Assembly: GCF_019923725.1 (NCBI RefSeq)
Contig: NZ_JAHXRI010000004.1
Span: forward strand, 1 to 64,000
Source: Zwartia hollandica
GTDB taxonomy: Bacteria; Pseudomonadota; Gammaproteobacteria; Burkholderiales; Burkholderiaceae_B
DNA length: 64,000 bases
Reading direction: 5' to 3'
Shown here: piece by piece, positions 1 through 64,000 of the stretch
Layout of the letters: every line of letters begins with the position of its first letter
How positions within the stretch are numbered: position 1 is the stretch's first letter
Translations under genes and position numbers: made by a program
The notes under the pieces: generated by a model
Told to the model about the DNA's origin: nothing
What the model saw: the letters and a program-made list of their open reading frames with translations, nothing else
Databases searched by the model: none

Positions 1-1
1 C

Positions 2-934
2 CAGATTGAGTATTGCCACTTGGCGCATGATGAGCAGAGTATTGCGATGCTGGCACGCGCGTTTGAAAAGAATCTCGCTGAACTGGCCGAGCACTGCTTG
101 AATGATCCGCTGGCCGTCACGTATTCGCCTACGGATGCGGTCGATAATTATGATCCGATGCTGCCACTACGGGTCACGGGCTCTAAGCTGCCGCTGTTCT
201 GTGTTCATGCGGGAAGTGGAAGCGGTACGGTTTTCCGACCGTTGGCAGAGTCGCTTGGAAATGATCAACCTGTATGGGCACTCCACGCTAAAGGACAAGA
301 GCCAGGTGAGTCTCCACATAGGTCGATGGATGAGATTGTTGAGTGTTATATCAAGGCAATCTTGCGCGTTCAGCCAAAGGGTCCGTATCAATTGCTAGGC
401 TGGTCTTTTGGTGGATGGATTGTTCAAGAGATCGCGCGACGGCTCGAGCTGCAAGGGCACGAGGTTCGTCTTTTAGCCATACTTGATACGCAAATTAGAC
501 CGCCAAGTACTTGGACAGACCGTAGTTTGGTTGGTAAGCATGGCCAAGTGTTATGCATGGCGAAGGATAATCGTATTGACTTATGCGGCGCACCCAACAA
601 CTATGAGGGTCACTTGCAGGCGGTACACCAGTGGATGCAAGAGCATGGGGAGATACCACCAACTGCGACCGTAGCCTGGTTTGAAGATGCGCTAGAGCAA
701 GTCGCAATCAGACAAAATTTAATTGTTCAGCACACAATCAAGCCCTGTACGGCTTCAATTCTTTTATTCCGAGCCGCGAGAGAACCCAGTCCAGAATATA
801 AGGACGCCTTTGACTGGTCTCGTTATACGCACGGGGCTTTGTCGTCGATTGATATGGATGTAGAGCACGGAAAGATGGCAGATGCAGCGGCTTCTGTGGA
901 GATCGCACAATTGTTGCAACAGAAGCTTAAATAA
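2..934 (+). CDS. Nonribosomal peptide synthetase, C-terminal end: condensation/epimerization-like tail plus thioesterase (5' end outside window)
   Basis: The frame is open to the left edge, so this is the last part of a longer protein. The first ~35 residues (IEY...HD..SIA.LA..F..NLAELAEHC) look like the closing helix of an NRPS condensation or epimerization domain. After a ~20-residue linker comes an alpha/beta-hydrolase thioesterase of ~255 residues: CVHAGSGSG oxyanion region, nucleophile GWSFGG (Ser about residue 129 counted from the TTG at 20), Asp in LAILDTQ, His in VEHGKMAD. Such domains release the finished peptide by hydrolysis or cyclization. No carrier-protein motif lies between the two domains, which is unusual but could reflect a swapped architecture upstream. 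Family knowledge gives the function; the product is unknown. Confidence 0.85.
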   Translation, partial: QIEYCHLAHDEQSIAMLARAFEKNLAELAEHCLNDPLAVTYSPTDAVDNYDPMLPLRVTGSKLPLFCVHAGSGSGTVFRPLAESLGNDQPVWALHAKGQEPGESPHRSMDEIVECYIKAILRVQPKGPYQLLGWSFGGWIVQEIARRLELQGHEVRLLAILDTQIRPPSTWTDRSLVGKHGQVLCMAKDNRIDLCGAPNNYEGHLQAVHQWMQEHGEIPPTATVAWFEDALEQVAIRQNLIVQHTIKPCTASILLFRAAREPSPEYKDAFDWSRYTHGALSSIDMDVEHGKMADAAASVEIAQLLQQKLK

Positions 935-960
935 AAAGCGGAGCCTTGGCTCCGCTTTTT
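933..960. terminator. Bidirectional rho-independent terminator
   Basis: Stem GCGGAGC (938-944) and GCTCCGC (949-955) with a 4-nt loop, flanked by five A and five T. It lies between the convergent NRPS end and the PhyH gene and can serve both strands. Confidence 0.85.
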
Positions 961-989
961 ATTTGGTTAAACGTAAACGCTCAGCTCAA

Positions 990-1895
990 TTATGTTTCTT
1001 CTACTGTGTTAATGAACGTTTCGGGAGGCACCCAACTAATAATGTGGCTTTTCTGTTTAAGGTATAGGCCTTCTGCAGTGTCTTGCATGGGCAGCTTCAG
1101 AGCGAGCTTTTCATCGAGTCGACCATAATTCAAAAAGTAGTTGTGCTGATCGAACGCAACACTGTTATTGGCAGCCCAGTGTGAAATCAAGCTCTGACGG
1201 GTGCGCGATACATCGTTAACGGGGCTGCCGCCGTGCACCATCCATTGATGCCAAATGACGACATCGCCTTTTTTTATACAAAATCTTTGACGGCCTTCGC
1301 GGTTTGTCCACTCCAGTTGGCACTGCTCAGCAACACGCTTTGATAAGTCCCAACAAGCGGGATCTGTACTAGCGGAGATATTCTTTGCACGAAACGCTAA
1401 GACCTCTGCATACAGTTCAGGATTCTTCTTGAGGGCACCTTCTACGTCCAGGGCATTTTTGTGGGTGCCCGGAATTAAGAAAAGCGGTCCCGAATCTTCA
1501 TGCACGTCTTCCAGGGCAGTCCATACCCCAGCCATCGAGCCATAGGGTTCAACAAAAAACCAGGGTGCATCGGTGTGAGCAATTTGTTCGCTGCCTTGAT
1601 CAAAAAGTAAGGTTCCCCAAAGCACGGGTTTTGCTGAGAACAATTGAGTTAAGACATTGTTCAATGCTGGATTTAGTAATGCTTTTTGAATACCAGGGCT
1701 GCCCGCATGAACATGAAGAACTCTATTCGCGCGACCCGATGGATCGTATGCCTCATCCCCAGCTTCGGCGCGAAAACGTTCAATATTTTCGATAATGTTA
1801 TCGATGAACTCGTGGGAATAAAACTTAGGCAGGTGCAGGTAACCATCTTGCGCCCATTTATTCATGTCCACTTTAAAAGTGGTGTCGTGACCCAT
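990..1895 (-). CDS. Phytanoyl-CoA dioxygenase (PhyH) family Fe(II)/2-oxoglutarate oxygenase
   Basis: About 301 residues from the ATG at 1895, chosen because GGAG sits 5 nt upstream; the frame also extends to an ATG at 1985 with 30 extra, unconvincing residues. The iron site is visible as H-T-D in QIAHTDAPWF and a distal His in WMVHGGSP followed by the R of SRTRQS that would bind 2-oxoglutarate. PhyH enzymes hydroxylate or halogenate aliphatic or amino-acid substrates. It stands convergent to the NRPS end, so it may tailor or degrade a related metabolite, but this is inference from position only. It is separate from the amidase downstream by about 130 nt. Confidence 0.8.
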   Translation of the reverse strand: MGHDTTFKVDMNKWAQDGYLHLPKFYSHEFIDNIIENIERFRAEAGDEAYDPSGRANRVLHVHAGSPGIQKALLNPALNNVLTQLFSAKPVLWGTLLFDQGSEQIAHTDAPWFFVEPYGSMAGVWTALEDVHEDSGPLFLIPGTHKNALDVEGALKKNPELYAEVLAFRAKNISASTDPACWDLSKRVAEQCQLEWTNREGRQRFCIKKGDVVIWHQWMVHGGSPVNDVSRTRQSLISHWAANNSVAFDQHNYFLNYGRLDEKLALKLPMQDTAEGLYLKQKSHIISWVPPETFINTVEET

Positions 1896-2023
1896 AGGGA
1901 CTCCATTCCAGCGTTTGGCTAAGAAATTAATGATTCTGACCGTATTGTAGGCAGGGCAAGGGAGCTGGACTTTGCTTAAACGCAACGTTTGTGCGCATTT
2001 GCGAGATTTTTAGTGCTATTGCC

Positions 2024-3442
2024 TTATGCGCTCCAAAGGGACGGTTTCGTCTGGGGTCCTATTAACCCTTCAAAATGCTTTGCCACCTGCAATACGAGAG
2101 GGTCCTTATACCTTGGGCCGACAATTTGCAGGCCGACCGGAAGTCCACGGGCAAGCCCCGCTGGAACGGTACAGGCTGGTGCTTGGCAGTAGTTAAATAA
2201 TGGGGTGTAAACGGCATGTCCCCGAGGCCCCGCTTCGCGTCCACCGATAATCTTTGGGCCAAGCTCATCGACCGGCCAGGATACGGTTGGGGTAGTCGGG
2301 CAAAGCAGCACATCAAACTCTTCGAAGAACTTTGCATAAGCGGCATAGATATGTTCGCGCAGTATCAATACGTCGGCGATCTCTACCGCCGAATAGGTTC
2401 TGCCCAAGATAATTTGGGCCGCGATATCGGGATCGATCTGCGACGGATCTGCGTCATAGGCTTTGCCATGTAGTGCGGCTAAGCCAGCCTGCTGAAGCTT
2501 GAGTAGTGGGTATGTGTGAACGCCTTGTGGCCATGCGGGTGCTGCAACCTCAACCGAGTAGCCATCTCTTTCCAGTGACTGGACGGCGCTTTCTACAACT
2601 TCTCTCACGTCAGCGTCAATGGCAAAGTTACAGCCGATGTCGTGGCTGTAGGCGATACGTAACTTTTTGGAAGGCGCTTCATCGAGCTTGACCTGCGCCT
2701 CAGCGTTTGTGTGCCATTGCGAACCCCAGTCGCTGTGCTTGAACTCCACCAAGTGTTTCCACATCAGTGCGACATCTTCTACGGTTCTTCCAAGCTGTCC
2801 GTTGACAGATAGACCAAAATTCGGCTCGTCAAATCCGGGGCCGCAAGGCACGAGTCCAAACGTTGGTTTCATACCCACCAGGCCACAATGTGCCGCTGGG
2901 CGACGAATGGAGCCACCCGCGTCGGTGCCAAGTGCTAGTGCACCCACGCCTGCGGCTAAGGCGCTGACTGCGCCGCCCGAAGACCCGCCTGGCGTGCGCT
3001 CAAGATCCCAGGGCGAGCGTGTCTTGCCGTAAACCAAGTTATTCGACACACCTTTACAGGCGAACTCTGAACAGTTCGTGATGCCGATGATCACGGCTCC
3101 TAACTCTTTTAGTCGTGCGACGGCCCAGGCGTCTTTTGGCGCAACAAAATCCTTGAAAAGCAGCGACCCCTGCGTAATGACTTGGCCCTCGACCCAAATA
3201 TTGTCTTTGACCGTAATCGGTACACCAGCCAAGGGAAGTACTTCTCCCTTCGCGATGCGTTGATCTACTGCTTGGGCCTGACTAAGTGTCCACTGGTCGT
3301 CCTGCTGCACGACTGCGTTGAGTTTTGCATTCACTGCGTGAAGCCGCTCTAAGGCGCTACGAGCCACTTCTGTTGCGCTGACAGCTTTGCTATTTGTTTG
3401 CGCAGCGATTTCGCTTGCGGTGAATTGCCAGAGCTTAGTCAT
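2024..3442 (-). CDS. Amidase signature family hydrolase
   Basis: 472 residues, usual length for the family. The Ser-cisSer-Lys triad is visible: Lys in TVKDN, cis-Ser in the GGSSGG stretch, and nucleophile Ser in DAGGSIRRPA. Such enzymes hydrolyse amides to acid plus ammonia; GatA is a relative but the gatCAB context is absent, so a catabolic amidase is more likely. C-terminal part has the TxP/VGLQIVGP motif typical of the fold. The start at 3442 has no strong ribosome site. Neighbours (MFS carrier, CoA-transferase, Bug receptor) suggest uptake and breakdown of an organic amide or acid. Confidence 0.88.
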   Translation of the reverse strand: MTKLWQFTASEIAAQTNSKAVSATEVARSALERLHAVNAKLNAVVQQDDQWTLSQAQAVDQRIAKGEVLPLAGVPITVKDNIWVEGQVITQGSLLFKDFVAPKDAWAVARLKELGAVIIGITNCSEFACKGVSNNLVYGKTRSPWDLERTPGGSSGGAVSALAAGVGALALGTDAGGSIRRPAAHCGLVGMKPTFGLVPCGPGFDEPNFGLSVNGQLGRTVEDVALMWKHLVEFKHSDWGSQWHTNAEAQVKLDEAPSKKLRIAYSHDIGCNFAIDADVREVVESAVQSLERDGYSVEVAAPAWPQGVHTYPLLKLQQAGLAALHGKAYDADPSQIDPDIAAQIILGRTYSAVEIADVLILREHIYAAYAKFFEEFDVLLCPTTPTVSWPVDELGPKIIGGREAGPRGHAVYTPLFNYCQAPACTVPAGLARGLPVGLQIVGPRYKDPLVLQVAKHFEGLIGPQTKPSLWSA

Positions 3443-3608
3443 CTTGTGTGAGCCTATTCTACTTTGCTACCCGCTTTATACCTCAGTACGGATAGCATGG
3501 GCGGGCAGGCTTTTTCTAGTTATTCTTGCTTACCTATGAACGTCGTTAAAGTAGTAATCTCAGGGGTTCATTTTCCTCGACCGTAAGTTAGATTACAAAA
3601 GTGAGACT

Positions 3609-4841
3609 TTGTCCTTGAAGCACACCGAAACTGCGCGTTGGTACTTTGGCTGGAATATTGTGGCAGCCTCGTCTCTGCTGACGCTACTCACCGTTGGTAT
3701 GCGGTTGGGGATCGGTCCGTTTTTTCTCCCCATGGTCGAAGATCTAGGTTTTAGTCGCAGCCTGCTTGCTGGAATCGTCGCAATCGGTATGTTGTTTTAC
3801 GGAATCGGCATGCCCTTGGGGGGCTATCTTGTCGCTAGGCGAGGCACGAGATTTGTCTTGCTGCTCGGAGCGGCAATTGTGTTGGGTTCGACCATTTGGG
3901 CGATTTACGCGCGCACCCCACTTGGCTTCTTATTGTCCTTTGGCGTTTTTCTCTCGATCGGACTTGCCTTTACGAGCCCCGTTACGGTGACTCCGTTAAT
4001 TAGCCGCTGGTTTAGTCGGCAGCGTGGTATGGCGTTGTTTTTCTTGTCCACCGGCTCAATGGCTGGCATTGCTGTCGTTACCCCGGTACTGACTGCGAGT
4101 ATCGATGCCTTTAACTGGCAGATGACCCTTCTCGGTTTTGCACTGATTTTTGTAGTGGTCACCGTGCCACTGGCGATTTTCGTGATGCGCGAAGACGCGC
4201 CCGTACATGCCGACTTATTACCTGAGCAACGCGCGGCTGCGGCCGCCAAGCCGGCTTCAAAAGAGGTTCAGCTGACATTCTCGCAGGCTATTTGTACCGC
4301 ACCGTTCTGGATGATTTGCTTAGGCCTCTTTACCTGTGGCTACAGCATGAATTTGCTGGGCACGCATGGCATGCCGATGTTGATGGACCACGGGTTTGAT
4401 GCCTCGACCAGTGCAATGGGAATTGGATTGATCGGAGTCGTTGCGATTTTCAGTACGCTGGCACTGGGTCGTCTAGCCGACATTATTCCTCGCCGCTACA
4501 TTTTGGCGGCGATTTACTTCCTTCGGGGGTTAGGATTCTTTGCCTTGATGATTGTTGGCACGCACTTCGAGTTGTACGCAGCTGCGGCGATTGGCGGACT
4601 CGTCTGGGCGGGAAGTATCGCCATGTCTTCTGCAATTTTGGCCGATATCTACGGCGTGCGGCTCGTGGGCTTTCTGTATGGCTGGGCTTACTTTAGTCAT
4701 CAGATCGGAGCGACGATTAGCTCATGGTTGGGAGGCTGGGGCTACGAAACCTATGGCACGCACTGGATCGCGTTTGGTAGCACAGGTATTTTATTAATAC
4801 TCGCTGCGCTACTGTCTTTGCGTCTACCAGCAGGCCGTTAG
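3609..4841 (+). CDS. MFS transporter, monocarboxylate/oxalate-formate antiporter-like
   Basis: 410 residues with about 12 hydrophobic helices and a central charged loop (around residues 195-220, PVHADLLPEQRAAAAAKPAS). No ATG is available before the first helix WYFGWNIVAASS, so translation must begin at TTG 3609 (or TTG 3615). Helix 1-3 pattern (GWNIV...GPFFLPMVEDLGFSRS) is typical of the monocarboxylate-porter branch of MFS. It probably imports an organic acid used by the neighbouring CoA-transferase. Its stop codon overlaps the stop of the convergent CoA-transferase gene by two bases. Confidence 0.85.
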   Translation: MSLKHTETARWYFGWNIVAASSLLTLLTVGMRLGIGPFFLPMVEDLGFSRSLLAGIVAIGMLFYGIGMPLGGYLVARRGTRFVLLLGAAIVLGSTIWAIYARTPLGFLLSFGVFLSIGLAFTSPVTVTPLISRWFSRQRGMALFFLSTGSMAGIAVVTPVLTASIDAFNWQMTLLGFALIFVVVTVPLAIFVMREDAPVHADLLPEQRAAAAAKPASKEVQLTFSQAICTAPFWMICLGLFTCGYSMNLLGTHGMPMLMDHGFDASTSAMGIGLIGVVAIFSTLALGRLADIIPRRYILAAIYFLRGLGFFALMIVGTHFELYAAAAIGGLVWAGSIAMSSAILADIYGVRLVGFLYGWAYFSHQIGATISSWLGGWGYETYGTHWIAFGSTGILLILAALLSLRLPAGR

Positions 4842-6022
4842 GTTTTCTTGGTCGCCGCTTCCAAGCTTTTCAACTCCGCCAAAATGTCAGCGGTGTGCTC
4901 ACCCACACGCGGGGCAGGGTAGCGAAAGCCGCCTGGGCTCCCTGAAAGTCTAGGGACGATATTGTGCATCGGCACCGATCCAATATCCTTGTCTTCGAGC
5001 TCGACAATCGCCTCGCGCTCTCGAGCATAAGGGTGATCCAGTAAATCAAGTACCGAACAGACTGGGCCAACAGTCACCCCAGCGGCTTCAAAGAGTGCAA
5101 GGTTTTCGTCTTGCGTTTTACTGCCGATAAAGGCGCTGATGATGCTGTCAAGTTCGTCGCGATTTTTGACACGACCATCGTTTGTTTCAAAGCGTACATC
5201 GGTCTTGAGCTCAGGGCGTCCGATCGTGTCCAGGATGCGCATGGCCATGGACTGCATCGAGCCAGACATTGCAACGTGTTTGCCATCTGAGCAGAGATAG
5301 ATGTTGCGCGGCGCAGTGTGTGAAGACTGATTGCCTGCGCGCATGGTGGCTTGTCCCGTTAGGCTGGATTTGGCTGCCTCAGAGGAAATCACTGAAAAGA
5401 TCGGTTCAAAGAGCGATAGGTCAATGACCTGTCCACGACCTTCTTTTTCTGCGACGCGTAATGCGGTCAATACTCCCGCTGCACCGTAAATTCCTGCAAT
5501 CATGTCGGCGAGCGCTAGCGGCGGGAGTGCAGGTGGGCGATCCGGGAAGCCGTTTAAATAAGCGAAGCCCGACATCGCCTCGACGAGCGTTCCAAAACCA
5601 GGCTTGTGTTTGTAAGGACCTGTTTGTCCCCAACCGGATACGCGAACGATCACAAGCGCTGGGTTGATCTCTAACAAGACATCGGGCCCCAGGCCCATTT
5701 TTTCGAGACCACCCGGTACAAAGTTCTCTATGAAGATATGAGAGTGCTTGAGCAGTCTCTTGAGTGTTGAAAGCCCTTCATCACTTTTTAGATCAAGTAC
5801 CAGTGAACGCTTGTTACGTCCGTATACTTTCCAGTAAATATCCCAGCCTTCTTCACGCCAATTGCGTAAATCGTCGCCTTTGCCTTCGCGTTCAACCTTA
5901 ATGACATCCGCACCGAAGTCAGCCAGATAAGCGGACAGCATATTGCCCGCAACCAGACGGGAGAGATCAATGACGCGTACATCGGCGAGCGGACCACGCA
6001 GACTGGGATCAAACGTTTTCAA
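4838..6022 (-). CDS. CaiB/BaiF family (class III) CoA-transferase
   Basis: 394 residues, standard length. N-terminal LADVRVIDLSRLVAGNMLSAYLADFGADVIKVE and GGLEKMGLG/NPALVIVRVSGWGQTGPY blocks are the family hallmarks; the catalytic Asp should be in LALADMIAGIYGA. It transfers CoA between carboxylic acids (for example formyl-, succinyl- or carnitinyl-CoA type reactions); the substrate cannot be read from sequence. The start is TTG at 6022, supported by GGAGG 7 nt upstream. A catabolic role with the neighbouring carrier, amidase and SDR is inference. Confidence 0.88.
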   Translation of the reverse strand: MKTFDPSLRGPLADVRVIDLSRLVAGNMLSAYLADFGADVIKVEREGKGDDLRNWREEGWDIYWKVYGRNKRSLVLDLKSDEGLSTLKRLLKHSHIFIENFVPGGLEKMGLGPDVLLEINPALVIVRVSGWGQTGPYKHKPGFGTLVEAMSGFAYLNGFPDRPPALPPLALADMIAGIYGAAGVLTALRVAEKEGRGQVIDLSLFEPIFSVISSEAAKSSLTGQATMRAGNQSSHTAPRNIYLCSDGKHVAMSGSMQSMAMRILDTIGRPELKTDVRFETNDGRVKNRDELDSIISAFIGSKTQDENLALFEAAGVTVGPVCSVLDLLDHPYAREREAIVELEDKDIGSVPMHNIVPRLSGSPGGFRYPAPRVGEHTADILAELKSLEAATKKT

Positions 6023-6066
6023 GTAAAGCCTCCTTAGAGATCACGGGATCATAAGGTAATTTTGCT

Positions 6067-7053
6067 TTACCGTGCACTCGCAGGGTAAGCCTCTCCCCAG
6101 TTGAGGAAGGCGCTAAAAGCAGCGTCTGGCAGGTACGCTGGTTGATAGCCAAAGTCTGCTTGGATGCGCTCAATGCTCATGGGCGAGCGGCTCGGGCTGG
6201 AGGTACGCCCTATGGTGCATAGAGCTGGGTCGTCGACCAGTTCATAGTTAAACCCAGGGAACGCTGCGCGCATCCTCTGGCACCAATCGGCGACGTCCCA
6301 GCGTAGTCCAGCTGACAAATGGTAGAGCGGCTTGGGGTTGAAGTGACTATTCAGCGCAGCAATGACTCCAAAAGCGACGTCTACTGAGTAAACCCAGTCA
6401 TCTGCGCACTCTCTTAACAGCACCGCTGCTTGACCGGCTTGCGCAGACCTGAGCAGTTGCAGAGGAATACTCAGCGTATCGCGTAAGCCTGTATCGTATT
6501 CCCAGCGTCCGAAGACGGTGCCTAACCGGAGAGCGGTTACGTTCATGCCTCGCTTCGTTGCGTAGCGTATGCAAGTGCGTTCGGCGGCGAACTTACTGAT
6601 GCCGTAGAGGGATTCGGGTAGAGCAGGGCTCGAGCCCTCGTCGAGCCAAGCGCTGCTGCGACCTTGCTCGCCAAACACCGAACCCGTACTGAGTTGTACC
6701 ACGCGTGGTATTCGATGCCGAAGACACGCTTCGAGCAATTCAACGGTGCCAAGTAAGTTGACCTCGAAGATTCGACGCGCCGATGATTTCTCGCGATCGA
6801 GGCCTGCTGTGATGGCCGCAGCGTTCACTACACGGTCGGGCTTGAAGGTCACGAACGCATGCTCAAGGTCAGCGGCTTGAGATACATCACCGTCCATGAT
6901 GATGAGTTCACCAGGTAATTCTTTTAGTGCACGCTTAAAGCTTGGCGGAGCACTGTTCGGCCCAAACAGTGCGACCGCATGCCCTTGCGCGAGTAATTGC
7001 TCAGCAAGATTCAGTCCGACGAAGCCTTGCCCACCGGCAATCAGGACGCGCAT
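6067..7053 (-). CDS. NAD-dependent epimerase/dehydratase (extended SDR)
   Basis: 328 residues. Rossmann motif GGQGFVGLNLAEQL at the N-terminus binds NAD(P); the SDR catalytic Tyr-Lys is YGISKFAAER, with Ser in STGSVFG. Substrate unknown: nucleotide sugar or small hydroxyacid. The start ATG (7051-7053) shares one base with the stop of the upstream Bug receptor gene (TAATG), so the two are translationally coupled. It may act in the same catabolic route as the CoA-transferase rather than in cell-envelope sugar synthesis, because no glycosyltransferase is nearby. Confidence 0.85.
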   Translation of the reverse strand: MRVLIAGGQGFVGLNLAEQLLAQGHAVALFGPNSAPPSFKRALKELPGELIIMDGDVSQAADLEHAFVTFKPDRVVNAAAITAGLDREKSSARRIFEVNLLGTVELLEACLRHRIPRVVQLSTGSVFGEQGRSSAWLDEGSSPALPESLYGISKFAAERTCIRYATKRGMNVTALRLGTVFGRWEYDTGLRDTLSIPLQLLRSAQAGQAAVLLRECADDWVYSVDVAFGVIAALNSHFNPKPLYHLSAGLRWDVADWCQRMRAAFPGFNYELVDDPALCTIGRTSSPSRSPMSIERIQADFGYQPAYLPDAAFSAFLNWGEAYPASAR

Positions 7054-8072
7054 TAGTTCAACTCAATTTTAGCTTTGGTAGCGATGTCGCGCCACTTGGC
7101 CGTCTCTGCTGCGATAAAGGCAGTCGCTTCGGCTGGAGTCATCAGAATAGGGTCGATTGCCATCTCAGCGAGCTTGCTCACGTAGGCAGGGTCGCGGATA
7201 ATTTGATCATTCCAGGCCTGCAACTTTTTCTGGATATCGCTAGGTGTCTTGACGGGAACGGCAATGCCCCACCAAGTACTCGACATAATTTGCGGATAAC
7301 CTAGTTCGGCAAAAGTTGGGACATCAGGTAGAGGTTTGAGACGCGTCTTGTTGGCCACAGCAATTGCACGCACTTTCCCACCCTCAATGTTGCCCTTGAG
7401 TGTTGTGAGGTCGTTGACAGTCATGTCAATTTCACCAGAAAGTAGTGCCAACGTCGCAGGACCGCCACCTTTATAGGGCACATGCAAGACATCGATATTC
7501 GCGCCCACCTTAACGATCTCAGACCCCATTTGCACGATCGATCCCATTCCTGCTGATCCGAATGTGAGTGTGCCAGGCTTAGCCTTAGCCAAAGCAACGA
7601 ATTCGGCAAAGTTTTTTGCTTGAACCTTTGGGCTGACCACCATAACGTGCGGGGCATTGGCGATCAGGCCAATCTGTGCAAAATCTCTTTGGAAGTTATA
7701 AGGCAGGTTCTTCATGAGAACCTCGTTGATGGCCATCGTGCTGGTGGTACCAAAAAGAATGGTGTAGCCGTTGGGCTCAGCACGCGCGACGTTATTGGTG
7801 CCGATCGACCCAGCGGCACCCACGACGTTCTCTACGACGATAGGTTGGCCAGACAGCTTATTGAGATGCAGCGCATACAGACGTCCAACGATGTCGGCTG
7901 GGCCACCCGCCGGGAATGGAACCACCATCTTGATCGGGCGGCTAGGGTAATTATCTGCGGTCTGAGCATGTGCGCTTAGGCAGGTGACTGACGCTAGTGC
8001 AGCGCCGGCCACGGCGAGAGTGAGTCGCCGTAGTGTGTTGATTTGTCCCCAGGATTGCGTAGAGTGTGGCAT
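7053..8072 (-). CDS. Bug-family (TctC-like) periplasmic solute receptor
   Basis: About 339 residues from ATG 8072, chosen because GGAG lies 9 nt upstream and the stop TGA of the upstream gene ends one base before this ATG; an in-frame ATG at 8108 is also open. Signal peptide: LRRLTLAVAGAALASVTCLSAHAQ, cleaved after AHA. The mature part begins NYPSRPIKMVVPFPAGGPADIVGR, the classic Bug motif, followed by VVENVVGAAGSIGTNNVA. These receptors capture carboxylates, often for a TctAB carrier, which is absent here. Expansion of Bug receptors is a hallmark of Alcaligenaceae. Confidence 0.92.
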   Translation of the reverse strand: MPHSTQSWGQINTLRRLTLAVAGAALASVTCLSAHAQTADNYPSRPIKMVVPFPAGGPADIVGRLYALHLNKLSGQPIVVENVVGAAGSIGTNNVARAEPNGYTILFGTTSTMAINEVLMKNLPYNFQRDFAQIGLIANAPHVMVVSPKVQAKNFAEFVALAKAKPGTLTFGSAGMGSIVQMGSEIVKVGANIDVLHVPYKGGGPATLALLSGEIDMTVNDLTTLKGNIEGGKVRAIAVANKTRLKPLPDVPTFAELGYPQIMSSTWWGIAVPVKTPSDIQKKLQAWNDQIIRDPAYVSKLAEMAIDPILMTPAEATAFIAAETAKWRDIATKAKIELN

Positions 8073-8073
8073 A

Positions 8074-8958
8074 TCAGTGATCTCCAAAGTTGAACACGCA
8101 ACTTTCATAATTTGCGGGTGCCCGGATGGCGCCCCCTCTAAAAAAACTTTCGCTCAAGCGTTCAAATCCCGCTCGGTTGATGCTTGTACTGTGCGACCAG
8201 ACGCTGCCTGCCAGGTAACGTGTAGCTGCATTGGCCAACTGCGCATGGCTGAGTTCGGGAAAATATCCGTTGACCAGTCTTGCGGTCTCGTCAGGGCCCG
8301 CGTCGTGCATCCAACGCAGCGTTGTTGCAAGAGCCGTATCGAGCGCCGCCAGTTCACTCTGGCGCGCTTTGAGCGTCGCGCGAGAGGTGATAAAGCCTGT
8401 ATAGACGGTAGGACCTCGTTCGCTGGCCTCATAAAGCAGGTGAGCACCGCCGAGTAGGGCTTGGCTAACAAAGGGCTCAAAGGCCTGAATCACCTCCACC
8501 TCGTTGCGAGCTAACGCGTCGAGCTGTTCCTGCATGCTCCAGTTAGTCACGAGTTGCCGCGGGATGCTAAGACCCCTGTCGGCCAAGTCGGCTTGAAGGC
8601 ACAACCAAGGTGTTGGAACCTCCCTGACTACCGATAGCCTCAGGTTGGGCAGGTCGGTGAGCGAGAGATTTTCCTGATTGGAGAGCAGACAGAAGGGGTC
8701 TCTGCCTACCGCTTCGGATAGACTGAGCAGTCGATGTTCGTCATCGGCCGAGGTGTCATGGTCGATCATGACACGCATCGGACCACCCCAAGTTAGATCG
8801 ATTTTGCCTGACTTGACATCATGAATAGCGCCACCTGGTGAGCCCGGTGGTAACCATTCAATATCGAGCCCATGCTCTTGCGCCAGCGAAAGCTCTCGCA
8901 AGGCATAGTAGGGGACATAAAAGAGGCCACGGAAGTTCTCCGCGATGGTGAGTTTCAC
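8074..8958 (-). CDS. SsuA/THI5-like (NMT1) substrate-binding protein
   Basis: About 294 residues from GTG 8958, where the family domain starts (KLTIAENFRGLFYVPYYAL); the frame also extends to a GTG at 9024 with a non-family 22-residue leader. Motifs: GKIDLTWGGPMRVM, LNALARNEVEVIQAFEP-like region, GFITSRATL. The family binds pyrimidine or aliphatic sulfonate type ligands or acts as pathway enzyme. No signal peptide is visible, so the place of action is uncertain. The stop abuts the Bug receptor start, so both are in one operon. The first 43 coding bases and 51 bases before them recur exactly at 13878-13971. Confidence 0.75.
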   Translation of the reverse strand: MKLTIAENFRGLFYVPYYALRELSLAQEHGLDIEWLPPGSPGGAIHDVKSGKIDLTWGGPMRVMIDHDTSADDEHRLLSLSEAVGRDPFCLLSNQENLSLTDLPNLRLSVVREVPTPWLCLQADLADRGLSIPRQLVTNWSMQEQLDALARNEVEVIQAFEPFVSQALLGGAHLLYEASERGPTVYTGFITSRATLKARQSELAALDTALATTLRWMHDAGPDETARLVNGYFPELSHAQLANAATRYLAGSVWSHSTSINRAGFERLSESFFRGGAIRAPANYESCVFNFGDH

Positions 8959-9133
8959 TGTATTCGTGTGGCTAAGAGCCAGATATGAGACAAAAAAACA
9001 GTCTAGATGGGTAGGTGACCTCACGCAACAAATACTTAAGGCTCTGCTAATTAAGGAGAGGTGAATTGCTCATTTGGCTAACCATAACTTTATATTTTGC
9101 TGCGATGTTCGCTGTGCGCGCGACGCGCCTATT

Positions 9134-9147
9134 CCTACGATCGTAGG
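9134..9147. promoter_or_regulatory. Perfect 14-bp palindrome CCTACGATCGTAGG
   Basis: A perfect loopless palindrome in the gap upstream of the minus-strand SsuA-like gene. Loopless symmetry fits a protein-binding operator rather than a terminator. No partner regulator is adjacent. The rest of 8959-9208 shows nothing else I can support. Confidence 0.3.
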
Positions 9148-9208
9148 GTTGTTTTCAGTCTGGTTCTAAAGAATACTTCTGATGCAAGTTGGCACTATAT
9201 AAGAAGCG

Positions 9209-9616
9209 ATGAGGCAACTATGCAGGAGCGAGCGATTGAATAGTGCGATTCTTGCGACTAAATCCAGTAACTCAACCGTATTTGGCTACACCCGCAGTTA
9301 TCAGCCAACTTCGCTCGGGTACAACATCGTTTATCGAAGCCAGAGATCTACTCCTTCTGACCCAACTAATCCAGGTGGTGATTCGACGAGTTCTTCTCTG
9401 TCTAATGAGACGACTTCTACCGGTACGCTCACACCTACCGACCCGCTTATCCCTCCGGTTGTTGTCATTCCCAAGCAGAAGGTGGCAAATCCTGCGGATG
9501 ACGAGTGCACGCTGATCAATACGTTTGAGAGTCTCCCGTCTCCAGGTAAAGCTTCATATTTACCTGCCAAGTCAAATCTATCGTGTCGCGCAACCACGAG
9601 TACTGACGTGCTTTAA
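9209..9616 (+). CDS. Hypothetical protein, Ser/Thr/Pro-rich (doubtful)
   Basis: An open frame of 135 codons with a low-complexity middle (STPSDPTNPGGDSTSSSLSN) and a more ordered end (PVVVIPKQKVANPADDECTL). I recognise no family and see no clear ribosome site before the ATG at 9209. It could be a remnant or a non-coding stretch at the start of the accessory region. An overlapping frame of 90 codons at 9243 is equally weak. Confidence 0.22.
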   Translation: MRQLCRSERLNSAILATKSSNSTVFGYTRSYQPTSLGYNIVYRSQRSTPSDPTNPGGDSTSSSLSNETTSTGTLTPTDPLIPPVVVIPKQKVANPADDECTLINTFESLPSPGKASYLPAKSNLSCRATTSTDVL

Positions 9617-9763
9617 GGTCTGACCGAGTAACGAGGCTTAATCCCGCCTTTTGTCGGGTACCCAGCCAAGAATTTGTTTGCTAAAAACGACCTGCAGCAG
9701 TAAGGACGAGTGTTCACTTGTACCTGTAGCTTGTGGCGGTATTTCCTTTAAGGTGAGCCATAG

Positions 9764-10108
9764 ATGGAGCCTTTCGAAGTTTTTCGTGCTTACTTGGTCA
9801 GGCGCGTGGCGCTGCAACTAGGTATTCCGATCGAGAGCCGTACCATATGGGAAATATGGGTTGCTCTACTTGAGGAGTTCCCAGAGGTGGCCTATATTGC
9901 TAGCGACCAATGGCTTAAGCGAGACTTGCTTGTCGAGCATTTGCATTATGCTGACTGCGTGCATAATTTAAATAAGACTGAAACCTCCGTGATTCAGCAA
10001 GCCCACGAATCTCCGGAGGTTGCTCGCTATGTTGATAAGTGGCAGCAATTTAATCTGCGGATCCAGACGGCGGCTGCTAAGCGCCGAAAGGTCGACGCTT
10101 TTTCATGA
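9764..10108 (+). CDS. Hypothetical protein, 114 residues
   Basis: A small soluble protein, rich in charged and aromatic residues, starting MEPFEVFRAYLVRRVALQLG. An AAGGTGAG ribosome site lies about 8 nt before the ATG. Predicted mostly helical, no signal peptide or membrane segment, and a basic end (AAAKRRKV). I recognise no domain. It is 13 nt upstream of the DUF2306 membrane protein, same strand, so the two may be cotranscribed. Confidence 0.55.
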   Translation: MEPFEVFRAYLVRRVALQLGIPIESRTIWEIWVALLEEFPEVAYIASDQWLKRDLLVEHLHYADCVHNLNKTETSVIQQAHESPEVARYVDKWQQFNLRIQTAAAKRRKVDAFS

Positions 10109-10121
10109 AGCTTGATCAACA

Positions 10122-10535
10122 ATGAATTTTTCACCCTTAAGTCTCTCTACCCCAGCTATTCTGATTCACTTGCTGTTTGCACTTGCGGCATTCGCTCTAG
10201 GGGGTATTCAGCTTGTTACCAAAAAAGGTACACGTACCCACCGAGCCTTGGGATATGTCTGGGTCACAGCAATGGTCGTTATTTGCGTGACATCTTTCGG
10301 TATTAAAGAAGTCATGCCAGACAGCATTTTTGGTGGATACTCACCGATCCATCTTTTAAGTCTATACACTTTAGTTCAGTTGGGCCGGGGCATCTATTTC
10401 GCCAGACATAAAAATATCAAGATGCATCGGCGCTGTATGCTGCAAACCTACATTGGCGGACTTGTTATTGCCGGCCTCTTTACATTTATGCCAGGCCGCT
10501 TGCTCTACAACGTCGTTATAGCGCCCTGGCTATAA
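10122..10535 (+). CDS. DUF2306 family membrane protein
   Basis: 137 residues with four hydrophobic segments: roughly 11-31, 44-61, 76-92 and 108-135. The family signature is visible as HRALGYVWV near residue 40 and IKMHRRCMLQTYIGG near residue 99, with conserved His/Arg that may face the membrane surface. Function of the family is unknown; it sits in the inner membrane. Residues 86-137 recur as a broken copy on the other strand at 13176-13340. Confidence 0.75.
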   Translation: MNFSPLSLSTPAILIHLLFALAAFALGGIQLVTKKGTRTHRALGYVWVTAMVVICVTSFGIKEVMPDSIFGGYSPIHLLSLYTLVQLGRGIYFARHKNIKMHRRCMLQTYIGGLVIAGLFTFMPGRLLYNVVIAPWL

Positions 10536-10537
10536 AA

Positions 10538-10786
10538 TCAAACCGTCTGATCTTTGACGGACGCAACTCGCTTGCGCCGATAATAAAAGAACACGGACAA
10601 AGACAATCCGAGCCATAGCAGATCGAATGGTAAAAACTCCAAAAAATAGTCGTAGCCATCTGCGAAGTAATTTCTTGCCATACAGGCCGAAGTGATTAGA
10701 GCGGAAAGGCACGCTGCCAGCGTACGCAATATTGGGAGCAACACCATAAAGCCGATTGTGCCGTTCAAGATATTCGCTGTATTCAT
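10538..10786 (-). CDS. Small putative membrane protein
   Basis: 82 residues from ATG 10786 (MNTANILNGTIGF), a natural start at a hydrophobic helix; the frame also extends to 10888. Three hydrophobic segments are visible (GFMVLLPILRTLAACLSAL; FLPFDLLWLGLSLSVFFYY and a short middle one), ending with RRKR, which would stay in the cytoplasm. No family recognised. It converges on the DUF2306 gene with 2 nt between stops. Confidence 0.5.
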   Translation of the reverse strand: MNTANILNGTIGFMVLLPILRTLAACLSALITSACMARNYFADGYDYFLEFLPFDLLWLGLSLSVFFYYRRKRVASVKDQTV

Positions 10787-10892
10787 CAGCCCAACAGAAA
10801 GAGGGTCAGAGCTTACTGGACGCAGTGAGCCGAAAGCGCATAAAAATTGGCAAAAAGAGAGTGATAGTGTTGGCGATTTGTGCCTCAAGCGG

Positions 10893-11248
10893 GAGTCGTT
10901 CGGCTAACCGATGCTGAAATGACTATGGTACCTAACCGTTTCCTGGATGCCGATTTATTGAATCGACTTAAACAAGGTCCGATCAAATGGGACATGGTTT
11001 TGACAATTGGTAAGAGCGGAGACGAAGAAATTAATCCGACCGTGTATTGGCCAGCCGATCGTCAAAGCGTACAAGCCGGAACACGCACCATTACCGATGT
11101 GAAGCCGCAAAAGGGCGCAAGTTGCGAAAAAAAGATGTTTAGTCCCACAGTCTTGAGCAATGGCTTTGCTCCTTCCGCGGACCCTATCCTTAATTTTCGC
11201 CAAGGCGTATACGGCGTGTCGTTTTCTAAACGCATGACCAATCAATAA
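10893..11248 (+). pseudogene. Catalase-related peroxidase (SrpA-like), 3' remnant
   Basis: The frame encodes the C-terminal third of a catalase-related peroxidase: RLTDAEM...FLDADL, QGPIKWDMVLTIGK, INPTVYWPADR, GTRTITDVKPQKGASCEK, GFAPSADPILNFRQGVYGVS. Intact members are about 330-360 residues with the heme pocket in the N-terminal part, which is missing here; the sequence before 10890 belongs to an oppositely oriented gene. So this fragment cannot bind heme and is a remnant left by a deletion or insertion. The remaining frame has no stop, so the loss may be recent or the fragment may still be translated. Confidence 0.7.
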
Positions 11249-11375
11249 TCCTCAATGTATTTGTCAGTTGGCAGCGATGATGACTTCATGAAAAGAATTA
11301 TTCAGTCACTTGCTAACGCCAACTTTCTGCCAAACGGAGGATCGTCTGTCGTCTAGGCCCACACACCCGCACATA

Positions 11376-11475
11376 CCCAAACCTATAGCCAAAAAAAAGA
11401 CCAACCCCGAAAGGTTGGTATGTGCGGTAATGGTGGTGGGGAGGGGGCCGGCTTATAAATATTGTCTCTGAGGAG
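11376..11475 (-). repeat. ssrA-flank repeat, copy A
   Basis: Contains the hairpin ACCAACC/GGTTGGT (11400-11419) next to an A-run, then TGTGCGGTAATGGTGGTGGGG. The hairpin and the GTGCGGTA..TGGTGG block match the sequence just past the 3' end of ssrA (copy D). The part beyond (CTTATAAAT..TTGTCTCTGA) matches copy C. Read on the minus strand it would still work as a terminator. Confidence 0.75.
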
Positions 11476-11553
11476 GGTACGGCAGCTAATGCATCCTTGG
11501 AAGTCATCGTGACTTACTCGATTTATTTGGATCAGCGGGAATAGCCATTTAAT

Positions 11554-11582
11554 CTGTATAAAAAAATGGATTTTCTGTACAG
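11554..11582. promoter_or_regulatory. Operator 1 of the fic promoter
   Basis: 29-nt imperfect palindrome with ends CTGTATA and TGTACAG. It is the first of three similar sites whose starts are spaced exactly 41 nt apart. Confidence 0.55.
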
Positions 11583-11594
11583 ACCAAAAGCGTT

Positions 11595-11623
11595 ATGTAT
11601 AGAAAATAGAGTTTCCTATACAT
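11595..11623. promoter_or_regulatory. Operator 2 of the fic promoter
   Basis: 29-nt palindrome with ends ATGTATAG and CTATACAT, the most symmetric of the three. It begins 41 nt after operator 1 and lies just before a TATAAT-like -10 (11632-11637). Confidence 0.6.
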
Positions 11624-11635
11624 GATAAGTATATA

Positions 11636-11664
11636 ATGTATAAGAAATCGAATTTTCTATATAT
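11636..11664. promoter_or_regulatory. Operator 3 of the fic promoter
   Basis: 29-nt palindrome with ends ATGTATA and TATATAT, 41 nt after operator 2 and 21 nt before the fic start codon. It would cover the transcript start, so a bound protein would repress. Confidence 0.55.
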
Positions 11665-11684
11665 TTTTAACAAAAAACTTGGCC

Positions 11685-12779
11685 ATGCCTCAGATCCGCC
11701 CTCTTGAACAGTTAAATCCCTCGCGTTTTGAGACTTCCGCCATTCTTAAAAAGCTGGCAAGCAGTAGCCGCAAACTAGCAGAGCTGAAGGGTGTTGCGGC
11801 ATCGATTCCCAATCAGGGCATTCTCATCAACACGCTAGGCCTTCAAGAGGCAAAAGACAGCTCTGAGATTGAAAACATTGTCACTACCCATGACGAGTTG
11901 TTCAAGGACGACGTGTTGCCTGCAAGTTTTACCAACCCAGCGGCCAAAGAGGTTCTGCGGTACCGGCAGGCTTTGCGGGTGGGGTTTGACCAGGTACGTG
12001 CGAATGGCCTGCTTACCTCCCGCCACATCATCGAAATTCAGAGCGAGCTAGAGCGCAACAACGCCGGATTTCGCAAGCTGCCCGGCACAGCTCTCAAAAA
12101 TGGTGCCGGACAAACCATCTATACGCCTCCGCAAAATCCGGATGAAATTTTTGCACTAATGAGCGATCTTGAGCGATTTATCAACGAGCAGAGCCTGTTT
12201 GACGCAGATCCGTTGATCAAGATGGCGTTGATTCACCACCAATTTGAGAGCATCCACCCGTTTTACGATGGGAATGGCCGCACTGGGCGTATTCTGAATG
12301 TGCTGTATCTGGTGAAGGAAGGTTTGCTCGATATTCCAGTGCTGTACCTCAGCAACCATATTGTGCGCACCAAGTCCGAGTACTACCGCCTGCTACAAAC
12401 CGTGCGCGAGCATGACAATTGGGAGGACTGGGTGCTTTACCTGTTAGAGGCTGTGGAGCAGACTGCGGGACAAACTATTGCAACCATCCATGCGATCAAG
12501 TCGGCGCTGTATGACTATAAGCAGCGCATTCGTGCCAGCTATAAGTTCTATAGCCAGGACCTAATCAATAACCTTTTTATGCACCCCTATACCAAGATCG
12601 AGTTTGTGCAACGTGACTTACAGGTATCTCGTCTGACAGCGACAAAGTATATCGACGCGCTAGTGGCTGGCGGATTTTTGCAAAAACAAAAGGTTGGTCG
12701 CAGTAACTATTACATTAACGTAGCGTTGAATGCTGTACTGCAGGGTGAGTCAAAGCACCTAGGCGTGCACCCTGCGTAA
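11685..12779 (+). CDS. Fic family protein (AMP-transferase fold) with C-terminal winged helix
   Basis: 364 residues from ATG 11685 (TTG 11679 also in frame; neither has a clear ribosome site). Order: helical N-terminus with an SSEIEN inhibitory motif (about residues 59-64, form S..xE-N), Fic motif HPFYDGNGRTGR (about 191-202) with catalytic His, and a C-terminal winged helix (FVQRDLQVSRLTATKYIDAL). Fic enzymes transfer AMP or a related group to Ser/Thr/Tyr of proteins; the inhibitory motif in front of the Fic core marks class II, which self-restrains in cis. Three operators upstream and the DNA-binding end suggest the protein controls its own promoter. No separate antitoxin is needed or seen. 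Confidence 0.9.
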   Translation: MPQIRPLEQLNPSRFETSAILKKLASSSRKLAELKGVAASIPNQGILINTLGLQEAKDSSEIENIVTTHDELFKDDVLPASFTNPAAKEVLRYRQALRVGFDQVRANGLLTSRHIIEIQSELERNNAGFRKLPGTALKNGAGQTIYTPPQNPDEIFALMSDLERFINEQSLFDADPLIKMALIHHQFESIHPFYDGNGRTGRILNVLYLVKEGLLDIPVLYLSNHIVRTKSEYYRLLQTVREHDNWEDWVLYLLEAVEQTAGQTIATIHAIKSALYDYKQRIRASYKFYSQDLINNLFMHPYTKIEFVQRDLQVSRLTATKYIDALVAGGFLQKQKVGRSNYYINVALNAVLQGESKHLGVHPA

Positions 12780-12963
12780 ACCTAACCCTGTAAGCAAAAA
12801 AAAGATAACCCTCGAACGTGGAATCTACTACGTAAGAGGTTAAGTACTCGTATTGTGCCAATGAAGCGTCTTTTAAAACTACGCTTCATGAACACCATTT
12901 ACTAATAATGCGAATACATCTTTTCTTTTGAATTCATGGGCATGTCACTTTTTTTGCTTATTT

Positions 12964-13107
12964 GATGGCTCCAAAGCCTGGACTACCCAGGATGGGCGAG
13001 TCAGAGAGGGTAAGCCGATTGACAAAGGGCTGATCCATAAACTGCTTCACAACCGAACCTACCTAGATGGGTTACGCCATAAAGAGCAGTGGTATCCAGC
13101 GGAGCAT
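12964..13107 (+). pseudogene. Large serine recombinase fragment (recombinase domain)
   Basis: About 48 codons reading DGSKAWTTQDGRVREGKP then IDKGLIHKLLHNRTYLDGL and RHKEQWYPAEH, typical of the middle of phage/transposon large serine recombinases (PF07508 region). The catalytic N-terminal domain is absent and the homology stops at 13107. The matching C-terminal part appears at 16240-16655 on the same strand, so one gene may have been split by about 3.1 kb of other DNA. Confidence 0.6.
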
Positions 13108-13175
13108 TTGCTGAATACAAATCCGACCCCTTCAGTGTATTCATGACAAAGACGTTTCGGTATTCCCACGAGGAT

Positions 13176-13340
13176 TTAATTATGTAGCCAAGGCTCCCAA
13201 ACCACTTTGAAGAGCAAGCGGCCGGGCATAAAAGTAAAGACACCGGCAATAAGCAGCCCGCCTATGTAGGTGAACAACATACAGCGACGATGCATCTTTA
13301 TATTTCTATTTTTAGCGAAATAGATGCCTCTGGCTAATTG
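13176..13340 (-). pseudogene. DUF2306 protein, C-terminal fragment (partial inverted copy)
   Basis: Encodes QLARGIYFAKNRNIKMHRRC then MLFTYIGGLLIAGVFTFMPG and a short tail, closely matching residues 86-137 of the intact DUF2306 protein at 10122-10535. The first two thirds are missing: upstream codons are unrelated. It lies in opposite orientation to the intact gene. Confidence 0.75.
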
Positions 13341-13472
13341 CACCCGTAGACTTCCGTGACATTCGAAAATGGCGCTTCCCTTACACATCCGTACAGCAGG
13401 CGGCATTCGTTGTATGTAGTTGATAGCTCACCAGATGCCACATCTCCACAGTCCGTAACAGTTCCCACAGAC

Positions 13473-13545
13473 CGGCATGAACCCAAACCTGTAGGCAAAA
13501 AAATACCAACCCCGAAGGGTTGGTATGTGCGGTACTGGTGGTGGG
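13473..13545 (-). repeat. ssrA-flank repeat, copy B
   Basis: Hairpin ATACCAACC (13503-13511) / GGTTGGTAT (13518-13526), an A-run, the upstream block GGCATGAACCCAAACCTGTA and downstream TGTGCGGTACTGGTGG. It matches copy D on both sides up to the last bases of the tmRNA gene and then diverges (TGGGGTGAAG instead of AGCCGGGG). Confidence 0.8.
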
Positions 13546-13739
13546 GTGAAGCCTGAGTAAAAAGATTTGTAGTTCAAAAAGATAGGGCTACTGATAACGG
13601 CTGAGGAATGTTGTGGCTACTTCATTGAGCGACGCGACGTAAGCGACTAAGACGACGTGCGAGACGTTCAAGCGGCGCGCGCTCGTCAACGCAAGTTGTC
13701 TTATGACATTGCGGGTTGACCGAGAGTCCATTCAGATGC

Positions 13740-13971
13740 GACCGTCTCTTATTTCGACAATGCGCACATCCGGTTAACGATGCACGCGAACACCACCAGA
13801 AGAGCCTGGCGGTAACTAATGAATATCGAGTCCTAGCTTCCGAGCGAAGACCCGCTCACGCAGGGTATAACAGGAGCCATAAAAGAGGCCACGGAAGTTC
13901 TCCGCGATGGTGAGTTTCACTGTATTCGTGTGGCTAAGAGCCAGATATGAGACAAAAAAACAGTCTAGATG
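13740..13971 (-). pseudogene. SsuA/THI5-like protein, decayed N-terminal part
   Basis: Reading the minus strand gives KLTIAENFRGLFY, then a diverged stretch (CYTLRERVFARKLGLDIH, stop, LPPGSSGGVRVHR, stop) that parallels YYALRELSLAQEHGLDIEW / LPPGSPGGAIHD of the intact gene at 8074-8958. Two in-frame stops show it is dead. The 94 bases 13878-13971 are identical to 8916-9009, while the rest is clearly diverged. Confidence 0.75.
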
Positions 13972-14108
13972 TCCAAGGGACAACACGCAACAAAAACTTT
14001 TATCTAATCTTTTCTAGATAGCCCTGTTGTACCAGAAAATTACTGCTTATCCTTCGATTCCATATGGGTTAATCTGTACGTTCTAAGCTGGCCTTTAAGT
14101 GATTAAAG

Positions 14109-14381
14109 ATGATGACTTTCGACACATTTAAGCAAGAGGCGCTTGACGCAGGCTTTGATGAAGTGGTGGAGCGGCAGTGGGATGCTGACGTGTTCTTGGA
14201 CACACACACGCACCCAGTGTCTGTGAGTGTTTTGGTGGTCAAAGGTGAAATGTGGTTAGGTATGCATGGCAATACCCGCCACATGACGCCGGGCTCCACA
14301 TTTGAAGTGGGATACGAAGAGCCTCATTCAGAACGTTACGGTCCTGAAGGCGCGACGTACTGGGTTGCAAGAAAAAAATAA
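14109..14381 (+). CDS. Single-domain cupin protein
   Basis: 90 residues forming one beta-barrel cupin. Motif 1 is HTHPVSVSVLVVKGEMWLG (metal ligands His-x-His and later Glu), motif 2 is MTPGSTFEVGYEEPHSE with the final His. Such small cupins bind a metal or small ligand; no substrate can be read. Start is ATG 14109 or the adjacent ATG 14112; the ribosome site is weak. It lies alone between a decayed pseudogene and the convergent DMT exporter. Confidence 0.75.
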   Translation: MMTFDTFKQEALDAGFDEVVERQWDADVFLDTHTHPVSVSVLVVKGEMWLGMHGNTRHMTPGSTFEVGYEEPHSERYGPEGATYWVARKK

Positions 14382-14415
14382 AGTCTTTTTTGGATTGATG
14401 TAGTCCTTCGCCTAA

Positions 14416-15279
14416 TCAATTCGCGTACTTTTTAGCTCCAGCTACGCAAACGACTGCTCCCAGTGTCATCGCTATCATTTGCCAACTGACTGTTTCATGT
14501 AAAAGTGCGGCAGAAATTGCTAGCCCTATAAACGGCTGAAACAGTTGCAGTTGCCCAACTGCAGCAATGCCTCCTTGGGCTAAGCCACGATACCAAAACA
14601 CGAAACCAATCAACATGCTGAACAAAGATACGTAAGTAAAACCAATCCACCCCGAAGCCGTTACATGGCTAAACGTTTCTGGCATGGTAAATAAAGCAAG
14701 TGGCAGCATGATTGGAAGAGATATCAGCAGTGCCCAACTAATGACCTGCCATCCACCTAATTTACGCGAAAGATGGCCACCCTCTGCATAGCCAAGTCCG
14801 CAAACAACAACGGCGGCTAGCATAAACAAATTGCCTTCAAAAGAGCCTTCCATTTTTCCGATGGCGGTGTAACCGATTACGAAGCTACTTCCAAGTATTG
14901 CGAATAACCAAAATGCTGGACGAGGGCGTTCACCTGCGCGTAGCACCGCAAAGATCGCAGTGCAAAGAGGCAACAAACCTAAAAAAACAATTGAATGTGC
15001 AGATGTGACGTATTGCAGAGCTAATGCGGTTAACAGGGGGAATCCAACCACAACGCCTATTGCAGTGATGACTAGAGATTTGATGTCGCTTAGTTGCGGT
15101 CTGGGCTGCCTTAGTAATAAAAGAAGAATCGTGCCAGCGATGCCAGCGATACTTGCTCGAGCTGTGGTTAAAAACATTGGATTGAAGTCAAGGACGGCAA
15201 CCCGTGTCGCAGGTAAAGAGCCAGCAAAAATGACGATTCCAATAAAACCGTATATCCATCCACTGGTAGAACGCTTCAA
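14416..15279 (-). CDS. EamA/DMT family transporter
   Basis: 287 residues with ten hydrophobic helices in two EamA repeats of about 140 residues each (first from IYGFIGIVIFAGSLPATR, second from GNLFMLAAVVVCGLGYAEGG). Families like this export amino acids or related metabolites. Gene is in the accessory region, between repeats B and C, and convergent with the cupin gene. Start ATG 15279. Substrate unknown. Confidence 0.85.
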   Translation of the reverse strand: MKRSTSGWIYGFIGIVIFAGSLPATRVAVLDFNPMFLTTARASIAGIAGTILLLLLRQPRPQLSDIKSLVITAIGVVVGFPLLTALALQYVTSAHSIVFLGLLPLCTAIFAVLRAGERPRPAFWLFAILGSSFVIGYTAIGKMEGSFEGNLFMLAAVVVCGLGYAEGGHLSRKLGGWQVISWALLISLPIMLPLALFTMPETFSHVTASGWIGFTYVSLFSMLIGFVFWYRGLAQGGIAAVGQLQLFQPFIGLAISAALLHETVSWQMIAMTLGAVVCVAGAKKYAN

Positions 15280-15345
15280 GCATGACTCCTATGTTTTAGT
15301 TCTGTGCTCACGTTGGTAGAAAGTACCATGTGTCACTGTGTCTTC

Positions 15346-15432
15346 AAGCAAAAAAAGACCACCCTCGAAAGGATGGTCTTGTGCGGTTTGGTGGTGGGGT
15401 CGGGACCAACCTATAAACTTAGTCTCTGAGAG
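15346..15432 (-). repeat. ssrA-flank repeat, copy C
   Basis: Hairpin AAGACCACCC (15355-15364) / GGATGGTCTT (15371-15380) after an A-run, then GTGCGGTTTGGTGGTGGGG. The bases after it (CCTATAAACTTAGTCTCTGA) match the far side of copy A. It is the most diverged copy at the hairpin. Confidence 0.7.
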
Positions 15433-15550
15433 GGTTAGTGTGGCTGATAACGTTTATGTGAAGACGCATACAAGTGTTGCGCCCGCTGTTCGGATGGCGT
15501 TCGAAGTCGAGTAGCACTCTAAAGTTGGTTAAATATTAGACTTGTAAATC

Positions 15551-15569
15551 GTACCAATTTTGGTACAAT
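15551..15569 (+). promoter_or_regulatory. Toxin-antitoxin promoter with operator
   Basis: Palindrome GTACCAA-TT-TTGGTAC (15551-15566) overlaps a TACAAT -10 hexamer (15564-15569). Overlap of operator and -10 fits autorepression by the antitoxin downstream. Confidence 0.6.
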
Positions 15570-15640
15570 AGCTCATAGAGAAAAAAGCAACGCCAACCTT
15601 AGCAGCTCGTTTTTACAGGTCGGATGTCGGTGGTGAACCA

Positions 15641-15931
15641 GTGCGCGATTGGTTGAAGGCTTTGCCTGTCGCTGAGCGCAAGATCATTGGTGAAGATATA
15701 AAGACCGTTCAGTTCGGTTGGCCCTTGGGCATGCCATTGGTCGCACATCTCGAAAGTGGGATCTGGGAAGTACGTACAAGGTTAAGTACACGGATTGCGC
15801 GAGTGTTATTTGTGCTTGATAGAGACGTGATGGTTCTATTACATGGTTTCATCAAGAAAGAGCAGAAGACCCCAAAGCCAGAATTGGATTTGGCAAAAGA
15901 ACGGCTCAAACTATTGAAGAGGCATAAATGA
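15641..15931 (+). CDS. higB: HigB/RelE-type toxin (phage Gp49-like family)
   Basis: 96 residues from GTG 15641. Family blocks: IGEDIKTVQFGWPLGMP, GIWEVRTRLSTRIARVLFVL, VLLHGFIKKEQKTPK. These are ribosome-dependent mRNA interferases. The reading frame continues upstream as TPTLAARFYRSDVGGEP, which is the conserved family N-terminus, back to 15575, but the only candidate there is ATA; no ATG, GTG or TTG lies between. Either the start codon has decayed (ATG to ATA) or translation begins at GTG 15641 with a shortened toxin. The stop overlaps the antitoxin start (ATGA). Symbol is by family only. Confidence 0.8.
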   Translation: MRDWLKALPVAERKIIGEDIKTVQFGWPLGMPLVAHLESGIWEVRTRLSTRIARVLFVLDRDVMVLLHGFIKKEQKTPKPELDLAKERLKLLKRHK

Positions 15932-16215
15932 AGAATAAAAATATCGGTAGTGATTTTGATGACTTCCTCACGGATGAGGGCATGCTTGAGGAAGTGACTG
16001 CCGTGGCGGTCAAACGGGTGATCGCTTGGCAAATTGAGCAAGAAATGTCGGCTCAAAAGATGACCAAGACAGCTATGGCGAAAAAGATGCGAACCAGTCG
16101 TGCCTCACTCAATCGTTTGCTAGATGAGAACGATACCAGCCTAACTTTGACGACGTTGGCAGGTGCGGCCGCTGTTCTCGGTCGACGGATCAAACTTGAG
16201 TTAACGCCGGTCTGA
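15928..16215 (+). CDS. higA: HigA-type antitoxin, XRE helix-turn-helix
   Basis: 95 residues. The N-terminal third is acidic (DFDDFLTDEGMLEEV) and would contact the toxin; the HTH is MTKTAMAKKMRTSRASLNRLLD in residues about 48-69. It should neutralize the toxin and repress the palindromic promoter at 15551. The start overlaps the toxin stop by 4 nt. Its end is 25 nt before the recombinase remnant, so the pair may have been inserted into or next to that gene. Confidence 0.85.
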   Translation: MKNKNIGSDFDDFLTDEGMLEEVTAVAVKRVIAWQIEQEMSAQKMTKTAMAKKMRTSRASLNRLLDENDTSLTLTTLAGAAAVLGRRIKLELTPV

Positions 16216-16239
16216 ATACGCGGTCAATCGAGTCATATT

Positions 16240-16655
16240 GATCCGTTCCGTTCCACAAAAAAGGGCGGACGATGCTATCGGTATTACATCCCGCAGCGAG
16301 ATGTCAAAGAGTACGCAGGCGCATCGGGCCTGCCAAGAATGCCGGCAGCAGGGCTTGAGCAATTACGAGGCCTTTTACGCTCACCAGAATTGCTTGCCGA
16401 GGTTCTGCCGCATGCGATCAGCTTAGATCCAAGCTTGGCGAGGCTAAAGCCACGGTTGCGATGACCCGCCTTGACGAGATTTGGGATCAGCTATTTCCTG
16501 CCGAGCAAGCGCGCATTGTGCGCCTCTTGGTCGAGCGCGTAATTGTGTCACCAACTGAGCTAGAGGTACGACTACGCGCCAACGGGCTTGAGAAAATAGT
16601 TCTGGAATTGCAAGCCGATCGCCTGCAGGCCAAGAACGAGGAGGTCGCAGCATGA
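16240..16655 (+). pseudogene. Large serine recombinase, C-terminal part with frameshift
   Basis: First frame: DPFRSTKKGGRCYRYYIPQR, DVKEYAGASGLPRMPA, LRGLLRSPELLAEVLPHA, ISLDPSLA, after which it stops at 16460. A second frame takes over near 16438 as EAKATVAMTRLDEIWDQLF, PAEQARIVRLLVERVIVSP, and runs to 16655. Together they make the zinc-ribbon and coiled-coil end of a large serine recombinase, joined by a loss of about one base near 16437. The catalytic domain is missing. Related fragment: 12964-13107. Confidence 0.8.
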
Positions 16656-17095
16656 GTGGTTTACACATTCATAAAAATGGCACGCCGGAAGTCATTGAGT
16701 CCAGCGATGGACGTCTCACGCTCTCGGTGCCCATTCAGTTCAAGCGACGCGCAGGCCGTAAGCTGATTACGCTGCCCAACGGTGAGCTGGGTGAGCCGAG
16801 GCCTTGGGGTATCGCCCCCACGGCGCTGCAACTTGCGTTGGCTAGAGGGCATCGCTGGCTTGCGATGTTGGAATCAGGGCAGGTGAGTTCTTTGCGGGAG
16901 ATCGCGGCTCAGGAGGGCGTCGACAATAGTTACGTCAGTCGCATGATGAATCTGACGGTGCTTTCGCCTGATATCGTTGAGGCGATTCTAGACGATGCGT
17001 TGCCAGACCACCTTACGCTGTTTGACATTGCGGTGGACCCGCCGGCGCTTTGGGAGGGACAGGAGGCCTTAATAAGTAATCGGCATCCAGGCTGA
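16652..17095 (+). CDS. Recombinase-associated small protein with HTH
   Basis: 147 residues, start ATG overlapping the recombinase end (ATGA). Contains a helix-turn-helix-like stretch SLREIAAQEGVDNSYVSRMM at about residues 70-90 and a family-like tail VLSPDIVEAILDDALPDHLT. Proteins of this type often follow large serine recombinases in mobile elements, as a companion of unknown role. With the recombinase broken this may be a relic that is still open. Confidence 0.65.
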   Translation: MSGLHIHKNGTPEVIESSDGRLTLSVPIQFKRRAGRKLITLPNGELGEPRPWGIAPTALQLALARGHRWLAMLESGQVSSLREIAAQEGVDNSYVSRMMNLTVLSPDIVEAILDDALPDHLTLFDIAVDPPALWEGQEALISNRHPG

Positions 17096-17325
17096 TCTCG
17101 ATTTTTGCTTAAGTATGCTTGTCTTTTATCCCTCATTTAGGGGGTGGACAAATCGTAACAAATATGAGAACGTCAAAGTAATGGATAAACATTATCTGGG
17201 CACTTGAATCGTGACATGTAATAACTCATGGCAACGTGACATTTACTTGGAGGCTTTATGAAACAACCGGGCTTAGATGGTCGTCATCACGATTAAGATT
17301 TATGCAATTTACATAAGAGGTAAGA

Positions 17326-17733
17326 ATGTCAGTTGTGATCTCGGTGCACGACGCCATAGAGCAAGAGGAAGTCATTGCACTTTATCGAGCGAACGAATGG
17401 TCATCTGCCGATAAGCCAACACAACTAATGGCTGCGCTTCGCAATTCACATAGCCTCGTCACCGCAAGGTTTGATGGTCAGCTTATTGGTCTTGGCAATG
17501 CAATTTCTGATGGCTATCTTGTTGTTTACTATCCCCATATGTTGGTACATCCAAAGCATCAAGGGCGAGGGGTAGGAAAGCAAATGATGCAAGCCATGCA
17601 ACAAAAATACGCAGCCTTTCACCAGAAAATGCTTGTCGCGGATGGCCGCGCGATCGATTTTTATAAATCGCTGGGATTTTCCAGAGCAGGGCACACTGAG
17701 CCAATGTGGATATATGCTGGTAGCGAGCATTGA
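17326..17733 (+). CDS. GNAT family N-acetyltransferase
   Basis: 135 residues, one GNAT domain. Acetyl-CoA pyrophosphate loop is HPKHQGRGVGKQMMQ (Q/R-x-x-G-x-G/A form); the end FYKSLGFSRAGHTEPMW is the usual beta6-beta7 closing. Start ATG 17326 with AGAGGTAAGA just upstream. It should acetylate a small amine, peptide or antibiotic-like substrate, not identifiable here. The 230 nt before it (17096-17325) hold no gene I can support. Confidence 0.85.
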   Translation: MSVVISVHDAIEQEEVIALYRANEWSSADKPTQLMAALRNSHSLVTARFDGQLIGLGNAISDGYLVVYYPHMLVHPKHQGRGVGKQMMQAMQQKYAAFHQKMLVADGRAIDFYKSLGFSRAGHTEPMWIYAGSEH

Positions 17734-17902
17734 TACTAGATCTGTAATGACTCACTGGCTATCTGATTTTTATTTGATTCGTTCAAAAGTACCTATTTAA
17801 ATTCGCAATGTTAAAAAGGGGCTAGTAATGCGCTGGATCGTTTTCTTTGAAGATACGTCTGAATTATGATAATTTCATTTTCTATCATCAGGAACATTGG
17901 CC

Positions 17903-18601
17903 ATGTTTGAGCTTCACATCGCGAATAAAAACTATTCTTCTTGGTCTTTGCGACCTTGGCTACTAATGAGAGCCCTTGATATTCCGTTTGTAGAGAGGCT
18001 TCATTATTTTTCATCTCCAGGAACACCTAGTACATTTAGTTCCTTATCCCCAAGCGCCAAGGTGCCGGTTCTGGTGAATAACGAATTTTATATTTGGGAC
18101 ACCCTATCTATTATCGAATATCTAGCGGAAGAGTACCCAGATGTGTGGCCATCTGAGAAAATCAATCGTGCTTGGGCTCGAAGTGCTTGCGCAGAAATGC
18201 ACTCCAGTTTCTTTGCATTAAGAAGTGAATGTTCGATGAGTGTGGGTGTTCGTGTGCGGCTTCACGAAATGAGTGTTGCCCTTAAATCTGATATTGCTCG
18301 AATTGAAATTTTGTGGGCTGACGGATTTGATCGATTTAAAGGCGCATGGCTAACTGGAGACCAGTTCACTGCGGTTGATGCATTTTTTGGTCCAGTTGCC
18401 TTTAGATTTCGAACATACGGAATCTTGTTGAACGATCGTTCGCAGGCTTATGTAGAGAAACTATTGAGTCATCCTGCAATGATTGAATGGGAACAGGATG
18501 CGCTTAATGAGACTGTGCGTGATAAGGCACACGACATTGAAATTGAACATATGGGTTTAATTGTTCAAGACTTTAGGGCGAGACCTAATGTCAGTTTGTG
18601 A
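17903..18601 (+). CDS. Glutathione S-transferase family protein
   Basis: 232 residues from ATG 17903 (AGGA about 9 nt upstream; TTG 17897 also in frame). Thioredoxin-like N-domain: LHIANKNYSSWSLRPWLLMR, SPSAKVPVLV (cis-Pro of the glutathione site) and WDTLSIIEYLAEEYP (Ser of the gamma-Glu site). Helical C-domain follows. A role in detoxification or stress is general for the family; the substrate is unknown. Its base composition is AT-richer than the core genes, in keeping with the accessory region. Confidence 0.85.
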   Translation: MFELHIANKNYSSWSLRPWLLMRALDIPFVERLHYFSSPGTPSTFSSLSPSAKVPVLVNNEFYIWDTLSIIEYLAEEYPDVWPSEKINRAWARSACAEMHSSFFALRSECSMSVGVRVRLHEMSVALKSDIARIEILWADGFDRFKGAWLTGDQFTAVDAFFGPVAFRFRTYGILLNDRSQAYVEKLLSHPAMIEWEQDALNETVRDKAHDIEIEHMGLIVQDFRARPNVSL

Positions 18602-18887
18602 GGCAGCATTGCGATCTCCTTTCGTGTATTTGAGAGCTGTTAGGAAATTTTCTGCTACGGTCATCAGTTGCTGTTTCGCTACCCAATGCCACACAAAAAC
18701 TCGCTCGATCAGTCCGCAAGTAACGCATTGATTTCAAAGAGTTTATAAAAAACCACTCGCGGACTTCGACCCATATCACTGGTACAGACTCACAGAGACT
18801 ATCCACCCCCAGAGACAAAACCTTCACTTTTACCACCCCGAACCCCAGTCTCCGAAGTCCGCAACACTCCCCACAGATCCGCATGAA
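18602..18887. other. Gene-free gap next to ssrA with integrase-arm-like repeats
   Basis: No gene that I can support. It holds an inverted pair GTCCGCAAGT (18712-18721) / ACTCGCGGAC (18755-18764) and a third GTCCGCAA near 18857. The arms also resemble GTCCGCGAG inside the tmRNA T-arm region. This is the place where an integrase attachment region would stand, but no integrase gene is present. Confidence 0.35.
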
Positions 18888-18941
18888 CCCAAACGTGTAC
18901 ACAAAAAAATACCAACCCCGAAAGGTTGGTATGTGCGGTAC
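18888..18941 (-). terminator. ssrA terminator; ssrA-flank repeat, copy D
   Basis: Hairpin ATACCAACC (18909-18917) / GGTTGGTAT (18924-18932) whose minus-strand copy is followed by seven T. It terminates tmRNA transcription. The same module appears at three other places upstream (copies A-C). Confidence 0.85.
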
Positions 18942-19304
18942 TGGTGGAGCCGGGGGGAATTGAACCCCCGTCCGCGAGCCCTCTGCAGGCAGTTCTACAT
19001 GCGTAGTCGTTTAATTTTTAATTTAACCTCGGACTTTGCCAAACGACAGGCCGGACCTTGGCGATTCACTTGGTTTTAAGAATTTGACGAGTGACCCGGC
19101 AAACCCCGATTCTTTGTAAATGACGCTGCTGTGGTTTTACCCACCTGACCCAAAGACAAATCAGTGCAGCGGCTCACCGCTTAAGCGGCCAGAGCGAAAC
19201 GCTCGTCGTTGGCGTTTATAGTGTTTCCAGTGGATTTACGAGCGAACTGGTGCTCGGCATGCCCTGCACTGTTTCGCGACCCACGTCGAATCCGGATCGG
19301 CCCC
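18942..19304 (-). ncRNA. ssrA: tmRNA (transfer-messenger RNA)
   Basis: About 363 nt. The 5' end GGGGCCGATCCGGATTCGAC pairs with the 3' end GGCTCC followed by ACCA; the T-arm GGGGGTTCAATTCCCCC is visible near the 3' end. The tag frame (19213 down to 19181) reads ANDERFALAA then TAA, the usual betaproteobacterial tag. It rescues stalled ribosomes with SmpB and marks the nascent chain for proteolysis. Its 3' end is a common integration target, in line with the repeats to its left. Confidence 0.97.
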
Positions 19305-19313
19305 AGTAGTGCG

Positions 19314-19319
19314 ATTGTA
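19314..19319 (-). promoter_or_regulatory. ssrA -10 element
   Basis: TACAAT on the minus strand, 9 nt before the mature 5' end. No good -35 at 17 nt. Confidence 0.45.
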
Positions 19320-19372
19320 GACGAACAATCTATTGATTCAGACAGATGAGATGTAAAAGAGTTCAGTCTTTG

Positions 19373-20038
19373 TTACACGTTCATCAATTGTTTGATCATG
19401 GGCCACATATCACGTGCAGAATGGGCTGTGTGATTTGCTTGCCAGGTGTCGACCGGATGGTCAGGTCCGCAATAACCATAGGCGGCTGCAATCGATGGCA
19501 TACCCGCTGCGCGCGCGGCTTGGATGTCGCGGATGTCATCGCCAACATAGAGGCAACGATCCGTGCCAAAACCAGCCTGCTGTGCGGCGTGTAGCAGGGG
19601 CAGGGGGTGAGGCTTGGCGTGTGCAGTGGTATCTCCGCATACCAAGACTGCGCAGTCTTTGTCAAGACCGAGTGCCGTGACAATCGGCTGAGCAAGATGC
19701 GTCACCTTGTTTGTCACGATGCCCCAGGCGAGACCTTGCGTTGAAATTTGCTCTAGCAGCTCTGGCACGCCGTCGAATAAACAGGTGTCGACTGTCATTG
19801 CGGCTTGATAGTCTGCCAGAAATTGCAAACGATGCTGCTCATAGGCCTCGTCTGCTGGGGTGAGATTAAGTGCGCAGCGCAGCAGGCCGCGTGCGCCTGC
19901 AGAGGAGTAGGGACGCAGAACGTCTAGTGGCAAGGGTGGTAGACCTGCACGCTCTCGTTGCTTGTTCGCAGCAGCGCCCAGATCGGGTGCTGTATCGGCG
20001 ATCGTGCCGTCAAAATCAAAGAGGACGAGGGCGGTCAT
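19373..20038 (-). CDS. gph: Phosphoglycolate phosphatase, HAD superfamily
   Basis: 221 residues. Nucleophile motif DFDGTIADT, motif II VTNK (Thr), motif III Lys in HAKPHPLPLLHA and the acidic pair GDDIRDIQAARAAGM. It dephosphorylates 2-phosphoglycolate from DNA repair and side reactions in the cytoplasm. Start ATG overlaps the ubiG stop (ATGA), an arrangement often seen in proteobacteria. Confidence 0.92.
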   Translation of the reverse strand: MTALVLFDFDGTIADTAPDLGAAANKQRERAGLPPLPLDVLRPYSSAGARGLLRCALNLTPADEAYEQHRLQFLADYQAAMTVDTCLFDGVPELLEQISTQGLAWGIVTNKVTHLAQPIVTALGLDKDCAVLVCGDTTAHAKPHPLPLLHAAQQAGFGTDRCLYVGDDIRDIQAARAAGMPSIAAAYGYCGPDHPVDTWQANHTAHSARDMWPMIKQLMNV

Positions 20039-20754
20039 TTACGTGTAGCCATTAAGTAGTTGACGCTCGTGTCGCGGCCGAGCGAATAGGTTTGTGTAAA
20101 GGGGTTGTAGCTCATACCCATCAGTTCTTGCGTTGTCAGCCCACAGGTGCGTGCCGAGGTTGCAAGCTCGCTGGGACGTACAAAGCTGCGCCAACTGTGT
20201 GTTCCACGTGGCAACAGACGCAAAATGTATTCTGCCCCTACGATGGCAAAAAGAAATGATTTGGGATTGCGATTGAGCGTTGAAAAAAACACCCAGCCAC
20301 CAGGTTTAACGAGCGTTGAGCAAGCGCGCACAATTGAGCCCGGGTCAGGCACGTGTTCTAACATTTCCATACAGGCGACGACATCAAACGTTTGTGGTTG
20401 CTCAAGAGCCATGTCTTCCGCGCTAATGCTGCGATAGGTGACAGGTACGCCAGATTCCAGGCCATGTAGCTTTGCAACGCGCAGCGACTTGTCTGCTAAG
20501 TCAATACCGGTGACTTTAGCGCCCGCACGCGCCATGCCTTCGGCAAGAATGCCGCCGCCACAGCCTACATCGAGGACTGTTTTGTCGTGTAGCCCGCCCA
20601 CAAGCCCCTTGATCCACTCGAGTCTGAGCGGATTAATTGCATGCAGAGGTTTAAATTCGCTATTGGGATCCCACCAGCGCGAGGCAAGCGCGCTGAACTT
20701 GTCTAGCTCTGCCTGATCAACATTAGAGGAGGGGCGTGAGGCATCAGAAGACAT
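20035..20754 (-). CDS. ubiG: Ubiquinone biosynthesis O-methyltransferase
   Basis: 239 residues from ATG 20754 (TTG 20769 also open). SAM motif LDVGCGGGILAEGMARAGA, then GIDLADKSL; FDVVACMEMLEHVPDP and VFFSTLNRN are the UbiG landmarks; the N-terminal WWDPNSEFKPLHAINPLRL is diagnostic. It performs both O-methylations of the ubiquinone ring. Expressed with gph. Confidence 0.95.
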   Translation of the reverse strand: MSSDASRPSSNVDQAELDKFSALASRWWDPNSEFKPLHAINPLRLEWIKGLVGGLHDKTVLDVGCGGGILAEGMARAGAKVTGIDLADKSLRVAKLHGLESGVPVTYRSISAEDMALEQPQTFDVVACMEMLEHVPDPGSIVRACSTLVKPGGWVFFSTLNRNPKSFLFAIVGAEYILRLLPRGTHSWRSFVRPSELATSARTCGLTTQELMGMSYNPFTQTYSLGRDTSVNYLMATRK

Positions 20755-20784
20755 AGGACTATTCGCCAATAAAACAGCATAATG

Positions 20785-20815
20785 AAAAAAAGGCCCCGCA
20801 AGCGAGGCCTTTTTG
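20785..20815 (-). terminator. Rho-independent terminator of the OmpA gene
   Basis: Minus strand: AAAAAGGCCTCGC, loop, GGGGCCTTTTTTT. It lies between the OmpA gene and ubiG. Confidence 0.85.
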
Positions 20816-20865
20816 AGTCGGAATAAGCACTGGCAGAGCCAGTCTTACCCAATCAACATCAAGAA

Positions 20866-21432
20866 TTACTTCTTGCTGCCGATGATTTCGACGTCTACGC
20901 GACGGTTCTGTGCGCGACCAGCTGCTGTACGGTTGTCAGCAACAGGATTCGACTTGCCTTTACCTGAAGCGGTGATGCGGTTAGCAGCAACGCCTTTGGT
21001 AACCAAGTAAGCTTTGACAGCTTCTGCACGGCGAACCGACAGGGCTTGGTTGTAAGCATCAGAACCGATCGAGTCAGTGTGACCGATGGCGATGATTGTC
21101 TCGAGGTTGATGGCGCTTGAGCGCTGAACAACTTGGTCAAGCAGCTTGCGGCCTTCTGGTTTGACGATTGCTTTGTCAAAATCAAACAGAGCTTCGGCTT
21201 TGATCGAAACTTTGTCTGCCATTGGCTGAGTAGCGGCTTTCTTAACGCACTCGGCGGCAGCTGTTGCTGGTGTCCAGAAGTTGTTCTGCCAGCAGAGCTC
21301 ATTGGAACCGTTCTTCCAAATGAGCTCGTTAGAGCCGTTCTTCCAATTGTCTACTGTTTGTGCGGAAGCGACGCCGGTTGCCGAAATAGCAGCAAAGGCG
21401 AGTGCTAGAGCGAATTTGGAGGGCTTGTTCAT
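20866..21432 (-). CDS. ompA: OmpA family outer-membrane protein
   Basis: 188 residues. Signal peptide KFALALAFAAISATGVASAQ. No beta-barrel domain: the N-terminal part is only ~50 residues and includes WKNGSNEL twice in tandem. The C-terminal OmpA domain (ALFDFDKAIVKPEGRKLLDQ, IGHTDSIGSDAYNQALSVRR, GKGKSNPVADN) binds peptidoglycan with the Asp and Arg of that fold. It resembles the small OmpA of Bordetella. It anchors the outer membrane to the cell wall. It is followed by a strong terminator, so probably monocistronic and abundant. Confidence 0.9.
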   Translation of the reverse strand: MNKPSKFALALAFAAISATGVASAQTVDNWKNGSNELIWKNGSNELCWQNNFWTPATAAAECVKKAATQPMADKVSIKAEALFDFDKAIVKPEGRKLLDQVVQRSSAINLETIIAIGHTDSIGSDAYNQALSVRRAEAVKAYLVTKGVAANRITASGKGKSNPVADNRTAAGRAQNRRVDVEIIGSKK

Positions 21433-21894
21433 GTTTCTCCTCGATTGAGCTTGAAGCTGGATAAGTGACTCGCAGCGAACTCCCGCCGCAAATGTAAAAA
21501 AAATACATCAGGTAACCATTATAACAAAGCAGCGAGCACGTTCAAAAGAGCTTACTCACTGGGTTTCCTGCGTGCTGATTCGAATCTTACGGCATTTGGG
21601 GAACTTTGGCGAAGTTAATGCATCACTTGAACCTCTGAAGTGCGTATTTCTACCTTCCGACCCCCTTCGCTGTTGGTTTTTGGCAACAGCGAAAGCTATT
21701 TTTGATTTTTTTCTCGCCTGGCGGGGTTGAAGTTGCATTTTTCGCCCTAGAACGCTGCACTGGCAATCCTCGCTCGAGCATAGCCTAAAAGAAAGTATCG
21801 CTAACTAATAAGGGGTGGCAGCGGTGTAGAATCCAAGGTTTACCTTTAGACCCAGTTTTTGGGGTCTCAACCGCTGTCTTTTGTTGCGAAATTT
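21433..21894. other. Divergent ompA/gyrA intergenic region
   Basis: 462 nt without a gene. TAGAAT (21827-21832) may be a -10 for gyrA, and a hairpin AGACCC (21848-21853) / GGGTCT (21862-21867) would lie in the leader. No clear operator seen. Confidence 0.4.
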
Positions 21895-24555
21895 ATGGAT
21901 TCCTTTGCCAAGGAAACTCTTCCGATATCACTCGAAGAAGAAATGCGCCGGAGTTATCTCGACTACGCGATGAGCGTAATCGTGGGGCGCGCCCTCCCGG
22001 ATGTCCGGGATGGTCTTAAGCCGGTGCATCGCCGTGTCTTATTCGCGATGCATGAACTCAACAACGATTGGAACCGCGCTTATAAAAAGTCTGCGCGTAT
22101 CGTTGGTGATGTCATTGGTAAGTATCACCCGCACGGAGACCAAGCGGTCTATGACACGATTGTGCGTATGGCGCAAGACTTCTCCTTGCGCTATATGTTG
22201 GTGGATGGGCAGGGTAACTTTGGCTCGATCGACGGCGATAACGCTGCGGCGATGCGGTATACCGAAATTCGCTTGTCCAAGATCGCGCATGAACTGCTTG
22301 CCGATATTGACCAAGAGACAGTCGACTTTGGACCAAACTACGACGGTAGCGAAAACGAGCCGTTGCTCTTGCCCTCGCGTTTGCCTAACCTCTTAGTTAA
22401 CGGCAGCTCCGGTATTGCGGTTGGTATGGCGACGAACATCCCGCCACACAACTTGGCTGAGGTGGTAGATGGCTGTTTATATTGTTTGCGCAATCCTGAC
22501 TGTACGATTGATGAGCTTATCGAGCTGATTCCTGCACCAGATTTTCCGACCGGTGGCATTATTTACGGCATTGTCGGTGTGCGCGAAGGCTATCGTACGG
22601 GACGTGGTCGCGTCATTATGCGGGCCAAGACTCACTTTGAAGATATGGAGAAGGGTAACCGGCAGTCGATCGTGGTCGATGCCTTGCCCTACCAAGTCAA
22701 CAAAAAGACTCTGCAAGAGCGTATCGCCGAACTCGTTAACGAAAAGAAAATCGAAGGTATTTCTGATATCCGCGATGAGTCAGATAAAGACGGTATGCGT
22801 CTGGTGATCGAACTTAAGCGCGGCGAAGTGCCCGAGGTCATCTTAAATAACCTGTACAAGCACACCCAACTGCAAGACACCTTCGGAATGAACTTGGTGG
22901 CGTTGGTGGATGGTCAGCCACGACTGCTTAACTTAAAGCAGATGGTGGAGTACTTCTTGTCGCATCGCCGTGAAGTCGTCACGCGTCGTACCGTATTCCA
23001 ACTGCGCAAAGCGCGTGAGCGCGGTCATGTGCTAGAAGGCCTTGCCGTTGCGTTGGCAAATATCGATGAGTTTATTGCGATCATCAAGGCTGCGCCTACG
23101 CCGCCTGTTGCGCGTCAAGACTTGATGGATAAGTCTTGGGATTCCTCTCTTGTTCGTGAAATGCTCTCGCGTGCGGATACCGAGGCTGTTGGTGGTCGTG
23201 CTGCCTACCGCCCAGATAATCTGCCGGATACCTTCGGTTTGCAAGCCGATGGGCTCTACCGCTTAAGTGAAACGCAAGCGCAAGAAATCTTGAACATGCG
23301 CTTGCAGCGCTTGACCGGACTTGAGCAAGACAAGATTGTCAGCGAATACAAGTCTGTCATGGACACGATTTCTGATTTGCTCGATATTTTGGCCCGCCCT
23401 GAACGCATCACCGTCATCATTAGTGAAGAGCTCCAGGCAATCAAGACGGAGTTCTCGATCAACGCTAAAGATGCGCGTCGCTCCGATATCGAGCTCAATG
23501 CAACAGAACTTGATACAGAAGACTTGATTACACCAGCCGATATGGTGGTGACACTCTCCAACGGTGGCTATATCAAGAGTCAGCCTTTGTCCGAGTACCG
23601 CGCACAGCGCCGTGGTGGCCGCGGCAAACAAGCGACTGCAACAAAAGAAAATGACTGGGTCGATCAGTTGTTTATTGCGAACACCCATGATTACTTGCTG
23701 TGTTTCTCAGATCGTGGTCGGGTGTACTGGCTCAAGGTCTGGGAAGTTCCCCAGGGTACGCGCACATCCCGTGGAAAACCAATCGTCAACATGTTCCCGT
23801 TGATTGACGGCGAGAAAATCACTGTTGTATTACCTATTAAAGCGTTTAGCGATGATCAGACTGTGTTCATGGCGACCTCACGCGGTACGGTCAAAAAGAC
23901 ACCGTTGTCTGATTTTTCGAACCCACGCAAGGCCGGCATTATCGCGGTCGATCTCGATGAGGGCGACTTCCTGATTGGCGCAGAACTGACAGACGGCAAG
24001 CATGATGTCATGTTGTTCTCTGATTCCGGTAAAGCTGTGCGCTTTGACGAAAACGATGTTCGCCCGATGGGCCGTAATGCGCGCGGTGTGCGCGGCATGA
24101 TGCTAGAAGACGGCCAGAATGTTATTGCGATGTTGGTGTCAGGCGATGAGTCTCAGACTGTCCTGACTGCGACACAAAATGGTTTTGGCAAGCGTACGCC
24201 GATTGCCGAGTACACCCGTCATGGGCGTGGCACAAAAGGCATGATTGCGATCCAAACTTCCGCTCGTAATGGCAAGGTGGTGGGTGCCGTTCTGGCGAAT
24301 GCGACTGACGAGATTATGTTGATCACGACAGGTGGCGTGCTTGTGCGTACACGCGTTGCTGAGATCCGTGAAATGGGTCGTGCAACGCAGGGCGTGACCC
24401 TAATTAGCGTAGATGATGGAAGCATGCTGTCTGGTGTACGGCGTGTTGTTGAAAGTGATGCAGACGATGATGGCGAAGACATCGCCGACGTATCGGACAT
24501 CGCAACACCAGATGCGTCGCCGAACACAACAGACGGGGCCGATTCGGCGACTTAA
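21895..24555 (+). CDS. gyrA: DNA gyrase subunit A
   Basis: 886 residues from ATG 21895 (start matched to the [17 protein letters not shown] family N-terminus). Catalytic Tyr in [10 protein letters not shown] (about 122); GyrA box QRRGGRG; six-bladed C-terminal domain; acidic tail. Quinolone region reads [14 protein letters not shown], so position 83 is Gln and 87 is Asp. The subunit cuts and rejoins DNA to add negative supercoils with GyrB. serC begins one base after its stop, so the two are cotranscribed. Confidence 0.98.
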
Positions 24556-24556
24556 C

Positions 24557-25687
24557 ATGGCGCGTCCCTGGAATTTTTCAGCAGGGCCGTCTGCGATGCC
24601 GGAGCCCGTACTTGCTCAGGCTGCCGCTGAAATGCTTGACTGGCAGGGCTCGGGTATGTCTGTCATGGAGATGTCGCATCGCGGCGAGCACTTCATACAG
24701 ATCTGTTCGCAAGCCGAGGCTGATTTGCGTGAGTTGCTGGCAGTGTCAGACGACTATGCTGTGTTGTTCATGCAGGGCGGTGCGACAGCTGAAAATGCCA
24801 TTGTGCCCATGAATTTGTTGGGGCGAGTGTCGCAACCCAAAGCCGACTTCGTTATCAGTGGTATCTGGGCGACCAAGTCACATCAAGAATGTCAGCGCTA
24901 TGGTGACGCGCAGATCGCTGCAACAAATGCCGTAGCGACCACGATTGATGGCGTTCACCAAGCTCCCTTTACCTGGCTGCCAAAGGCCGATACGTGGCGC
25001 GTGCGCAAAGATGCCGCCTATCTTCACCTTTGCAGCAATGAGACCATTGGTGGCGTAGAGACTGTCGATTGGCCCGACATGCAGGCGCTTGGTGCGCCAG
25101 ACGTCCCACTGGTTGTGGATGCATCGTCGCACTTTCTCTCTAGGCCGATGCAGATTAATCGTGCTGGGATGATTTTTGCTGGTGCGCAAAAGAATGCTGG
25201 ACCCGCTGGCTTGACGATGGTGATTGTGCGTCGGGAATTAATTGGTCATGCCTTGGCGATCTGCCCCTCAGCATTCGACTATAAAAATGTCGATGCGCAA
25301 CATTCGATGTACAACACACCTCCAACGTATGCAATCTATATCGCTGGATTAGTGTTTAAGTGGCTTAAGCAACAGGGCGGCCTAGCGGCGATTGAGCAAC
25401 GTAATATCGTGAAAGCGCGCACGCTCTACGATTATTTCGACCAGAGCGCTTTTTATACTTTGCCCGTTCATCCATCGGTGCGCTCGCGCATGAATGTTCC
25501 GTTTTTCTTGTGCAATACGTCGCTGGACAGTGCTTTTTTAAAAGGTGCGCAGGAACGAGGTTTGATGCAATTGAAAGGACATAAAAGTGTTGGTGGAATG
25601 CGCGCGTCAATCTATAACGCAATGCCATTGGAGGGCGTAGAGGCCCTTATAGACTATCTCAAGGATTTTGAACGCACTCATGGATAA
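24557..25687 (+). CDS. serC: Phosphoserine aminotransferase
   Basis: 376 residues, start ATG 24557 immediately after gyrA. Family motifs: [24 protein letters not shown], and PLP-lysine in [10 protein letters not shown]. It makes 3-phosphoserine and also acts in pyridoxal synthesis. Placed before pheA, hisC and tyrA as in Bordetella-like genomes. Its last 8 bases overlap pheA. Confidence 0.96.
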
Positions 25688-26768
25688 GTCATTGCAAGAC
25701 CAGTTGCTGCCTTTACGCCAGCGTATCGATCAGATTGATGCTGAAATTCTGGATCTATTGAATAGACGCGCCTTCACCGCGCAAGAGGTGGGTGAGGTCA
25801 AGCACAAGCACAATGCAACCGGACCGGTGCTGCGCCCCGAGCGCGAGTCTCAAGTCATTCGTCAGCTACAAGAGCTCAATCGCGGTCCATTTCCCTCCGA
25901 CGGAATCGCCTCAGTGTGGACGGAGATTATTTCTTCTTGTCGCTCGCTTGAGCAATCGCTCACCGTGGCCTATTTAGGGCCGGCCGGTTCCTTCTCCGAG
26001 CAAGCGGCGTTTGAACATTTTGGACACGCTGTTACGGGGTTGCCTTGTGCCTCGTTTGATGAAGTGTTTCGTGCAGTTGAAGGCGGTGCAGCGCAAGTGG
26101 GTATGGTGCCGGTTGAAAACTCGACGGAAGGCGCGGTAAACCGTAGCCTGGATTTGTTGTTGGGTTCTCCAGTCAAAATATTGGGTGAGCGCTCTTTGTT
26201 GATACGCCATTGCTTGCTGTCTAAAGCGGGGGATATGAAGAACATCACGAAAATCATGGCGCATCCGCAGGCGCTTGCACAGTGCCAAAACTGGTTGAAT
26301 CGAGAATACCCAGGGATTCCCCGTGAGTCTGTCTCAAGCAACTCCGAGGCGGCTCGGTTGGCGTCGCTTGATCCAACCTGTGCGGCAATCGCAAGTGATA
26401 TTGCAGCCCACGCTTGGGGATTAAAGATTGTCGCGCCAGGCATTCAAGACGATTCGCAAAATCGCACACGCTTTTTGGCAATCGGACACATTGAGAACTT
26501 GCCGAGTGGTCAGGACAAGACCAGCTTGATCCTCGCAGTGCCGAATCGAGCGGGGGCGGTTTATCAGATGCTCGCGCCTTTGTCTGAGCATGGCGTGTCA
26601 ATGACGCGCTTTGAGTCCCGCCCAGCGCGCAATGGCCAGTGGGAATACTATTTCTATGTCGATGTCGAAGGTCATGCGCACGATGAGCGGGTCAAGAAAG
26701 CGCTCGCTGTGCTTGCCTCGCATTGCGCGTTTTTCAAGCTACTGGGTTCATATCCTGCGCAGTCATAA
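25680..26768 (+). CDS. pheA: Bifunctional chorismate mutase / prephenate dehydratase
   Basis: 362 residues. AroQ-type mutase first ([19 protein letters not shown], Arg and Lys of the pocket visible), then the dehydratase ([29 protein letters not shown] with the Thr-Phe/Asn-type site, NRTRFLAIG) and a C-terminal ACT domain ([24 protein letters not shown]) that binds phenylalanine for feedback. It makes phenylpyruvate. The start lies inside serC. Confidence 0.96.
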
Positions 26769-26807
26769 GTCTTATTCATTTGACCTCATTTTGTTGGTAC
26801 CTTCCTT

Positions 26808-27935
26808 ATGTCTGTAAAAGATTCTGTGTTAAGTGCACCTAAGCATATTGCTGCGATCGCTCCTTACCAGGCCGGCAAGCCGATTGAAGAACTCGCGCGA
26901 GAGTTTGGTCTTGATGCATCAAAGATCGTGAAGCTCGCTTCGAATGAAAATCCATTGGGCATGCCAGAGTCGGCCAAACAAGCATTGAGCGCTGCTGTGG
27001 CGAACCTTGGTCGCTATCCCGACCCCGCTGGCTTTGATTTAAAGAAAGCGATTTCGCAGCGTTTTGGCGTGGATCAAACTTGGCTCACTCTAGGTAATGG
27101 TTCGAACGATATTCTTGAGCTTGTGGCGTCTGCGTTGATTGAGCCAGGCAGTGCAGTGGTGTATTCGCAATTTGCGTTTGTGGTCTATCGCCTAGCGACG
27201 CAAGCGCGAGGCGCGAAACACCTTGTCGTGCCAGCCAAAGACCATGGACATGATTTGCCAGCAATGCTTGAGGCGATTACGCCCGAGACAAAAATTGTGT
27301 ACGTGGCGAACCCCAATAATCCAACCGGCACGTATTTGTCGATCGAGGCGATTGAAACTTTCTTGGCAGGAGTCGCTGCGCGGCATGGAACACGTGTCAC
27401 GGTGGTCTTAGACGAAGCCTACAACGAGTTTCTGGAACCTGCTCTGCGCGTGGATGGTGTGGCACTCGTCAAACGCTACCCCAATTTAATCGTGTCCCGT
27501 AGTTTTTCAAAGGCCTACGGCCTAGCGGGCTTGCGCGTCGGTTTTGCGATGGCACAACCTGTGCTCACAGATCTGCTAAATCGGGTGCGCCAGCCTTTCA
27601 ATGTGAACTCGTTGGCGCAAGCCGCTGCCATTGCGGCGTTAAATGATAAAGAGTTCTTGGTCAAAAGTTTTGCGGTCAATCGCGATGGAAAGGAACAGCT
27701 GCAGAAGGCCTTTGAAACACTCGGCTTGCAGTTTGTTCCCAGCTACGCCAATTTCGTTTTAGTGAAGGTGGGTGATGCGGCACGCATTAATCTCGAGTTG
27801 CTCAAGCGCGGCGTCATCGTGCGTCCCGTTGCTGGTGATGGCCTGCCTGAATGGTTGCGCGTCTCGATCGGTCTGCCCCATGAGAATCAGACTTTTATCG
27901 ACGCGTTGACGGCGGTACTGAAAACGGCGCCTTGA
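26808..27935 (+). CDS. hisC: Histidinol-phosphate aminotransferase (aromatic-type copy)
   Basis: 375 residues, class I/II PLP enzyme: KLASNENPLGMPESA, YVANPNNPTGTY, PLP-lysine in SRSFSKAYGLAGLRVG, and a C-terminal RVSIGLPHEN. Between pheA and tyrA this is the second HisC type (often called hisC2) and may also transaminate phenylpyruvate or 4-hydroxyphenylpyruvate, closing the aromatic pathway. That role is inference from position. Confidence 0.93.
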   Translation: MSVKDSVLSAPKHIAAIAPYQAGKPIEELAREFGLDASKIVKLASNENPLGMPESAKQALSAAVANLGRYPDPAGFDLKKAISQRFGVDQTWLTLGNGSNDILELVASALIEPGSAVVYSQFAFVVYRLATQARGAKHLVVPAKDHGHDLPAMLEAITPETKIVYVANPNNPTGTYLSIEAIETFLAGVAARHGTRVTVVLDEAYNEFLEPALRVDGVALVKRYPNLIVSRSFSKAYGLAGLRVGFAMAQPVLTDLLNRVRQPFNVNSLAQAAAIAALNDKEFLVKSFAVNRDGKEQLQKAFETLGLQFVPSYANFVLVKVGDAARINLELLKRGVIVRPVAGDGLPEWLRVSIGLPHENQTFIDALTAVLKTAP

Positions 27936-27937
27936 CG

Positions 27938-28813
27938 ATGACTACGCTAAAAATTGGTACGCTCGCGGTAATCGGCGTTGGTTTAATCGGCGGTTCTTTT
28001 GCCGCTGCGTTGCGACGTGCCGGTAGTGTGGGGCGAGTGCTAGGTGCAGGACGGCGCCCTGAAACGCTTGCGCAGGCGGTAACGTTAGGTTTGATCGACG
28101 AAGCCGTTACGCTTAAAGAGGCTGCGACACGTGCCGATTTGATTTTCATTGCGGCACCTGTAGGAGCCTTCGAGGCTATCTTCGCCGAGATCGCCCCCCA
28201 TCTCGGATCCAAGACGATCGTCACGGATGGCGGCAGCACCAAGCGCAATGTGATCGAGGCTGCACGCACGGGCTTGGGTTCGCGCATTGCACAGTTTGTG
28301 CCAGGGCACCCGATGGCGGGTTCCCACGAAAAAGGGCCGCAAGCAGCTAATCCTGATCTCTACCAAGGGCGGCGTGTCATGCTTACGCCACTTGTTGAAA
28401 ATCATCCACAAGATATTGCGACTGTTCAGGCTGCTTGGCAGCAATGCGGCGCCAATGTTGTTTGTATTGATCCGAGTCAACACGATGGTGCAGTTGCGGC
28501 TGTGAGCCATTTGCCGCATTGGGTCGCTGCGCTCTTTATGCAGTACATCATCGGTGGGGATGATGCGATGCTAAAGCTAGAAACTGCGGGGACTGGCTTC
28601 AGGGATTTTACCCGCGTGGCACAGGGCTCACCAGAGATGTGGCGCGACATATTTATGGCGAACCGCGACGCCGTGTTGGCTGAGCTCGTAGCGCTGCGTC
28701 AAGTAATGGACCGTGCTGAACACGCATTGCGTGAGCATGATGCCGTTTGGCTTGAGGATATGCTGGATCGCGCGGCCAAGGCTCGCGCTGAGTGGCCAGG
28801 CGGGACTAAATGA
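27938..28813 (+). CDS. tyrA: Prephenate dehydrogenase
   Basis: 291 residues from ATG 27938 (TTG 27932 also possible, overlapping hisC). NAD site [17 protein letters not shown]; catalytic His region [15 protein letters not shown]; further [13 protein letters not shown]. It makes 4-hydroxyphenylpyruvate. Only 2 nt after hisC and overlapping aroA by ATGA. No ACT domain is present, so feedback control is not obvious here. Confidence 0.95.
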
Positions 28814-30126
28814 GTGGTGTCCCGAGCCTTGAATTAGGACACTGTGTTGCAGCACAAGGCACGGTGCATTTGCCTGGTTCAAAAAGTATCTCGAATCGGG
28901 TGTTGCTCTTGTCTGCGCTGGCCGCTGGTGCGACTCGCATAGATGGCTTACTGCAGTCCGATGATACGCACGTCATGCTGACTGCCTTAGCTGCGCTTGG
29001 CATAAAAATTACGACCCACGCGCCCGACTCTGTCTCCGTCCAGGGTGTGTCGCGTTTTCCTGTGGAGCGCGCCGAGCTCTTCATGGGGAACGCCGGGACA
29101 GCGATTCGACCATTGACTGCGGCGCTCGCCATGATGGGTGGGCATTACTCCCTGTCAGGTGTGCCTCGTATGCATGAGCGCCCGATTGGCGATTTGGTCG
29201 ATGGCCTACGCGGAATGGGCGCGCGTATCAACTATCTTGGTCAAGAGGGTTACCCACCCCTGCACATTGAACCCTCTGGGGCGCTCTCAGATCGTGTTGC
29301 TGTGCAAGGCTCAGTATCCAGTCAGTTTTTAACGGCCGTGTTGATGGCGGCGCCACTTGCGGTTGCGCGCTCTAGCAAGGCCTTAGTGATAGATGTTGTT
29401 GGCGAGCTGATCTCTAAGCCCTATATCGATATCACTCTCAATTTGATGGCGCGCTTTGGCGTGACCGTGCAGCGCCATGGTTGGCAGCAGTTCGTGGTTC
29501 CGGTTGGTGCGGCTTATCGTTCGCCCGAACATATTTATGTAGAAGGCGATGCTTCGTCCGCTTCCTACTTTTTGGCGCTCGGTGCGATCGGCGGTGGTCC
29601 CGTCAAAATTGTCGGGGTAGGAGCGCAAAGCATTCAGGGCGATGTGGCATTTGCCGATACAGTGCAGGCGATGGGTGCTCTGGTCAAGCGCGATGCAGCT
29701 TCGATCGAAGTTACCGGGATTCAGGTTGCTCGCGGCGAAAAGCTCAAGGCCTTTGATACCGACTTTAATTTGATTCCGGATGCAGCGATGACCGCTGCGG
29801 CGCTCGCCTTGTTTGCAGACGGCCCATGCACTCTACGTAATATTGGGAGCTGGCGTGTCAAAGAAACCGACCGTATCGATGCGATGCAAACTGAGCTGCG
29901 CAAGCTCGGTGCGCAAGTTGAGAGTGGTCCGGACTGGCTGCGGGTTTTTCCAATTGCACAGGGCGGCTGGCGCGACGCAAGTATCCACACCTACGATGAC
30001 CATCGCATGGCGATGTGTTTCTCACTAGCCGCGTTTGGTCAAAGCCGCGTCACAATTTTGGATCCGGGGTGTGTGAGCAAAACGTTTCCGACCTACTTCG
30101 ATGTGTATGGTGGGCTGATTTCATGA
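28810..30126 (+). CDS. aroA: 3-phosphoshikimate 1-carboxyvinyltransferase (EPSP synthase)
   Basis: 438 residues. Motifs [20 protein letters not shown] (Lys, Ser, Arg of the shikimate site), [21 protein letters not shown], and [29 protein letters not shown] carries the usual Gly-Asn-Ala-Gly-Thr-Ala form of class I enzymes. It joins shikimate-3-phosphate and PEP, supplying chorismate for the genes before it. Overlaps tyrA and cmk by 4 nt each. Confidence 0.97.
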
Positions 30127-30809
30127 GCGGGACAATCCCGGTCATCACGATCGACGGACCAACCGCGTCCGGCAAAGGCACTGTCGCGCAACGTGTGGCT
30201 TCGGCGCTTGGTTGGACGGTGCTGGATAGCGGGGCACTTTATCGGTTAACGGCACTTGCAGTGCTGCAACAAGGGATTGATCCGGCAGACGAAGCAGCGG
30301 TTGCCGACATCGCAACCCGTCTGGACGTCCAGTTTCGGCCTGGTGAGGTTTGGCTGAGTGGCGAGAGTGTGGCCGAGGTCATTCGCCAGGAGCATGTTGG
30401 AAATCTGGCGTCTCGACTAGCCCCAAATCCTAAGTTACGCGCAGCCCTGTTGGGTCGTCAGCGCGCCTTTCGCCAAGCCCCGGGGCTTGTCGCGGATGGC
30501 AGGGATATGGGGACAATTGTGTTCCCAGATGCCGAGCTTAAGATATTTTTAATTGCTGATGTGCGGGCGCGAGCCGAGCGACGTGCTAAGCAATTGATCG
30601 AAAAGGGAATTTCTGCTAATCTAGAAGACCTTCTTGCAGATATGCGTGCCCGCGACGCCCGAGATACTGAACGCTCGGTTGCGCCACTTGTCGCTGCAAA
30701 GGACGCACACGTGGTGGATTCGTCGACGCTGACGATTGATCAAACGGTGCAAAGCATCCTTGACCTGTGGTCAAGGTTTTTATCCACTCCACCCAAAGCG
30801 GGTGTGTAA
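30123..30809 (+). CDS. cmk: Cytidylate kinase
   Basis: 228 residues. P-loop [33 protein letters not shown], and the lid region [13 protein letters not shown] with the CMP-binding Arg/Asp. It phosphorylates CMP and dCMP. The start is fixed by ATGA overlap with aroA. It sits before rpsA as in most proteobacteria. Confidence 0.96.
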
Positions 30810-30841
30810 CCGGCTCCAAAGGCCATCTGGACTTCCTCTAC

Positions 30842-32554
30842 ATGTCAACTCAACAAACCTCAACCCAAGCCGGCGAAAGTTTTGCCGCGCTGTTTGCAGA
30901 AAGTATCCAAAAGCAGGACATGAAATCCGGCGAGGTTATTTCCGCCGAAGTCGTACGCATTGATCACAACTTTGTGGTCGTGAACGCAGGTCTCAAGTCT
31001 GAGGCGCTGATTCCGCTCGAAGAATTCCTCAACGATCAGGGCGAGCTCGAAGTCAAACCAGGCGACTTTGTGTCGGTGGCGATTGATTCGCTCGAAAATG
31101 GCTACGGCGATACCGTGCTGTCCCGCGATCGCGCCAAGCGCTTGTCTGCTTGGTTGTCGCTCGAGCAGTCGCTCGACAAGAATGAACTCGTCACTGGCAC
31201 GATTACAGGCAAGGTAAAGGGCGGTCTGACCGTCATGACCGCCGGTATTCGCGCGTTCTTGCCAGGTTCGTTGGTCGATCTGCGTCCTGTCAAGGACACA
31301 ACGCCTTTCGAAGGCAAGACCATGGAGTTCAAAGTTATCAAGCTCGACCGCAAGCGCAACAACGTTGTGTTGTCGCGTCGTGCTGTGCTCGAAGCCAGCA
31401 TGGGCGAAGAGCGTCAGAAGCTCCTCGAGAACCTGCAAGAAGGCTCGATCGTTAAAGGCGTGGTTAAGAACATCACTGACTACGGCGCGTTCGTTGACCT
31501 CGGCGGTATCGATGGCTTGCTGCACATTACCGATATGGCATGGCGTCGCGTGCGTCACCCTTCGGAAGTACTGACTGTTGGTCAGGAAGTCGAAGCAAAA
31601 GTGCTCAAGTTCGATCAAGAGAAGAGTCGCGTTTCTCTCGGCGTCAAACAGCTTGGCGAAGATCCATGGGTGGGTCTGGCACGTCGTTACCCACAGGGTA
31701 CGCGTCTGTTCGGTAAGGTCACGAACCTCACCGACTACGGTTCATTCGTTGAAGTTGAGGCTGGTATTGAAGGCTTGGTCCACGTTTCTGAAATGGATTG
31801 GACCAACAAGAACGTTGATCCACGCAAGGTTGTGACACTCGGCGAAGAAGTCGAAGTCATGGTTCTTGAGATCGACGAAGACCGCCGCCGTATCTCGTTG
31901 GGTATGAAGCAGTGCCGTCAGAATCCATGGGAAGAATTCGCAGCAAACTTCAAGCGTGGCGACAAGGTTCGTGGCGCCATCAAGTCGATCACCGACTTCG
32001 GTGTGTTTGTTGGTTTGGCCGGTGGAATCGATGGCTTGGTTCATCTGTCGGATCTGTCCTGGGCTGAGACTGGCGAAGAGGCCGTGCGCAACTTCAAGAA
32101 GGGCGACGAGCTCGACGCAGTTGTGCTTGGAATCGATACCGATAAAGAGCGTATTTCTCTGGGCGTGAAGCAACTGGAGGGCGATCCCTTCAATAACTTC
32201 GTGGGGACCTACGACAAAGGTGCTGTCGTTCCTGGCACCGTGAAGTCGGTGGATGCGAAAGGCGCAACCGTGACTCTGTCACTGGATGTTGAAGGCTACC
32301 TGCGTGCCTCCGAAATGGCTTCAGGTCGTGTCGACGATGCAACAACCGTCATGAAGGTTGGGGACAACATCGAAACCATGATTATCAACGTTGATCGCAA
32401 AACGCGTTCGATTCAGTTGTCGATTAAGGCGCGTGACAGCGCTGACACGGCTGACACGATGCAGCGTATGACTGAAGCAAGCGCTTCGTCGGGCACAACC
32501 AATTTGGGCGCATTGCTCAAGGCCAAGCTCGACCAGGCGCGTGACACTGAATAA
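30842..32554 (+). CDS. rpsA: 30S ribosomal protein S1
   Basis: 570 residues from ATG 30842. Six S1/OB repeats are visible, the last four most alike (for example [60 protein letters not shown]). It holds mRNA on the 30S subunit and helps start translation. IHF beta follows within 5 nt of the stop, the common rpsA-ihfB pair. Confidence 0.98.
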
Positions 32555-32559
32555 CTTCA

Positions 32560-32883
32560 GTGACTAAGTCAGAGCTTATCGCAGCGCTTGCGGCCCGTTA
32601 TTCTCAACTGGCCGCACGCGACACAGATTACGCAGTCAAGACCGTCCTTGATGCGATGACCCAGGCACTTGCCGAAGGCCAACGTATCGAGATTCGCGGT
32701 TTTGGCAGCTTCTCTTTGTCTGAGCGTGCGCCGCGTGTAGGCCGCAATCCGAAGTCTGGTGAACAAGTGTTGGTACCTGGCAAGCAGGTGCCTCACTTTA
32801 AAGCAGGCAAAGAGTTGCGAGAGCGCGTTGATTTAGCAGATGAGCAGCCAGTAGCTGAAGCTGCAAATCGAAAAACCGCCTAA
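32560..32883 (+). CDS. ihfB: Integration host factor beta subunit
   Basis: 107 residues, start GTG 32560 ([16 protein letters not shown]). IHF arm [29 protein letters not shown] with the intercalating Pro in the RNPKTG-type loop. The dimer bends DNA sharply. A terminator overlaps the last codons. Confidence 0.95.
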
Positions 32884-32899
32884 TTGGCGGTTTTTTTAT
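32872..32899 (+). terminator. Rho-independent terminator of the rpsA-ihfB unit
   Basis: AAAAACCGCC, loop TAATT, GGCGGTTTTTTT. The stem begins inside the final codons of ihfB. Confidence 0.9.
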
Positions 32900-32954
32900 G
32901 AACTCGAGCGGCAGGACGCTTACAATCTTCTTTTGCATATAAGGAGCATCAGTC

Positions 32955-33272
32955 ATGCGTTACATCGTCTGGGCTTTGCGTTTAATCGTATTTTTAGCGG
33001 TTCTGCTGTTTGCCCTTAAAAACACTGATCCGGTGGGCGTGACATTTTATGGCGATTGGGCCGTACAAGGCGTGCCTCTGATTGTCGTGATGCTGACCAC
33101 CTTTGTTTTGGGTACGGTGTTTGGATTGTTGTTGACCGTTCCGGGCTCTCTGCGTCGCCGCCGAGAAGTTGCGCGTTTGCGAAAAGAGCTTGAGCGAATT
33201 CAGGCAGCTGTAAATCCTGATTCGGGTGCGCAGACGCCCCCAGAGTTGTTGATGCCGATGTCACCGCTTTAA
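32955..33272 (+). CDS. lapA: LPS assembly protein A (LapA, DUF1049)
   Basis: 105 residues with two membrane helices (about 5-24 and 40-62) and a basic/coiled tail RRRREVARLRKELERIQA. LapA works with LapB to control LpxC turnover and LPS assembly at the inner membrane. Ribosome site AAGGAG before ATG 32955. lapB follows after about 44 nt. Confidence 0.92.
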   Translation: MRYIVWALRLIVFLAVLLFALKNTDPVGVTFYGDWAVQGVPLIVVMLTTFVLGTVFGLLLTVPGSLRRRREVARLRKELERIQAAVNPDSGAQTPPELLMPMSPL

Positions 33273-33316
33273 AGCGTGTCGGTGTAATGTGTATTTACTT
33301 GCTTTAGGAATGACAC

Positions 33317-34549
33317 GTGGATTTTGAAGCCTGGTGGCTGATATTTGTGCCGTTGCTGTTTGGCTTGGGCTGGCTGGCTGCGCGCTTTGATATCAAGCAA
33401 ATGCTGTCTGAAACCCGCAATTTGCCCGACTCCTATTTCAAGGGGCTTAATTTTCTTCTCAATGAAGAGCCCGATCGTGCGATTGACGCCTTCGTTGAAG
33501 TCGCCAAGCTTGACTCCGAGACGACTGAGCTGCATTTTGCTTTGGGAAGTCTCTTTAGACGGCGCGGCGAAATGGAGCGTGCAATCCGGGTCCATCAAAG
33601 CTTGTTGTTTCGTTCGGACCTGCCTATTGCCCAGCGTGAACATGCCCAGCATGAGCTTGCACAAGACTATCTGAAAGCAGGGATGCTTGATCGTGCAGAA
33701 GAAGCTTTCGCGGTCCTTAAGGAAACCTCTTTTGCCTTGCCGGCTTTGCGTGCACTGATCCGCATCTATGAATCAGAGCATGATTGGGGGCGGGCGATCG
33801 AGGCGGTGGATAGTCTGCGTAAGTTGGTCGATGAACCTGTGCCACAACTCGTGCACTACTATTGTGAACAGGCGCAGGCTGCGCTCGCGCTTAAACCGAC
33901 TGCGGATGTGCACGCGGCTCAGAAGGCGTTAACCCAAGCTGTTCATGCAGCGCAGGCAGCCCAAGTCGCTCCCGGATCTCCCTCGTTGGTGCGTGTGGCT
34001 ATGATTCGCGCTGGGATCGCTGGCTCTTTGCAAGACGAAGTGGCCAAGCGACAACATTTAGAGTCGATCCTGAAACAATCCCCCGAGTTTGCCGGTTTAA
34101 TTGCGCAAGACTTGCTTGCTGGCTACATCGCCTCGGGAGAATCGGCCGCGGGTTTAGCGTTACTTCTTGCGCATTACGAACAATACCCTTCGCTTGATTT
34201 GTTTAACGTGGTGTTTCGCGCCATGCGTGCGCAGCAAAGTGCAGCAAGCGCCTGGGCGTTTGCACGCAACTCGCTCCAGAATCATCCTTCGCTGCTTGGC
34301 TTAGACCGCTTCCTAGAGGCTGAGCTTGCGCAAGTCGAGCAAGAAGGCAAGGGCGCAGAACCGAAACAGGTCGCGGTGCCAGGTGCAGACTTAGCCTTAC
34401 TGCGCACGCTGATCAATCGCCACACGCAGCGCCTTGACCGTTACGTTTGCCGCAGTTGCGGTTTTCAGGCGCGACGCTATTACTGGCAGTGTCCGGGTTG
34501 CAATGCTTGGGAAACCTACAAGCCCCGCCGATTGGAAGAAATTGAATGA
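33317..34549 (+). CDS. lapB: LPS assembly protein B (LapB/YciM)
   Basis: 410 residues, start GTG 33317. One N-terminal helix anchors it (WWLIFVPLLFGLGWLAARFD), then TPR repeats (from about residue 40), and a C-terminal rubredoxin-like metal knuckle with CRSCGF and CPGC pairs. It guides LpxC to FtsH proteolysis and so balances LPS with phospholipid. Its stop overlaps hldE1 (ATGA). Confidence 0.94.
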   Translation: MDFEAWWLIFVPLLFGLGWLAARFDIKQMLSETRNLPDSYFKGLNFLLNEEPDRAIDAFVEVAKLDSETTELHFALGSLFRRRGEMERAIRVHQSLLFRSDLPIAQREHAQHELAQDYLKAGMLDRAEEAFAVLKETSFALPALRALIRIYESEHDWGRAIEAVDSLRKLVDEPVPQLVHYYCEQAQAALALKPTADVHAAQKALTQAVHAAQAAQVAPGSPSLVRVAMIRAGIAGSLQDEVAKRQHLESILKQSPEFAGLIAQDLLAGYIASGESAAGLALLLAHYEQYPSLDLFNVVFRAMRAQQSAASAWAFARNSLQNHPSLLGLDRFLEAELAQVEQEGKGAEPKQVAVPGADLALLRTLINRHTQRLDRYVCRSCGFQARRYYWQCPGCNAWETYKPRRLEEIE

Positions 34550-35475
34550 AGCCATTTCCAAAAGCAGCAATTGAAAAAGCGCGCGTTCTCGTAGTGGGTG
34601 ATGTCATGCTCGACCGCTATTGGTTTGGCGAGGTGGAACGCATTTCTCCAGAAGCGCCTGTGCCCGTTGTTCATGTCGCTAAGCGCGAAGATCGATTAGG
34701 CGGTGCAGCCAACGTCGCGCGTAACGCAGTCGCCTTAGGGGCGCAGGTAACACTGGTAGGCCTGGTCGGACAAGATGAGGCGGCAACCCGTGTCAGGTCC
34801 TTATTAGGTGAGGCGGGCGTCCAAGCGCATTTAGTCACTGATGCCCACCATCCGACGACACTCAAAATGCGCGTATTGGGTCGTCAGCAGCAGTTACTAC
34901 GTATCGACTTTGAAGAAAAGCCAACACCCGCGTTGTTGGAGTCGCTGGCTGAGCATGTTGCCCCATTGTTGGCACAACACGATGTTGTTGTGTTCTCAGA
35001 CTACGCAAAAGGCGCTTTGGCGCAGGTTGAGGCCTTGATCGCTCTTGCGCGTGCAAAAGGCCTTCCAATTTTGGTCGACCCCAAAGGCAGTAACTATCAA
35101 CGCTATCGCGGCGCAACGCTTGTGACGCCTAACCGCAGCGAAATGCAGCAGGCTGTTGGTCTATGGCATTCGGAGTCTGAGCTCAGCGAGCGCGCACAAG
35201 CGCTGCGTAATGAGCTTGAGTTGGAAGCCTTGCTTGTGACCCGCTCTGAACAAGGGATGACCTTGTTTACGGACGCAGGTAGTGACCACGTCGACGCACA
35301 GGCACACGAGGTGTTTGACGTGTCTGGTGCGGGGGATACAGTATTGGCAACCCTTGCGGTCATGCGTGCAGCGGGTGTGCCGTGGGCCGAGTCGATGCGT
35401 TGGGCGAACCGAGCCGGTGGTATTGTTGTGGGTAAGTTAGGAACCTCTATTGTGACCGCAGGAGAACTCGCATGA
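34546..35475 (+). CDS. rfaE: D-glycero-beta-D-manno-heptose-7-phosphate kinase
   Basis: 309 residues, ribokinase (PfkB) fold: [45 protein letters not shown] and catalytic [15 protein letters not shown]. It phosphorylates heptose-7-phosphate at C1. The separate nucleotidyltransferase domain of bifunctional HldE is absent, so this is the kinase-only form, usual in betaproteobacteria. hldD overlaps it by ATGA. Confidence 0.93.
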
Positions 35476-36461
35476 TTGTCGTAACAGGCGCAGCCGGCTT
35501 TATTGGCAGTAACATCGTGCGTGGTTTGAACCGTCGCGGACACACCAATATTCTTGCGGTAGATGATCTGACCGATGGAGACAAGTTCGTCAACCTGGTG
35601 GGTGGGCAAATTGCCGACTACATGCACAAAGATGAATTTCGGCGGGGCGTGCTTGACGGATTTTTACCAGGTGTGAGAGCGGTTTTTCATCAAGGCGCTT
35701 GCTCCGATACGACTGAACGTAACGGTCAGTTCATGATGGACAACAATTATCGGGTCACTCTTGAGCTATTCGAGTATTGTCAGTCGCACAAAATCCCTTT
35801 CATTTACGCATCGTCGGCTGCCGTGTATGGCGCCGGCCCCGTCTATGTTGAAGACCTCGCCAATGAGCGCCCCTTGAACGTCTATGGCTATTCAAAGTTT
35901 TTATTTGATCAGGTTTTGCGTGCGCGGATGACCTCGCTCACCGCCCAAGTAGTCGGGTTGCGCTACTTCAATGTGTATGGCCCGCAAGAGCAGCATAAAG
36001 GACGAATGGCTTCTGTTGCGTTTCACAACATGAATCAGTTCTTGGCTGAAGGTCATGTTCGCCTGTTCGGTGGATGGGATGGGTACGCGGATGGCGGGCA
36101 GATGCGTGACTTTATCTCCGTCGATGATGTGGTGGATGTCAATTTGCATTTTCTGGAACATCCCAAAGTGTCCGGCATTTTCAATTGCGGTACCGGCCGA
36201 GCCCAGCCTTTCAATGATGTGGCGAGTGCCGTTGTCAATGCAATGCGTGGCATACAAGGCAAGCCAGCGCTCTCTCTAGAAGATCTGGTCAAGCAGGGCA
36301 TGCTGCGTTACGTTGAGTTCCCTGAAGATCTCAAAGGTCGCTATCAGAGCTACACCCAAGCTGACATAAGCGCTTTGCGTAAGGCAGGCTTCACAGCACC
36401 GCTGCGTGATGTTCAGACCGGCGTGGCGCAGTACGTTCAGGCATTGCACGCACCGAGGTAA
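35472..36461 (+). CDS. rfaD: ADP-L-glycero-D-manno-heptose 6-epimerase
   Basis: 329 residues, extended SDR. NADP site [29 protein letters not shown], and catalytic [10 protein letters not shown]; then [18 protein letters not shown], diagnostic for RfaD/HldD. It makes ADP-L,D-heptose for the LPS inner core. Cotranscribed with rfaE and lapB. Confidence 0.96.
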
Positions 36462-36530
36462 ATTCCGAATGGCTTGGGCCGTTCACACGCGGTCCTCCGC
36501 GACGGCAGCTCAAGCAACATAGCGCAACGT

Positions 36531-36557
36531 AAACAAGATTCATGTCGAATCTTGTTT
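36531..36557. terminator. Strong inverted repeat after rfaD
   Basis: AAACAAGATTC, 5-nt loop, GAATCTTGTTT: 11-bp stem. There is no long T-run, so it may end transcription weakly or protect the 3' end. Confidence 0.5.
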
Positions 36558-36581
36558 GATCGTTTCTCCCTAGGATGCGCT

Positions 36582-37094
36582 ATGAACCCTTTTCTTGTTG
36601 ATCCCGTCGCCCGGCCGATTGCAAACCCACTCGCTGTCGAATGGAATGACGTGATGTCTCCGCGACGCTCAGCTCGACCGTTTCGGTATCGTGCCGGCAG
36701 GTTGGCCGTAGCCGCAGCGGGCCTGGGGGCTGGTTTGAGTGGTGGGTTCGCTGCGTATGCGCTCGATGTCAACGTCGCGTCAGTCGCAGAGTTAGAACGA
36801 CTGCGTGGGATCGGTCCGCGCACTGCACAGATGATCATTCAAGAGCGCACAAGGGCCGGTGCCTTTGAGTCGTTGTCTGACTTATCTGACCGGGTACGCG
36901 GGTTGGGTGCGCAGCGTGTGAGGGTGTTACAGGGTCTGGGGCTACGTGCGGGAAGCGCTGGCTCTAGTTCGCCAGAAAATCCGTTAGGTGTCACGCAGGA
37001 GCCGCGGGATCGGAGGGCATCGCGACTACCTGTGCGCGACACCGTCACGCCCGAGTTACTGCCAGGACGAATAATCCCTGCAGAGCATAAGTAA
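36582..37094 (+). CDS. ComEA-like helix-hairpin-helix protein
   Basis: 170 residues from ATG 36582. A hydrophobic segment (LAVAAAGLGAGLSGGFAAYA) around residue 42-60 would export or anchor it; then the HhH pair LDVNVASVAELERLRGIGPR and TAQMIIQERTRAGAFESL, the ComEA core that binds double-stranded DNA during uptake. A low-complexity tail follows. It may be the periplasmic DNA receptor of natural transformation, or a generic HhH protein. Confidence 0.8.
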   Translation: MNPFLVDPVARPIANPLAVEWNDVMSPRRSARPFRYRAGRLAVAAAGLGAGLSGGFAAYALDVNVASVAELERLRGIGPRTAQMIIQERTRAGAFESLSDLSDRVRGLGAQRVRVLQGLGLRAGSAGSSSPENPLGVTQEPRDRRASRLPVRDTVTPELLPGRIIPAEHK

Positions 37095-37134
37095 TCGTGT
37101 CTCTGGCCGAGACATTTTCGGTATGATCGATCTT

Positions 37135-38049
37135 ATGAAAACCTATCCTACTGTTGAAAATGCCGTCGGTCAGACGCCTCTTGTTCGACTCCAGCGCTTG
37201 CCTGGTGCCATCGCGACAGCGCGTGGCAACATTGTTTTGGGTAAGCTCGAAGGCAATAATCCTGCTGGCTCGGTGAAAGATCGTCCGGCCTTGTCCATGA
37301 TTCTCGGGGCGGAGGCGCGGGGCGAAATAAAGCCCGGTGACACGCTGATTGAGGCCACAAGCGGCAATACGGGCATTGCCTTGGCAATGACCGCCGCGAT
37401 GCGTGGCTACAAAATGATCTTGATCATGCCGGATAACCTGTCGGTTGAGCGACGCGCCTCTATGGCGGCTTACGGGGCTAAGCTAATCCTGACACCTGCC
37501 AGCCAAGGGGGAATGGAGTTTGCGCGGGATCTTGCAGGAAAAATGCAGGCAGAGGGTCAGGGTAAGGTGTTAGATCAGTTCTCAAACCCTGATAATCCGC
37601 TCGCTCACTTTAAAACGACGGGCCCCGAGCTCTGGGATCAGACGGCCGGACAGATCACACATTTCGTTAGCGCCATGGGGACCACAGGTACGATTATGGG
37701 TGTTGGACGCTATCTGAAGTTAAAAAATCCGGATATAAAAATTGTTGGTGCACAGCCCGCAGAGGGTTCGCAAATTGCTGGTATCCGGAAATGGCCTGAG
37801 GCATATCTTCCTGCGATTTATGACCCAAGCCTAGTGGATCAGTTTGAATTGATTGAGCAAAAGGACGCAGAGGCAATGGCGCGGCGTCTCGCCGCAGAGG
37901 AAGGGATTTGTGCGGGTGTTTCCGCGGCGGGTGCTTTAGTTGCAGCACTGCGGGTAGCCCATCAGGCTCAAAACGCCACAATCGCTTTTATTGTTTGCGA
38001 CCGTGGCGATAGGTATTTATCAACAGGCTTGTTTGACGAGCAAGCCTAA
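37135..38049 (+). CDS. cysM: O-acetylserine sulfhydrylase B (cysteine synthase)
   Basis: 304 residues from ATG 37135 (ATG 37123 is in frame and gives 4 more). N-terminal VGQTPLVRLQRLPG; PLP-lysine in NNPAGSVKDRPAL; EATSGNTGIALAM binds PLP phosphate and substrate; FVSAMGTTGTIMGVGRYLK. It makes cysteine from O-acetylserine and sulfide or thiosulfate. Converges on mltB. Confidence 0.94.
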   Translation: MKTYPTVENAVGQTPLVRLQRLPGAIATARGNIVLGKLEGNNPAGSVKDRPALSMILGAEARGEIKPGDTLIEATSGNTGIALAMTAAMRGYKMILIMPDNLSVERRASMAAYGAKLILTPASQGGMEFARDLAGKMQAEGQGKVLDQFSNPDNPLAHFKTTGPELWDQTAGQITHFVSAMGTTGTIMGVGRYLKLKNPDIKIVGAQPAEGSQIAGIRKWPEAYLPAIYDPSLVDQFELIEQKDAEAMARRLAAEEGICAGVSAAGALVAALRVAHQAQNATIAFIVCDRGDRYLSTGLFDEQA

Positions 38050-38064
38050 GTGGGGCCGATTGAG

Positions 38065-39201
38065 CTAGGGCTTTGCGAGTTCAGCAGCGAGGTCTGCAAC
38101 CGAGGCTGCGTAAAAATAGCTTCGGTTGTATTGCGTGATGGTGAAAAAGTTCTGCGTCGCGGTGCGTAACTCGACGGTTCCTGCGGCCTCTTCGGGCAGA
38201 TCAATGACGCCAAGCGCTGTGCGCGTCCAGGCACCCTCTTTGGCGCCGGGGGCCAACCTAGCGCCAGCGGCACGCAGCTGTGGCCAGTCTACTGTTGGTT
38301 TGAGCCCGCCATCCACCAGCTTACCCGCCGAGGCCGGCAATATGACGGGTGCAAAGATCGGCAGCCCACGCTGCCAACCATGTTCGACTAAAAAGTTTGC
38401 GACGGACACGATCGCATCGGGCACACTGCTCGACAGATTGATCTGTGTCGCACCACTTGCGCTCACTGCAAAGCGTTTGATGCTCCCTGGCATGAACTGT
38501 GGGATCCCAATCGCACCTGCGTAGGAAGCCTTAACCGAACGCGCATCTACGCGGCCGGTTAAATCGAGCTCAATTAAGTCGGCAAGCTGATTGCGAAACA
38601 TTTCTGCGCGGTCTGGCCTTTTGGGGTCGGGATAGTCAAACGCCAGTGAAGTCAGTGCATCTAGCGCTCGGAAGTTACCTTGGCTGCGCCCATACAGAGT
38701 CTCTACCCCGATAATGGCCGCGATAACGTTCGCGGGTACTCCATAGCGTTCAGAAGCTCGATTGAGTTCTGTGCTGTATTGCTCCATGAAGGCGCGACCT
38801 TGGTTGATTCGGATGGGTTCGACGAAACGTCCGCGGTACTGTTTCCAGCTCCGCGGCGCTCGGGGCTGTCCTGCGGCGGGTGGAGATACGATACGGATGA
38901 CTGTTTCGCTATAGCGCGCATCGGCCAGTAGAGCGAGTACCGCCGGTTCTGAGAGCTTGCGTGTCGCAGCAAGCTCGATCCCGAAGCGTTGAATCGCTGC
39001 GCGACGCGTGGTTGGTGTGTAGCCGCCGCTTGGTGGTAACAGGCTTACGCTTGAGCCGGCCTCTGTCGGCTTAGACGGGCTGGTTGGCGTATTCGCGGAT
39101 GCATTGTTGTTGGCATCTGCGGGCGGACGGGCAGGACCCGCGCAGGCACTAAGAAGCGCGGCGCAGCCCACTAGCAAGGCGAGGCGATACATCGGCAGCA
39201 T
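38065..39201 (-). CDS. mltB: Membrane-bound lytic murein transglycosylase B
   Basis: 378 residues. Lipoprotein signal LALLVGCAALLSAC, so the Cys would be lipidated and the protein held at the outer membrane. Catalytic Glu in AIIGVETLYGRSQGN; further ALTSLAFDYP and IGIPQFMPGS, typical of SLT family 3 (MltB). It cuts peptidoglycan to 1,6-anhydro products. Start ATG 39201 has AAGGGA upstream. Confidence 0.94.
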   Translation of the reverse strand: MLPMYRLALLVGCAALLSACAGPARPPADANNNASANTPTSPSKPTEAGSSVSLLPPSGGYTPTTRRAAIQRFGIELAATRKLSEPAVLALLADARYSETVIRIVSPPAAGQPRAPRSWKQYRGRFVEPIRINQGRAFMEQYSTELNRASERYGVPANVIAAIIGVETLYGRSQGNFRALDALTSLAFDYPDPKRPDRAEMFRNQLADLIELDLTGRVDARSVKASYAGAIGIPQFMPGSIKRFAVSASGATQINLSSSVPDAIVSVANFLVEHGWQRGLPIFAPVILPASAGKLVDGGLKPTVDWPQLRAAGARLAPGAKEGAWTRTALGVIDLPEEAAGTVELRTATQNFFTITQYNRSYFYAASVADLAAELAKP

Positions 39202-39344
39202 AAATATCCCTTATGTTGTGATATGCCTATGATACCCGCCCAGCCTAGGCGCTTTAGGGCTATCTGAGTAGATTCCGCATATCCGGTAAAATCATCAAAG
39301 AATCGGAGTTTACCGAGCTGTTTTTTATCTCTGGAGATCGCTGG

Positions 39345-40094
39345 ATGAAGGTGCTTGTGCCTGTAAAACGCGTCGTGGACTACAACGTCAAAGTACGCGT
39401 CAAGTCGGACCAGTCGGGTGTCGATATTGCGAACGTCAAAATGTCGATGAATCCTTTCGATGAAATCGCGGTCGAAGAAGCGACGCGCTTGAAAGAAAAG
39501 GGTGTTGTGACCGAGGTTATCGCCGTATCGTGTGGTGTCGCGCAGTGCCAAGAGACGCTGCGCACGGCAATGGCTATTGGTGCAGACCGTGGAATTCTGG
39601 TCCAGACAGATGCCGAACTACAGCCACTCGCGGTCGCAAAACTCTTGAAAGTCTTGGCCGAAAAAGAGCAGCCACAGCTGATGATTTTAGGCAAGCAGGC
39701 CATTGACGATGATGCAAATCAGACCGGACAGATGTTAGCGGCGTTATTGGGTTGGTCGCAGGCCACGTTTGCAAGCAAGATTGAGTTGCTCGATGGCATC
39801 GCGCGTGTCACGCGTGAAGTTGATGGTGGTCTTGAAACCATTGATCTGAAGTTGCCAGCGATTGTCACAACCGATTTGCGCTTGAACGAGCCACGATACG
39901 TGACTTTGCCCAACATCATGAAAGCCAAGAAGAAGCAGCTTGATACGGTGACGCCCGAAGAATTGGGTGTTGATGTTGCGCCGCGTCTCAAGACGCTTAA
40001 AGTATGTGAGCCAGCGGGTCGCTCAGCTGGTGTCAAAGTGCCTGATGTTGCGGCACTGGTCGATAAACTCAAGAATGAAGCCAAGGTGGTCTGA
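39345..40094 (+). CDS. etfB: Electron transfer flavoprotein beta subunit
   Basis: 249 residues: [20 protein letters not shown] at the start, [18 protein letters not shown] (signature), and [16 protein letters not shown] with AMP/FAD-contact residues. With EtfA it carries electrons from acyl-CoA dehydrogenases to the respiratory chain. etfA follows 2 nt after its stop. Confidence 0.97.
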
Positions 40095-40096
40095 TT

Positions 40097-41023
40097 ATGT
40101 CGATACTTGTCATCGCTGAACACGATAACGTTCAACTCAAGGGTGCCACACACAACGTTGTGGCTGCAGCGACCAAAATCGGTGGAGACATCCATGTGTT
40201 GGTTGCGGGTGCGAATGCCCGTGCGGTAGCAGACCATGCTGCCAAGCTTGCAGGTGTATCTAAGGTCTTGCTTGCCGAGTCGCCTACTTTGGCTGATGGG
40301 TTAGCAGAGAACGTTGCCGAGCAGGTGCTCGCGTTAGCCCCGGGCTATAGCCACATTCTGTTTGCTGCAACGGCTTCGGGCAAAAACGTCGCACCACGCG
40401 TTGCGGCTCGCCTTGATGTCGCTCAGATTTCTGAAATCCAAGCTGTGGATTCAGCCGATACATTCCAGCGCGCAATTTATGCCGGCAACGCGGTGGCAAC
40501 CGTGCAGTCGACAGATGCCACGAAAGTGATCACGGTGCGCACAACTGGATTTGACGCAGTCGCTGAATCGGGTAGCGGCACAGTTGAAGCAGTGCCTGCA
40601 GCCGCAGGTGCAGGTCTGTCGACCTTCGTGAGCCGTGAGGTTGCGAAAAGCGATCGCCCTGAACTGGCTGGTGCAAAAGTGGTTGTGTCGGGTGGCCGGG
40701 GCATGGGCAGCGCTGAGAACTTCAAGATCCTAGATCCGCTTGCGGATAAGCTCGGCGCCGCGCTTGGTGCCTCGCGTGCGGCGGTCGACGCCGGCTATGC
40801 TCCAAACGACTGGCAGGTCGGCCAAACTGGCAAGATCGTGGCGCCACAGCTCTATGTTGCGATCGGTATTTCTGGTGCGATTCAGCATTTGGCTGGGATG
40901 AAAGATTCCAAAGTCATCGTGGCTGTGAATAAAGACGCTGAAGCACCTATTTTTGGTGTGGCCGATTATGGTTTAGTTGCGGACTTGTTTCAGGCTGTCC
41001 CAGAGTTAGTGACGACCCTTTAA
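40097..41023 (+). CDS. etfA: Electron transfer flavoprotein alpha subunit
   Basis: 308 residues. FAD-binding C-domain: VVSGGRGMGSAENF, LADKLGAALGASRAAVDAGY, GQTGKIVAPQLYVAIGISGA. It is 2 nt after etfB. A terminator and an acyl-CoA dehydrogenase gene follow, the natural donor of its electrons. Confidence 0.97.
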   Translation: MSILVIAEHDNVQLKGATHNVVAAATKIGGDIHVLVAGANARAVADHAAKLAGVSKVLLAESPTLADGLAENVAEQVLALAPGYSHILFAATASGKNVAPRVAARLDVAQISEIQAVDSADTFQRAIYAGNAVATVQSTDATKVITVRTTGFDAVAESGSGTVEAVPAAAGAGLSTFVSREVAKSDRPELAGAKVVVSGGRGMGSAENFKILDPLADKLGAALGASRAAVDAGYAPNDWQVGQTGKIVAPQLYVAIGISGAIQHLAGMKDSKVIVAVNKDAEAPIFGVADYGLVADLFQAVPELVTTL

Positions 41024-41050
41024 TGGGACGCAACTTGACTAAGTAGCCTT

Positions 41051-41082
41051 AAAATCCCGTCTGTCTTGACGGGATTTTTTTT
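41051..41082 (+). terminator. Rho-independent terminator after etfA
   Basis: AAAATCCCGTC, short loop, GACGGGATTTTTTTT. Confidence 0.92.
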
Positions 41083-41102
41083 ACCTCTACGGTTGATTGA
41101 AC

Positions 41103-42932
41103 ATGACATTTCGTGCACCGCTTGAAGATTTCCAATTTGTGTTTAAACACTTGTCGGGCTTGCCACAACTATTGGCCTTGCCGGTTTTTGCTGAAGCGCA
41201 GTTCGATTTGATCGATGCGGTCTTAGAGGAAAACGCAAAATTTACTGAGGAGGTTGTCGCGCCGACCAATCGAATTGGTGATTGCCAACCGCCGGTTTGT
41301 CAGAACGGTATCGTAACGATGCCGGTTTCATTTAAGCAAGCGTTCGAGCACTTCACGCAAGGCGGGTGGCAAGGTCTACGTCATCCGCAGCAGTGGGGCG
41401 GACAGGGCTTACCTAGGGCACTTGCCACGGCGACAACTGAAAATCTGTACGCTGCGAATGTTGCTTTTTCATTATGTCCAATGTTGACGGACGGTGTGAT
41501 TGAAGCGCTACTGTTATCAGGAACCGACGCTCAGAAGCAAACCTATATCGAGCCTCTCGTTGCGGGTAAGTGGACGGGCACGATGAATCTAACGGAATCA
41601 CAAGCCGGCTCGGATCTATCAATGGTGACGACGCGTGCGCAACCCCAGTCCGATGGTACATACCGTTTGTTTGGTCAAAAAATATACATTACGTATGGTG
41701 AGCACGATCTGGCCGAGAATATCATTCACTTGGTGCTGGCACGCACAGCGGATGCACCTCCTGGAGTAAAGGGCTTGTCGTTGTTTGTTGTGCCGAAATA
41801 TCTTGTCAATGCAGACGGATCGCTTGGTCAACGCAACGATGTCTGGTGTGCTTCCCTTGAACACAAGCTTGGTATTCACAGCAGCCCGACCGCCGTATTG
41901 TTGTTTGGCGATCAAAAAGGGGAGGTCGGTGCTGGTGCGATTGGCACGCTCGTTGGCCAAGAAAATCGCGGACTCGAGTATATGTTCATCATGATGAATG
42001 CTGCGCGCTTTGCGGTTGGCGTCCAAGGCATCGGTGTTAGTGAAGCTGCTACGCAGAAGGCGCTCGCCTATGCACGGGACCGGGTGCAGAGCCGGGCGAT
42101 TGAAGGCTCTGCAGCGCCTGTGGCAATTGTACAGCACCCGGATGTGCAGAGAATGTTGTCTACGATGCGTGCGCTCACGCAAGCCGCACGCGCGATCGCT
42201 TGTGCAGCGGCTGTCGCGGATGACCTCAGTGTGGAGCATCCTGATGCGCAGGTACGGCAAACGAATAAAGCCCTCTATGACTATCTTGTACCGGTGGTAA
42301 AAGGTTTTTCGACAGAGTGTTCGCTTGAGGTCAGTTCGCTGGGTGTTCAAGTGCATGGTGGCATGGGCTTTATTGAAGAGACCGGGGCCGCGCAGTTTTA
42401 CCGGGATGCACGGATCTTGACTATTTATGAAGGGACCACCGCGATTCAGTCTAATGATTTAGTGGGACGCAAGACTTTACGTGACGGCGGTGCCGTAGCG
42501 CTTTCGTTGATTGCAGAGATACGCCACGTCATTGAGCAGGTGGGCCGTACCGCTGCTGGAGCTGCGCCAACCCAGCGCGCAGGATTCAAGCTTATTGCCG
42601 AGCAGTTGTCTGTTGCGGTGGATGCCTATGCGCGTGCAGTTCAGTATGTACTTGATCAGGCAAAAGACAATATTCGTGCAGTCTATGCAGGAAGTGTTCC
42701 TTACCTGATGCTGACGGGCTATGTTCTGGGTGGGTGGCACTTGGCACGTGCGGCACTCGTGTGCGCTGATGCTCAGGGTAATGCGGTAGACGAGGGGTTT
42801 GCTCGCGATAAGTTTGCAACGGCTGTATTTTATGCAGGGACAATATTGCCGCGCGTCCAAGCCTTGAGTTCTGCAATGCTGCAGGGAGCGACGTTGGACG
42901 ATGTCTTAAGTCGTTCGGCCCTGCAGCAATAA
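41103..42932 (+). CDS. Acyl-CoA dehydrogenase with C-terminal extension
   Basis: 609 residues from ATG 41103, longer than the ~390 of classic enzymes: an extra C-terminal domain (about 460-609) as in 3-methylmercaptopropionyl-CoA or aryl/long-chain types. FAD region LTESQAGSDLSMVTTRAQP; LGVQVHGGMGFIEETGAAQ; catalytic Glu in TIYEGTTAIQSNDLV. It feeds electrons to EtfBA just upstream. Substrate chain length is not readable. Confidence 0.88.
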   Translation: MTFRAPLEDFQFVFKHLSGLPQLLALPVFAEAQFDLIDAVLEENAKFTEEVVAPTNRIGDCQPPVCQNGIVTMPVSFKQAFEHFTQGGWQGLRHPQQWGGQGLPRALATATTENLYAANVAFSLCPMLTDGVIEALLLSGTDAQKQTYIEPLVAGKWTGTMNLTESQAGSDLSMVTTRAQPQSDGTYRLFGQKIYITYGEHDLAENIIHLVLARTADAPPGVKGLSLFVVPKYLVNADGSLGQRNDVWCASLEHKLGIHSSPTAVLLFGDQKGEVGAGAIGTLVGQENRGLEYMFIMMNAARFAVGVQGIGVSEAATQKALAYARDRVQSRAIEGSAAPVAIVQHPDVQRMLSTMRALTQAARAIACAAAVADDLSVEHPDAQVRQTNKALYDYLVPVVKGFSTECSLEVSSLGVQVHGGMGFIEETGAAQFYRDARILTIYEGTTAIQSNDLVGRKTLRDGGAVALSLIAEIRHVIEQVGRTAAGAAPTQRAGFKLIAEQLSVAVDAYARAVQYVLDQAKDNIRAVYAGSVPYLMLTGYVLGGWHLARAALVCADAQGNAVDEGFARDKFATAVFYAGTILPRVQALSSAMLQGATLDDVLSRSALQQ

Positions 42933-42945
42933 CGCGGTCTGATGC

Positions 42946-44577
42946 TTAAGGCAGAATTGCGTCCAGACTTGTGTTGACTTCGATCAGGATCGGGCTGCGT
43001 TGCCCCAACGCAGCCTGAATCGCGGCATCAATCTCGTCTTTGCGTGTGATCCGGACCGACTGCATGCCAAAGCTCTTGGCTAGATCATGAAAGTCAGGGT
43101 TGAACAGCGACGTGCCACTGACGCGACCTGGGTAGCTTCGCTCTTGATGCAGGCGGATGGAACCGTAGCTTGCATTGTTCGACACAATAAAGATGATGGG
43201 TAGTTTGCGCTCAACGGCGAGAATCATCTCGTTGCCTGTCATTAAGAAACCACCATCACCCACCATACAAATCGTGGTGCGTGTGGGCTCGCGCAGCGCA
43301 CAAGCCAGTGCTGCGGGTGTGCCGTAGCCCATTGCGCCTGCCAAGGGCGCCATCAAGCGTTGTCCTGCTTTAAAAGTGAAATGTCGGTACACCGGCGCGG
43401 CAAAGGTGCCAGCATCAAGACAAATCGTTGTGTCTACCGGAGCGCGATCCATCACCGCATGGACCACTTCAGTGAAGTTGACGCCTTGTTTTGCCTCGCG
43501 GTTGGGCCAGGCAGCCCACTTCTGTGCATGTTGACGTAATGCGGATAGCCATTCTTGGCGCGCCGCATCTGGCTTGGGTGCCTTGGCCTTGCTGAGTTCC
43601 GAAACAAAGCCGACTGGATCGCAGACCAATGGGAAGTCGGCAACCGTATCCCAGTTGATGATGCGCGAGTCGGGATAGCAATGCAGCAGTGTTTGAGGCG
43701 CTTGGGCATAGCGGGGGAAGGTAAAGTTTTGTGTGGTGATATCACCCAAACGTGTACCCAACGCCAGGATAAAGTCGCTTTGTTGTAACGTCGCCATCTG
43801 TGCTGCAGGGTTGGACAGACCCAGGTCGCCGACATACAGGGGGTCGTCATTCGCGAAGATGTCGTGTCGTCTGAACGACACCATGGTGGGGAGTTGCCAG
43901 TGGTGGATAAAGGCACTCAAGGCTTCACGACCACCGGGACAATCAAACGATCCACCCACAATCGCGAGAGGGTGTTTGGCTTGACTCAAACGCGTGGTGA
44001 TCTCTGCCATCGTCGCGGCATCGGGTAGCCCAAACACCTGAGCGTGGTTGCGTAAAGCTGGTTTTTCAACAGCTTGTTGTTGAATATCTTCTGGTATCAC
44101 GAGAACCACTGGACCCGGTACACCAGAGGTGGCCATCCTGATCGCCTTGAAAGCAGCCTCACCAAGTTGCTCGGGCGTTTGACACTCAAACACCCATTTT
44201 GCGATTGAGCCGAACATTTTTTGATAATCGATTTCTTGGAAGGCTTCGCGGCGTAAGTCGCGTGCGGCGATTTGTCCAACAATCAGAATCATAGGCACGG
44301 CGTCTTGTTGTGCCGTATGCACAGCAATAGTCGCGTTGGAGGCACCGGGTCCACGGCTGACGAGCGCAACACCCGGTTTGCGCGTGAGTCGGCCGTCTGC
44401 AACCGCCATGTAGCCGGCACCGCCCTCATGACGACAGGTCACGACATCGATTTGCGGGAAATCAACAAGGGCATCTAATAGGCCCAGGTAGCTTTCGCCG
44501 GGGACTAAAAAAATGCGATCCATACCGTGGTCGGAAAATACTTGGAAGAGGGCGTGACTCGAAGTAAATGTGCTCAT
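42946..44577 (-). CDS. Thiamine-diphosphate enzyme, acetolactate-synthase-like
   Basis: 543 residues in three ~180-residue domains. Activating Glu in TCRHEGGAGYMAVADG; Mg-ThDP motif GDGGFLMTGNEMILAVER through SNNASYG. No regulatory subunit is beside it, so it is likely not the biosynthetic IlvB but a relative such as oxalyl/benzoylformate/phosphonopyruvate-type decarboxylase. Gene is divergent from the small peptide gene and shares its upstream region. Confidence 0.85.
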   Translation of the reverse strand: MSTFTSSHALFQVFSDHGMDRIFLVPGESYLGLLDALVDFPQIDVVTCRHEGGAGYMAVADGRLTRKPGVALVSRGPGASNATIAVHTAQQDAVPMILIVGQIAARDLRREAFQEIDYQKMFGSIAKWVFECQTPEQLGEAAFKAIRMATSGVPGPVVLVIPEDIQQQAVEKPALRNHAQVFGLPDAATMAEITTRLSQAKHPLAIVGGSFDCPGGREALSAFIHHWQLPTMVSFRRHDIFANDDPLYVGDLGLSNPAAQMATLQQSDFILALGTRLGDITTQNFTFPRYAQAPQTLLHCYPDSRIINWDTVADFPLVCDPVGFVSELSKAKAPKPDAARQEWLSALRQHAQKWAAWPNREAKQGVNFTEVVHAVMDRAPVDTTICLDAGTFAAPVYRHFTFKAGQRLMAPLAGAMGYGTPAALACALREPTRTTICMVGDGGFLMTGNEMILAVERKLPIIFIVSNNASYGSIRLHQERSYPGRVSGTSLFNPDFHDLAKSFGMQSVRITRKDEIDAAIQAALGQRSPILIEVNTSLDAILP

Positions 44578-44662
44578 GAGGAATCTAAGATTTAATTAGT
44601 TTTGATTATTAGGAAATGAGAAGTCTCAGCAGAAAAATAGCATAGCTTGTTGCAAAAACTCT

Positions 44663-44741
44663 GCAAATACAAAAACTGTATTTGCCAACAGTACTGTTTA
44701 TGTGTACAGTGCTGTTTAAGCGTACAGCAAGCGTATTTAAT
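44663..44741 (+). promoter_or_regulatory. Promoter with inverted repeat and three 18-bp repeats
   Basis: Inverted repeat GCAAATAC (44663-44670) / GTATTTGC (44678-44685). Then TTGCCA (44682-44687), 17 nt, TACAGT (44705-44710), a plausible sigma-70 promoter. Three repeats of 18 nt begin ACAGTACTGTTTA (44688), ACAGTGCTGTTTA (44706) and ACAGCAAGCG (44724). Confidence 0.55.
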
Positions 44742-44763
44742 TACTTCATTCAGGAGCCCCACC

Positions 44764-44922
44764 ATGACTCGCGAAGTTCGCCACAATTACTCCCCAAGCT
44801 TTGTCGCTGCACATAGCACCGCACCCAGTCTAAAAAGCAAGGTCGCTGATGTTTTGCTCCTCGCCTTCTGGGCCGCAATGATCCCCGGTTTCATGTGGGT
44901 TGGAAGCGCTGCTGGGTTCTAA
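44764..44922 (+). CDS. Small membrane protein, 52 residues
   Basis: Starts at ATG 44764 behind AGGAGCCCCACC. Basic/polar N-terminus MTREVRHNYSPSF, then one hydrophobic helix VADVLLLAFWAAMIPGFMWVG. Looks like a single-pass inner-membrane peptide. The 15-nt unit ACTGCTGGGTTCTAA is repeated at its stop, so the stop is duplicated. I do not recognise a family. Confidence 0.65.
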   Translation: MTREVRHNYSPSFVAAHSTAPSLKSKVADVLLLAFWAAMIPGFMWVGSAAGF

Positions 44923-44966
44923 ACTGCTGGGTTCTAAACTGCGGCGCGCCGTGCACGTCCCCGAAC

Positions 44967-45839
44967 TCAACTCGAGGCCAGCAATACGACCCCCGCGGCA
45001 ATACTACAGCAACCAAGTAGGCGTCCCCAGCCAACTGGTTCACGCAGTAAGTACAGGCCTGCTAAAGTGACAAGCAGCATAGACATTTCTCTGGCTGGTG
45101 CCACCAAACTGACTGGTGCACCATCACGCAGAGCGTACAAAACCAAGATATAGCCTAAGGGGGAAAGCACCCCGATCGCCCATGCGAGGTGCCAGTGCCC
45201 TCGCATCGCTTCCCAGGCTTTGATGGGATGACGGGCAGTATGGGGCAGCATAATTAAAGTGCGCGAGGCTGAGGTTGCCCAATCAAATAAAACGGGTGCG
45301 ATGGCTAAGGTTTTGACGCCGTACGCATCCACTAGGGTATACGCCGCTATAAAGAGCCCGACCAGGAAACCCCAGCGTACTCCGACCATAGCCGCGGGTT
45401 GCATCAGTCTCCTTATTTGTCCTTGCGTCGCGATCAGCATCACGCCGAGGACGACGCAGAGCATGCCTCCCACACCCGCAACGCTCGCCGGCTCATGCAT
45501 GAAAAGCAGGGCGCCAATCGTCGATAAGAAGGGCCCAGTGCCCCGGGCGATTGGGTACACGACTGACAAATCTGCGAGTTGGTAGCCTCGCTGCAGACAA
45601 AGGCTATAGGCCAAATGCAGGATTCCTGACAGCACAATGCATCCAGCGATCAGCCAGCTCCACTCGTTTTGCTCAAATATCAGGATCCAGATGACCCAGG
45701 GTGCATAAACGATTGTGCAGCACAGGCCATAGGCGAAGACAAATGGAGACCCCACGTGTGCAGCACGCTTGGCCAAGAGGTTCCAGGAGGCGTGTGCAAT
45801 CGCCGCAGCGATCACTAACAATAGGGTCGAGGTGGTCAT
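44967..45839 (-). CDS. EamA/DMT family transporter
   Basis: 290 residues with ten helices in two EamA repeats. Conserved HASWNLLAKRAA at helix 1 and GTGPFLSTIGALL. Probably an amino-acid or metabolite exporter. It is divergent from rplS; substrate unknown. It is unrelated in close sequence to the DMT exporter at 14416. Confidence 0.85.
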   Translation of the reverse strand: MTTSTLLLVIAAAIAHASWNLLAKRAAHVGSPFVFAYGLCCTIVYAPWVIWILIFEQNEWSWLIAGCIVLSGILHLAYSLCLQRGYQLADLSVVYPIARGTGPFLSTIGALLFMHEPASVAGVGGMLCVVLGVMLIATQGQIRRLMQPAAMVGVRWGFLVGLFIAAYTLVDAYGVKTLAIAPVLFDWATSASRTLIMLPHTARHPIKAWEAMRGHWHLAWAIGVLSPLGYILVLYALRDGAPVSLVAPAREMSMLLVTLAGLYLLREPVGWGRLLGCCSIAAGVVLLASS

Positions 45840-46060
45840 GCAGAGTGTTTTTTAATATTTGATGAGTCGGATGGTAGATTAGCTTGGATTGACTCTGCTT
45901 GCTCTAGGTGGTCAGAAATGGGCATAAATCTAAAATATGTTGTAGAATCAATGGCTTTGTTAATGCATCCTCTGCCCGGTCGCTGTACCTGAATGGGTCA
46001 GGTCACACACAATATCGATCAAAATAAGATCAACCGAGAGCATGATGATATGGAGTTCAA

Positions 46061-46438
46061 ATGAACCTAATCGCTATTCTTGAGCAAGAAGAAATTGCTC
46101 GCCTAACTGGCGGCAAACCCCATCCAGAATTCGCACCCGGTGACACTGTCATTGTGAGCGTTAACGTTGTTGAAGGCACACGTAAGCGTGCACAGGCTTT
46201 CGAAGGCGTCGTCATTGCACGTCGTAATCGTGGCTTGAATTCGGCTTTCACTGTTCGCAAAATTTCTTCAGGCGAAGCAGTCGAGCGTACCTTCCAACTG
46301 TATTCACCTCAGATCGCAAGCATCGAAGTTAAGCGTCGTGGCGATGTACGTCGCGCTAAGCTCTACTACCTGCGTGATCGTTCCGGCAAGTCGGCTCGTA
46401 TTAAAGAGAAGCTTGTTCGTAAAACTGTTGCAGCCTAA
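46061..46438 (+). CDS. rplS: 50S ribosomal protein L19
   Basis: 125 residues: [57 protein letters not shown]. It sits at the interface of the ribosomal subunits. It stands without rpsP-rimM-trmD, which precede it in many bacteria. The 220-nt leader (45840-46060) holds a small inverted repeat ACCTGA..TCAGGT near 45988. Confidence 0.98.
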
Positions 46439-46450
46439 TACTGCGACACA

Positions 46451-46482
46451 AATTAAAAAGCACCTTCGGGTGCTTTTTAATT
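46451..46482 (+). terminator. Rho-independent terminator after rplS
   Basis: AATTAAAAAGCACC, TTCG loop, GGTGCTTTTTAATT. Confidence 0.92.
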
Positions 46483-46515
46483 TTGCAGTCTTACCCTTAC
46501 GCTTTCTAGGCGCTT

Positions 46516-47253
46516 ATGGCCGCTGATAAACCTGACGCAGTACGTCCACGACGCGCACCTGTGCGCCCGTCGTTTGATCCGATGACGCAGCCTTGGGTCC
46601 CATCCGTATTGCCGTTTGGCCCTGTACCTGAAAAATTTCTCACCCCGAGTTGGCTCAAACAGGTATTGGCTGGCTCTATCCAGCGTCCTTTGAATATTCC
46701 CGACGAGTCTTTACGCAGAGCACCAGGCCGTGAGGGTACGCCCGTTGAGGCGGCTGTGCTTGTGCCTATTGTGATGCGTCCGGAGGGTTTGACGGTCTTG
46801 CTCACGCAGCGCACCGCACATTTAAATGACCATGCAGGGCAAATCAGTTTCCCCGGTGGGCGCGTCGAAGCCAGTGATGTCGATGTACGTGCAACCGCTC
46901 TACGTGAGACAGAGGAAGAGACGGGCCTGTCGAGAAGTTTTGTAGAGTGTTTGGGCGGCTTACCACGCTACATCACGGGGACGGGTTTCTCTGTAAGCCC
47001 GGTAACGGCGTTGGTGCAACCTGGCTTTACCTTAAGCCCAGATGCATTTGAGGTCGCAGAAGTTTTTGAAGTACCGTTGAGCTTTTTGACCAACACAGCA
47101 AATTATCGGTTCCATCAGGTCAAGCTCGCCGATGGTGCGCAACGCCAGTACTACTCTGTGCCATGGAAGCAGTTCTTTATCTGGGGTGCCACGGCGGCGA
47201 TGCTGTTAGGGATGTGCCAGATCTTATCGGAAGCTGCCTCAGCGCAGGCTTAA
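46516..47253 (+). CDS. Nudix hydrolase, CoA pyrophosphatase-like
   Basis: 245 residues. Nudix box GGRVEASDVDVRATALRETE then EETGL, with Glu ligands for Mg. Sequence before it (LTQRTAHLNDHAGQISFPGG) carries the LLTxR/GQxxFPGG hallmarks of the CoA-hydrolysing (NudL) group. It would cleave CoA or related dinucleotides. Start ATG 46516 is clear of the rplS terminator. Confidence 0.88.
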   Translation: MAADKPDAVRPRRAPVRPSFDPMTQPWVPSVLPFGPVPEKFLTPSWLKQVLAGSIQRPLNIPDESLRRAPGREGTPVEAAVLVPIVMRPEGLTVLLTQRTAHLNDHAGQISFPGGRVEASDVDVRATALRETEEETGLSRSFVECLGGLPRYITGTGFSVSPVTALVQPGFTLSPDAFEVAEVFEVPLSFLTNTANYRFHQVKLADGAQRQYYSVPWKQFFIWGATAAMLLGMCQILSEAASAQA

Positions 47254-47262
47254 TTAATCCTA

Positions 47263-48162
47263 CTAATAGCTTTCGTGCGCGGTTTTAGCGTCGAGCAGAC
47301 GCACGTATAAAGCGTGTCTCGCTGCATCGATATCCCGACGTTCAAGCGCCGCTAATACGCCACAGGCTGGTTCGTGCTGATGCGTACAGTTATAAAATCT
47401 GCATTGTGCGACGTGCTCAGCAAACTCAGGAAAACCGCGCTCGATCTCTTCACGACTAAGATGCAGTAGCCCAAATCCTTGGAAACCCGGTGAGTCAATC
47501 AGATCTCCTCCTTGGTCAGGCAAGTGGTAGAGCCGAGTGCTTGTGGTTGTGTGTTTGCCTGCTCCGAGTGCAACAGAGTGTGTTTGAGTTGCTGCCAACG
47601 CAAGCGGCACAAGCGTATTGAGAAGCGTTGATTTTCCCATCGCGCTTTGCCCAAGTAGTAGCGAGGTTTTGCCCTTGAGAATTGGCAGCAAGACTTCGTT
47701 TACGCTCTCGATATCCCGCGCACATAACTCAAGTACTTGCACCCCAAGTTTACGAAAGGGGGCGAGTTTTAATTGTGCTGCAGGCAACCCTTCGGTCAGA
47801 TCCACTTTATTAAGCAGAATGATCGGGGTGATGTCGGCCGACCAGGCGCCGGCAAGAGCGCGACCAAGGAGATCATCTGAAAAAGCTGGCTCCACTGCGA
47901 TCACAATGAGCAGCTGATCAACATTTGCTGCAAACTGCTTGCTTCGAGATTCATCCGAGCGAAACAAAAGGTTTTTGCGAGGCTGGATAGATTCCAGCGC
48001 GCCTTCTTCCTGCCCTTGACGGGTGATTTCCACATAGTCACCCACAGCGGCTTCATTTTTTTTACCGCGCGGGTAGCATTTCAGTAGTGTTTGATCAGAA
48101 AGCTCTACGGTGTAGTGTCGCCCGTGCGCGGCAATGACTCGGCCCTGTGTCTGTTGGCTCAT
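47263..48162 (-). CDS. rsgA: Ribosome small-subunit GTPase
   Basis: 299 residues, circularly permuted GTPase: N-terminal OB domain, G4 NKVD region as ILLNKVDL, P-loop GQSAMGKSTLLN, DSPGF (G3), and a zinc knuckle C-x7-C-x-H (CRFYNCTHQHEPACG). It checks and releases factors during 30S maturation. Start overlaps the stop of the M48 protease gene. Confidence 0.95.
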   Translation of the reverse strand: MSQQTQGRVIAAHGRHYTVELSDQTLLKCYPRGKKNEAAVGDYVEITRQGQEEGALESIQPRKNLLFRSDESRSKQFAANVDQLLIVIAVEPAFSDDLLGRALAGAWSADITPIILLNKVDLTEGLPAAQLKLAPFRKLGVQVLELCARDIESVNEVLLPILKGKTSLLLGQSAMGKSTLLNTLVPLALAATQTHSVALGAGKHTTTSTRLYHLPDQGGDLIDSPGFQGFGLLHLSREEIERGFPEFAEHVAQCRFYNCTHQHEPACGVLAALERRDIDAARHALYVRLLDAKTAHESY

Positions 48163-49403
48163 GCGGCGGTCAGTTGCCGAATCCGAATTGCGGCGGGTGG
48201 ATGACTATCGTAAAAAGCAGAATGCACTGGGTCTGGGGTGAGCGTCGATGCGTTGTCATCCATTAGCTTGACGAGTGCATTAATAAGTTCGTCTGCGGAG
48301 CTTTGGTCTCTGGCAAAACGGTCTGCTTCAAACTCATCGCGCCTTGATAGCCAACTTTTTAAGGGTGTTAACCCAAAGGTGAAGATGGGTACGACAAGAA
48401 AAAATAACAGTAAGGCCATGGCATCATTTCGTGTGCCCATTTGGGGAATCACCCCCAGGTCTGTATAAAACCAACTCTGTGTGGCGAGCCAACCTAATAG
48501 TGCGAAGAAAATAAGTGATCCGATAAACATCGTGATCATGCGCTTCAGAATGTGCCGATGCTTGAAGTGACCTAGTTCATGAGCTAGCACGGCGATAATT
48601 TCATTAGGCGTTAGGCGTGCGAGCAAGGTGTCAAAAAAAACAATTCTGCGTGCACGACCAAATCCAGTGAAGTAAGCGTTACCGTGTGCCGAGCGCTTGG
48701 AACCATCCATCACAAATAGACCGCTGAGTGTGAACCCACAACGACCAGCGAGCTCTTGAATGCGTTGCGCCAGCGCAGCATCCTCTAGCGGCGTAAATTT
48801 ATTGAAGACGGGGGCGATCCAGGTTGGGTAAATAAAAGCCAGTAATAGCGAGAAAGCGGACCAAAGTGCCCACGCCCAAAGCCACCAAAGGTTGCCGGCT
48901 TCCGACATGAGCCATAACACTGCAGCAATCAGTGGGATACCTAACAGAGCACCGACGAGCGTCTCTTTGATCGTATCGCTAACGAACATTTTTAGCGTCA
49001 TGCGATTAAAACCAAAGTGGGCCTCAAGTTTGAATTGTCTGTAAAGCGTAAAGGGGATGCCCAGTACGCCCAAGAACAAGAACACGCTCAGCACTAAGAG
49101 TACTTGCCTCAGCAATGCGTGAGAGGTGACGCTGCTTGTGAGCGTGTCGAGGTACTGCAGCCCACCCAATAAGGTCAAGCCGATCAGTACAGCAGCATCA
49201 AAAAGCATTTCCAACATTCTTAGCCGTACTTTGGCAACGGTGTAGTCTGCTGCGCGCTGATGACTCGGGAGCCCGATTTTTGCAGCGAACTCTTTTGGTA
49301 CGACATCGCGGTGGGCTAAGACATGTCGGATCTGCCGGGTTGACAGCCAAATTCGGACGCCGAGCATGACAAGTAACAGCACAACAAAAAGAATAGTGAG
49401 CAT
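48159..49403 (-). CDS. M48 family metalloprotease (Ste24/CAAX protease-like)
   Basis: 414 residues with several membrane helices. Zinc motif HELGHFKHRH and the later Glu-containing DEFEADRFA. Members trim membrane proteins or CAAX-type ends; in bacteria the targets are mostly unknown. It pairs with rsgA through an ATGA overlap. Bordetella-like genomes keep this order. Confidence 0.92.
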   Translation of the reverse strand: MLTILFVVLLLVMLGVRIWLSTRQIRHVLAHRDVVPKEFAAKIGLPSHQRAADYTVAKVRLRMLEMLFDAAVLIGLTLLGGLQYLDTLTSSVTSHALLRQVLLVLSVFLFLGVLGIPFTLYRQFKLEAHFGFNRMTLKMFVSDTIKETLVGALLGIPLIAAVLWLMSEAGNLWWLWAWALWSAFSLLLAFIYPTWIAPVFNKFTPLEDAALAQRIQELAGRCGFTLSGLFVMDGSKRSAHGNAYFTGFGRARRIVFFDTLLARLTPNEIIAVLAHELGHFKHRHILKRMITMFIGSLIFFALLGWLATQSWFYTDLGVIPQMGTRNDAMALLLFFLVVPIFTFGLTPLKSWLSRRDEFEADRFARDQSSADELINALVKLMDDNASTLTPDPVHSAFYDSHPPAAIRIRQLTAA

Positions 49404-49461
49404 AGGACCTAACTGCCTTTAGACGGCATGTGAGAAAATCGTGTTTTAACCGGATGATTAT

Positions 49462-50052
49462 ATGACTAAGACTTCCTCGAAAACCGCAATTCCATCAGCT
49501 GTTAAGACCGTACCGAATGAATTTCGTTTGGTGTGGCTTGACATGGAAATGACGGGGCTCGACCCTGAGCGGGAGCGCATCATTGAGGTGGCGGTCGTCG
49601 TCACTGAGCCAGATCTAACGGTAGTGGCCGAAGGTCCTGTTCTCGTCATTCATCAGCCAGATAGCTTGTTGGACGCCATGGATAGCTGGAACCGTTCGAC
49701 CCACAGTAAAAGCGGGTTGACAGCGAAGGTTAAGGCGTCAGCCATGACCGAAGAGCAGGCGCAGGAGGAGTTAATTACCTTTTTGTCGCAGTACGTGCCT
49801 GCCGGCAAGTCGCCACTCTGTGGCAACACGGTCAGTCAGGATCGCCGTTTCATGTTCAAGTACATGCCCAAACTCGAGCAATTCTTTCACTACCGAACGG
49901 TTGATGTGAGTACGCTCAAAGAACTTGCCCGGCGTTGGAAGCCAGAACTATTAAAAGGCTTTGAAAAACGTAGTAAGCACGAAGCACTGGCTGATATCTA
50001 CGAGTCGATTGATGAGCTCAAATACTACCGCGAAGTGTTTATCAAACTTTAA
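49462..50052 (+). CDS. orn: Oligoribonuclease
   Basis: 196 residues, DEDDh exonuclease: [20 protein letters not shown] (Asp, Glu), [27 protein letters not shown] and [11 protein letters not shown] (His, Asp). It finishes RNA decay by clearing 2-5-mers. Divergent from the M48 gene; its last 11 bases overlap the convergent MATE gene. Confidence 0.97.
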
Positions 50053-51454
50053 CGGTTGGGTATTTGTTTCGGATAATGTAGCGATACCAGCTATGTAAAA
50101 GAATGGCTGAGGTGCTCAAGCCTACCGTGGCCATGAGCCACATGCTGCCCGCACCAACGGGTGATCCAGCTAAAAGCTGATTGCGTAGTGGTTCGATTAA
50201 ACCTTTGCCTGGTCCAAACCCAAGCCACCAGCCTCCTAGTAGGCCAATCGCCATCAGAGCCACAATTTGCAATAGCAGCGGAACGACAGCAACCTTGTGT
50301 GCGCGCAACAGATAACTGTTGATGCATTGCATTGCGTCAACAACATGAAAGAATGGCAGGAGAGCGAGCAGGGATAACGCAACGGCGGCGACAGCAAGAT
50401 CGCTTGTATAAGTGGCTACGATGAAGTCTCGGCCAAAATACAAAAAACAAGCTGTGATCAACGCTCCAAAGAGACCGACTACCAAACCCATCATGCTTGT
50501 CCGATGTGCCTGCTGTATTTGACCGGCGCCGATTGCTTGCGCGGTGAGGGCGGCCGTCGCCACGCCAATGGACATTGGCATCATGTAGGCGAGTGCAGCC
50601 AGGTTAGCTGTGATCTGATGCCCGCCGATGACCGCGTTTCCTTCCTGCGCCACAAGTAAAGACATGAAGGTGAAGGCGCATACCTCAACTAAGTAAGAGC
50701 CACCCATCGGTATACCGAGGCGCAAGATGCTCCAGAGTGCTTTCATATCCGGCAAACCGAGCTTGAGCCCAAACTGTTTATAAAACGGCGTGTGATGAAT
50801 GAACCAAAGGCCGACCCCAAGATTGACCCACATAACAATCGCTGAGGAGATGCCGGCTCCCGTTGCGCCTAGCGCTGGCATGCCCCAATTACCAAAGATG
50901 AGCAACCAATTCAAAAATATCTTTAGCACAATGCCGCCTAAGTTGATCGCCATGATCAGTTTTGGGCGAGACACCGCGTTGGCAAGCGCATAGACAGTTC
51001 GGAACATTAAAGCCGCAGGTAACGCAAAGGTGAGTGCTTGAAGATAGCTTTTCATGCCAGCGCGCACTGCGGGGTCTACATCCCCTGAGTACGACAGCCA
51101 AACATCGGGAAACATCATGACCGCACCACCGACGACCGATAGAACTAGCGAGACCCAAACACCCTGGCCCCAAATCTGTCCAACTTTATCGAGCTCTCCA
51201 GCGCCAACGTGTTGTGCCTGGATCGGGATCAAGGCATGCATGACTCCCATTAATCCGACAAAAACGGTGATGTAGATGGAGATGGATAGCGCCATGATCG
51301 CGAGATCTACTGAGCCAGCATGGCCCGTCATGGCCGTATCCAGCACACCAAAGGCCATGCTGGCCCACTGACTAACCAAGACAGGCCACGACTGCTTGAA
51401 GATTGCTCTCAGAGTTTCTGGAATCGACCGTGGTGCAGTATCTACCACGCTCAT
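50042..51454 (-). CDS. MATE family efflux transporter (NorM-like)
   Basis: 470 residues with 12 helices in two MatE halves. Conserved [21 protein letters not shown] and [21 protein letters not shown]. Exports cationic drugs or metabolites in exchange for H+ or Na+. Its start overlaps the end of the glycosyltransferase gene. Confidence 0.92.
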
Positions 51455-53187
51455 TTCACAGGCACGCGTAATAGTCGATAACGGTCGAAGCGGTCGGCGC
51501 CGCGCGAACCCATCCAGAGAACGGAGGCATTGTCGCTGTAGCCCGCCAGACCCTCGGCGAGCTTTTTACGCGTTGTCTGCTGTAAGACAAAAGGACATTG
51601 CGAGTCGTAGGTTATTTGTATGTTGTCAAAGACATAAAGTGATGCTTGAGGCCCCACGCCCAGTGCTTGTGAGCGTAAGCAAGCTTTTTGACCCGGCACG
51701 TTCGAAAGGGCTGTCAGCTTGTCGTTGATTTCAGCGGACATCGGACGGTAGCTGCGTACGTAATCAACGGCGGGCATCCAAAGTAAGACAAGCAAGACCC
51801 AGGTGATGGTCACACCACTTGCGCAAAGCATGGAGCCTCGCCACAAAACGCTCGGCTTCCAGCGTAGTCGCCAGATCACGATCGCGATCCAGCAAAGTGT
51901 CGCGACAAGCGCTGCGATGACTGACCACCAAGTGATATGGGGCTCGTAACCAGTCGTCAGCCTTGCAATGTTGAGAGATATTTGTTTGGGTATCTTAAAG
52001 TGCAGGGCAGTCCAGCCGATCCAGACGCAAAGCACTGTCACCGAAAAACACATCAAAGCGAACCAGTCCAGGGTGTTGATGACACCTCGTCGCATGGTCG
52101 GGAGTGCGAACGCCGCCAAGACCGCGAGCGGAGTAGCGAACAACATGTACTCGGGCTCTCCAGAGTTGGTTAGCACGGGCAAGGTGAAAAGCACGCCCAG
52201 CACAACCGCAAGCGGCAGCCAGATATGCGGCGCGGTGATCCAGCGGCGCCATTGCCATACGGCAAGACAAGCTAGAGGCCAAATTGGCCACAGGAACCAG
52301 GGTAGGTCGCGCAAAGGACGCAATGCGGTTTCATAGTCAGGGATGCCAAAATGCGAAACGTTCCAATGGATCCAGGCTTTAAACCAGTCGGGATGTGCGC
52401 GTTGGGTAGGTAGCCACCACAGCATCACGAGTAGGGCTGCGATCACCATCGCACTGACGATCCATTTTCTTCTTGACCACAAGCCGCTGCGGGGATGTAA
52501 AGCGATCAGGACTGCAAGCAGCACTGGTACAACCCCTGGCCACGCTCGCGTCAGGAATGAGCCTGCGAGGGCGATCGCCAAACACGCCATACCCATTTTT
52601 GGTTTGTCGAGCATGCGAGCTAACGCGTAGAACGCAAAAGCTTGAAAAGCCACGTTCGCAGGGACCACGGAGGTCTCGTGTAAGCGTTGCAAAATACCGA
52701 TTGTTGCAAGCCACAGCAAGGCGGCTGTGTCAGCGAGCAGTCGCCCATAGTCTTTGACGGTGGGCTCCCCGCCAAAAGGTAAAGGCAGGGGTTGTGCCTC
52801 GGTCCGGCGCCCGAGCAGATAGGTTCCGTACCAAATGGAAATCATTGTCATACCGAACCATAGGACGTTGACAATGCGTGAGGCGGAGATATCACCTAAC
52901 CAAGGACCTAAGAGATAAATAGAGAACGCACCCACCCACGTAACGAGTGGCCCATCTTGGGGTAATTCGAGCGTACCGATGTGGGGAATCAGCCAGCCAG
53001 CGCCGTCGCCACGTAGGGCGGAGAGCATGGTGGCAAGGTTCAATACATCGTCGGTTTTCCAGGGGTCGCGACCAAAGAGCCCCGCAATGATGTATGCGGC
53101 TGCTAGGGCGAACAGCACCAACCTCGGCAACTTTAGTGTTGCCGGGGCGGTCATTCGTGCGGGGGTAGACTGGCTCAGTGGCGACAC
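51451..53187 (-). CDS. Membrane glycosyltransferase, ArnT/GT39-like
   Basis: 578 residues with many membrane helices and GRDPWKTDD near residue 40, the acidic motif of GT-C enzymes (Asp pair instead of Asp-Glu). A C-terminal soluble domain follows (from about residue 450). Such enzymes move a sugar from a polyprenyl carrier to lipid A, lipids or protein. The acceptor is unknown. Overlaps the MATE gene (ATGA). Confidence 0.82.
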   Translation of the reverse strand: MSPLSQSTPARMTAPATLKLPRLVLFALAAAYIIAGLFGRDPWKTDDVLNLATMLSALRGDGAGWLIPHIGTLELPQDGPLVTWVGAFSIYLLGPWLGDISASRIVNVLWFGMTMISIWYGTYLLGRRTEAQPLPLPFGGEPTVKDYGRLLADTAALLWLATIGILQRLHETSVVPANVAFQAFAFYALARMLDKPKMGMACLAIALAGSFLTRAWPGVVPVLLAVLIALHPRSGLWSRRKWIVSAMVIAALLVMLWWLPTQRAHPDWFKAWIHWNVSHFGIPDYETALRPLRDLPWFLWPIWPLACLAVWQWRRWITAPHIWLPLAVVLGVLFTLPVLTNSGEPEYMLFATPLAVLAAFALPTMRRGVINTLDWFALMCFSVTVLCVWIGWTALHFKIPKQISLNIARLTTGYEPHITWWSVIAALVATLCWIAIVIWRLRWKPSVLWRGSMLCASGVTITWVLLVLLWMPAVDYVRSYRPMSAEINDKLTALSNVPGQKACLRSQALGVGPQASLYVFDNIQITYDSQCPFVLQQTTRKKLAEGLAGYSDNASVLWMGSRGADRFDRYRLLRVPVK

Positions 53188-53227
53188 GTTTGGAGAATAA
53201 CCTGTACTAAAACAACGAGACAGCGAT

Positions 53228-53251
53228 AAAAAAAGGCAGCCAGTGGCTGCC
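53228..53251 (-). terminator. Rho-independent terminator after rpmE2
   Basis: Minus strand: GGCAGCCACTGGCTGCC then TTTTTTT. Confidence 0.9.
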
Positions 53252-53284
53252 TCGGCTCATGTGAGATGATCTTGAACGATCAAA

Positions 53285-53551
53285 TCAGGCAGAGGCCTTC
53301 TTGGTGCCGCTGGTACGTGCAAAGCGGGCACGGAATTTCTCGACACGGCCCGTTTCGACGATACGTGTTTGTGCACCCGTGTAGAACGGATGTGACTCGG
53401 AAGTCACGTCGCACTTAAAAAGAGGGTAGGTCTTACCATCGATTTCCGTAGTTTCACGGCTGTTCAGTGTCGAGCGAGTGACAAATTTATTGCCAGTCTG
53501 CAGGTCGACGAACACAACGTCGCGATATTCTGGGTGGATGCCATCTTTCAT
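53285..53551 (-). CDS. rpmE2: 50S ribosomal protein L31 type B
   Basis: 88 residues: [60 protein letters not shown]. The cysteine zinc knuckle of type A L31 is absent, so it is the zinc-independent form. Own terminator. Confidence 0.95.
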
Positions 53552-53718
53552 TGGAAGTCCTTAGGTTTAGGCGGGTCGCCAGCCAAGGTTTTTGGCCACG
53601 TATCCTGAGTCAAGCCCACAATTCTACAGGGGATGGGGAAGTTTTGCAACGCGACAATGCTATTCTTCGCGTAGGCAATCGGTAAAAAATGTCTTTTTAA
53701 ACAAAGCCTTGGGAGAGT

Positions 53719-54477
53719 GTGTTGTCTGTAAGGTATGAAATCCCCACTATTTCTGAAAGTGGCGGTGTCCGATACCTTCACTTTGGTACGGAGTGGGTGC
53801 AGGGCGCAATGTGGGTAGATCGCCCAGCCGAGTTTGTACTGGAGTACACCGCGCAAATGATGGCGTGGCTCGTGTTTCTTGAGCCCGCTAGGCAGCAGAC
53901 CCTGGGTCTCTTTGGTCTAGGCGCCGGTTCTATGGTGCGATTCTGCCTCAAGCACACCTCTCATCCGCTGAGGGTGGTCGAGCACAATCCCTTAGTGACC
54001 TCGGCTTGCGAGATGTACTTCAAGCTTCCTCGACCCTCCCGCCTAGTGATTGAGCACCAAGATGCGGGGACGTGGGTCGAGTCAAGCAGAAACTGGGGCC
54101 TTTGTAGCGCCCTAATGGTCGATATTTACGATGGCCAGGCGCAAGGGCCCGTGCGTGATTCCTTGGGGTTCTATAAAGGCTGCCATGCGTCATTGGCCGA
54201 TATTGGTGTCATGAGCGTGAATTTGTTCGGAGCGCATGCAAGCTTTGCGCGCAATATTCGCAATATCAGCCAAGCTTTCGATGGGCGTATTTTGACGCTT
54301 CCTCAAATTGATGCGGGCAATCAAGTGGTGTTAGCCTTCAAAGGCCCGCCCATAGAGGTAGGTGTTGAGCAGCTCTTAGCACGCGCTGAGGTTGTCGAGT
54401 CGAAGTATGGGTTGCCAGCCAGAAAATGGGTGCGCTCGATGATGGGGCGACTGCACCAAGGTTTGTTGACGATTTGA
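53719..54477 (+). CDS. Spermidine-synthase-like protein
   Basis: 252 residues from TTG 53719 (GGGAGAG 5 nt before). Methyltransferase-like fold: GLFGLGAGSMVRFCLKHTSH (motif I), VVEHNPLVTSAC (acidic end of beta 2), MVDIYDGQAQG. The catalytic residues of true SpeE are not obvious, so it may be a relative with another substrate. The next gene begins directly after its stop. Confidence 0.75.
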   Translation: MLSVRYEIPTISESGGVRYLHFGTEWVQGAMWVDRPAEFVLEYTAQMMAWLVFLEPARQQTLGLFGLGAGSMVRFCLKHTSHPLRVVEHNPLVTSACEMYFKLPRPSRLVIEHQDAGTWVESSRNWGLCSALMVDIYDGQAQGPVRDSLGFYKGCHASLADIGVMSVNLFGAHASFARNIRNISQAFDGRILTLPQIDAGNQVVLAFKGPPIEVGVEQLLARAEVVESKYGLPARKWVRSMMGRLHQGLLTI

Positions 54478-55461
54478 ATGAAAATGAACTTGATTTTTTT
54501 TAGCCGCTGCGTGACCACTCTATTGCTTTATTTGGGCGTGGGTTTTTTACCGTTAGCGGCCTTTGCCCAAACGAAGTCCTTGGTGATTCTGACACTCGAA
54601 GAGAGTGAAGACACCGATCAGATGCGCGCCAGCATCCGGGAGGTGCTCAGGGCGGCTGGGCTACAGGAGGGGCGTCAGTACAAAGTACAAAGCGCAGACG
54701 CGCAAGGCAGCCCTGAAACAGCCTCGAAACAGGCGTTAGAGCTTATGCGTGGCAAGCCCGATGTCATTTTGGCTTTGTCGCAGCCCAGTGCACAAGCGGC
54801 CGCGGCACACACAACCACGATGCCGATTGTTTTTGTTGGTGTCACGGATCCTGTTGAGGCGGGGCTAGTGCCGAGCTGGGGGCCGTCAGGAACCAATATC
54901 ACTGGCATCTCAGATGTGCTGCCTCTAAGCAGAAGGGTGACCCTGATCCGACAAATCGTACCCGCGGCTAAACGGGTGGGTGTGATTTACAACGCCACCG
55001 ATGCAAGCTCGCTGGCTCAAGTGCGTGAGTTCCAAACGCTACTTGGTGAGGCGGGTCTGGTGATGGTCGAGGCCACTGCAACACGACCCATTGATGTGGC
55101 CTCAGCCGCACGCAGCATGGTGGGTAAAGTCGACTTGATTTATACGCTGCAGGATGCGACGGTGCTTAAGGCATATGCACAACTTGTCGTGACTGCAAAT
55201 CAGACACGCTTGCCCTTGCTCGCTTCAGACGTGGCACATGTCAGGCAGGGCGCTGTCGCTGCGATGGACATCACGGGGCGGGACTTGGGCTTAGCGGCCG
55301 GTCGGATTACTTTGAGGGTGCTGCGTGGCGTCAAGCCGGGAACGATCCCAATCGAAGTCATGCAAAAGCCTCCCGTTTATCTCAATGCGCAGGCGGCGCA
55401 GCGTCAGGGCGTTGTTTTGTCCGATGCCCTATTAAAGAGTGCGAGTCAGGTGTTGAAGTAG
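54478..55461 (+). CDS. ABC_sub_bind (TrpX-like) periplasmic receptor
   Basis: 327 residues with a signal peptide (LLLYLGVGFLPLAAFAQ). Receptor fold: GKPDVILALSQPSAQAAAAH, PIVFVGVTDPVEAGLV, TGISDVLP, RVGVIYNATD. The family binds aromatic amino acids or similar. The permease and ATPase genes are not next to it. ATG 54478 follows the previous stop directly. Confidence 0.88.
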   Translation: MKMNLIFFSRCVTTLLLYLGVGFLPLAAFAQTKSLVILTLEESEDTDQMRASIREVLRAAGLQEGRQYKVQSADAQGSPETASKQALELMRGKPDVILALSQPSAQAAAAHTTTMPIVFVGVTDPVEAGLVPSWGPSGTNITGISDVLPLSRRVTLIRQIVPAAKRVGVIYNATDASSLAQVREFQTLLGEAGLVMVEATATRPIDVASAARSMVGKVDLIYTLQDATVLKAYAQLVVTANQTRLPLLASDVAHVRQGAVAAMDITGRDLGLAAGRITLRVLRGVKPGTIPIEVMQKPPVYLNAQAAQRQGVVLSDALLKSASQVLK

Positions 55462-55540
55462 GTCTGAGCATGATAATCTGCATGGAAGATTATCGATCCA
55501 TTCCATTTGGGCGGTCGTAGCGTAAGGAACAAAAGAAACC

Positions 55541-56305
55541 ATGATTGATCTAGGTGTCAATATTGATCACGTCGCAACCTTGCGTCAGCAGCGGCACACC
55601 AAATATCCCGATCCCATCGCGGCAGCCTTGCGAGCGGAGGAGGCGGGTGCCGATCTCATTACCTTGCATCTACGCGAGGATCGGCGTCACATTCAGGATG
55701 CCGACGTCTTTGCGTTAAGGCCGTTGTTGCGCACCCGAATGAATCTGGAGTGCGCAATCACGCAGGAGATGTTGGAAATCGCTTGTAAGGTTTTGCCCCA
55801 GGATGTTTGTCTTGTGCCCGAGAAGCGCACTGAGCTCACGACTGAGGGTGGTCTCGATGTCGTGACGGGACATGTAGCCGTGAAGGCCGCAGTGGACCAA
55901 TTGCAAGCAGACGGTATCCGTGTTTCGCTTTTTATTGACCCGGACCCTGCCCAAATTCAGGCCGCAGTCGATGTTGGGGCCAGTGTCATTGAACTGCATA
56001 CTGGTGCCTACGCAGAGGCCTCAAATGCAGCGGTTGTAGCGCACGAGTTATCTCGCCTGCGCAGTGCGATTGCTGTTGCCGTCAAGCTCGGATTACGTGT
56101 GAATGCAGGGCATGGATTACATCTTGGAAACGTTGACGCAATCGCTGCAATGCCAGGACTCGCCGAACTGAATATTGGGCATGCGATTGTGGCGCAAGCA
56201 GTTTTTGATGGTTGGGAGCCAACCATACGCAATTTCAAGGCTCGTATGGTGCAGGCGTATTTACAAGCGCAACGTGCTGGCGTCGCTTCAGCTGCCGCGC
56301 ATTAG
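55541..56305 (+). CDS. pdxJ: Pyridoxine 5'-phosphate synthase
   Basis: 254 residues: [74 protein letters not shown]. It joins aminoacetone-phosphate and deoxyxylulose-phosphate to make PNP. First of a tight run: pdxJ-acpS-nagZ-uvrC-pgsA. Confidence 0.97.
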
Positions 56306-56317
56306 TTAGGAGCTCTT

Positions 56318-56752
56318 GTGTCTGCAATTGCGGGTATCGGTACGGACTTGATCAAGATGGCACGCATCGAGCAAGCATGGCTGCGTCACCCTGACCGCTT
56401 TCCCAGAAAAATTCTAGGCCTTGAGGAGTTGCGTGTTTTCAACGCGCGCTCCTTACGTGATCGCTCGCGTGGCGTGCGTTATCTGGCCACACGATTTGCT
56501 GCTAAGGAGGCTTTTTCTAAAGCAGTTGGCTTAGGCATGCGCAGCCCGATGTGGTGGACACGGATGCAGACACTCAACGCGCCGGGTGGACGACCTGTTG
56601 TCGTCTTGGCTGAGCCCTTGGCGAGTTGGTACGCTGAACGTTTTGGTGTAGCTCACGTGTCGTTGACCGACGAGTCTGAATACGGTGCAGCGTACGTCGT
56701 CGTTGAATCGCGCGGCAATCCGGACATCTCTGTCTCTTCCCTTTTAGATTGA
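56318..56752 (+). CDS. acpS: Holo-[acyl-carrier-protein] synthase
   Basis: 144 residues, start GTG 56318 ([19 protein letters not shown]). Mg site Asp in GTDLI and Glu in [13 protein letters not shown]. It adds phosphopantetheine to carrier proteins, including ACP and possibly the NRPS at the window start. pdxJ-acpS order is common. Confidence 0.95.
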
Positions 56753-56775
56753 TTTTTTCAAAGGCTAATTTTCCG

Positions 56776-57843
56776 ATGACTTCTACAACGACCCAGCGTA
56801 CACAAACAACGAGCCTTGGTCCTCTTATGGTCGATGTTCAAGGTTATGTGCTAACCGTTGCTGAGAAAAAGCGTTTGTTAAATCCACTCGTCGGGGGCGT
56901 CATCCTTTTTGCTCGTAATTACAAAGATCGGGCACAACTGACAGCATTAACTCGCAGCATCCATGCGCTACGTAGGCCAGCGCTGTTGATCGCGGTGGAT
57001 CATGAAGGTGGTCGAGTACAGCGTTTTCGTACGGATGGCTTTACGACGTTGCCGAGTATGCGAAAGTTAGGTGAACTCTGGATGGAACAACCGCTTGAAG
57101 CGATGCGTAAGGCGACCGATGTGGGTTATGTGTTGGCGTCTGAACTGCGGGCTTGTGGCGTAGATTTAAGTTTCACGCCGGTGCTTGATTTAGATTACGG
57201 CGAAAGCACGGTGATTGGCGATCGCTCCTTTCATCGTGATCCCCGTGTCGTTGCGATGCTGGCGAGGGCATTGTCGCAAGGCTTGTCGTTTGCTGGAATG
57301 TCGTCGTGTGGAAAACACTTTCCGGGCCATGGCGCAGTTGCAGCGGATTCTCATCATGAAATCCCCCTTGACCACCGTACGCTCAAGCAGATCATGACCG
57401 AGGATGCTGCCCCCTATGATTGGCTAGGTGATCAAGTCATCGCCTCTGTCATGCCTGCGCATGTTATTTACAGCAAGGTCGATAGCAAGCCCGCTGGATT
57501 TTCTGCCAAATGGATTCAAGAGATTTTGCGCACCAAACTCAAATACGATGGGGTCGTTTTCTCTGATGACCTCACCATGGAAGGTGCTGCCGTTGCCGGC
57601 GACATTCATGCCCGCGCGCAAGCAGCGTTGCAGGCGGGCTGTGATATGGCCTTGGTGTGCAACCGCCCTGACTTGGCTGATGAATTGCTTGCTCGACTGC
57701 GCTGGAAATCGCCCGCGGTATCTGTCGCACGTATTCAACGCTTGATGTCAGGGTCAGTCGCGCCCGACTGGAAGGGCCTTCAGCGCCTACCCGCCTATCA
57801 GCAGGCGCTTGTTTCGGTTCGCGCACTCAATGAGCGAAGCTGA
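56776..57843 (+). CDS. nagZ: Beta-N-acetylglucosaminidase
   Basis: 355 residues, GH3 family: [31 protein letters not shown] (His-containing mobile loop), nucleophile Asp in [11 protein letters not shown]. It removes GlcNAc from muropeptides in the cytoplasm and so feeds recycling and AmpR-type sensing. Start ATG 56776. uvrC starts inside its end. Confidence 0.95.
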
Positions 57844-59665
57844 ATCTAGCGCCTTCGATATCAAAGCCTATTTGGCGAAACTGCCGCATTTGCCCGGCGT
57901 GTATCGCCACATCGATGCGTCTGACGAAGTGCTCTATGTTGGTAAGGCACGTGATTTAAAAAAACGGGTGGCCTCGTATTTTCAAAAGACCCCATCGAGT
58001 CCCCGCATTGGTCATATGGTGGCGCGCGTTGTCCGTATTGAAGTTACGGTCACGCGCTCAGAGGCCGAGGCGCTGATCCTTGAAAACAATTTAATCAAGT
58101 CGCTTCGTCCGCGCTACAACATTTTATTTCGCGACGATAAGTCGTATCCCTACTTGATGTTGTCGGGGCATGCGTCTCCACGCATCGCGTACTACCGAGG
58201 TTCAACACAAAAGAAGGGCCAGTTTTTTGGTCCGTATCCGAATGCGTGGGCAGTTCGCGAGACTATACAAATTCTACAGAAAGTGTTTCGACTTCGTACC
58301 TGTGAAGATACGGTTTTTGCAAACCGTTCGCGTCCGTGCTTATTGCATCAAATCGGCCGGTGCTCTGCGCCGTGCGTCAATGAGATCAGCCCCGAGCGCT
58401 ACAGTCAAGACGCAGAACGTGCTGCGCGGTTTTTAGGCGGTGAGACTCAGGAGATCATGGGTGACATCGAGCAGCGCATGCAAGCGGCGTCTGCGGCGTT
58501 AGAGTTTGAACAGGCAGCCATGTTGCGTGATCAGATGGGTGCGCTCGCCAAAGTGTTGCATCAGCAAACCATGGAGGACACCGATCACGGCGACACCGAC
58601 ATCATTGCTATTGTTGCCTCAGGGGGGCGCGTCTGCGTCAATCTCGCGATGGTCCGTGGCGGGCGGCATCTGGGAGATCGGGCTTTTTTCCCGACACACA
58701 CAGACGGTGATTCGCTGTCCGATGTGCTCGAAGTGTTCATTGCGCAGCACTATATCGACCATCCTTTGCCGGCTACGGTCGTGGGCTCTCATGTTCTGCC
58801 TGATCCGGCCTTGATTGATTTGCTTGCCGAGTCGAGAGCGACAAAGTCTCGCTTTTTAAGTCGACCGCAAGGGATGCGGCGGGCCTGGCTCGAGCAGGCA
58901 CTACGCAACGCGGAAATGGCCTTAGCCAATGCGTTATCGGAATCCGGTGCGCGTAGTGCTCGTACCTTAGCGTTGGCTGAGGCTCTGGATTTGGATACAG
59001 ATCCGATGGCGCTTGAGGCCCTGCATATCGAATGCTTTGATATTAGTCATACCGCAGGGGAGGCCACACAAGCGTCTTGCGTCGTTTATGCGCATCATGC
59101 GATGCAGCCCTCGATGTATAGACGCTATAACATTGCTGGGATCACGCCCGGAGACGATTACGCCGCCATGCGTCAAGTACTGACTCGACGTTTTGGTAAG
59201 GTCGCCGATGGCGAGGCGGTGATGCCAGGTTTAGTGCTTATCGACGGCGGCAAAGGGCAGGTCGAGATCGCTCGCCAGGTTTTTGTAGAGCTCGGCCTGG
59301 CAATTGAGGTGCTCGTTGGTGTTGCCAAAGGCGATCACCGTAAAGTAGGTCTTGAGACCCTTGTTTTCGCAGATGAGCGAGAGGCGTTAGTGCTCGGTGA
59401 AACCTCTGCCGCACTGATGCTAATTGCTCAGATTCGGGACGAGGCCCATCGCTTCGCCATTACGGGCATGCGTGCCAAGCGGGCAAAGGCCCGGAATGTT
59501 TCGAGACTTGAGGATATTGATGGGATCGGTGCGAAGCGACGTCAGAGGCTGTTGGCACGTTTTGGTGGATTTAGCGGGGTAGCGAATGCCAGCATTGAGG
59601 ATCTCGGCTCCGTCGAGGGGATATCCCCCGAATTGGCTGAGCGTATTTACTTTGCACTGCGTTAG
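57830..59665 (+). CDS. uvrC: Excinuclease ABC subunit C
   Basis: 611 residues from ATG 57830, overlapping nagZ by 14 nt. GIY-YIG domain ([20 protein letters not shown]), UVR motif, RNase-H-like DDH core ([28 protein letters not shown]) and two C-terminal HhH motifs ([16 protein letters not shown]). It cuts on both sides of DNA lesions in UvrABC repair. Confidence 0.97.
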
Positions 59666-59683
59666 TTGGGTTAGCATAGCGCT

Positions 59684-60256
59684 ATGCCTTTTAATCTCCC
59701 TATCTTTTTGACTTGGTTGCGTATCGCAATGATCCCGTTGGTGGTGGGATTGTTCTATCTTCCTGAGTCTTGGTTAAGCGTACCCGCGCGCGACACGTGG
59801 GCCTGCATCGCGTTCATTGTGGCGGCGCTTACAGACTGGTTCGATGGCTGGTTGGCCAGGCGCTGGAATCAGACCTCGGCCTTTGGTGCATTTTTAGATC
59901 CTGTTGCAGATAAATTAATGGTTTCTGCTGCGCTCCTAGCGTTGCTTAACCTTGATCGTATCGATGTGGTGATTGCTCTGGTGATTATCGGGCGTGAAAT
60001 CACTATTTCTGCCTTACGCGAATGGATGGCTCAATTAGGGGCGAGTGCAAGCGTTGCTGTGCACTGGTTGGGTAAATTTAAAACCGCATCGCAGATGATT
60101 GCGATTCCGTGTCTGCTCTACCATCGTGATGTGTTGGGGTTGCCGATCGCGTATATCGGCAAGATCTTGATCATCATTGCTGCTATTTTGACGGTCTGGT
60201 CAATGTTGTATTACTTGCGTCGCGCCTGGCCCGTGATTCGGGAAAAAACGCACTAG
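59684..60256 (+). CDS. pgsA: CDP-diacylglycerol-glycerol-3-phosphate phosphatidyltransferase
   Basis: 190 residues with about four helices. CDP-alcohol motif D-G-x2-A-R-x8-G-x3-D-x3-D seen in DWFDGWLARRWNQTSAFG followed by AFLDPVADKL. It makes phosphatidylglycerol phosphate. uvrC-pgsA is a common pair. Confidence 0.96.
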   Translation: MPFNLPIFLTWLRIAMIPLVVGLFYLPESWLSVPARDTWACIAFIVAALTDWFDGWLARRWNQTSAFGAFLDPVADKLMVSAALLALLNLDRIDVVIALVIIGREITISALREWMAQLGASASVAVHWLGKFKTASQMIAIPCLLYHRDVLGLPIAYIGKILIIIAAILTVWSMLYYLRRAWPVIREKTH

Positions 60257-60282
60257 ACCCCTGTTGACAGAAATATCAATCA

Positions 60283-61113
60283 TCACTGCCGCGCACTGCG
60301 GTGCAGGCCCGGTTCAGGCATACCCACAGTCGCTCGCCAGGGATTAATGTCTAACCCTCCACGCCGAGTGTAACGGGCATAAACCGATAGCTTTGTTGGC
60401 ATGCAACGTTGCATGATGTCAGTAAAGATCCGTTCTACACAGTGCTCGTGAAAGCCGCCGTGATCTCGAAATGACACAATGTATTTCAGCAGGCCTCTCA
60501 GGTCGATCTGTGGCCCGGTGTAGTCGATTTGTACGCACGCCCAGTCTGGCTGATTAGTGATTGGGCAGTTCGACTTCAGCAGACGAGAGTACACCGATTG
60601 CTTGACGACTTCAGTCGATGTGCTGCGCAATAGACTGTCGTCCGGTGTGTAGCAGTCGATCACCACGTCCTGATCGTCCAGACATATTCCGGTGGGTTCG
60701 CTAATCCGCTGCTCAGCAAAGTCAGCGCTCTCGATGAGGCTAAGCAGAACAGGGTTCCCGCACACGGCGGACAAGTCCTTGGCTAGTGTCTCTAGGAGTA
60801 ACTGACTTGAAGAAAATCGTGTCTGATTCAAACTGTTTAAGTACAGCTTGAAGGATTTTGATTCGATGATGTTCGTGCTTAATGCATTGACTTGCACGCG
60901 CAGCAAGGCAACCCGGGGCAGCCCATTCGGGGTGAGCCATGAGACCTCATAGGCATTCCATAGGTCCCAGCCAACAAAGGGCAGGCCGTCTTGCGCCACA
61001 CCCAGGTCGGCGCGACCCGTCTGGCGTGGAATTGGAAATAAGAGTCCAGGGTCGTATTCCGACGGATAGGCAGTTATTTTGCCCAACGCTAGGGCCTCAG
61101 TTGGCTTAATCAT
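60283..61113 (-). CDS. queF: NADPH-dependent 7-cyano-7-deazaguanine reductase (preQ0 reductase)
   Basis: 276 residues from ATG 61113 (IKPTEALALGKITAYPSEYD), fused two-domain type II QueF. Catalytic Cys in LLKSNCPITNQPDWACVQI; NADPH motif ESKSFKLYLNS; substrate Glu in FHEHCVERIF. It makes preQ1 for queuosine in tRNA. Convergent with pgsA. Confidence 0.95.
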   Translation of the reverse strand: MIKPTEALALGKITAYPSEYDPGLLFPIPRQTGRADLGVAQDGLPFVGWDLWNAYEVSWLTPNGLPRVALLRVQVNALSTNIIESKSFKLYLNSLNQTRFSSSQLLLETLAKDLSAVCGNPVLLSLIESADFAEQRISEPTGICLDDQDVVIDCYTPDDSLLRSTSTEVVKQSVYSRLLKSNCPITNQPDWACVQIDYTGPQIDLRGLLKYIVSFRDHGGFHEHCVERIFTDIMQRCMPTKLSVYARYTRRGGLDINPWRATVGMPEPGLHRSARQ

Positions 61114-61149
61114 GAAAAATGCCAGAAAAATAAATTCGATTTTACCCAC

Positions 61150-61163
61150 TTGATCTAGATCAA
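61150..61163. promoter_or_regulatory. FNR/Anr box upstream of the ccoI-like gene
   Basis: TTGATCTAGATCAA, a perfect match to TTGAT-N4-ATCAA, 38 nt before the ATG of the ccoI-like gene. Confidence 0.75.
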
Positions 61164-61200
61164 GGCGTATGCCGCTCAATAGCCCTACGATGCATACACC

Positions 61201-62172
61201 ATGCCGACATCTATTTTTTCTATCAATCGTCCTCTAACTGCCAACGAACTGGCCGCACGAAGAACAGATCTAGTCCGTTTGGGTTTGGCATGGCTCGCCA
61301 TGATGCAGGTCATGATGTTTGCTTTGCCTGGTTATTTGAGGATTGATGCTGGCCCGAACGATAGTATTGAAGTGCTCGATTGGGCGATCCTGCTAATGAA
61401 TTGGGCGAGTTTGACGCTTTCGATTCCAGTGGTGCTGTATTCAGCCTGGCCAATTTGGGGAGGTCTGCGCAGAGCCCTAAAGCATCGTCGCGTCACGATG
61501 GATGTCCCAGTGTCTATTAGTATTGTGGCGGCTTTTATTCCTAGCGCAATTGCAACGGTGCGGGGTGAAGGGGAAGTGTATTTTGATTCGGTCACGATGT
61601 TCGTGGCGTTTCTTCTTACGGCCCGTTATTTTGAGCAGCGCGCCAGACAGTCTCTTCAGACCGGTGTCTTAGGTCGCTCGTTGCGCAGGCTGAGTGAGCC
61701 GTTGCGCATACAGTCAGACAGGGTGGCGACTGTGTTCGTACTCACCCAAATGGGTTTTGCCTTTGTGATCGCAGCACTTTGGTGGCTAACTCAACCCGAG
61801 CACGCGTTGGATATTCTGGTTGCGTTACTTGTTATGAGTTGCCCTTGCGCATTATCGCTAGCGGTACCGGCTTCTTTAGCCGCGACCCACGTTAGCCTCG
61901 CTGCACACCCAGATCTGTCAGAGGAAGAGCGGGCTCAACTTTTCGTACGGACCAGAACTGTTGCAAGACAAAACCTGTATGGCTCGCTCGGATGGCATAT
62001 CTTGACCATGCCGTTAGCGGCAGTCGGGCTCGTGACGCCCTGGTTGGCGACCTTGCTGATGTTCATCTCTTCGATGGCCGTCATTTTCAATGCGTGGCGA
62101 CTTTACCGATTACCAGAGCGCATGGTCAAGGCTCAACGTCGTGCGTTTGGCTCTACCGGGGCGACAGCGTAA
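61201..62172 (+). CDS. CcoI/FixI-like P-type ATPase lacking the cytoplasmic catalytic domains
   Basis: 323 residues where ccoI normally stands. Membrane helices resemble CcoI: MQVMMFALPGYL, FDSVTMFVAFLLTARYFEQRAR, VMSCPCALSLAVPASLAATH (copper CPC motif at about 214-216), NLYGSLGWHILTMPLAAVGL then VTPWLATLLMFISSMAVIFN. Full CcoI is about 750-830 residues. Here the N-terminal metal domain is absent, the actuator segment between helices 4 and 5 is reduced to about 30 residues, and the phosphorylation/nucleotide segment between helices 6 and 7 to about 35: no DKTGT, TGE or GDGVND is present. The frame is open and followed by ccoS. So it cannot work as a pump alone. Confidence 0.85.
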   Translation: MPTSIFSINRPLTANELAARRTDLVRLGLAWLAMMQVMMFALPGYLRIDAGPNDSIEVLDWAILLMNWASLTLSIPVVLYSAWPIWGGLRRALKHRRVTMDVPVSISIVAAFIPSAIATVRGEGEVYFDSVTMFVAFLLTARYFEQRARQSLQTGVLGRSLRRLSEPLRIQSDRVATVFVLTQMGFAFVIAALWWLTQPEHALDILVALLVMSCPCALSLAVPASLAATHVSLAAHPDLSEEERAQLFVRTRTVARQNLYGSLGWHILTMPLAAVGLVTPWLATLLMFISSMAVIFNAWRLYRLPERMVKAQRRAFGSTGATA

Positions 62173-62190
62173 ACAAGACAAGGTGGGATG

Positions 62191-62364
62191 ATGGAAATTC
62201 TCTATTTACTGCTTCCTCTGTCGCTGTTTGTAGTCGCGCTCATCGGTGGCGTGTTGTGGTGGGCTGTATTTTCTGGTCAATACGATGACCCTGATGCAGC
62301 GAGTTTGTCGATTTTGCGCGACAACGATTCGACTTCAACGCAAACGTCACACCTTTCCTCCTGA
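62191..62364 (+). CDS. ccoS: Cbb3 oxidase assembly protein CcoS
   Basis: 57 residues: EILYLLLPLSLFVVALIGGV one membrane helix, then WWAVFSGQYDDPDAASLSIL, the CcoS hallmark. ATG 62188 is also possible; AAGG lies before it. It is needed to insert cofactors into the oxidase. Directly follows the ccoI-like gene. Confidence 0.9.
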   Translation: MEILYLLLPLSLFVVALIGGVLWWAVFSGQYDDPDAASLSILRDNDSTSTQTSHLSS

Positions 62365-62367
62365 GGC

Positions 62368-62381
62368 TTGATCCAGATCAA
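62368..62381. promoter_or_regulatory. FNR/Anr box upstream of ccoN
   Basis: TTGATCCAGATCAA, 66 nt before the ccoN start. It suggests induction of the oxidase when oxygen is low. Confidence 0.75.
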
Positions 62382-62446
62382 AGCTTTAGCGAAGTCGATT
62401 AGGCATGATTCGGTTACGAAGAAAGTTTTCTAAAGGAACGCAGAAA

Positions 62447-63919
62447 ATGGCTAGTTTGAGTGCGACGAAGGCAGAGACCTTTAATTACGGTGTGGTCAGG
62501 CAGTTTGCAATCATGACCGTCGTGTGGGGCATTGTCGGTATGCTGGTGGGTGTCATCATCGCAGCCCAGCTATTGTGGCCGCAGCTCAACTTTGATATTG
62601 CTTGGCTGACGTACGGGCGCCTCAGGCCTCTGCATACCAACGCCGTGATTTTTGCATTTGGTGGCAGTGCGCTCTTTGCCGCTTCGTATTATGTTGTTCA
62701 ACGGACATGCCAGGCACGCTTATTTTGTGGTCCCCTAGCGGCTTTCACCTTTTGGGGTTGGCAGCTGATTATTGTGGGTGCTGCAATTACTCTGCCTCTG
62801 GGGATTACCACTTCAAAAGAATACGCCGAGCTCGAGTGGCCAATCGACATTCTGATCACGTTGGTCTGGGTAGCGTATGCGATTGTTTTTTTTGGCACGA
62901 TCATTAAGCGTAAAGCAAAGCATATCTATGTAGCGAACTGGTTTTTTGGTTCATACATACTTACGATCGCGGTGCTGCATATTGTGAATAACATCGAGCT
63001 CCCGGTGTCGATGTGGAAGTCGTACTCCGCCTACGCCGGCGTGCAAGATGCAATGGTGCAATGGTGGTACGGCCATAACGCTGTTGGATTTTTCCTGACC
63101 ACTAGTTTTCTTGGCATGATGTATTACTTCATTCCAAAGCAAGCACAGCGTCCGATCTACTCGTACCGCCTGTCGATTGTTCACTTTTGGGCGTTAGCTT
63201 TCACCTACATGTGGGCAGGGCCACACCACCTGCTCTATACCTCGTTGCCTGACTGGACCCAATCTCTGGGTATGGTGTTTTCGTTGATTCTGCTCGCACC
63301 GTCTTGGGGTGGAATGATCAACGGCATCATGACGCTCTCAGGCGCTTGGCACAAGTTGCGTACCGATCCGATTTTGAAGTTTATGGTTGTGTCGCTGTCG
63401 TTCTATGGCATGTCAACTTTTGAAGGTTCGATGATGTCAATTCGCACGGTCAATGCGCTTTCACACTACACCGATTGGACCATCGGTCACGTGCACTCTG
63501 GAGCGCTCGGTTGGGTGGCGATGATTACCTTTGGCATGTTGTATTACCTCATCCCTAGGCTGTGGGGTCGCGAAAAAATGTACAGCACAAAGTTAATCGA
63601 GGTTCACTTCTGGATCGCGACAATTGGTGTGGTGCTCTATATCGCCTCCATGTGGATTGCAGGTGTGATGCAAGGTTTGATGTGGCGTGCCACTGAGCCC
63701 GATGGCTCGTTGACCTACAGCTTTGTTGAGTCCGTGAAGTCAACCTTCCCGTTTTACGCAATTCGTCTAGCGGGTGGCGCACTGTATCTGTCCGGCATGC
63801 TCTTAATGGCCTACAACGTATTTAAGACCGTGATCGGTGAGAAGGCAGTGAATCCGGAAATTCCAGCGGATAGCGCGGCCGTACGCCCCATGTTGGCAAC
63901 TGCGCCAGCCAGCGCCTAA
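62447..63919 (+). CDS. ccoN: Cytochrome c oxidase cbb3 subunit I
   Basis: 490 residues from ATG 62447, AAGGAACGCAG before it. 12 helices. Heme-b and copper ligands appear as [15 protein letters not shown] (His), [10 protein letters not shown] (His pair) and HVHSGALGW (His-x-His). It is the catalytic, high-affinity oxygen-reducing subunit of the inner membrane. ccoO follows after 10 nt. Confidence 0.96.
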
Positions 63920-63929
63920 GGAGAATTAC

Positions 63930-64000
63930 ATGGCTCAAGAAAATCACGGCTTTTTTTCACACCAGACACTTGAAAAGAACATTGGTTGGATGATTGTTTG
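63930..64000 (+). CDS. ccoO: Cytochrome c oxidase cbb3 subunit II (5' end only)
   Basis: The first 23 codons (AQENHGFFSHQTLEKNIGWM) match the CcoO N-terminus; AAGGAG precedes the ATG. The rest is outside the window. Confidence 0.8.
   Translation, partial: MAQENHGFFSHQTLEKNIGWMIV

Follow-up and report, generated by a model that had tools for sequence, protein, structure and literature searches.

A CcoI derivative without ATPase domains in the cbb3 oxidase operon of Zwartia hollandica and its family, a candidate ATP-independent copper relay

The described systems closest to the gene reported here are CcoI/FixI, the CopA2-type P1B-ATPase of cbb3 oxidase assembly, and CopA, the CopA1-type exporter (3rfu and others). 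No description of a CcoI without cytoplasmic domains was found in the open-access literature searched. In the mutant data given for R. capsulatus, a CPC mutant of CcoI had no cbb3 activity and was not rescued by copper, whereas mutants of either N-terminal site kept about one quarter of the activity and were partly or wholly rescued by copper (PMC8475189). For Caulobacter, FixI is described as strictly required for the cbb3 oxidase, with added copper being no substitute (PMC12617631). In its discussion of cbb3 assembly, a review calls it puzzling that this process strictly needs the exporter CcoI and cytosolic copper, since the copper of CuB enters from the periplasmic side (PMC7558416). A survey of copper in beta-proteobacteria omitted the ATPase class that supplies respiratory complexes (PMC6769254). 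The account of CopA used here describes an entry site made of an M1 methionine and the CPC cysteines, mentions a glutamate and an aspartate nearby, and has the exit path lined by MA, M2, and M6 (PMC10973460).

The window, that is to say the whole stretch of 64,000 nucleotides that was analysed, contains an uninterrupted 323-aa frame at 61201–62172 of the forward strand, which takes the place of ccoI in a complete cco operon for the cbb3 oxidase. We designate its product the short CcoI. The gene, its internal linkers, and its surroundings are as follows:

61150..61163, no strand: FNR/ANR-type box TTGATCTAGATCAA, whose first base lies 51 bases upstream of the short gene's start codon
61201..62172, + strand: short, motor-less ccoI; 323 aa, with eight membrane helices by alignment to full CcoI and no cytoplasmic domains
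61651..61716, + strand: short M2–M3 linker in place of the actuator domain (alignment with full CcoI)
61891..61956, + strand: short M4–M5 linker where the phosphorylation and nucleotide domains are missing (alignment with full CcoI)
62188..62364, + strand: ccoS, cbb3 oxidase maturation protein (PF03597 1.5e-16, TIGR00847 5.2e-14)
62368..62381, no strand: second FNR/ANR-type box TTGATCCAGATCAA, between ccoS and ccoN (motif scan)
62405..63919, + strand: ccoN, catalytic subunit of the cbb3 oxidase with the CuB site (TIGR00780 4.3e-240)
63930..64000, + strand: start of ccoO, cut by the window end; the rest of ccoO, then ccoQ, ccoP, ccoG, and ccoH, lie on the contig beyond the window

Alignment with full CcoI proteins of the same family and order matched the membrane part of the short CcoI and indicated that three blocks are gone: (i) the N-terminal metal-binding part; (ii) the actuator domain of the M2–M3 loop; and (iii) the phosphorylation and nucleotide domains of the M4–M5 loop. 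Linkers of about 22 residues are left at both internal places. By Pfam and alignment, the short CcoI lacks the TGES actuator, the DKTGT and GDGxND phosphorylation and nucleotide domains, and the N-terminal metal-binding domains (PF12156, HMA). The helices were assigned by alignment; a hydropathy scan gave seven peaks, in which M5 and M6 are unseparated. A preliminary description of the gene had stated that the membrane helices and the CPC motif are retained, with which the alignment agrees, and that there is no stop or frame break, which holds for the whole 323-aa frame. It had placed the losses at two internal places; this is right for the actuator and the phosphorylation/nucleotide loops and wrong for the metal-binding part, which is lost at the N-terminus, making three losses. 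This N-terminal loss, the fixed Asn-to-His change, the single origin, and the FNR-type box had been overlooked. The Pfam E1-E2_ATPase match of the short CcoI covers only model positions 108–180 of 181 and scores 38.6 bits against a gathering score of 28.1 bits, which is a warning for annotation: the short form clears the threshold yet is no ATPase.

The residues of the copper path were mapped through the solved Legionella CopA (3rfu) onto 87 distinct short forms (those with a length of 280 aa or more, taken from 119 rows; 90 when partial ones are included), and 27 of 28 full CcoI sequences served for comparison (L154 was dropped). The principal codons in the window are as follows:

61498..61500, + strand: M100, equivalent to the entry methionine M148 of Legionella CopA; M in 87/87 short forms
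61585..61587, + strand: D129, equivalent to E189 of Legionella CopA; D in 83 and E in 4 of 87
61840..61848, + strand: C214-P215-C216, the CPC copper motif in M4; 87/87
61996..61998, + strand: H266, the Asn of YN in full CcoI (CopA N689); H in 87/87 short forms, N in 27/27 full forms
62059..62073, + strand: M287 to S290-S291, the M-x-x-S-S motif of M6; 87/87 each

M287 corresponds to M717 of Legionella CopA, and D129 stands in the place of an acid that we take to belong to the exit. E145 aligns with CopA E205, presumably the entry glutamate, and is E in 85/87 short forms. D173 aligns with CopA D337, which we assume to be the entry aspartate, and is D in 59 and N in 28 of the 87. The Tyr of YN is lost: W265, at the position of CopA Y688, is W in 81 and F in 6 short forms. 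The H266 column is the sole one of 296 compared that is invariant in both the short and the full CcoI with different residues; other conserved residues specific to the short form are W31, F40, G44, I63, N67, W86, P114, and Q183. Nine path columns, chosen by hand and excluding W265, had a mean entropy of 0.151 against 1.282 for all columns, and column sets as low in entropy made up 4.5e-5 of 200,000 random sets. On this mapping, most copper-path positions of CopA are kept in the short form, the exceptions being Tyr to Trp/Phe, Asn to His, and the D337 equivalent.

Like CcoI/FixI, the short CcoI is encoded in the cco operon beside ccoS, has the membrane helices, the M-x-x-S-S motif, and MMQVMM in helix MA, carries the CPC in M4 that constitutes TM-MBS1 in all 87 sequences, and has a membrane core nested in the CcoI tree (described below). 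Unlike CcoI/FixI, it has no N-terminal metal-binding, actuator, phosphorylation, or nucleotide domains; it has 323 aa, compared with 834–846 aa for the full CcoI frames of G002 and of 6 loci of family group g32; and its YN is replaced by (W/F)H, so that TM-MBS2, which combines YN in M5 with M-x-x-S-S in M6, is not present as such. Judged from its sequence, the short form is thus a CcoI descendant that fails the defining features of the ATPase. It shares with CopA the equivalent copper entry, CPC, and M-x-x-S-S positions; by contrast, CopA is a full ATPase, and its 2 rows fall outside every CcoI used in the comparison. Pseudoenzymes made by domain loss have lost their catalytic domains and retain a conserved core. 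The short form differs from these in that it retains a substrate path and not a relic of a catalytic domain.

The best explanation of these comparisons is that the short CcoI is a conserved, functional CcoI derivative that has shed every ATPase domain and kept the intramembrane copper path, and we infer that it binds and transports copper. We put the probability that this motor-less, copper-binding CcoI relays Cu(I) to CcoN without ATP at about 0.6. At low oxygen, the short form would be made together with the cbb3 oxidase; it would receive Cu(I) either from a chaperone or from the copper that CopA exports to the periplasm, hold it at the CPC/His/Met-Ser site, and pass it on to CcoN, directly or via CcoS or SCO1/PCuAC, without ATP, acting as a copper relay or facilitated conduit and not as a pump. 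The (Trp/Phe)-His in place of Tyr-Asn would suit a site freed from an ATP-driven conformational switch. Since the CPC motif is indispensable and the N-terminal sites are only helpful in R. capsulatus, an ATP-free relay or conduit is favoured: the short form has retained what those mutants show to be indispensable and, besides the motor, has dropped what they show to be helpful. The stronger formulation, an ATP-independent copper insertase or conduit in which a P-type ATPase became, on a single occasion, a passive Cu(I) relay serving CuB with a metal site rewired by His for Asn, has in our judgement an even chance of being right. If it is, ATP-driven transport by CcoI would not be intrinsically needed for CuB insertion, and the intramembrane hand-over would be. 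The family, including Achromobacter and Alcaligenes, appears to run its cbb3 oxidase with a CcoI devoid of the parts for ATP hydrolysis; the short form is a natural experiment that separates the copper hand-over from the ATP-driven step, and it suggests that the latter may not be what cbb3 assembly needs.

Several points count against the relay. The Tyr of YN is lost and the D337 equivalent is Asn in about a third of the short forms (28/87), conservation of the path residues may reflect helix packing, and the driving force is unexplained without ATP. A B. bronchiseptica strain with cco as its sole oxidase is reported to have been unobtainable despite high transcripts (PMC11257404); the strain may carry either form of ccoI.

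Of the three functions put forward in the preliminary description, a passive copper carrier appears to fit best because most copper-path positions are kept; a copper-free scaffold seems less likely, and a partnership with a full ATPase is possible. As a copper-independent scaffold or assembly factor, the short form would use its helices to hold CcoS and CcoN during assembly, and its copper site would be a relic. The membrane helices, the linkage to ccoS, and the eight conserved short-specific residues outside the copper motifs listed above are in keeping with such a role. Drift would be expected at a relic site, but conservation is among the highest in the path columns, and the single fixed substitution (H266) lies within the site and adds another possible metal ligand. 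We therefore regard the scaffold as unlikely.

The copper ATPases of the host bear on the second alternative, in which the short form is a non-catalytic partner of a full copper ATPase (CopA): it would bind to CopA or to the chaperone of CopA and direct exported copper towards CcoN. In its 3.2 Mb, the host genome (99.7% complete) encodes one full P-type ATPase, a CopA-like protein of 788 aa; its single copA is adjoined by a SCO1 gene and a CopZ-like HMA-domain match (94-aa frame, opposite strand), an arrangement that speaks for a partnership, and the genome has two PCuAC matches. A search with PF00122 found CopA and the short form only, with no other actuator domain in the host genome, which argues against a full CcoI hidden elsewhere in the host, and that possibility is rejected; the second, complete ccoI that the preliminary description had proposed to look for is thus absent from the host. 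Across the family, a strong P-type ATPase match besides the short form occurs in 181 of the 184 genomes with a short form, and the 3 exceptions (G012, G023, and G024) are incomplete genomes (82, 76, and 90%, respectively). This agrees with a partnership, and a possible dependence on another P-type ATPase also weighs against a self-sufficient relay. However, such ATPases are common anyway (258 of all 268 family genomes), in counts that cover every type of P-type ATPase without distinguishing copper pumps, and no short ccoI lies in the neighbourhood of copA in the loci inspected. A partnership with CopA is accordingly improbable in our estimation, and we retain the relay without ATP as the preferred reading. 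A split ATPase, in which other genes supply the missing domains to the short form, has no supporting point and is rejected for the host genome at the sensitivities used, because PF00122 matches nothing there besides CopA and the short form and, of three DKTGT-codon sites (in CopA, in an unrelated-looking 363-aa frame, and in a 50-aa frame), just that of CopA lies in an ATPase.

PF12156 was matched in 8 of the 268 family genomes, none of them with a short form; 9 of 17 genomes with full CcoI are also without a match. Absence of PF12156 does not exclude a full CcoI elsewhere in genomes other than the host, for which PF00122 does. Five full-type CcoI frames of 756–798 aa in the same family have no PF12156 match (L139, L140, L141, L143, and L156, from G186, G174, G246, G220, and G188, respectively).

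In 4 of 20 hand-picked genomes with a short form (G204, G206, G249, and G250), CcoN is the only COX1 match. The other 16, the host among them, have one or two further COX1 matches; in 7 of these (G109, G199, G201, G251, G253, G254, and G255) the sole extra match is weaker and lies in a frame of 748–817 aa, perhaps a nitric oxide reductase. In some species the cbb3 oxidase may therefore be the sole oxidase of the heme-copper type, which speaks for its assembly without a CcoI ATPase.

The family considered is that of the host (268 genomes), which is Alcaligenaceae going by the named relatives. At a best E below 1e-40 in the search tables, the short form was counted in 184/268 family genomes and 26/32 genus genomes. 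Of the 32 genus genomes, 26 match ccoN at 3.5e-168 or better; 25 of these have the short form and 1 (G002) a full CcoI, so that the finding is contrary to a full-length ccoI in close relatives, which the preliminary description had named as evidence against a conserved form. In genus genome G015, which has no ccoN match, a piece of the short form lies at the end of a contig. Across the family, ccoN scored over the cut-off in 199/268 genomes, which divide into 176 with the short form, 17 whose fetched locus contains a full-type CcoI, 4 in which the contig ends within the locus (G128, G162, G198, and G200), and 2 with a divergent ccoN (G141 and G142). The last 2 have no match to the short ccoI or ccoS within the 10 kb fetched, where G142 has a weak partial match to full CcoI. 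In the remaining 8 genomes with a short form, ccoN is below the cut-off or without a match: it is at a contig end in G050, broken in G078 and G115, and unmatched in G015 and G097; the other three are G026, G105, and G163. COX1 genes resembling ccoN and far below the TIGR00780 cut-off (E of about 1e-67 to 1e-79) occur in G124, G147, G156, and G217, and as extra copies in G141, G142, and G078; they probably represent another oxidase type.

Gene order is known for 10 of the 17 full-CcoI loci: 9 have ccoI just before ccoS-ccoN, and in L146 (G216:C63:48000-58000) the full ccoI and ccoS are located after ccoP. The other 7 have the ccoN and CcoI frames within one 10-kb locus. Two full-type CcoI frames are short: that of L142 has 672 aa, and that of L154, where the contig ends, has 479 aa. 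Named relatives with the short form, among the best 80 of 483 candidates, are Zwartia, Sheuella, Achromobacter, Alcaligenes, Pusillimonas, Pollutimonas, Candidimonas, Paenalcaligenes, unclassified Alcaligenaceae, and others; five MAG records (L050, L063, L069, L072, and L073) bear improbable names (Bordetella parapertussis, Lautropia mirabilis, Candidatus Methylopumilus), and these labels are probably wrong. Outside the family, no short form was among the matches listed for an order sample of 399 genomes; the best match, stated for genomes outside f1, is partial (161 bits) and lies inside an 859-aa frame. A plasmid search at 1e-20 gave two partial matches.

The trees indicate that the short form arose once, in the Alcaligenaceae lineage, from CcoI. 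In a tree of ccoN, for which 85 of 106 rows were used after removal of 21 redundant Achromobacter rows, the 60 short-form rows lie on one side of a branch (100/97), which corresponds to one change. In a tree built from the membrane core, with 47 rows and 299 columns, all 18 short forms group in a single clade (100/100) that lies within CcoI and is nested with the full-length forms (95/94), and the two CopA rows used fall outside (a third was omitted as too short); descent from CopA is rejected on this placement. Its neighbours in the tree include the full CcoI of group g32 of the family and that of family f31. The stem of the short clade is long (0.74 in the membrane-core tree), which suggests a burst of change and, we infer, constraint thereafter. 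The same-genus G002 (locus L042, G002:C9:12000-24000) has a full CcoI of 834 aa, and both its ccoN and its CcoI group with family f31; its cco operon looks to have been replaced by transfer from outside.

Selection was estimated by the Nei-Gojobori method on 20 hand-picked pairs, 14 of which were usable, with a short-gene dS between 0.05 and 2. The omega of the short gene had a median of 0.157 and a range of 0.019–0.255; the values elsewhere in the operon were 0.028 for ccoN, 0.066 for ccoS, 0.067 for ccoP, 0.079 for ccoG, and 0.193 for ccoH. These values indicate that the short gene is under purifying selection, looser than that on ccoN. That its omega is above those of ccoN, ccoS, ccoP, and ccoG counts against the relay; it is below that of ccoH. 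No stop was present in the short-form rows among the matches listed in the genus and family searches. In G115, a 4.0-Mb single-contig genome, the short gene (locus L155, 4596-6562) is broken by an interruption of about 1 kb, which also counts against the relay, though ccoN there is broken too, with a stop. The ccoN of B. pertussis is reported to be a pseudogene (PMC13038864).

The same data bear on the reading of the short gene as a pseudogene or assembly artefact. The loss of the ancestral enzyme domains, an omega higher than that of ccoN, and the interrupted copy in G115 would agree with decay; against this stand the occurrence in 184/268 genomes as one clade, the median omega, the invariant copper motifs, and the conserved upstream box, and we reject decay or assembly error, which is very improbable given the family-wide short form, its purifying selection, and its fixed operon position. 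The earlier proposal of a conserved form and not of random decay is upheld by the family-wide occurrence and the purifying selection, and a high mutation load, which would have spoken against it, is at odds with an omega well below 1.

Strict TTGAT-N4-ATCAA sites occur exactly twice in the 64 kb, as TTGATCTAGATCAA and TTGATCCAGATCAA. Among named loci from the best 80 of 483 candidates, 76/79 have a relaxed box in the 250 bases preceding the short gene (66 have a strict one), compared with 0.14% of shuffled upstream stretches used as control, and a relaxed box lies in the ccoS-ccoN interval in 68/78. A Crp/FNR-family regulator is encoded downstream of the operon (L003:10524-11294). The motif points to low-oxygen control of the operon. 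In the same best 80 of 483 candidates, ccoS-ccoN follows the short gene in 78/80 named loci, and the other 2 end with the contig; the full order, short ccoI-ccoS-ccoN-ccoO-ccoQ-ccoP-ccoG-ccoH-small ORF, is present in 63/80, and the remaining 17/80 have the first part of the operon in unchanged order.

The small ORF after ccoH encodes 79 aa and lies beyond the window (L003:7502-7741; C20:67501-67740). It has no Pfam match at 0.01, closes the operon in 63/80 named loci (best 80 of 483 candidates), and is possibly an unrecognised small cco protein. Before the operon, a divergent QueF-type gene (PF14819, PF14489) occupies positions 60286-61179 of the window on the reverse strand.
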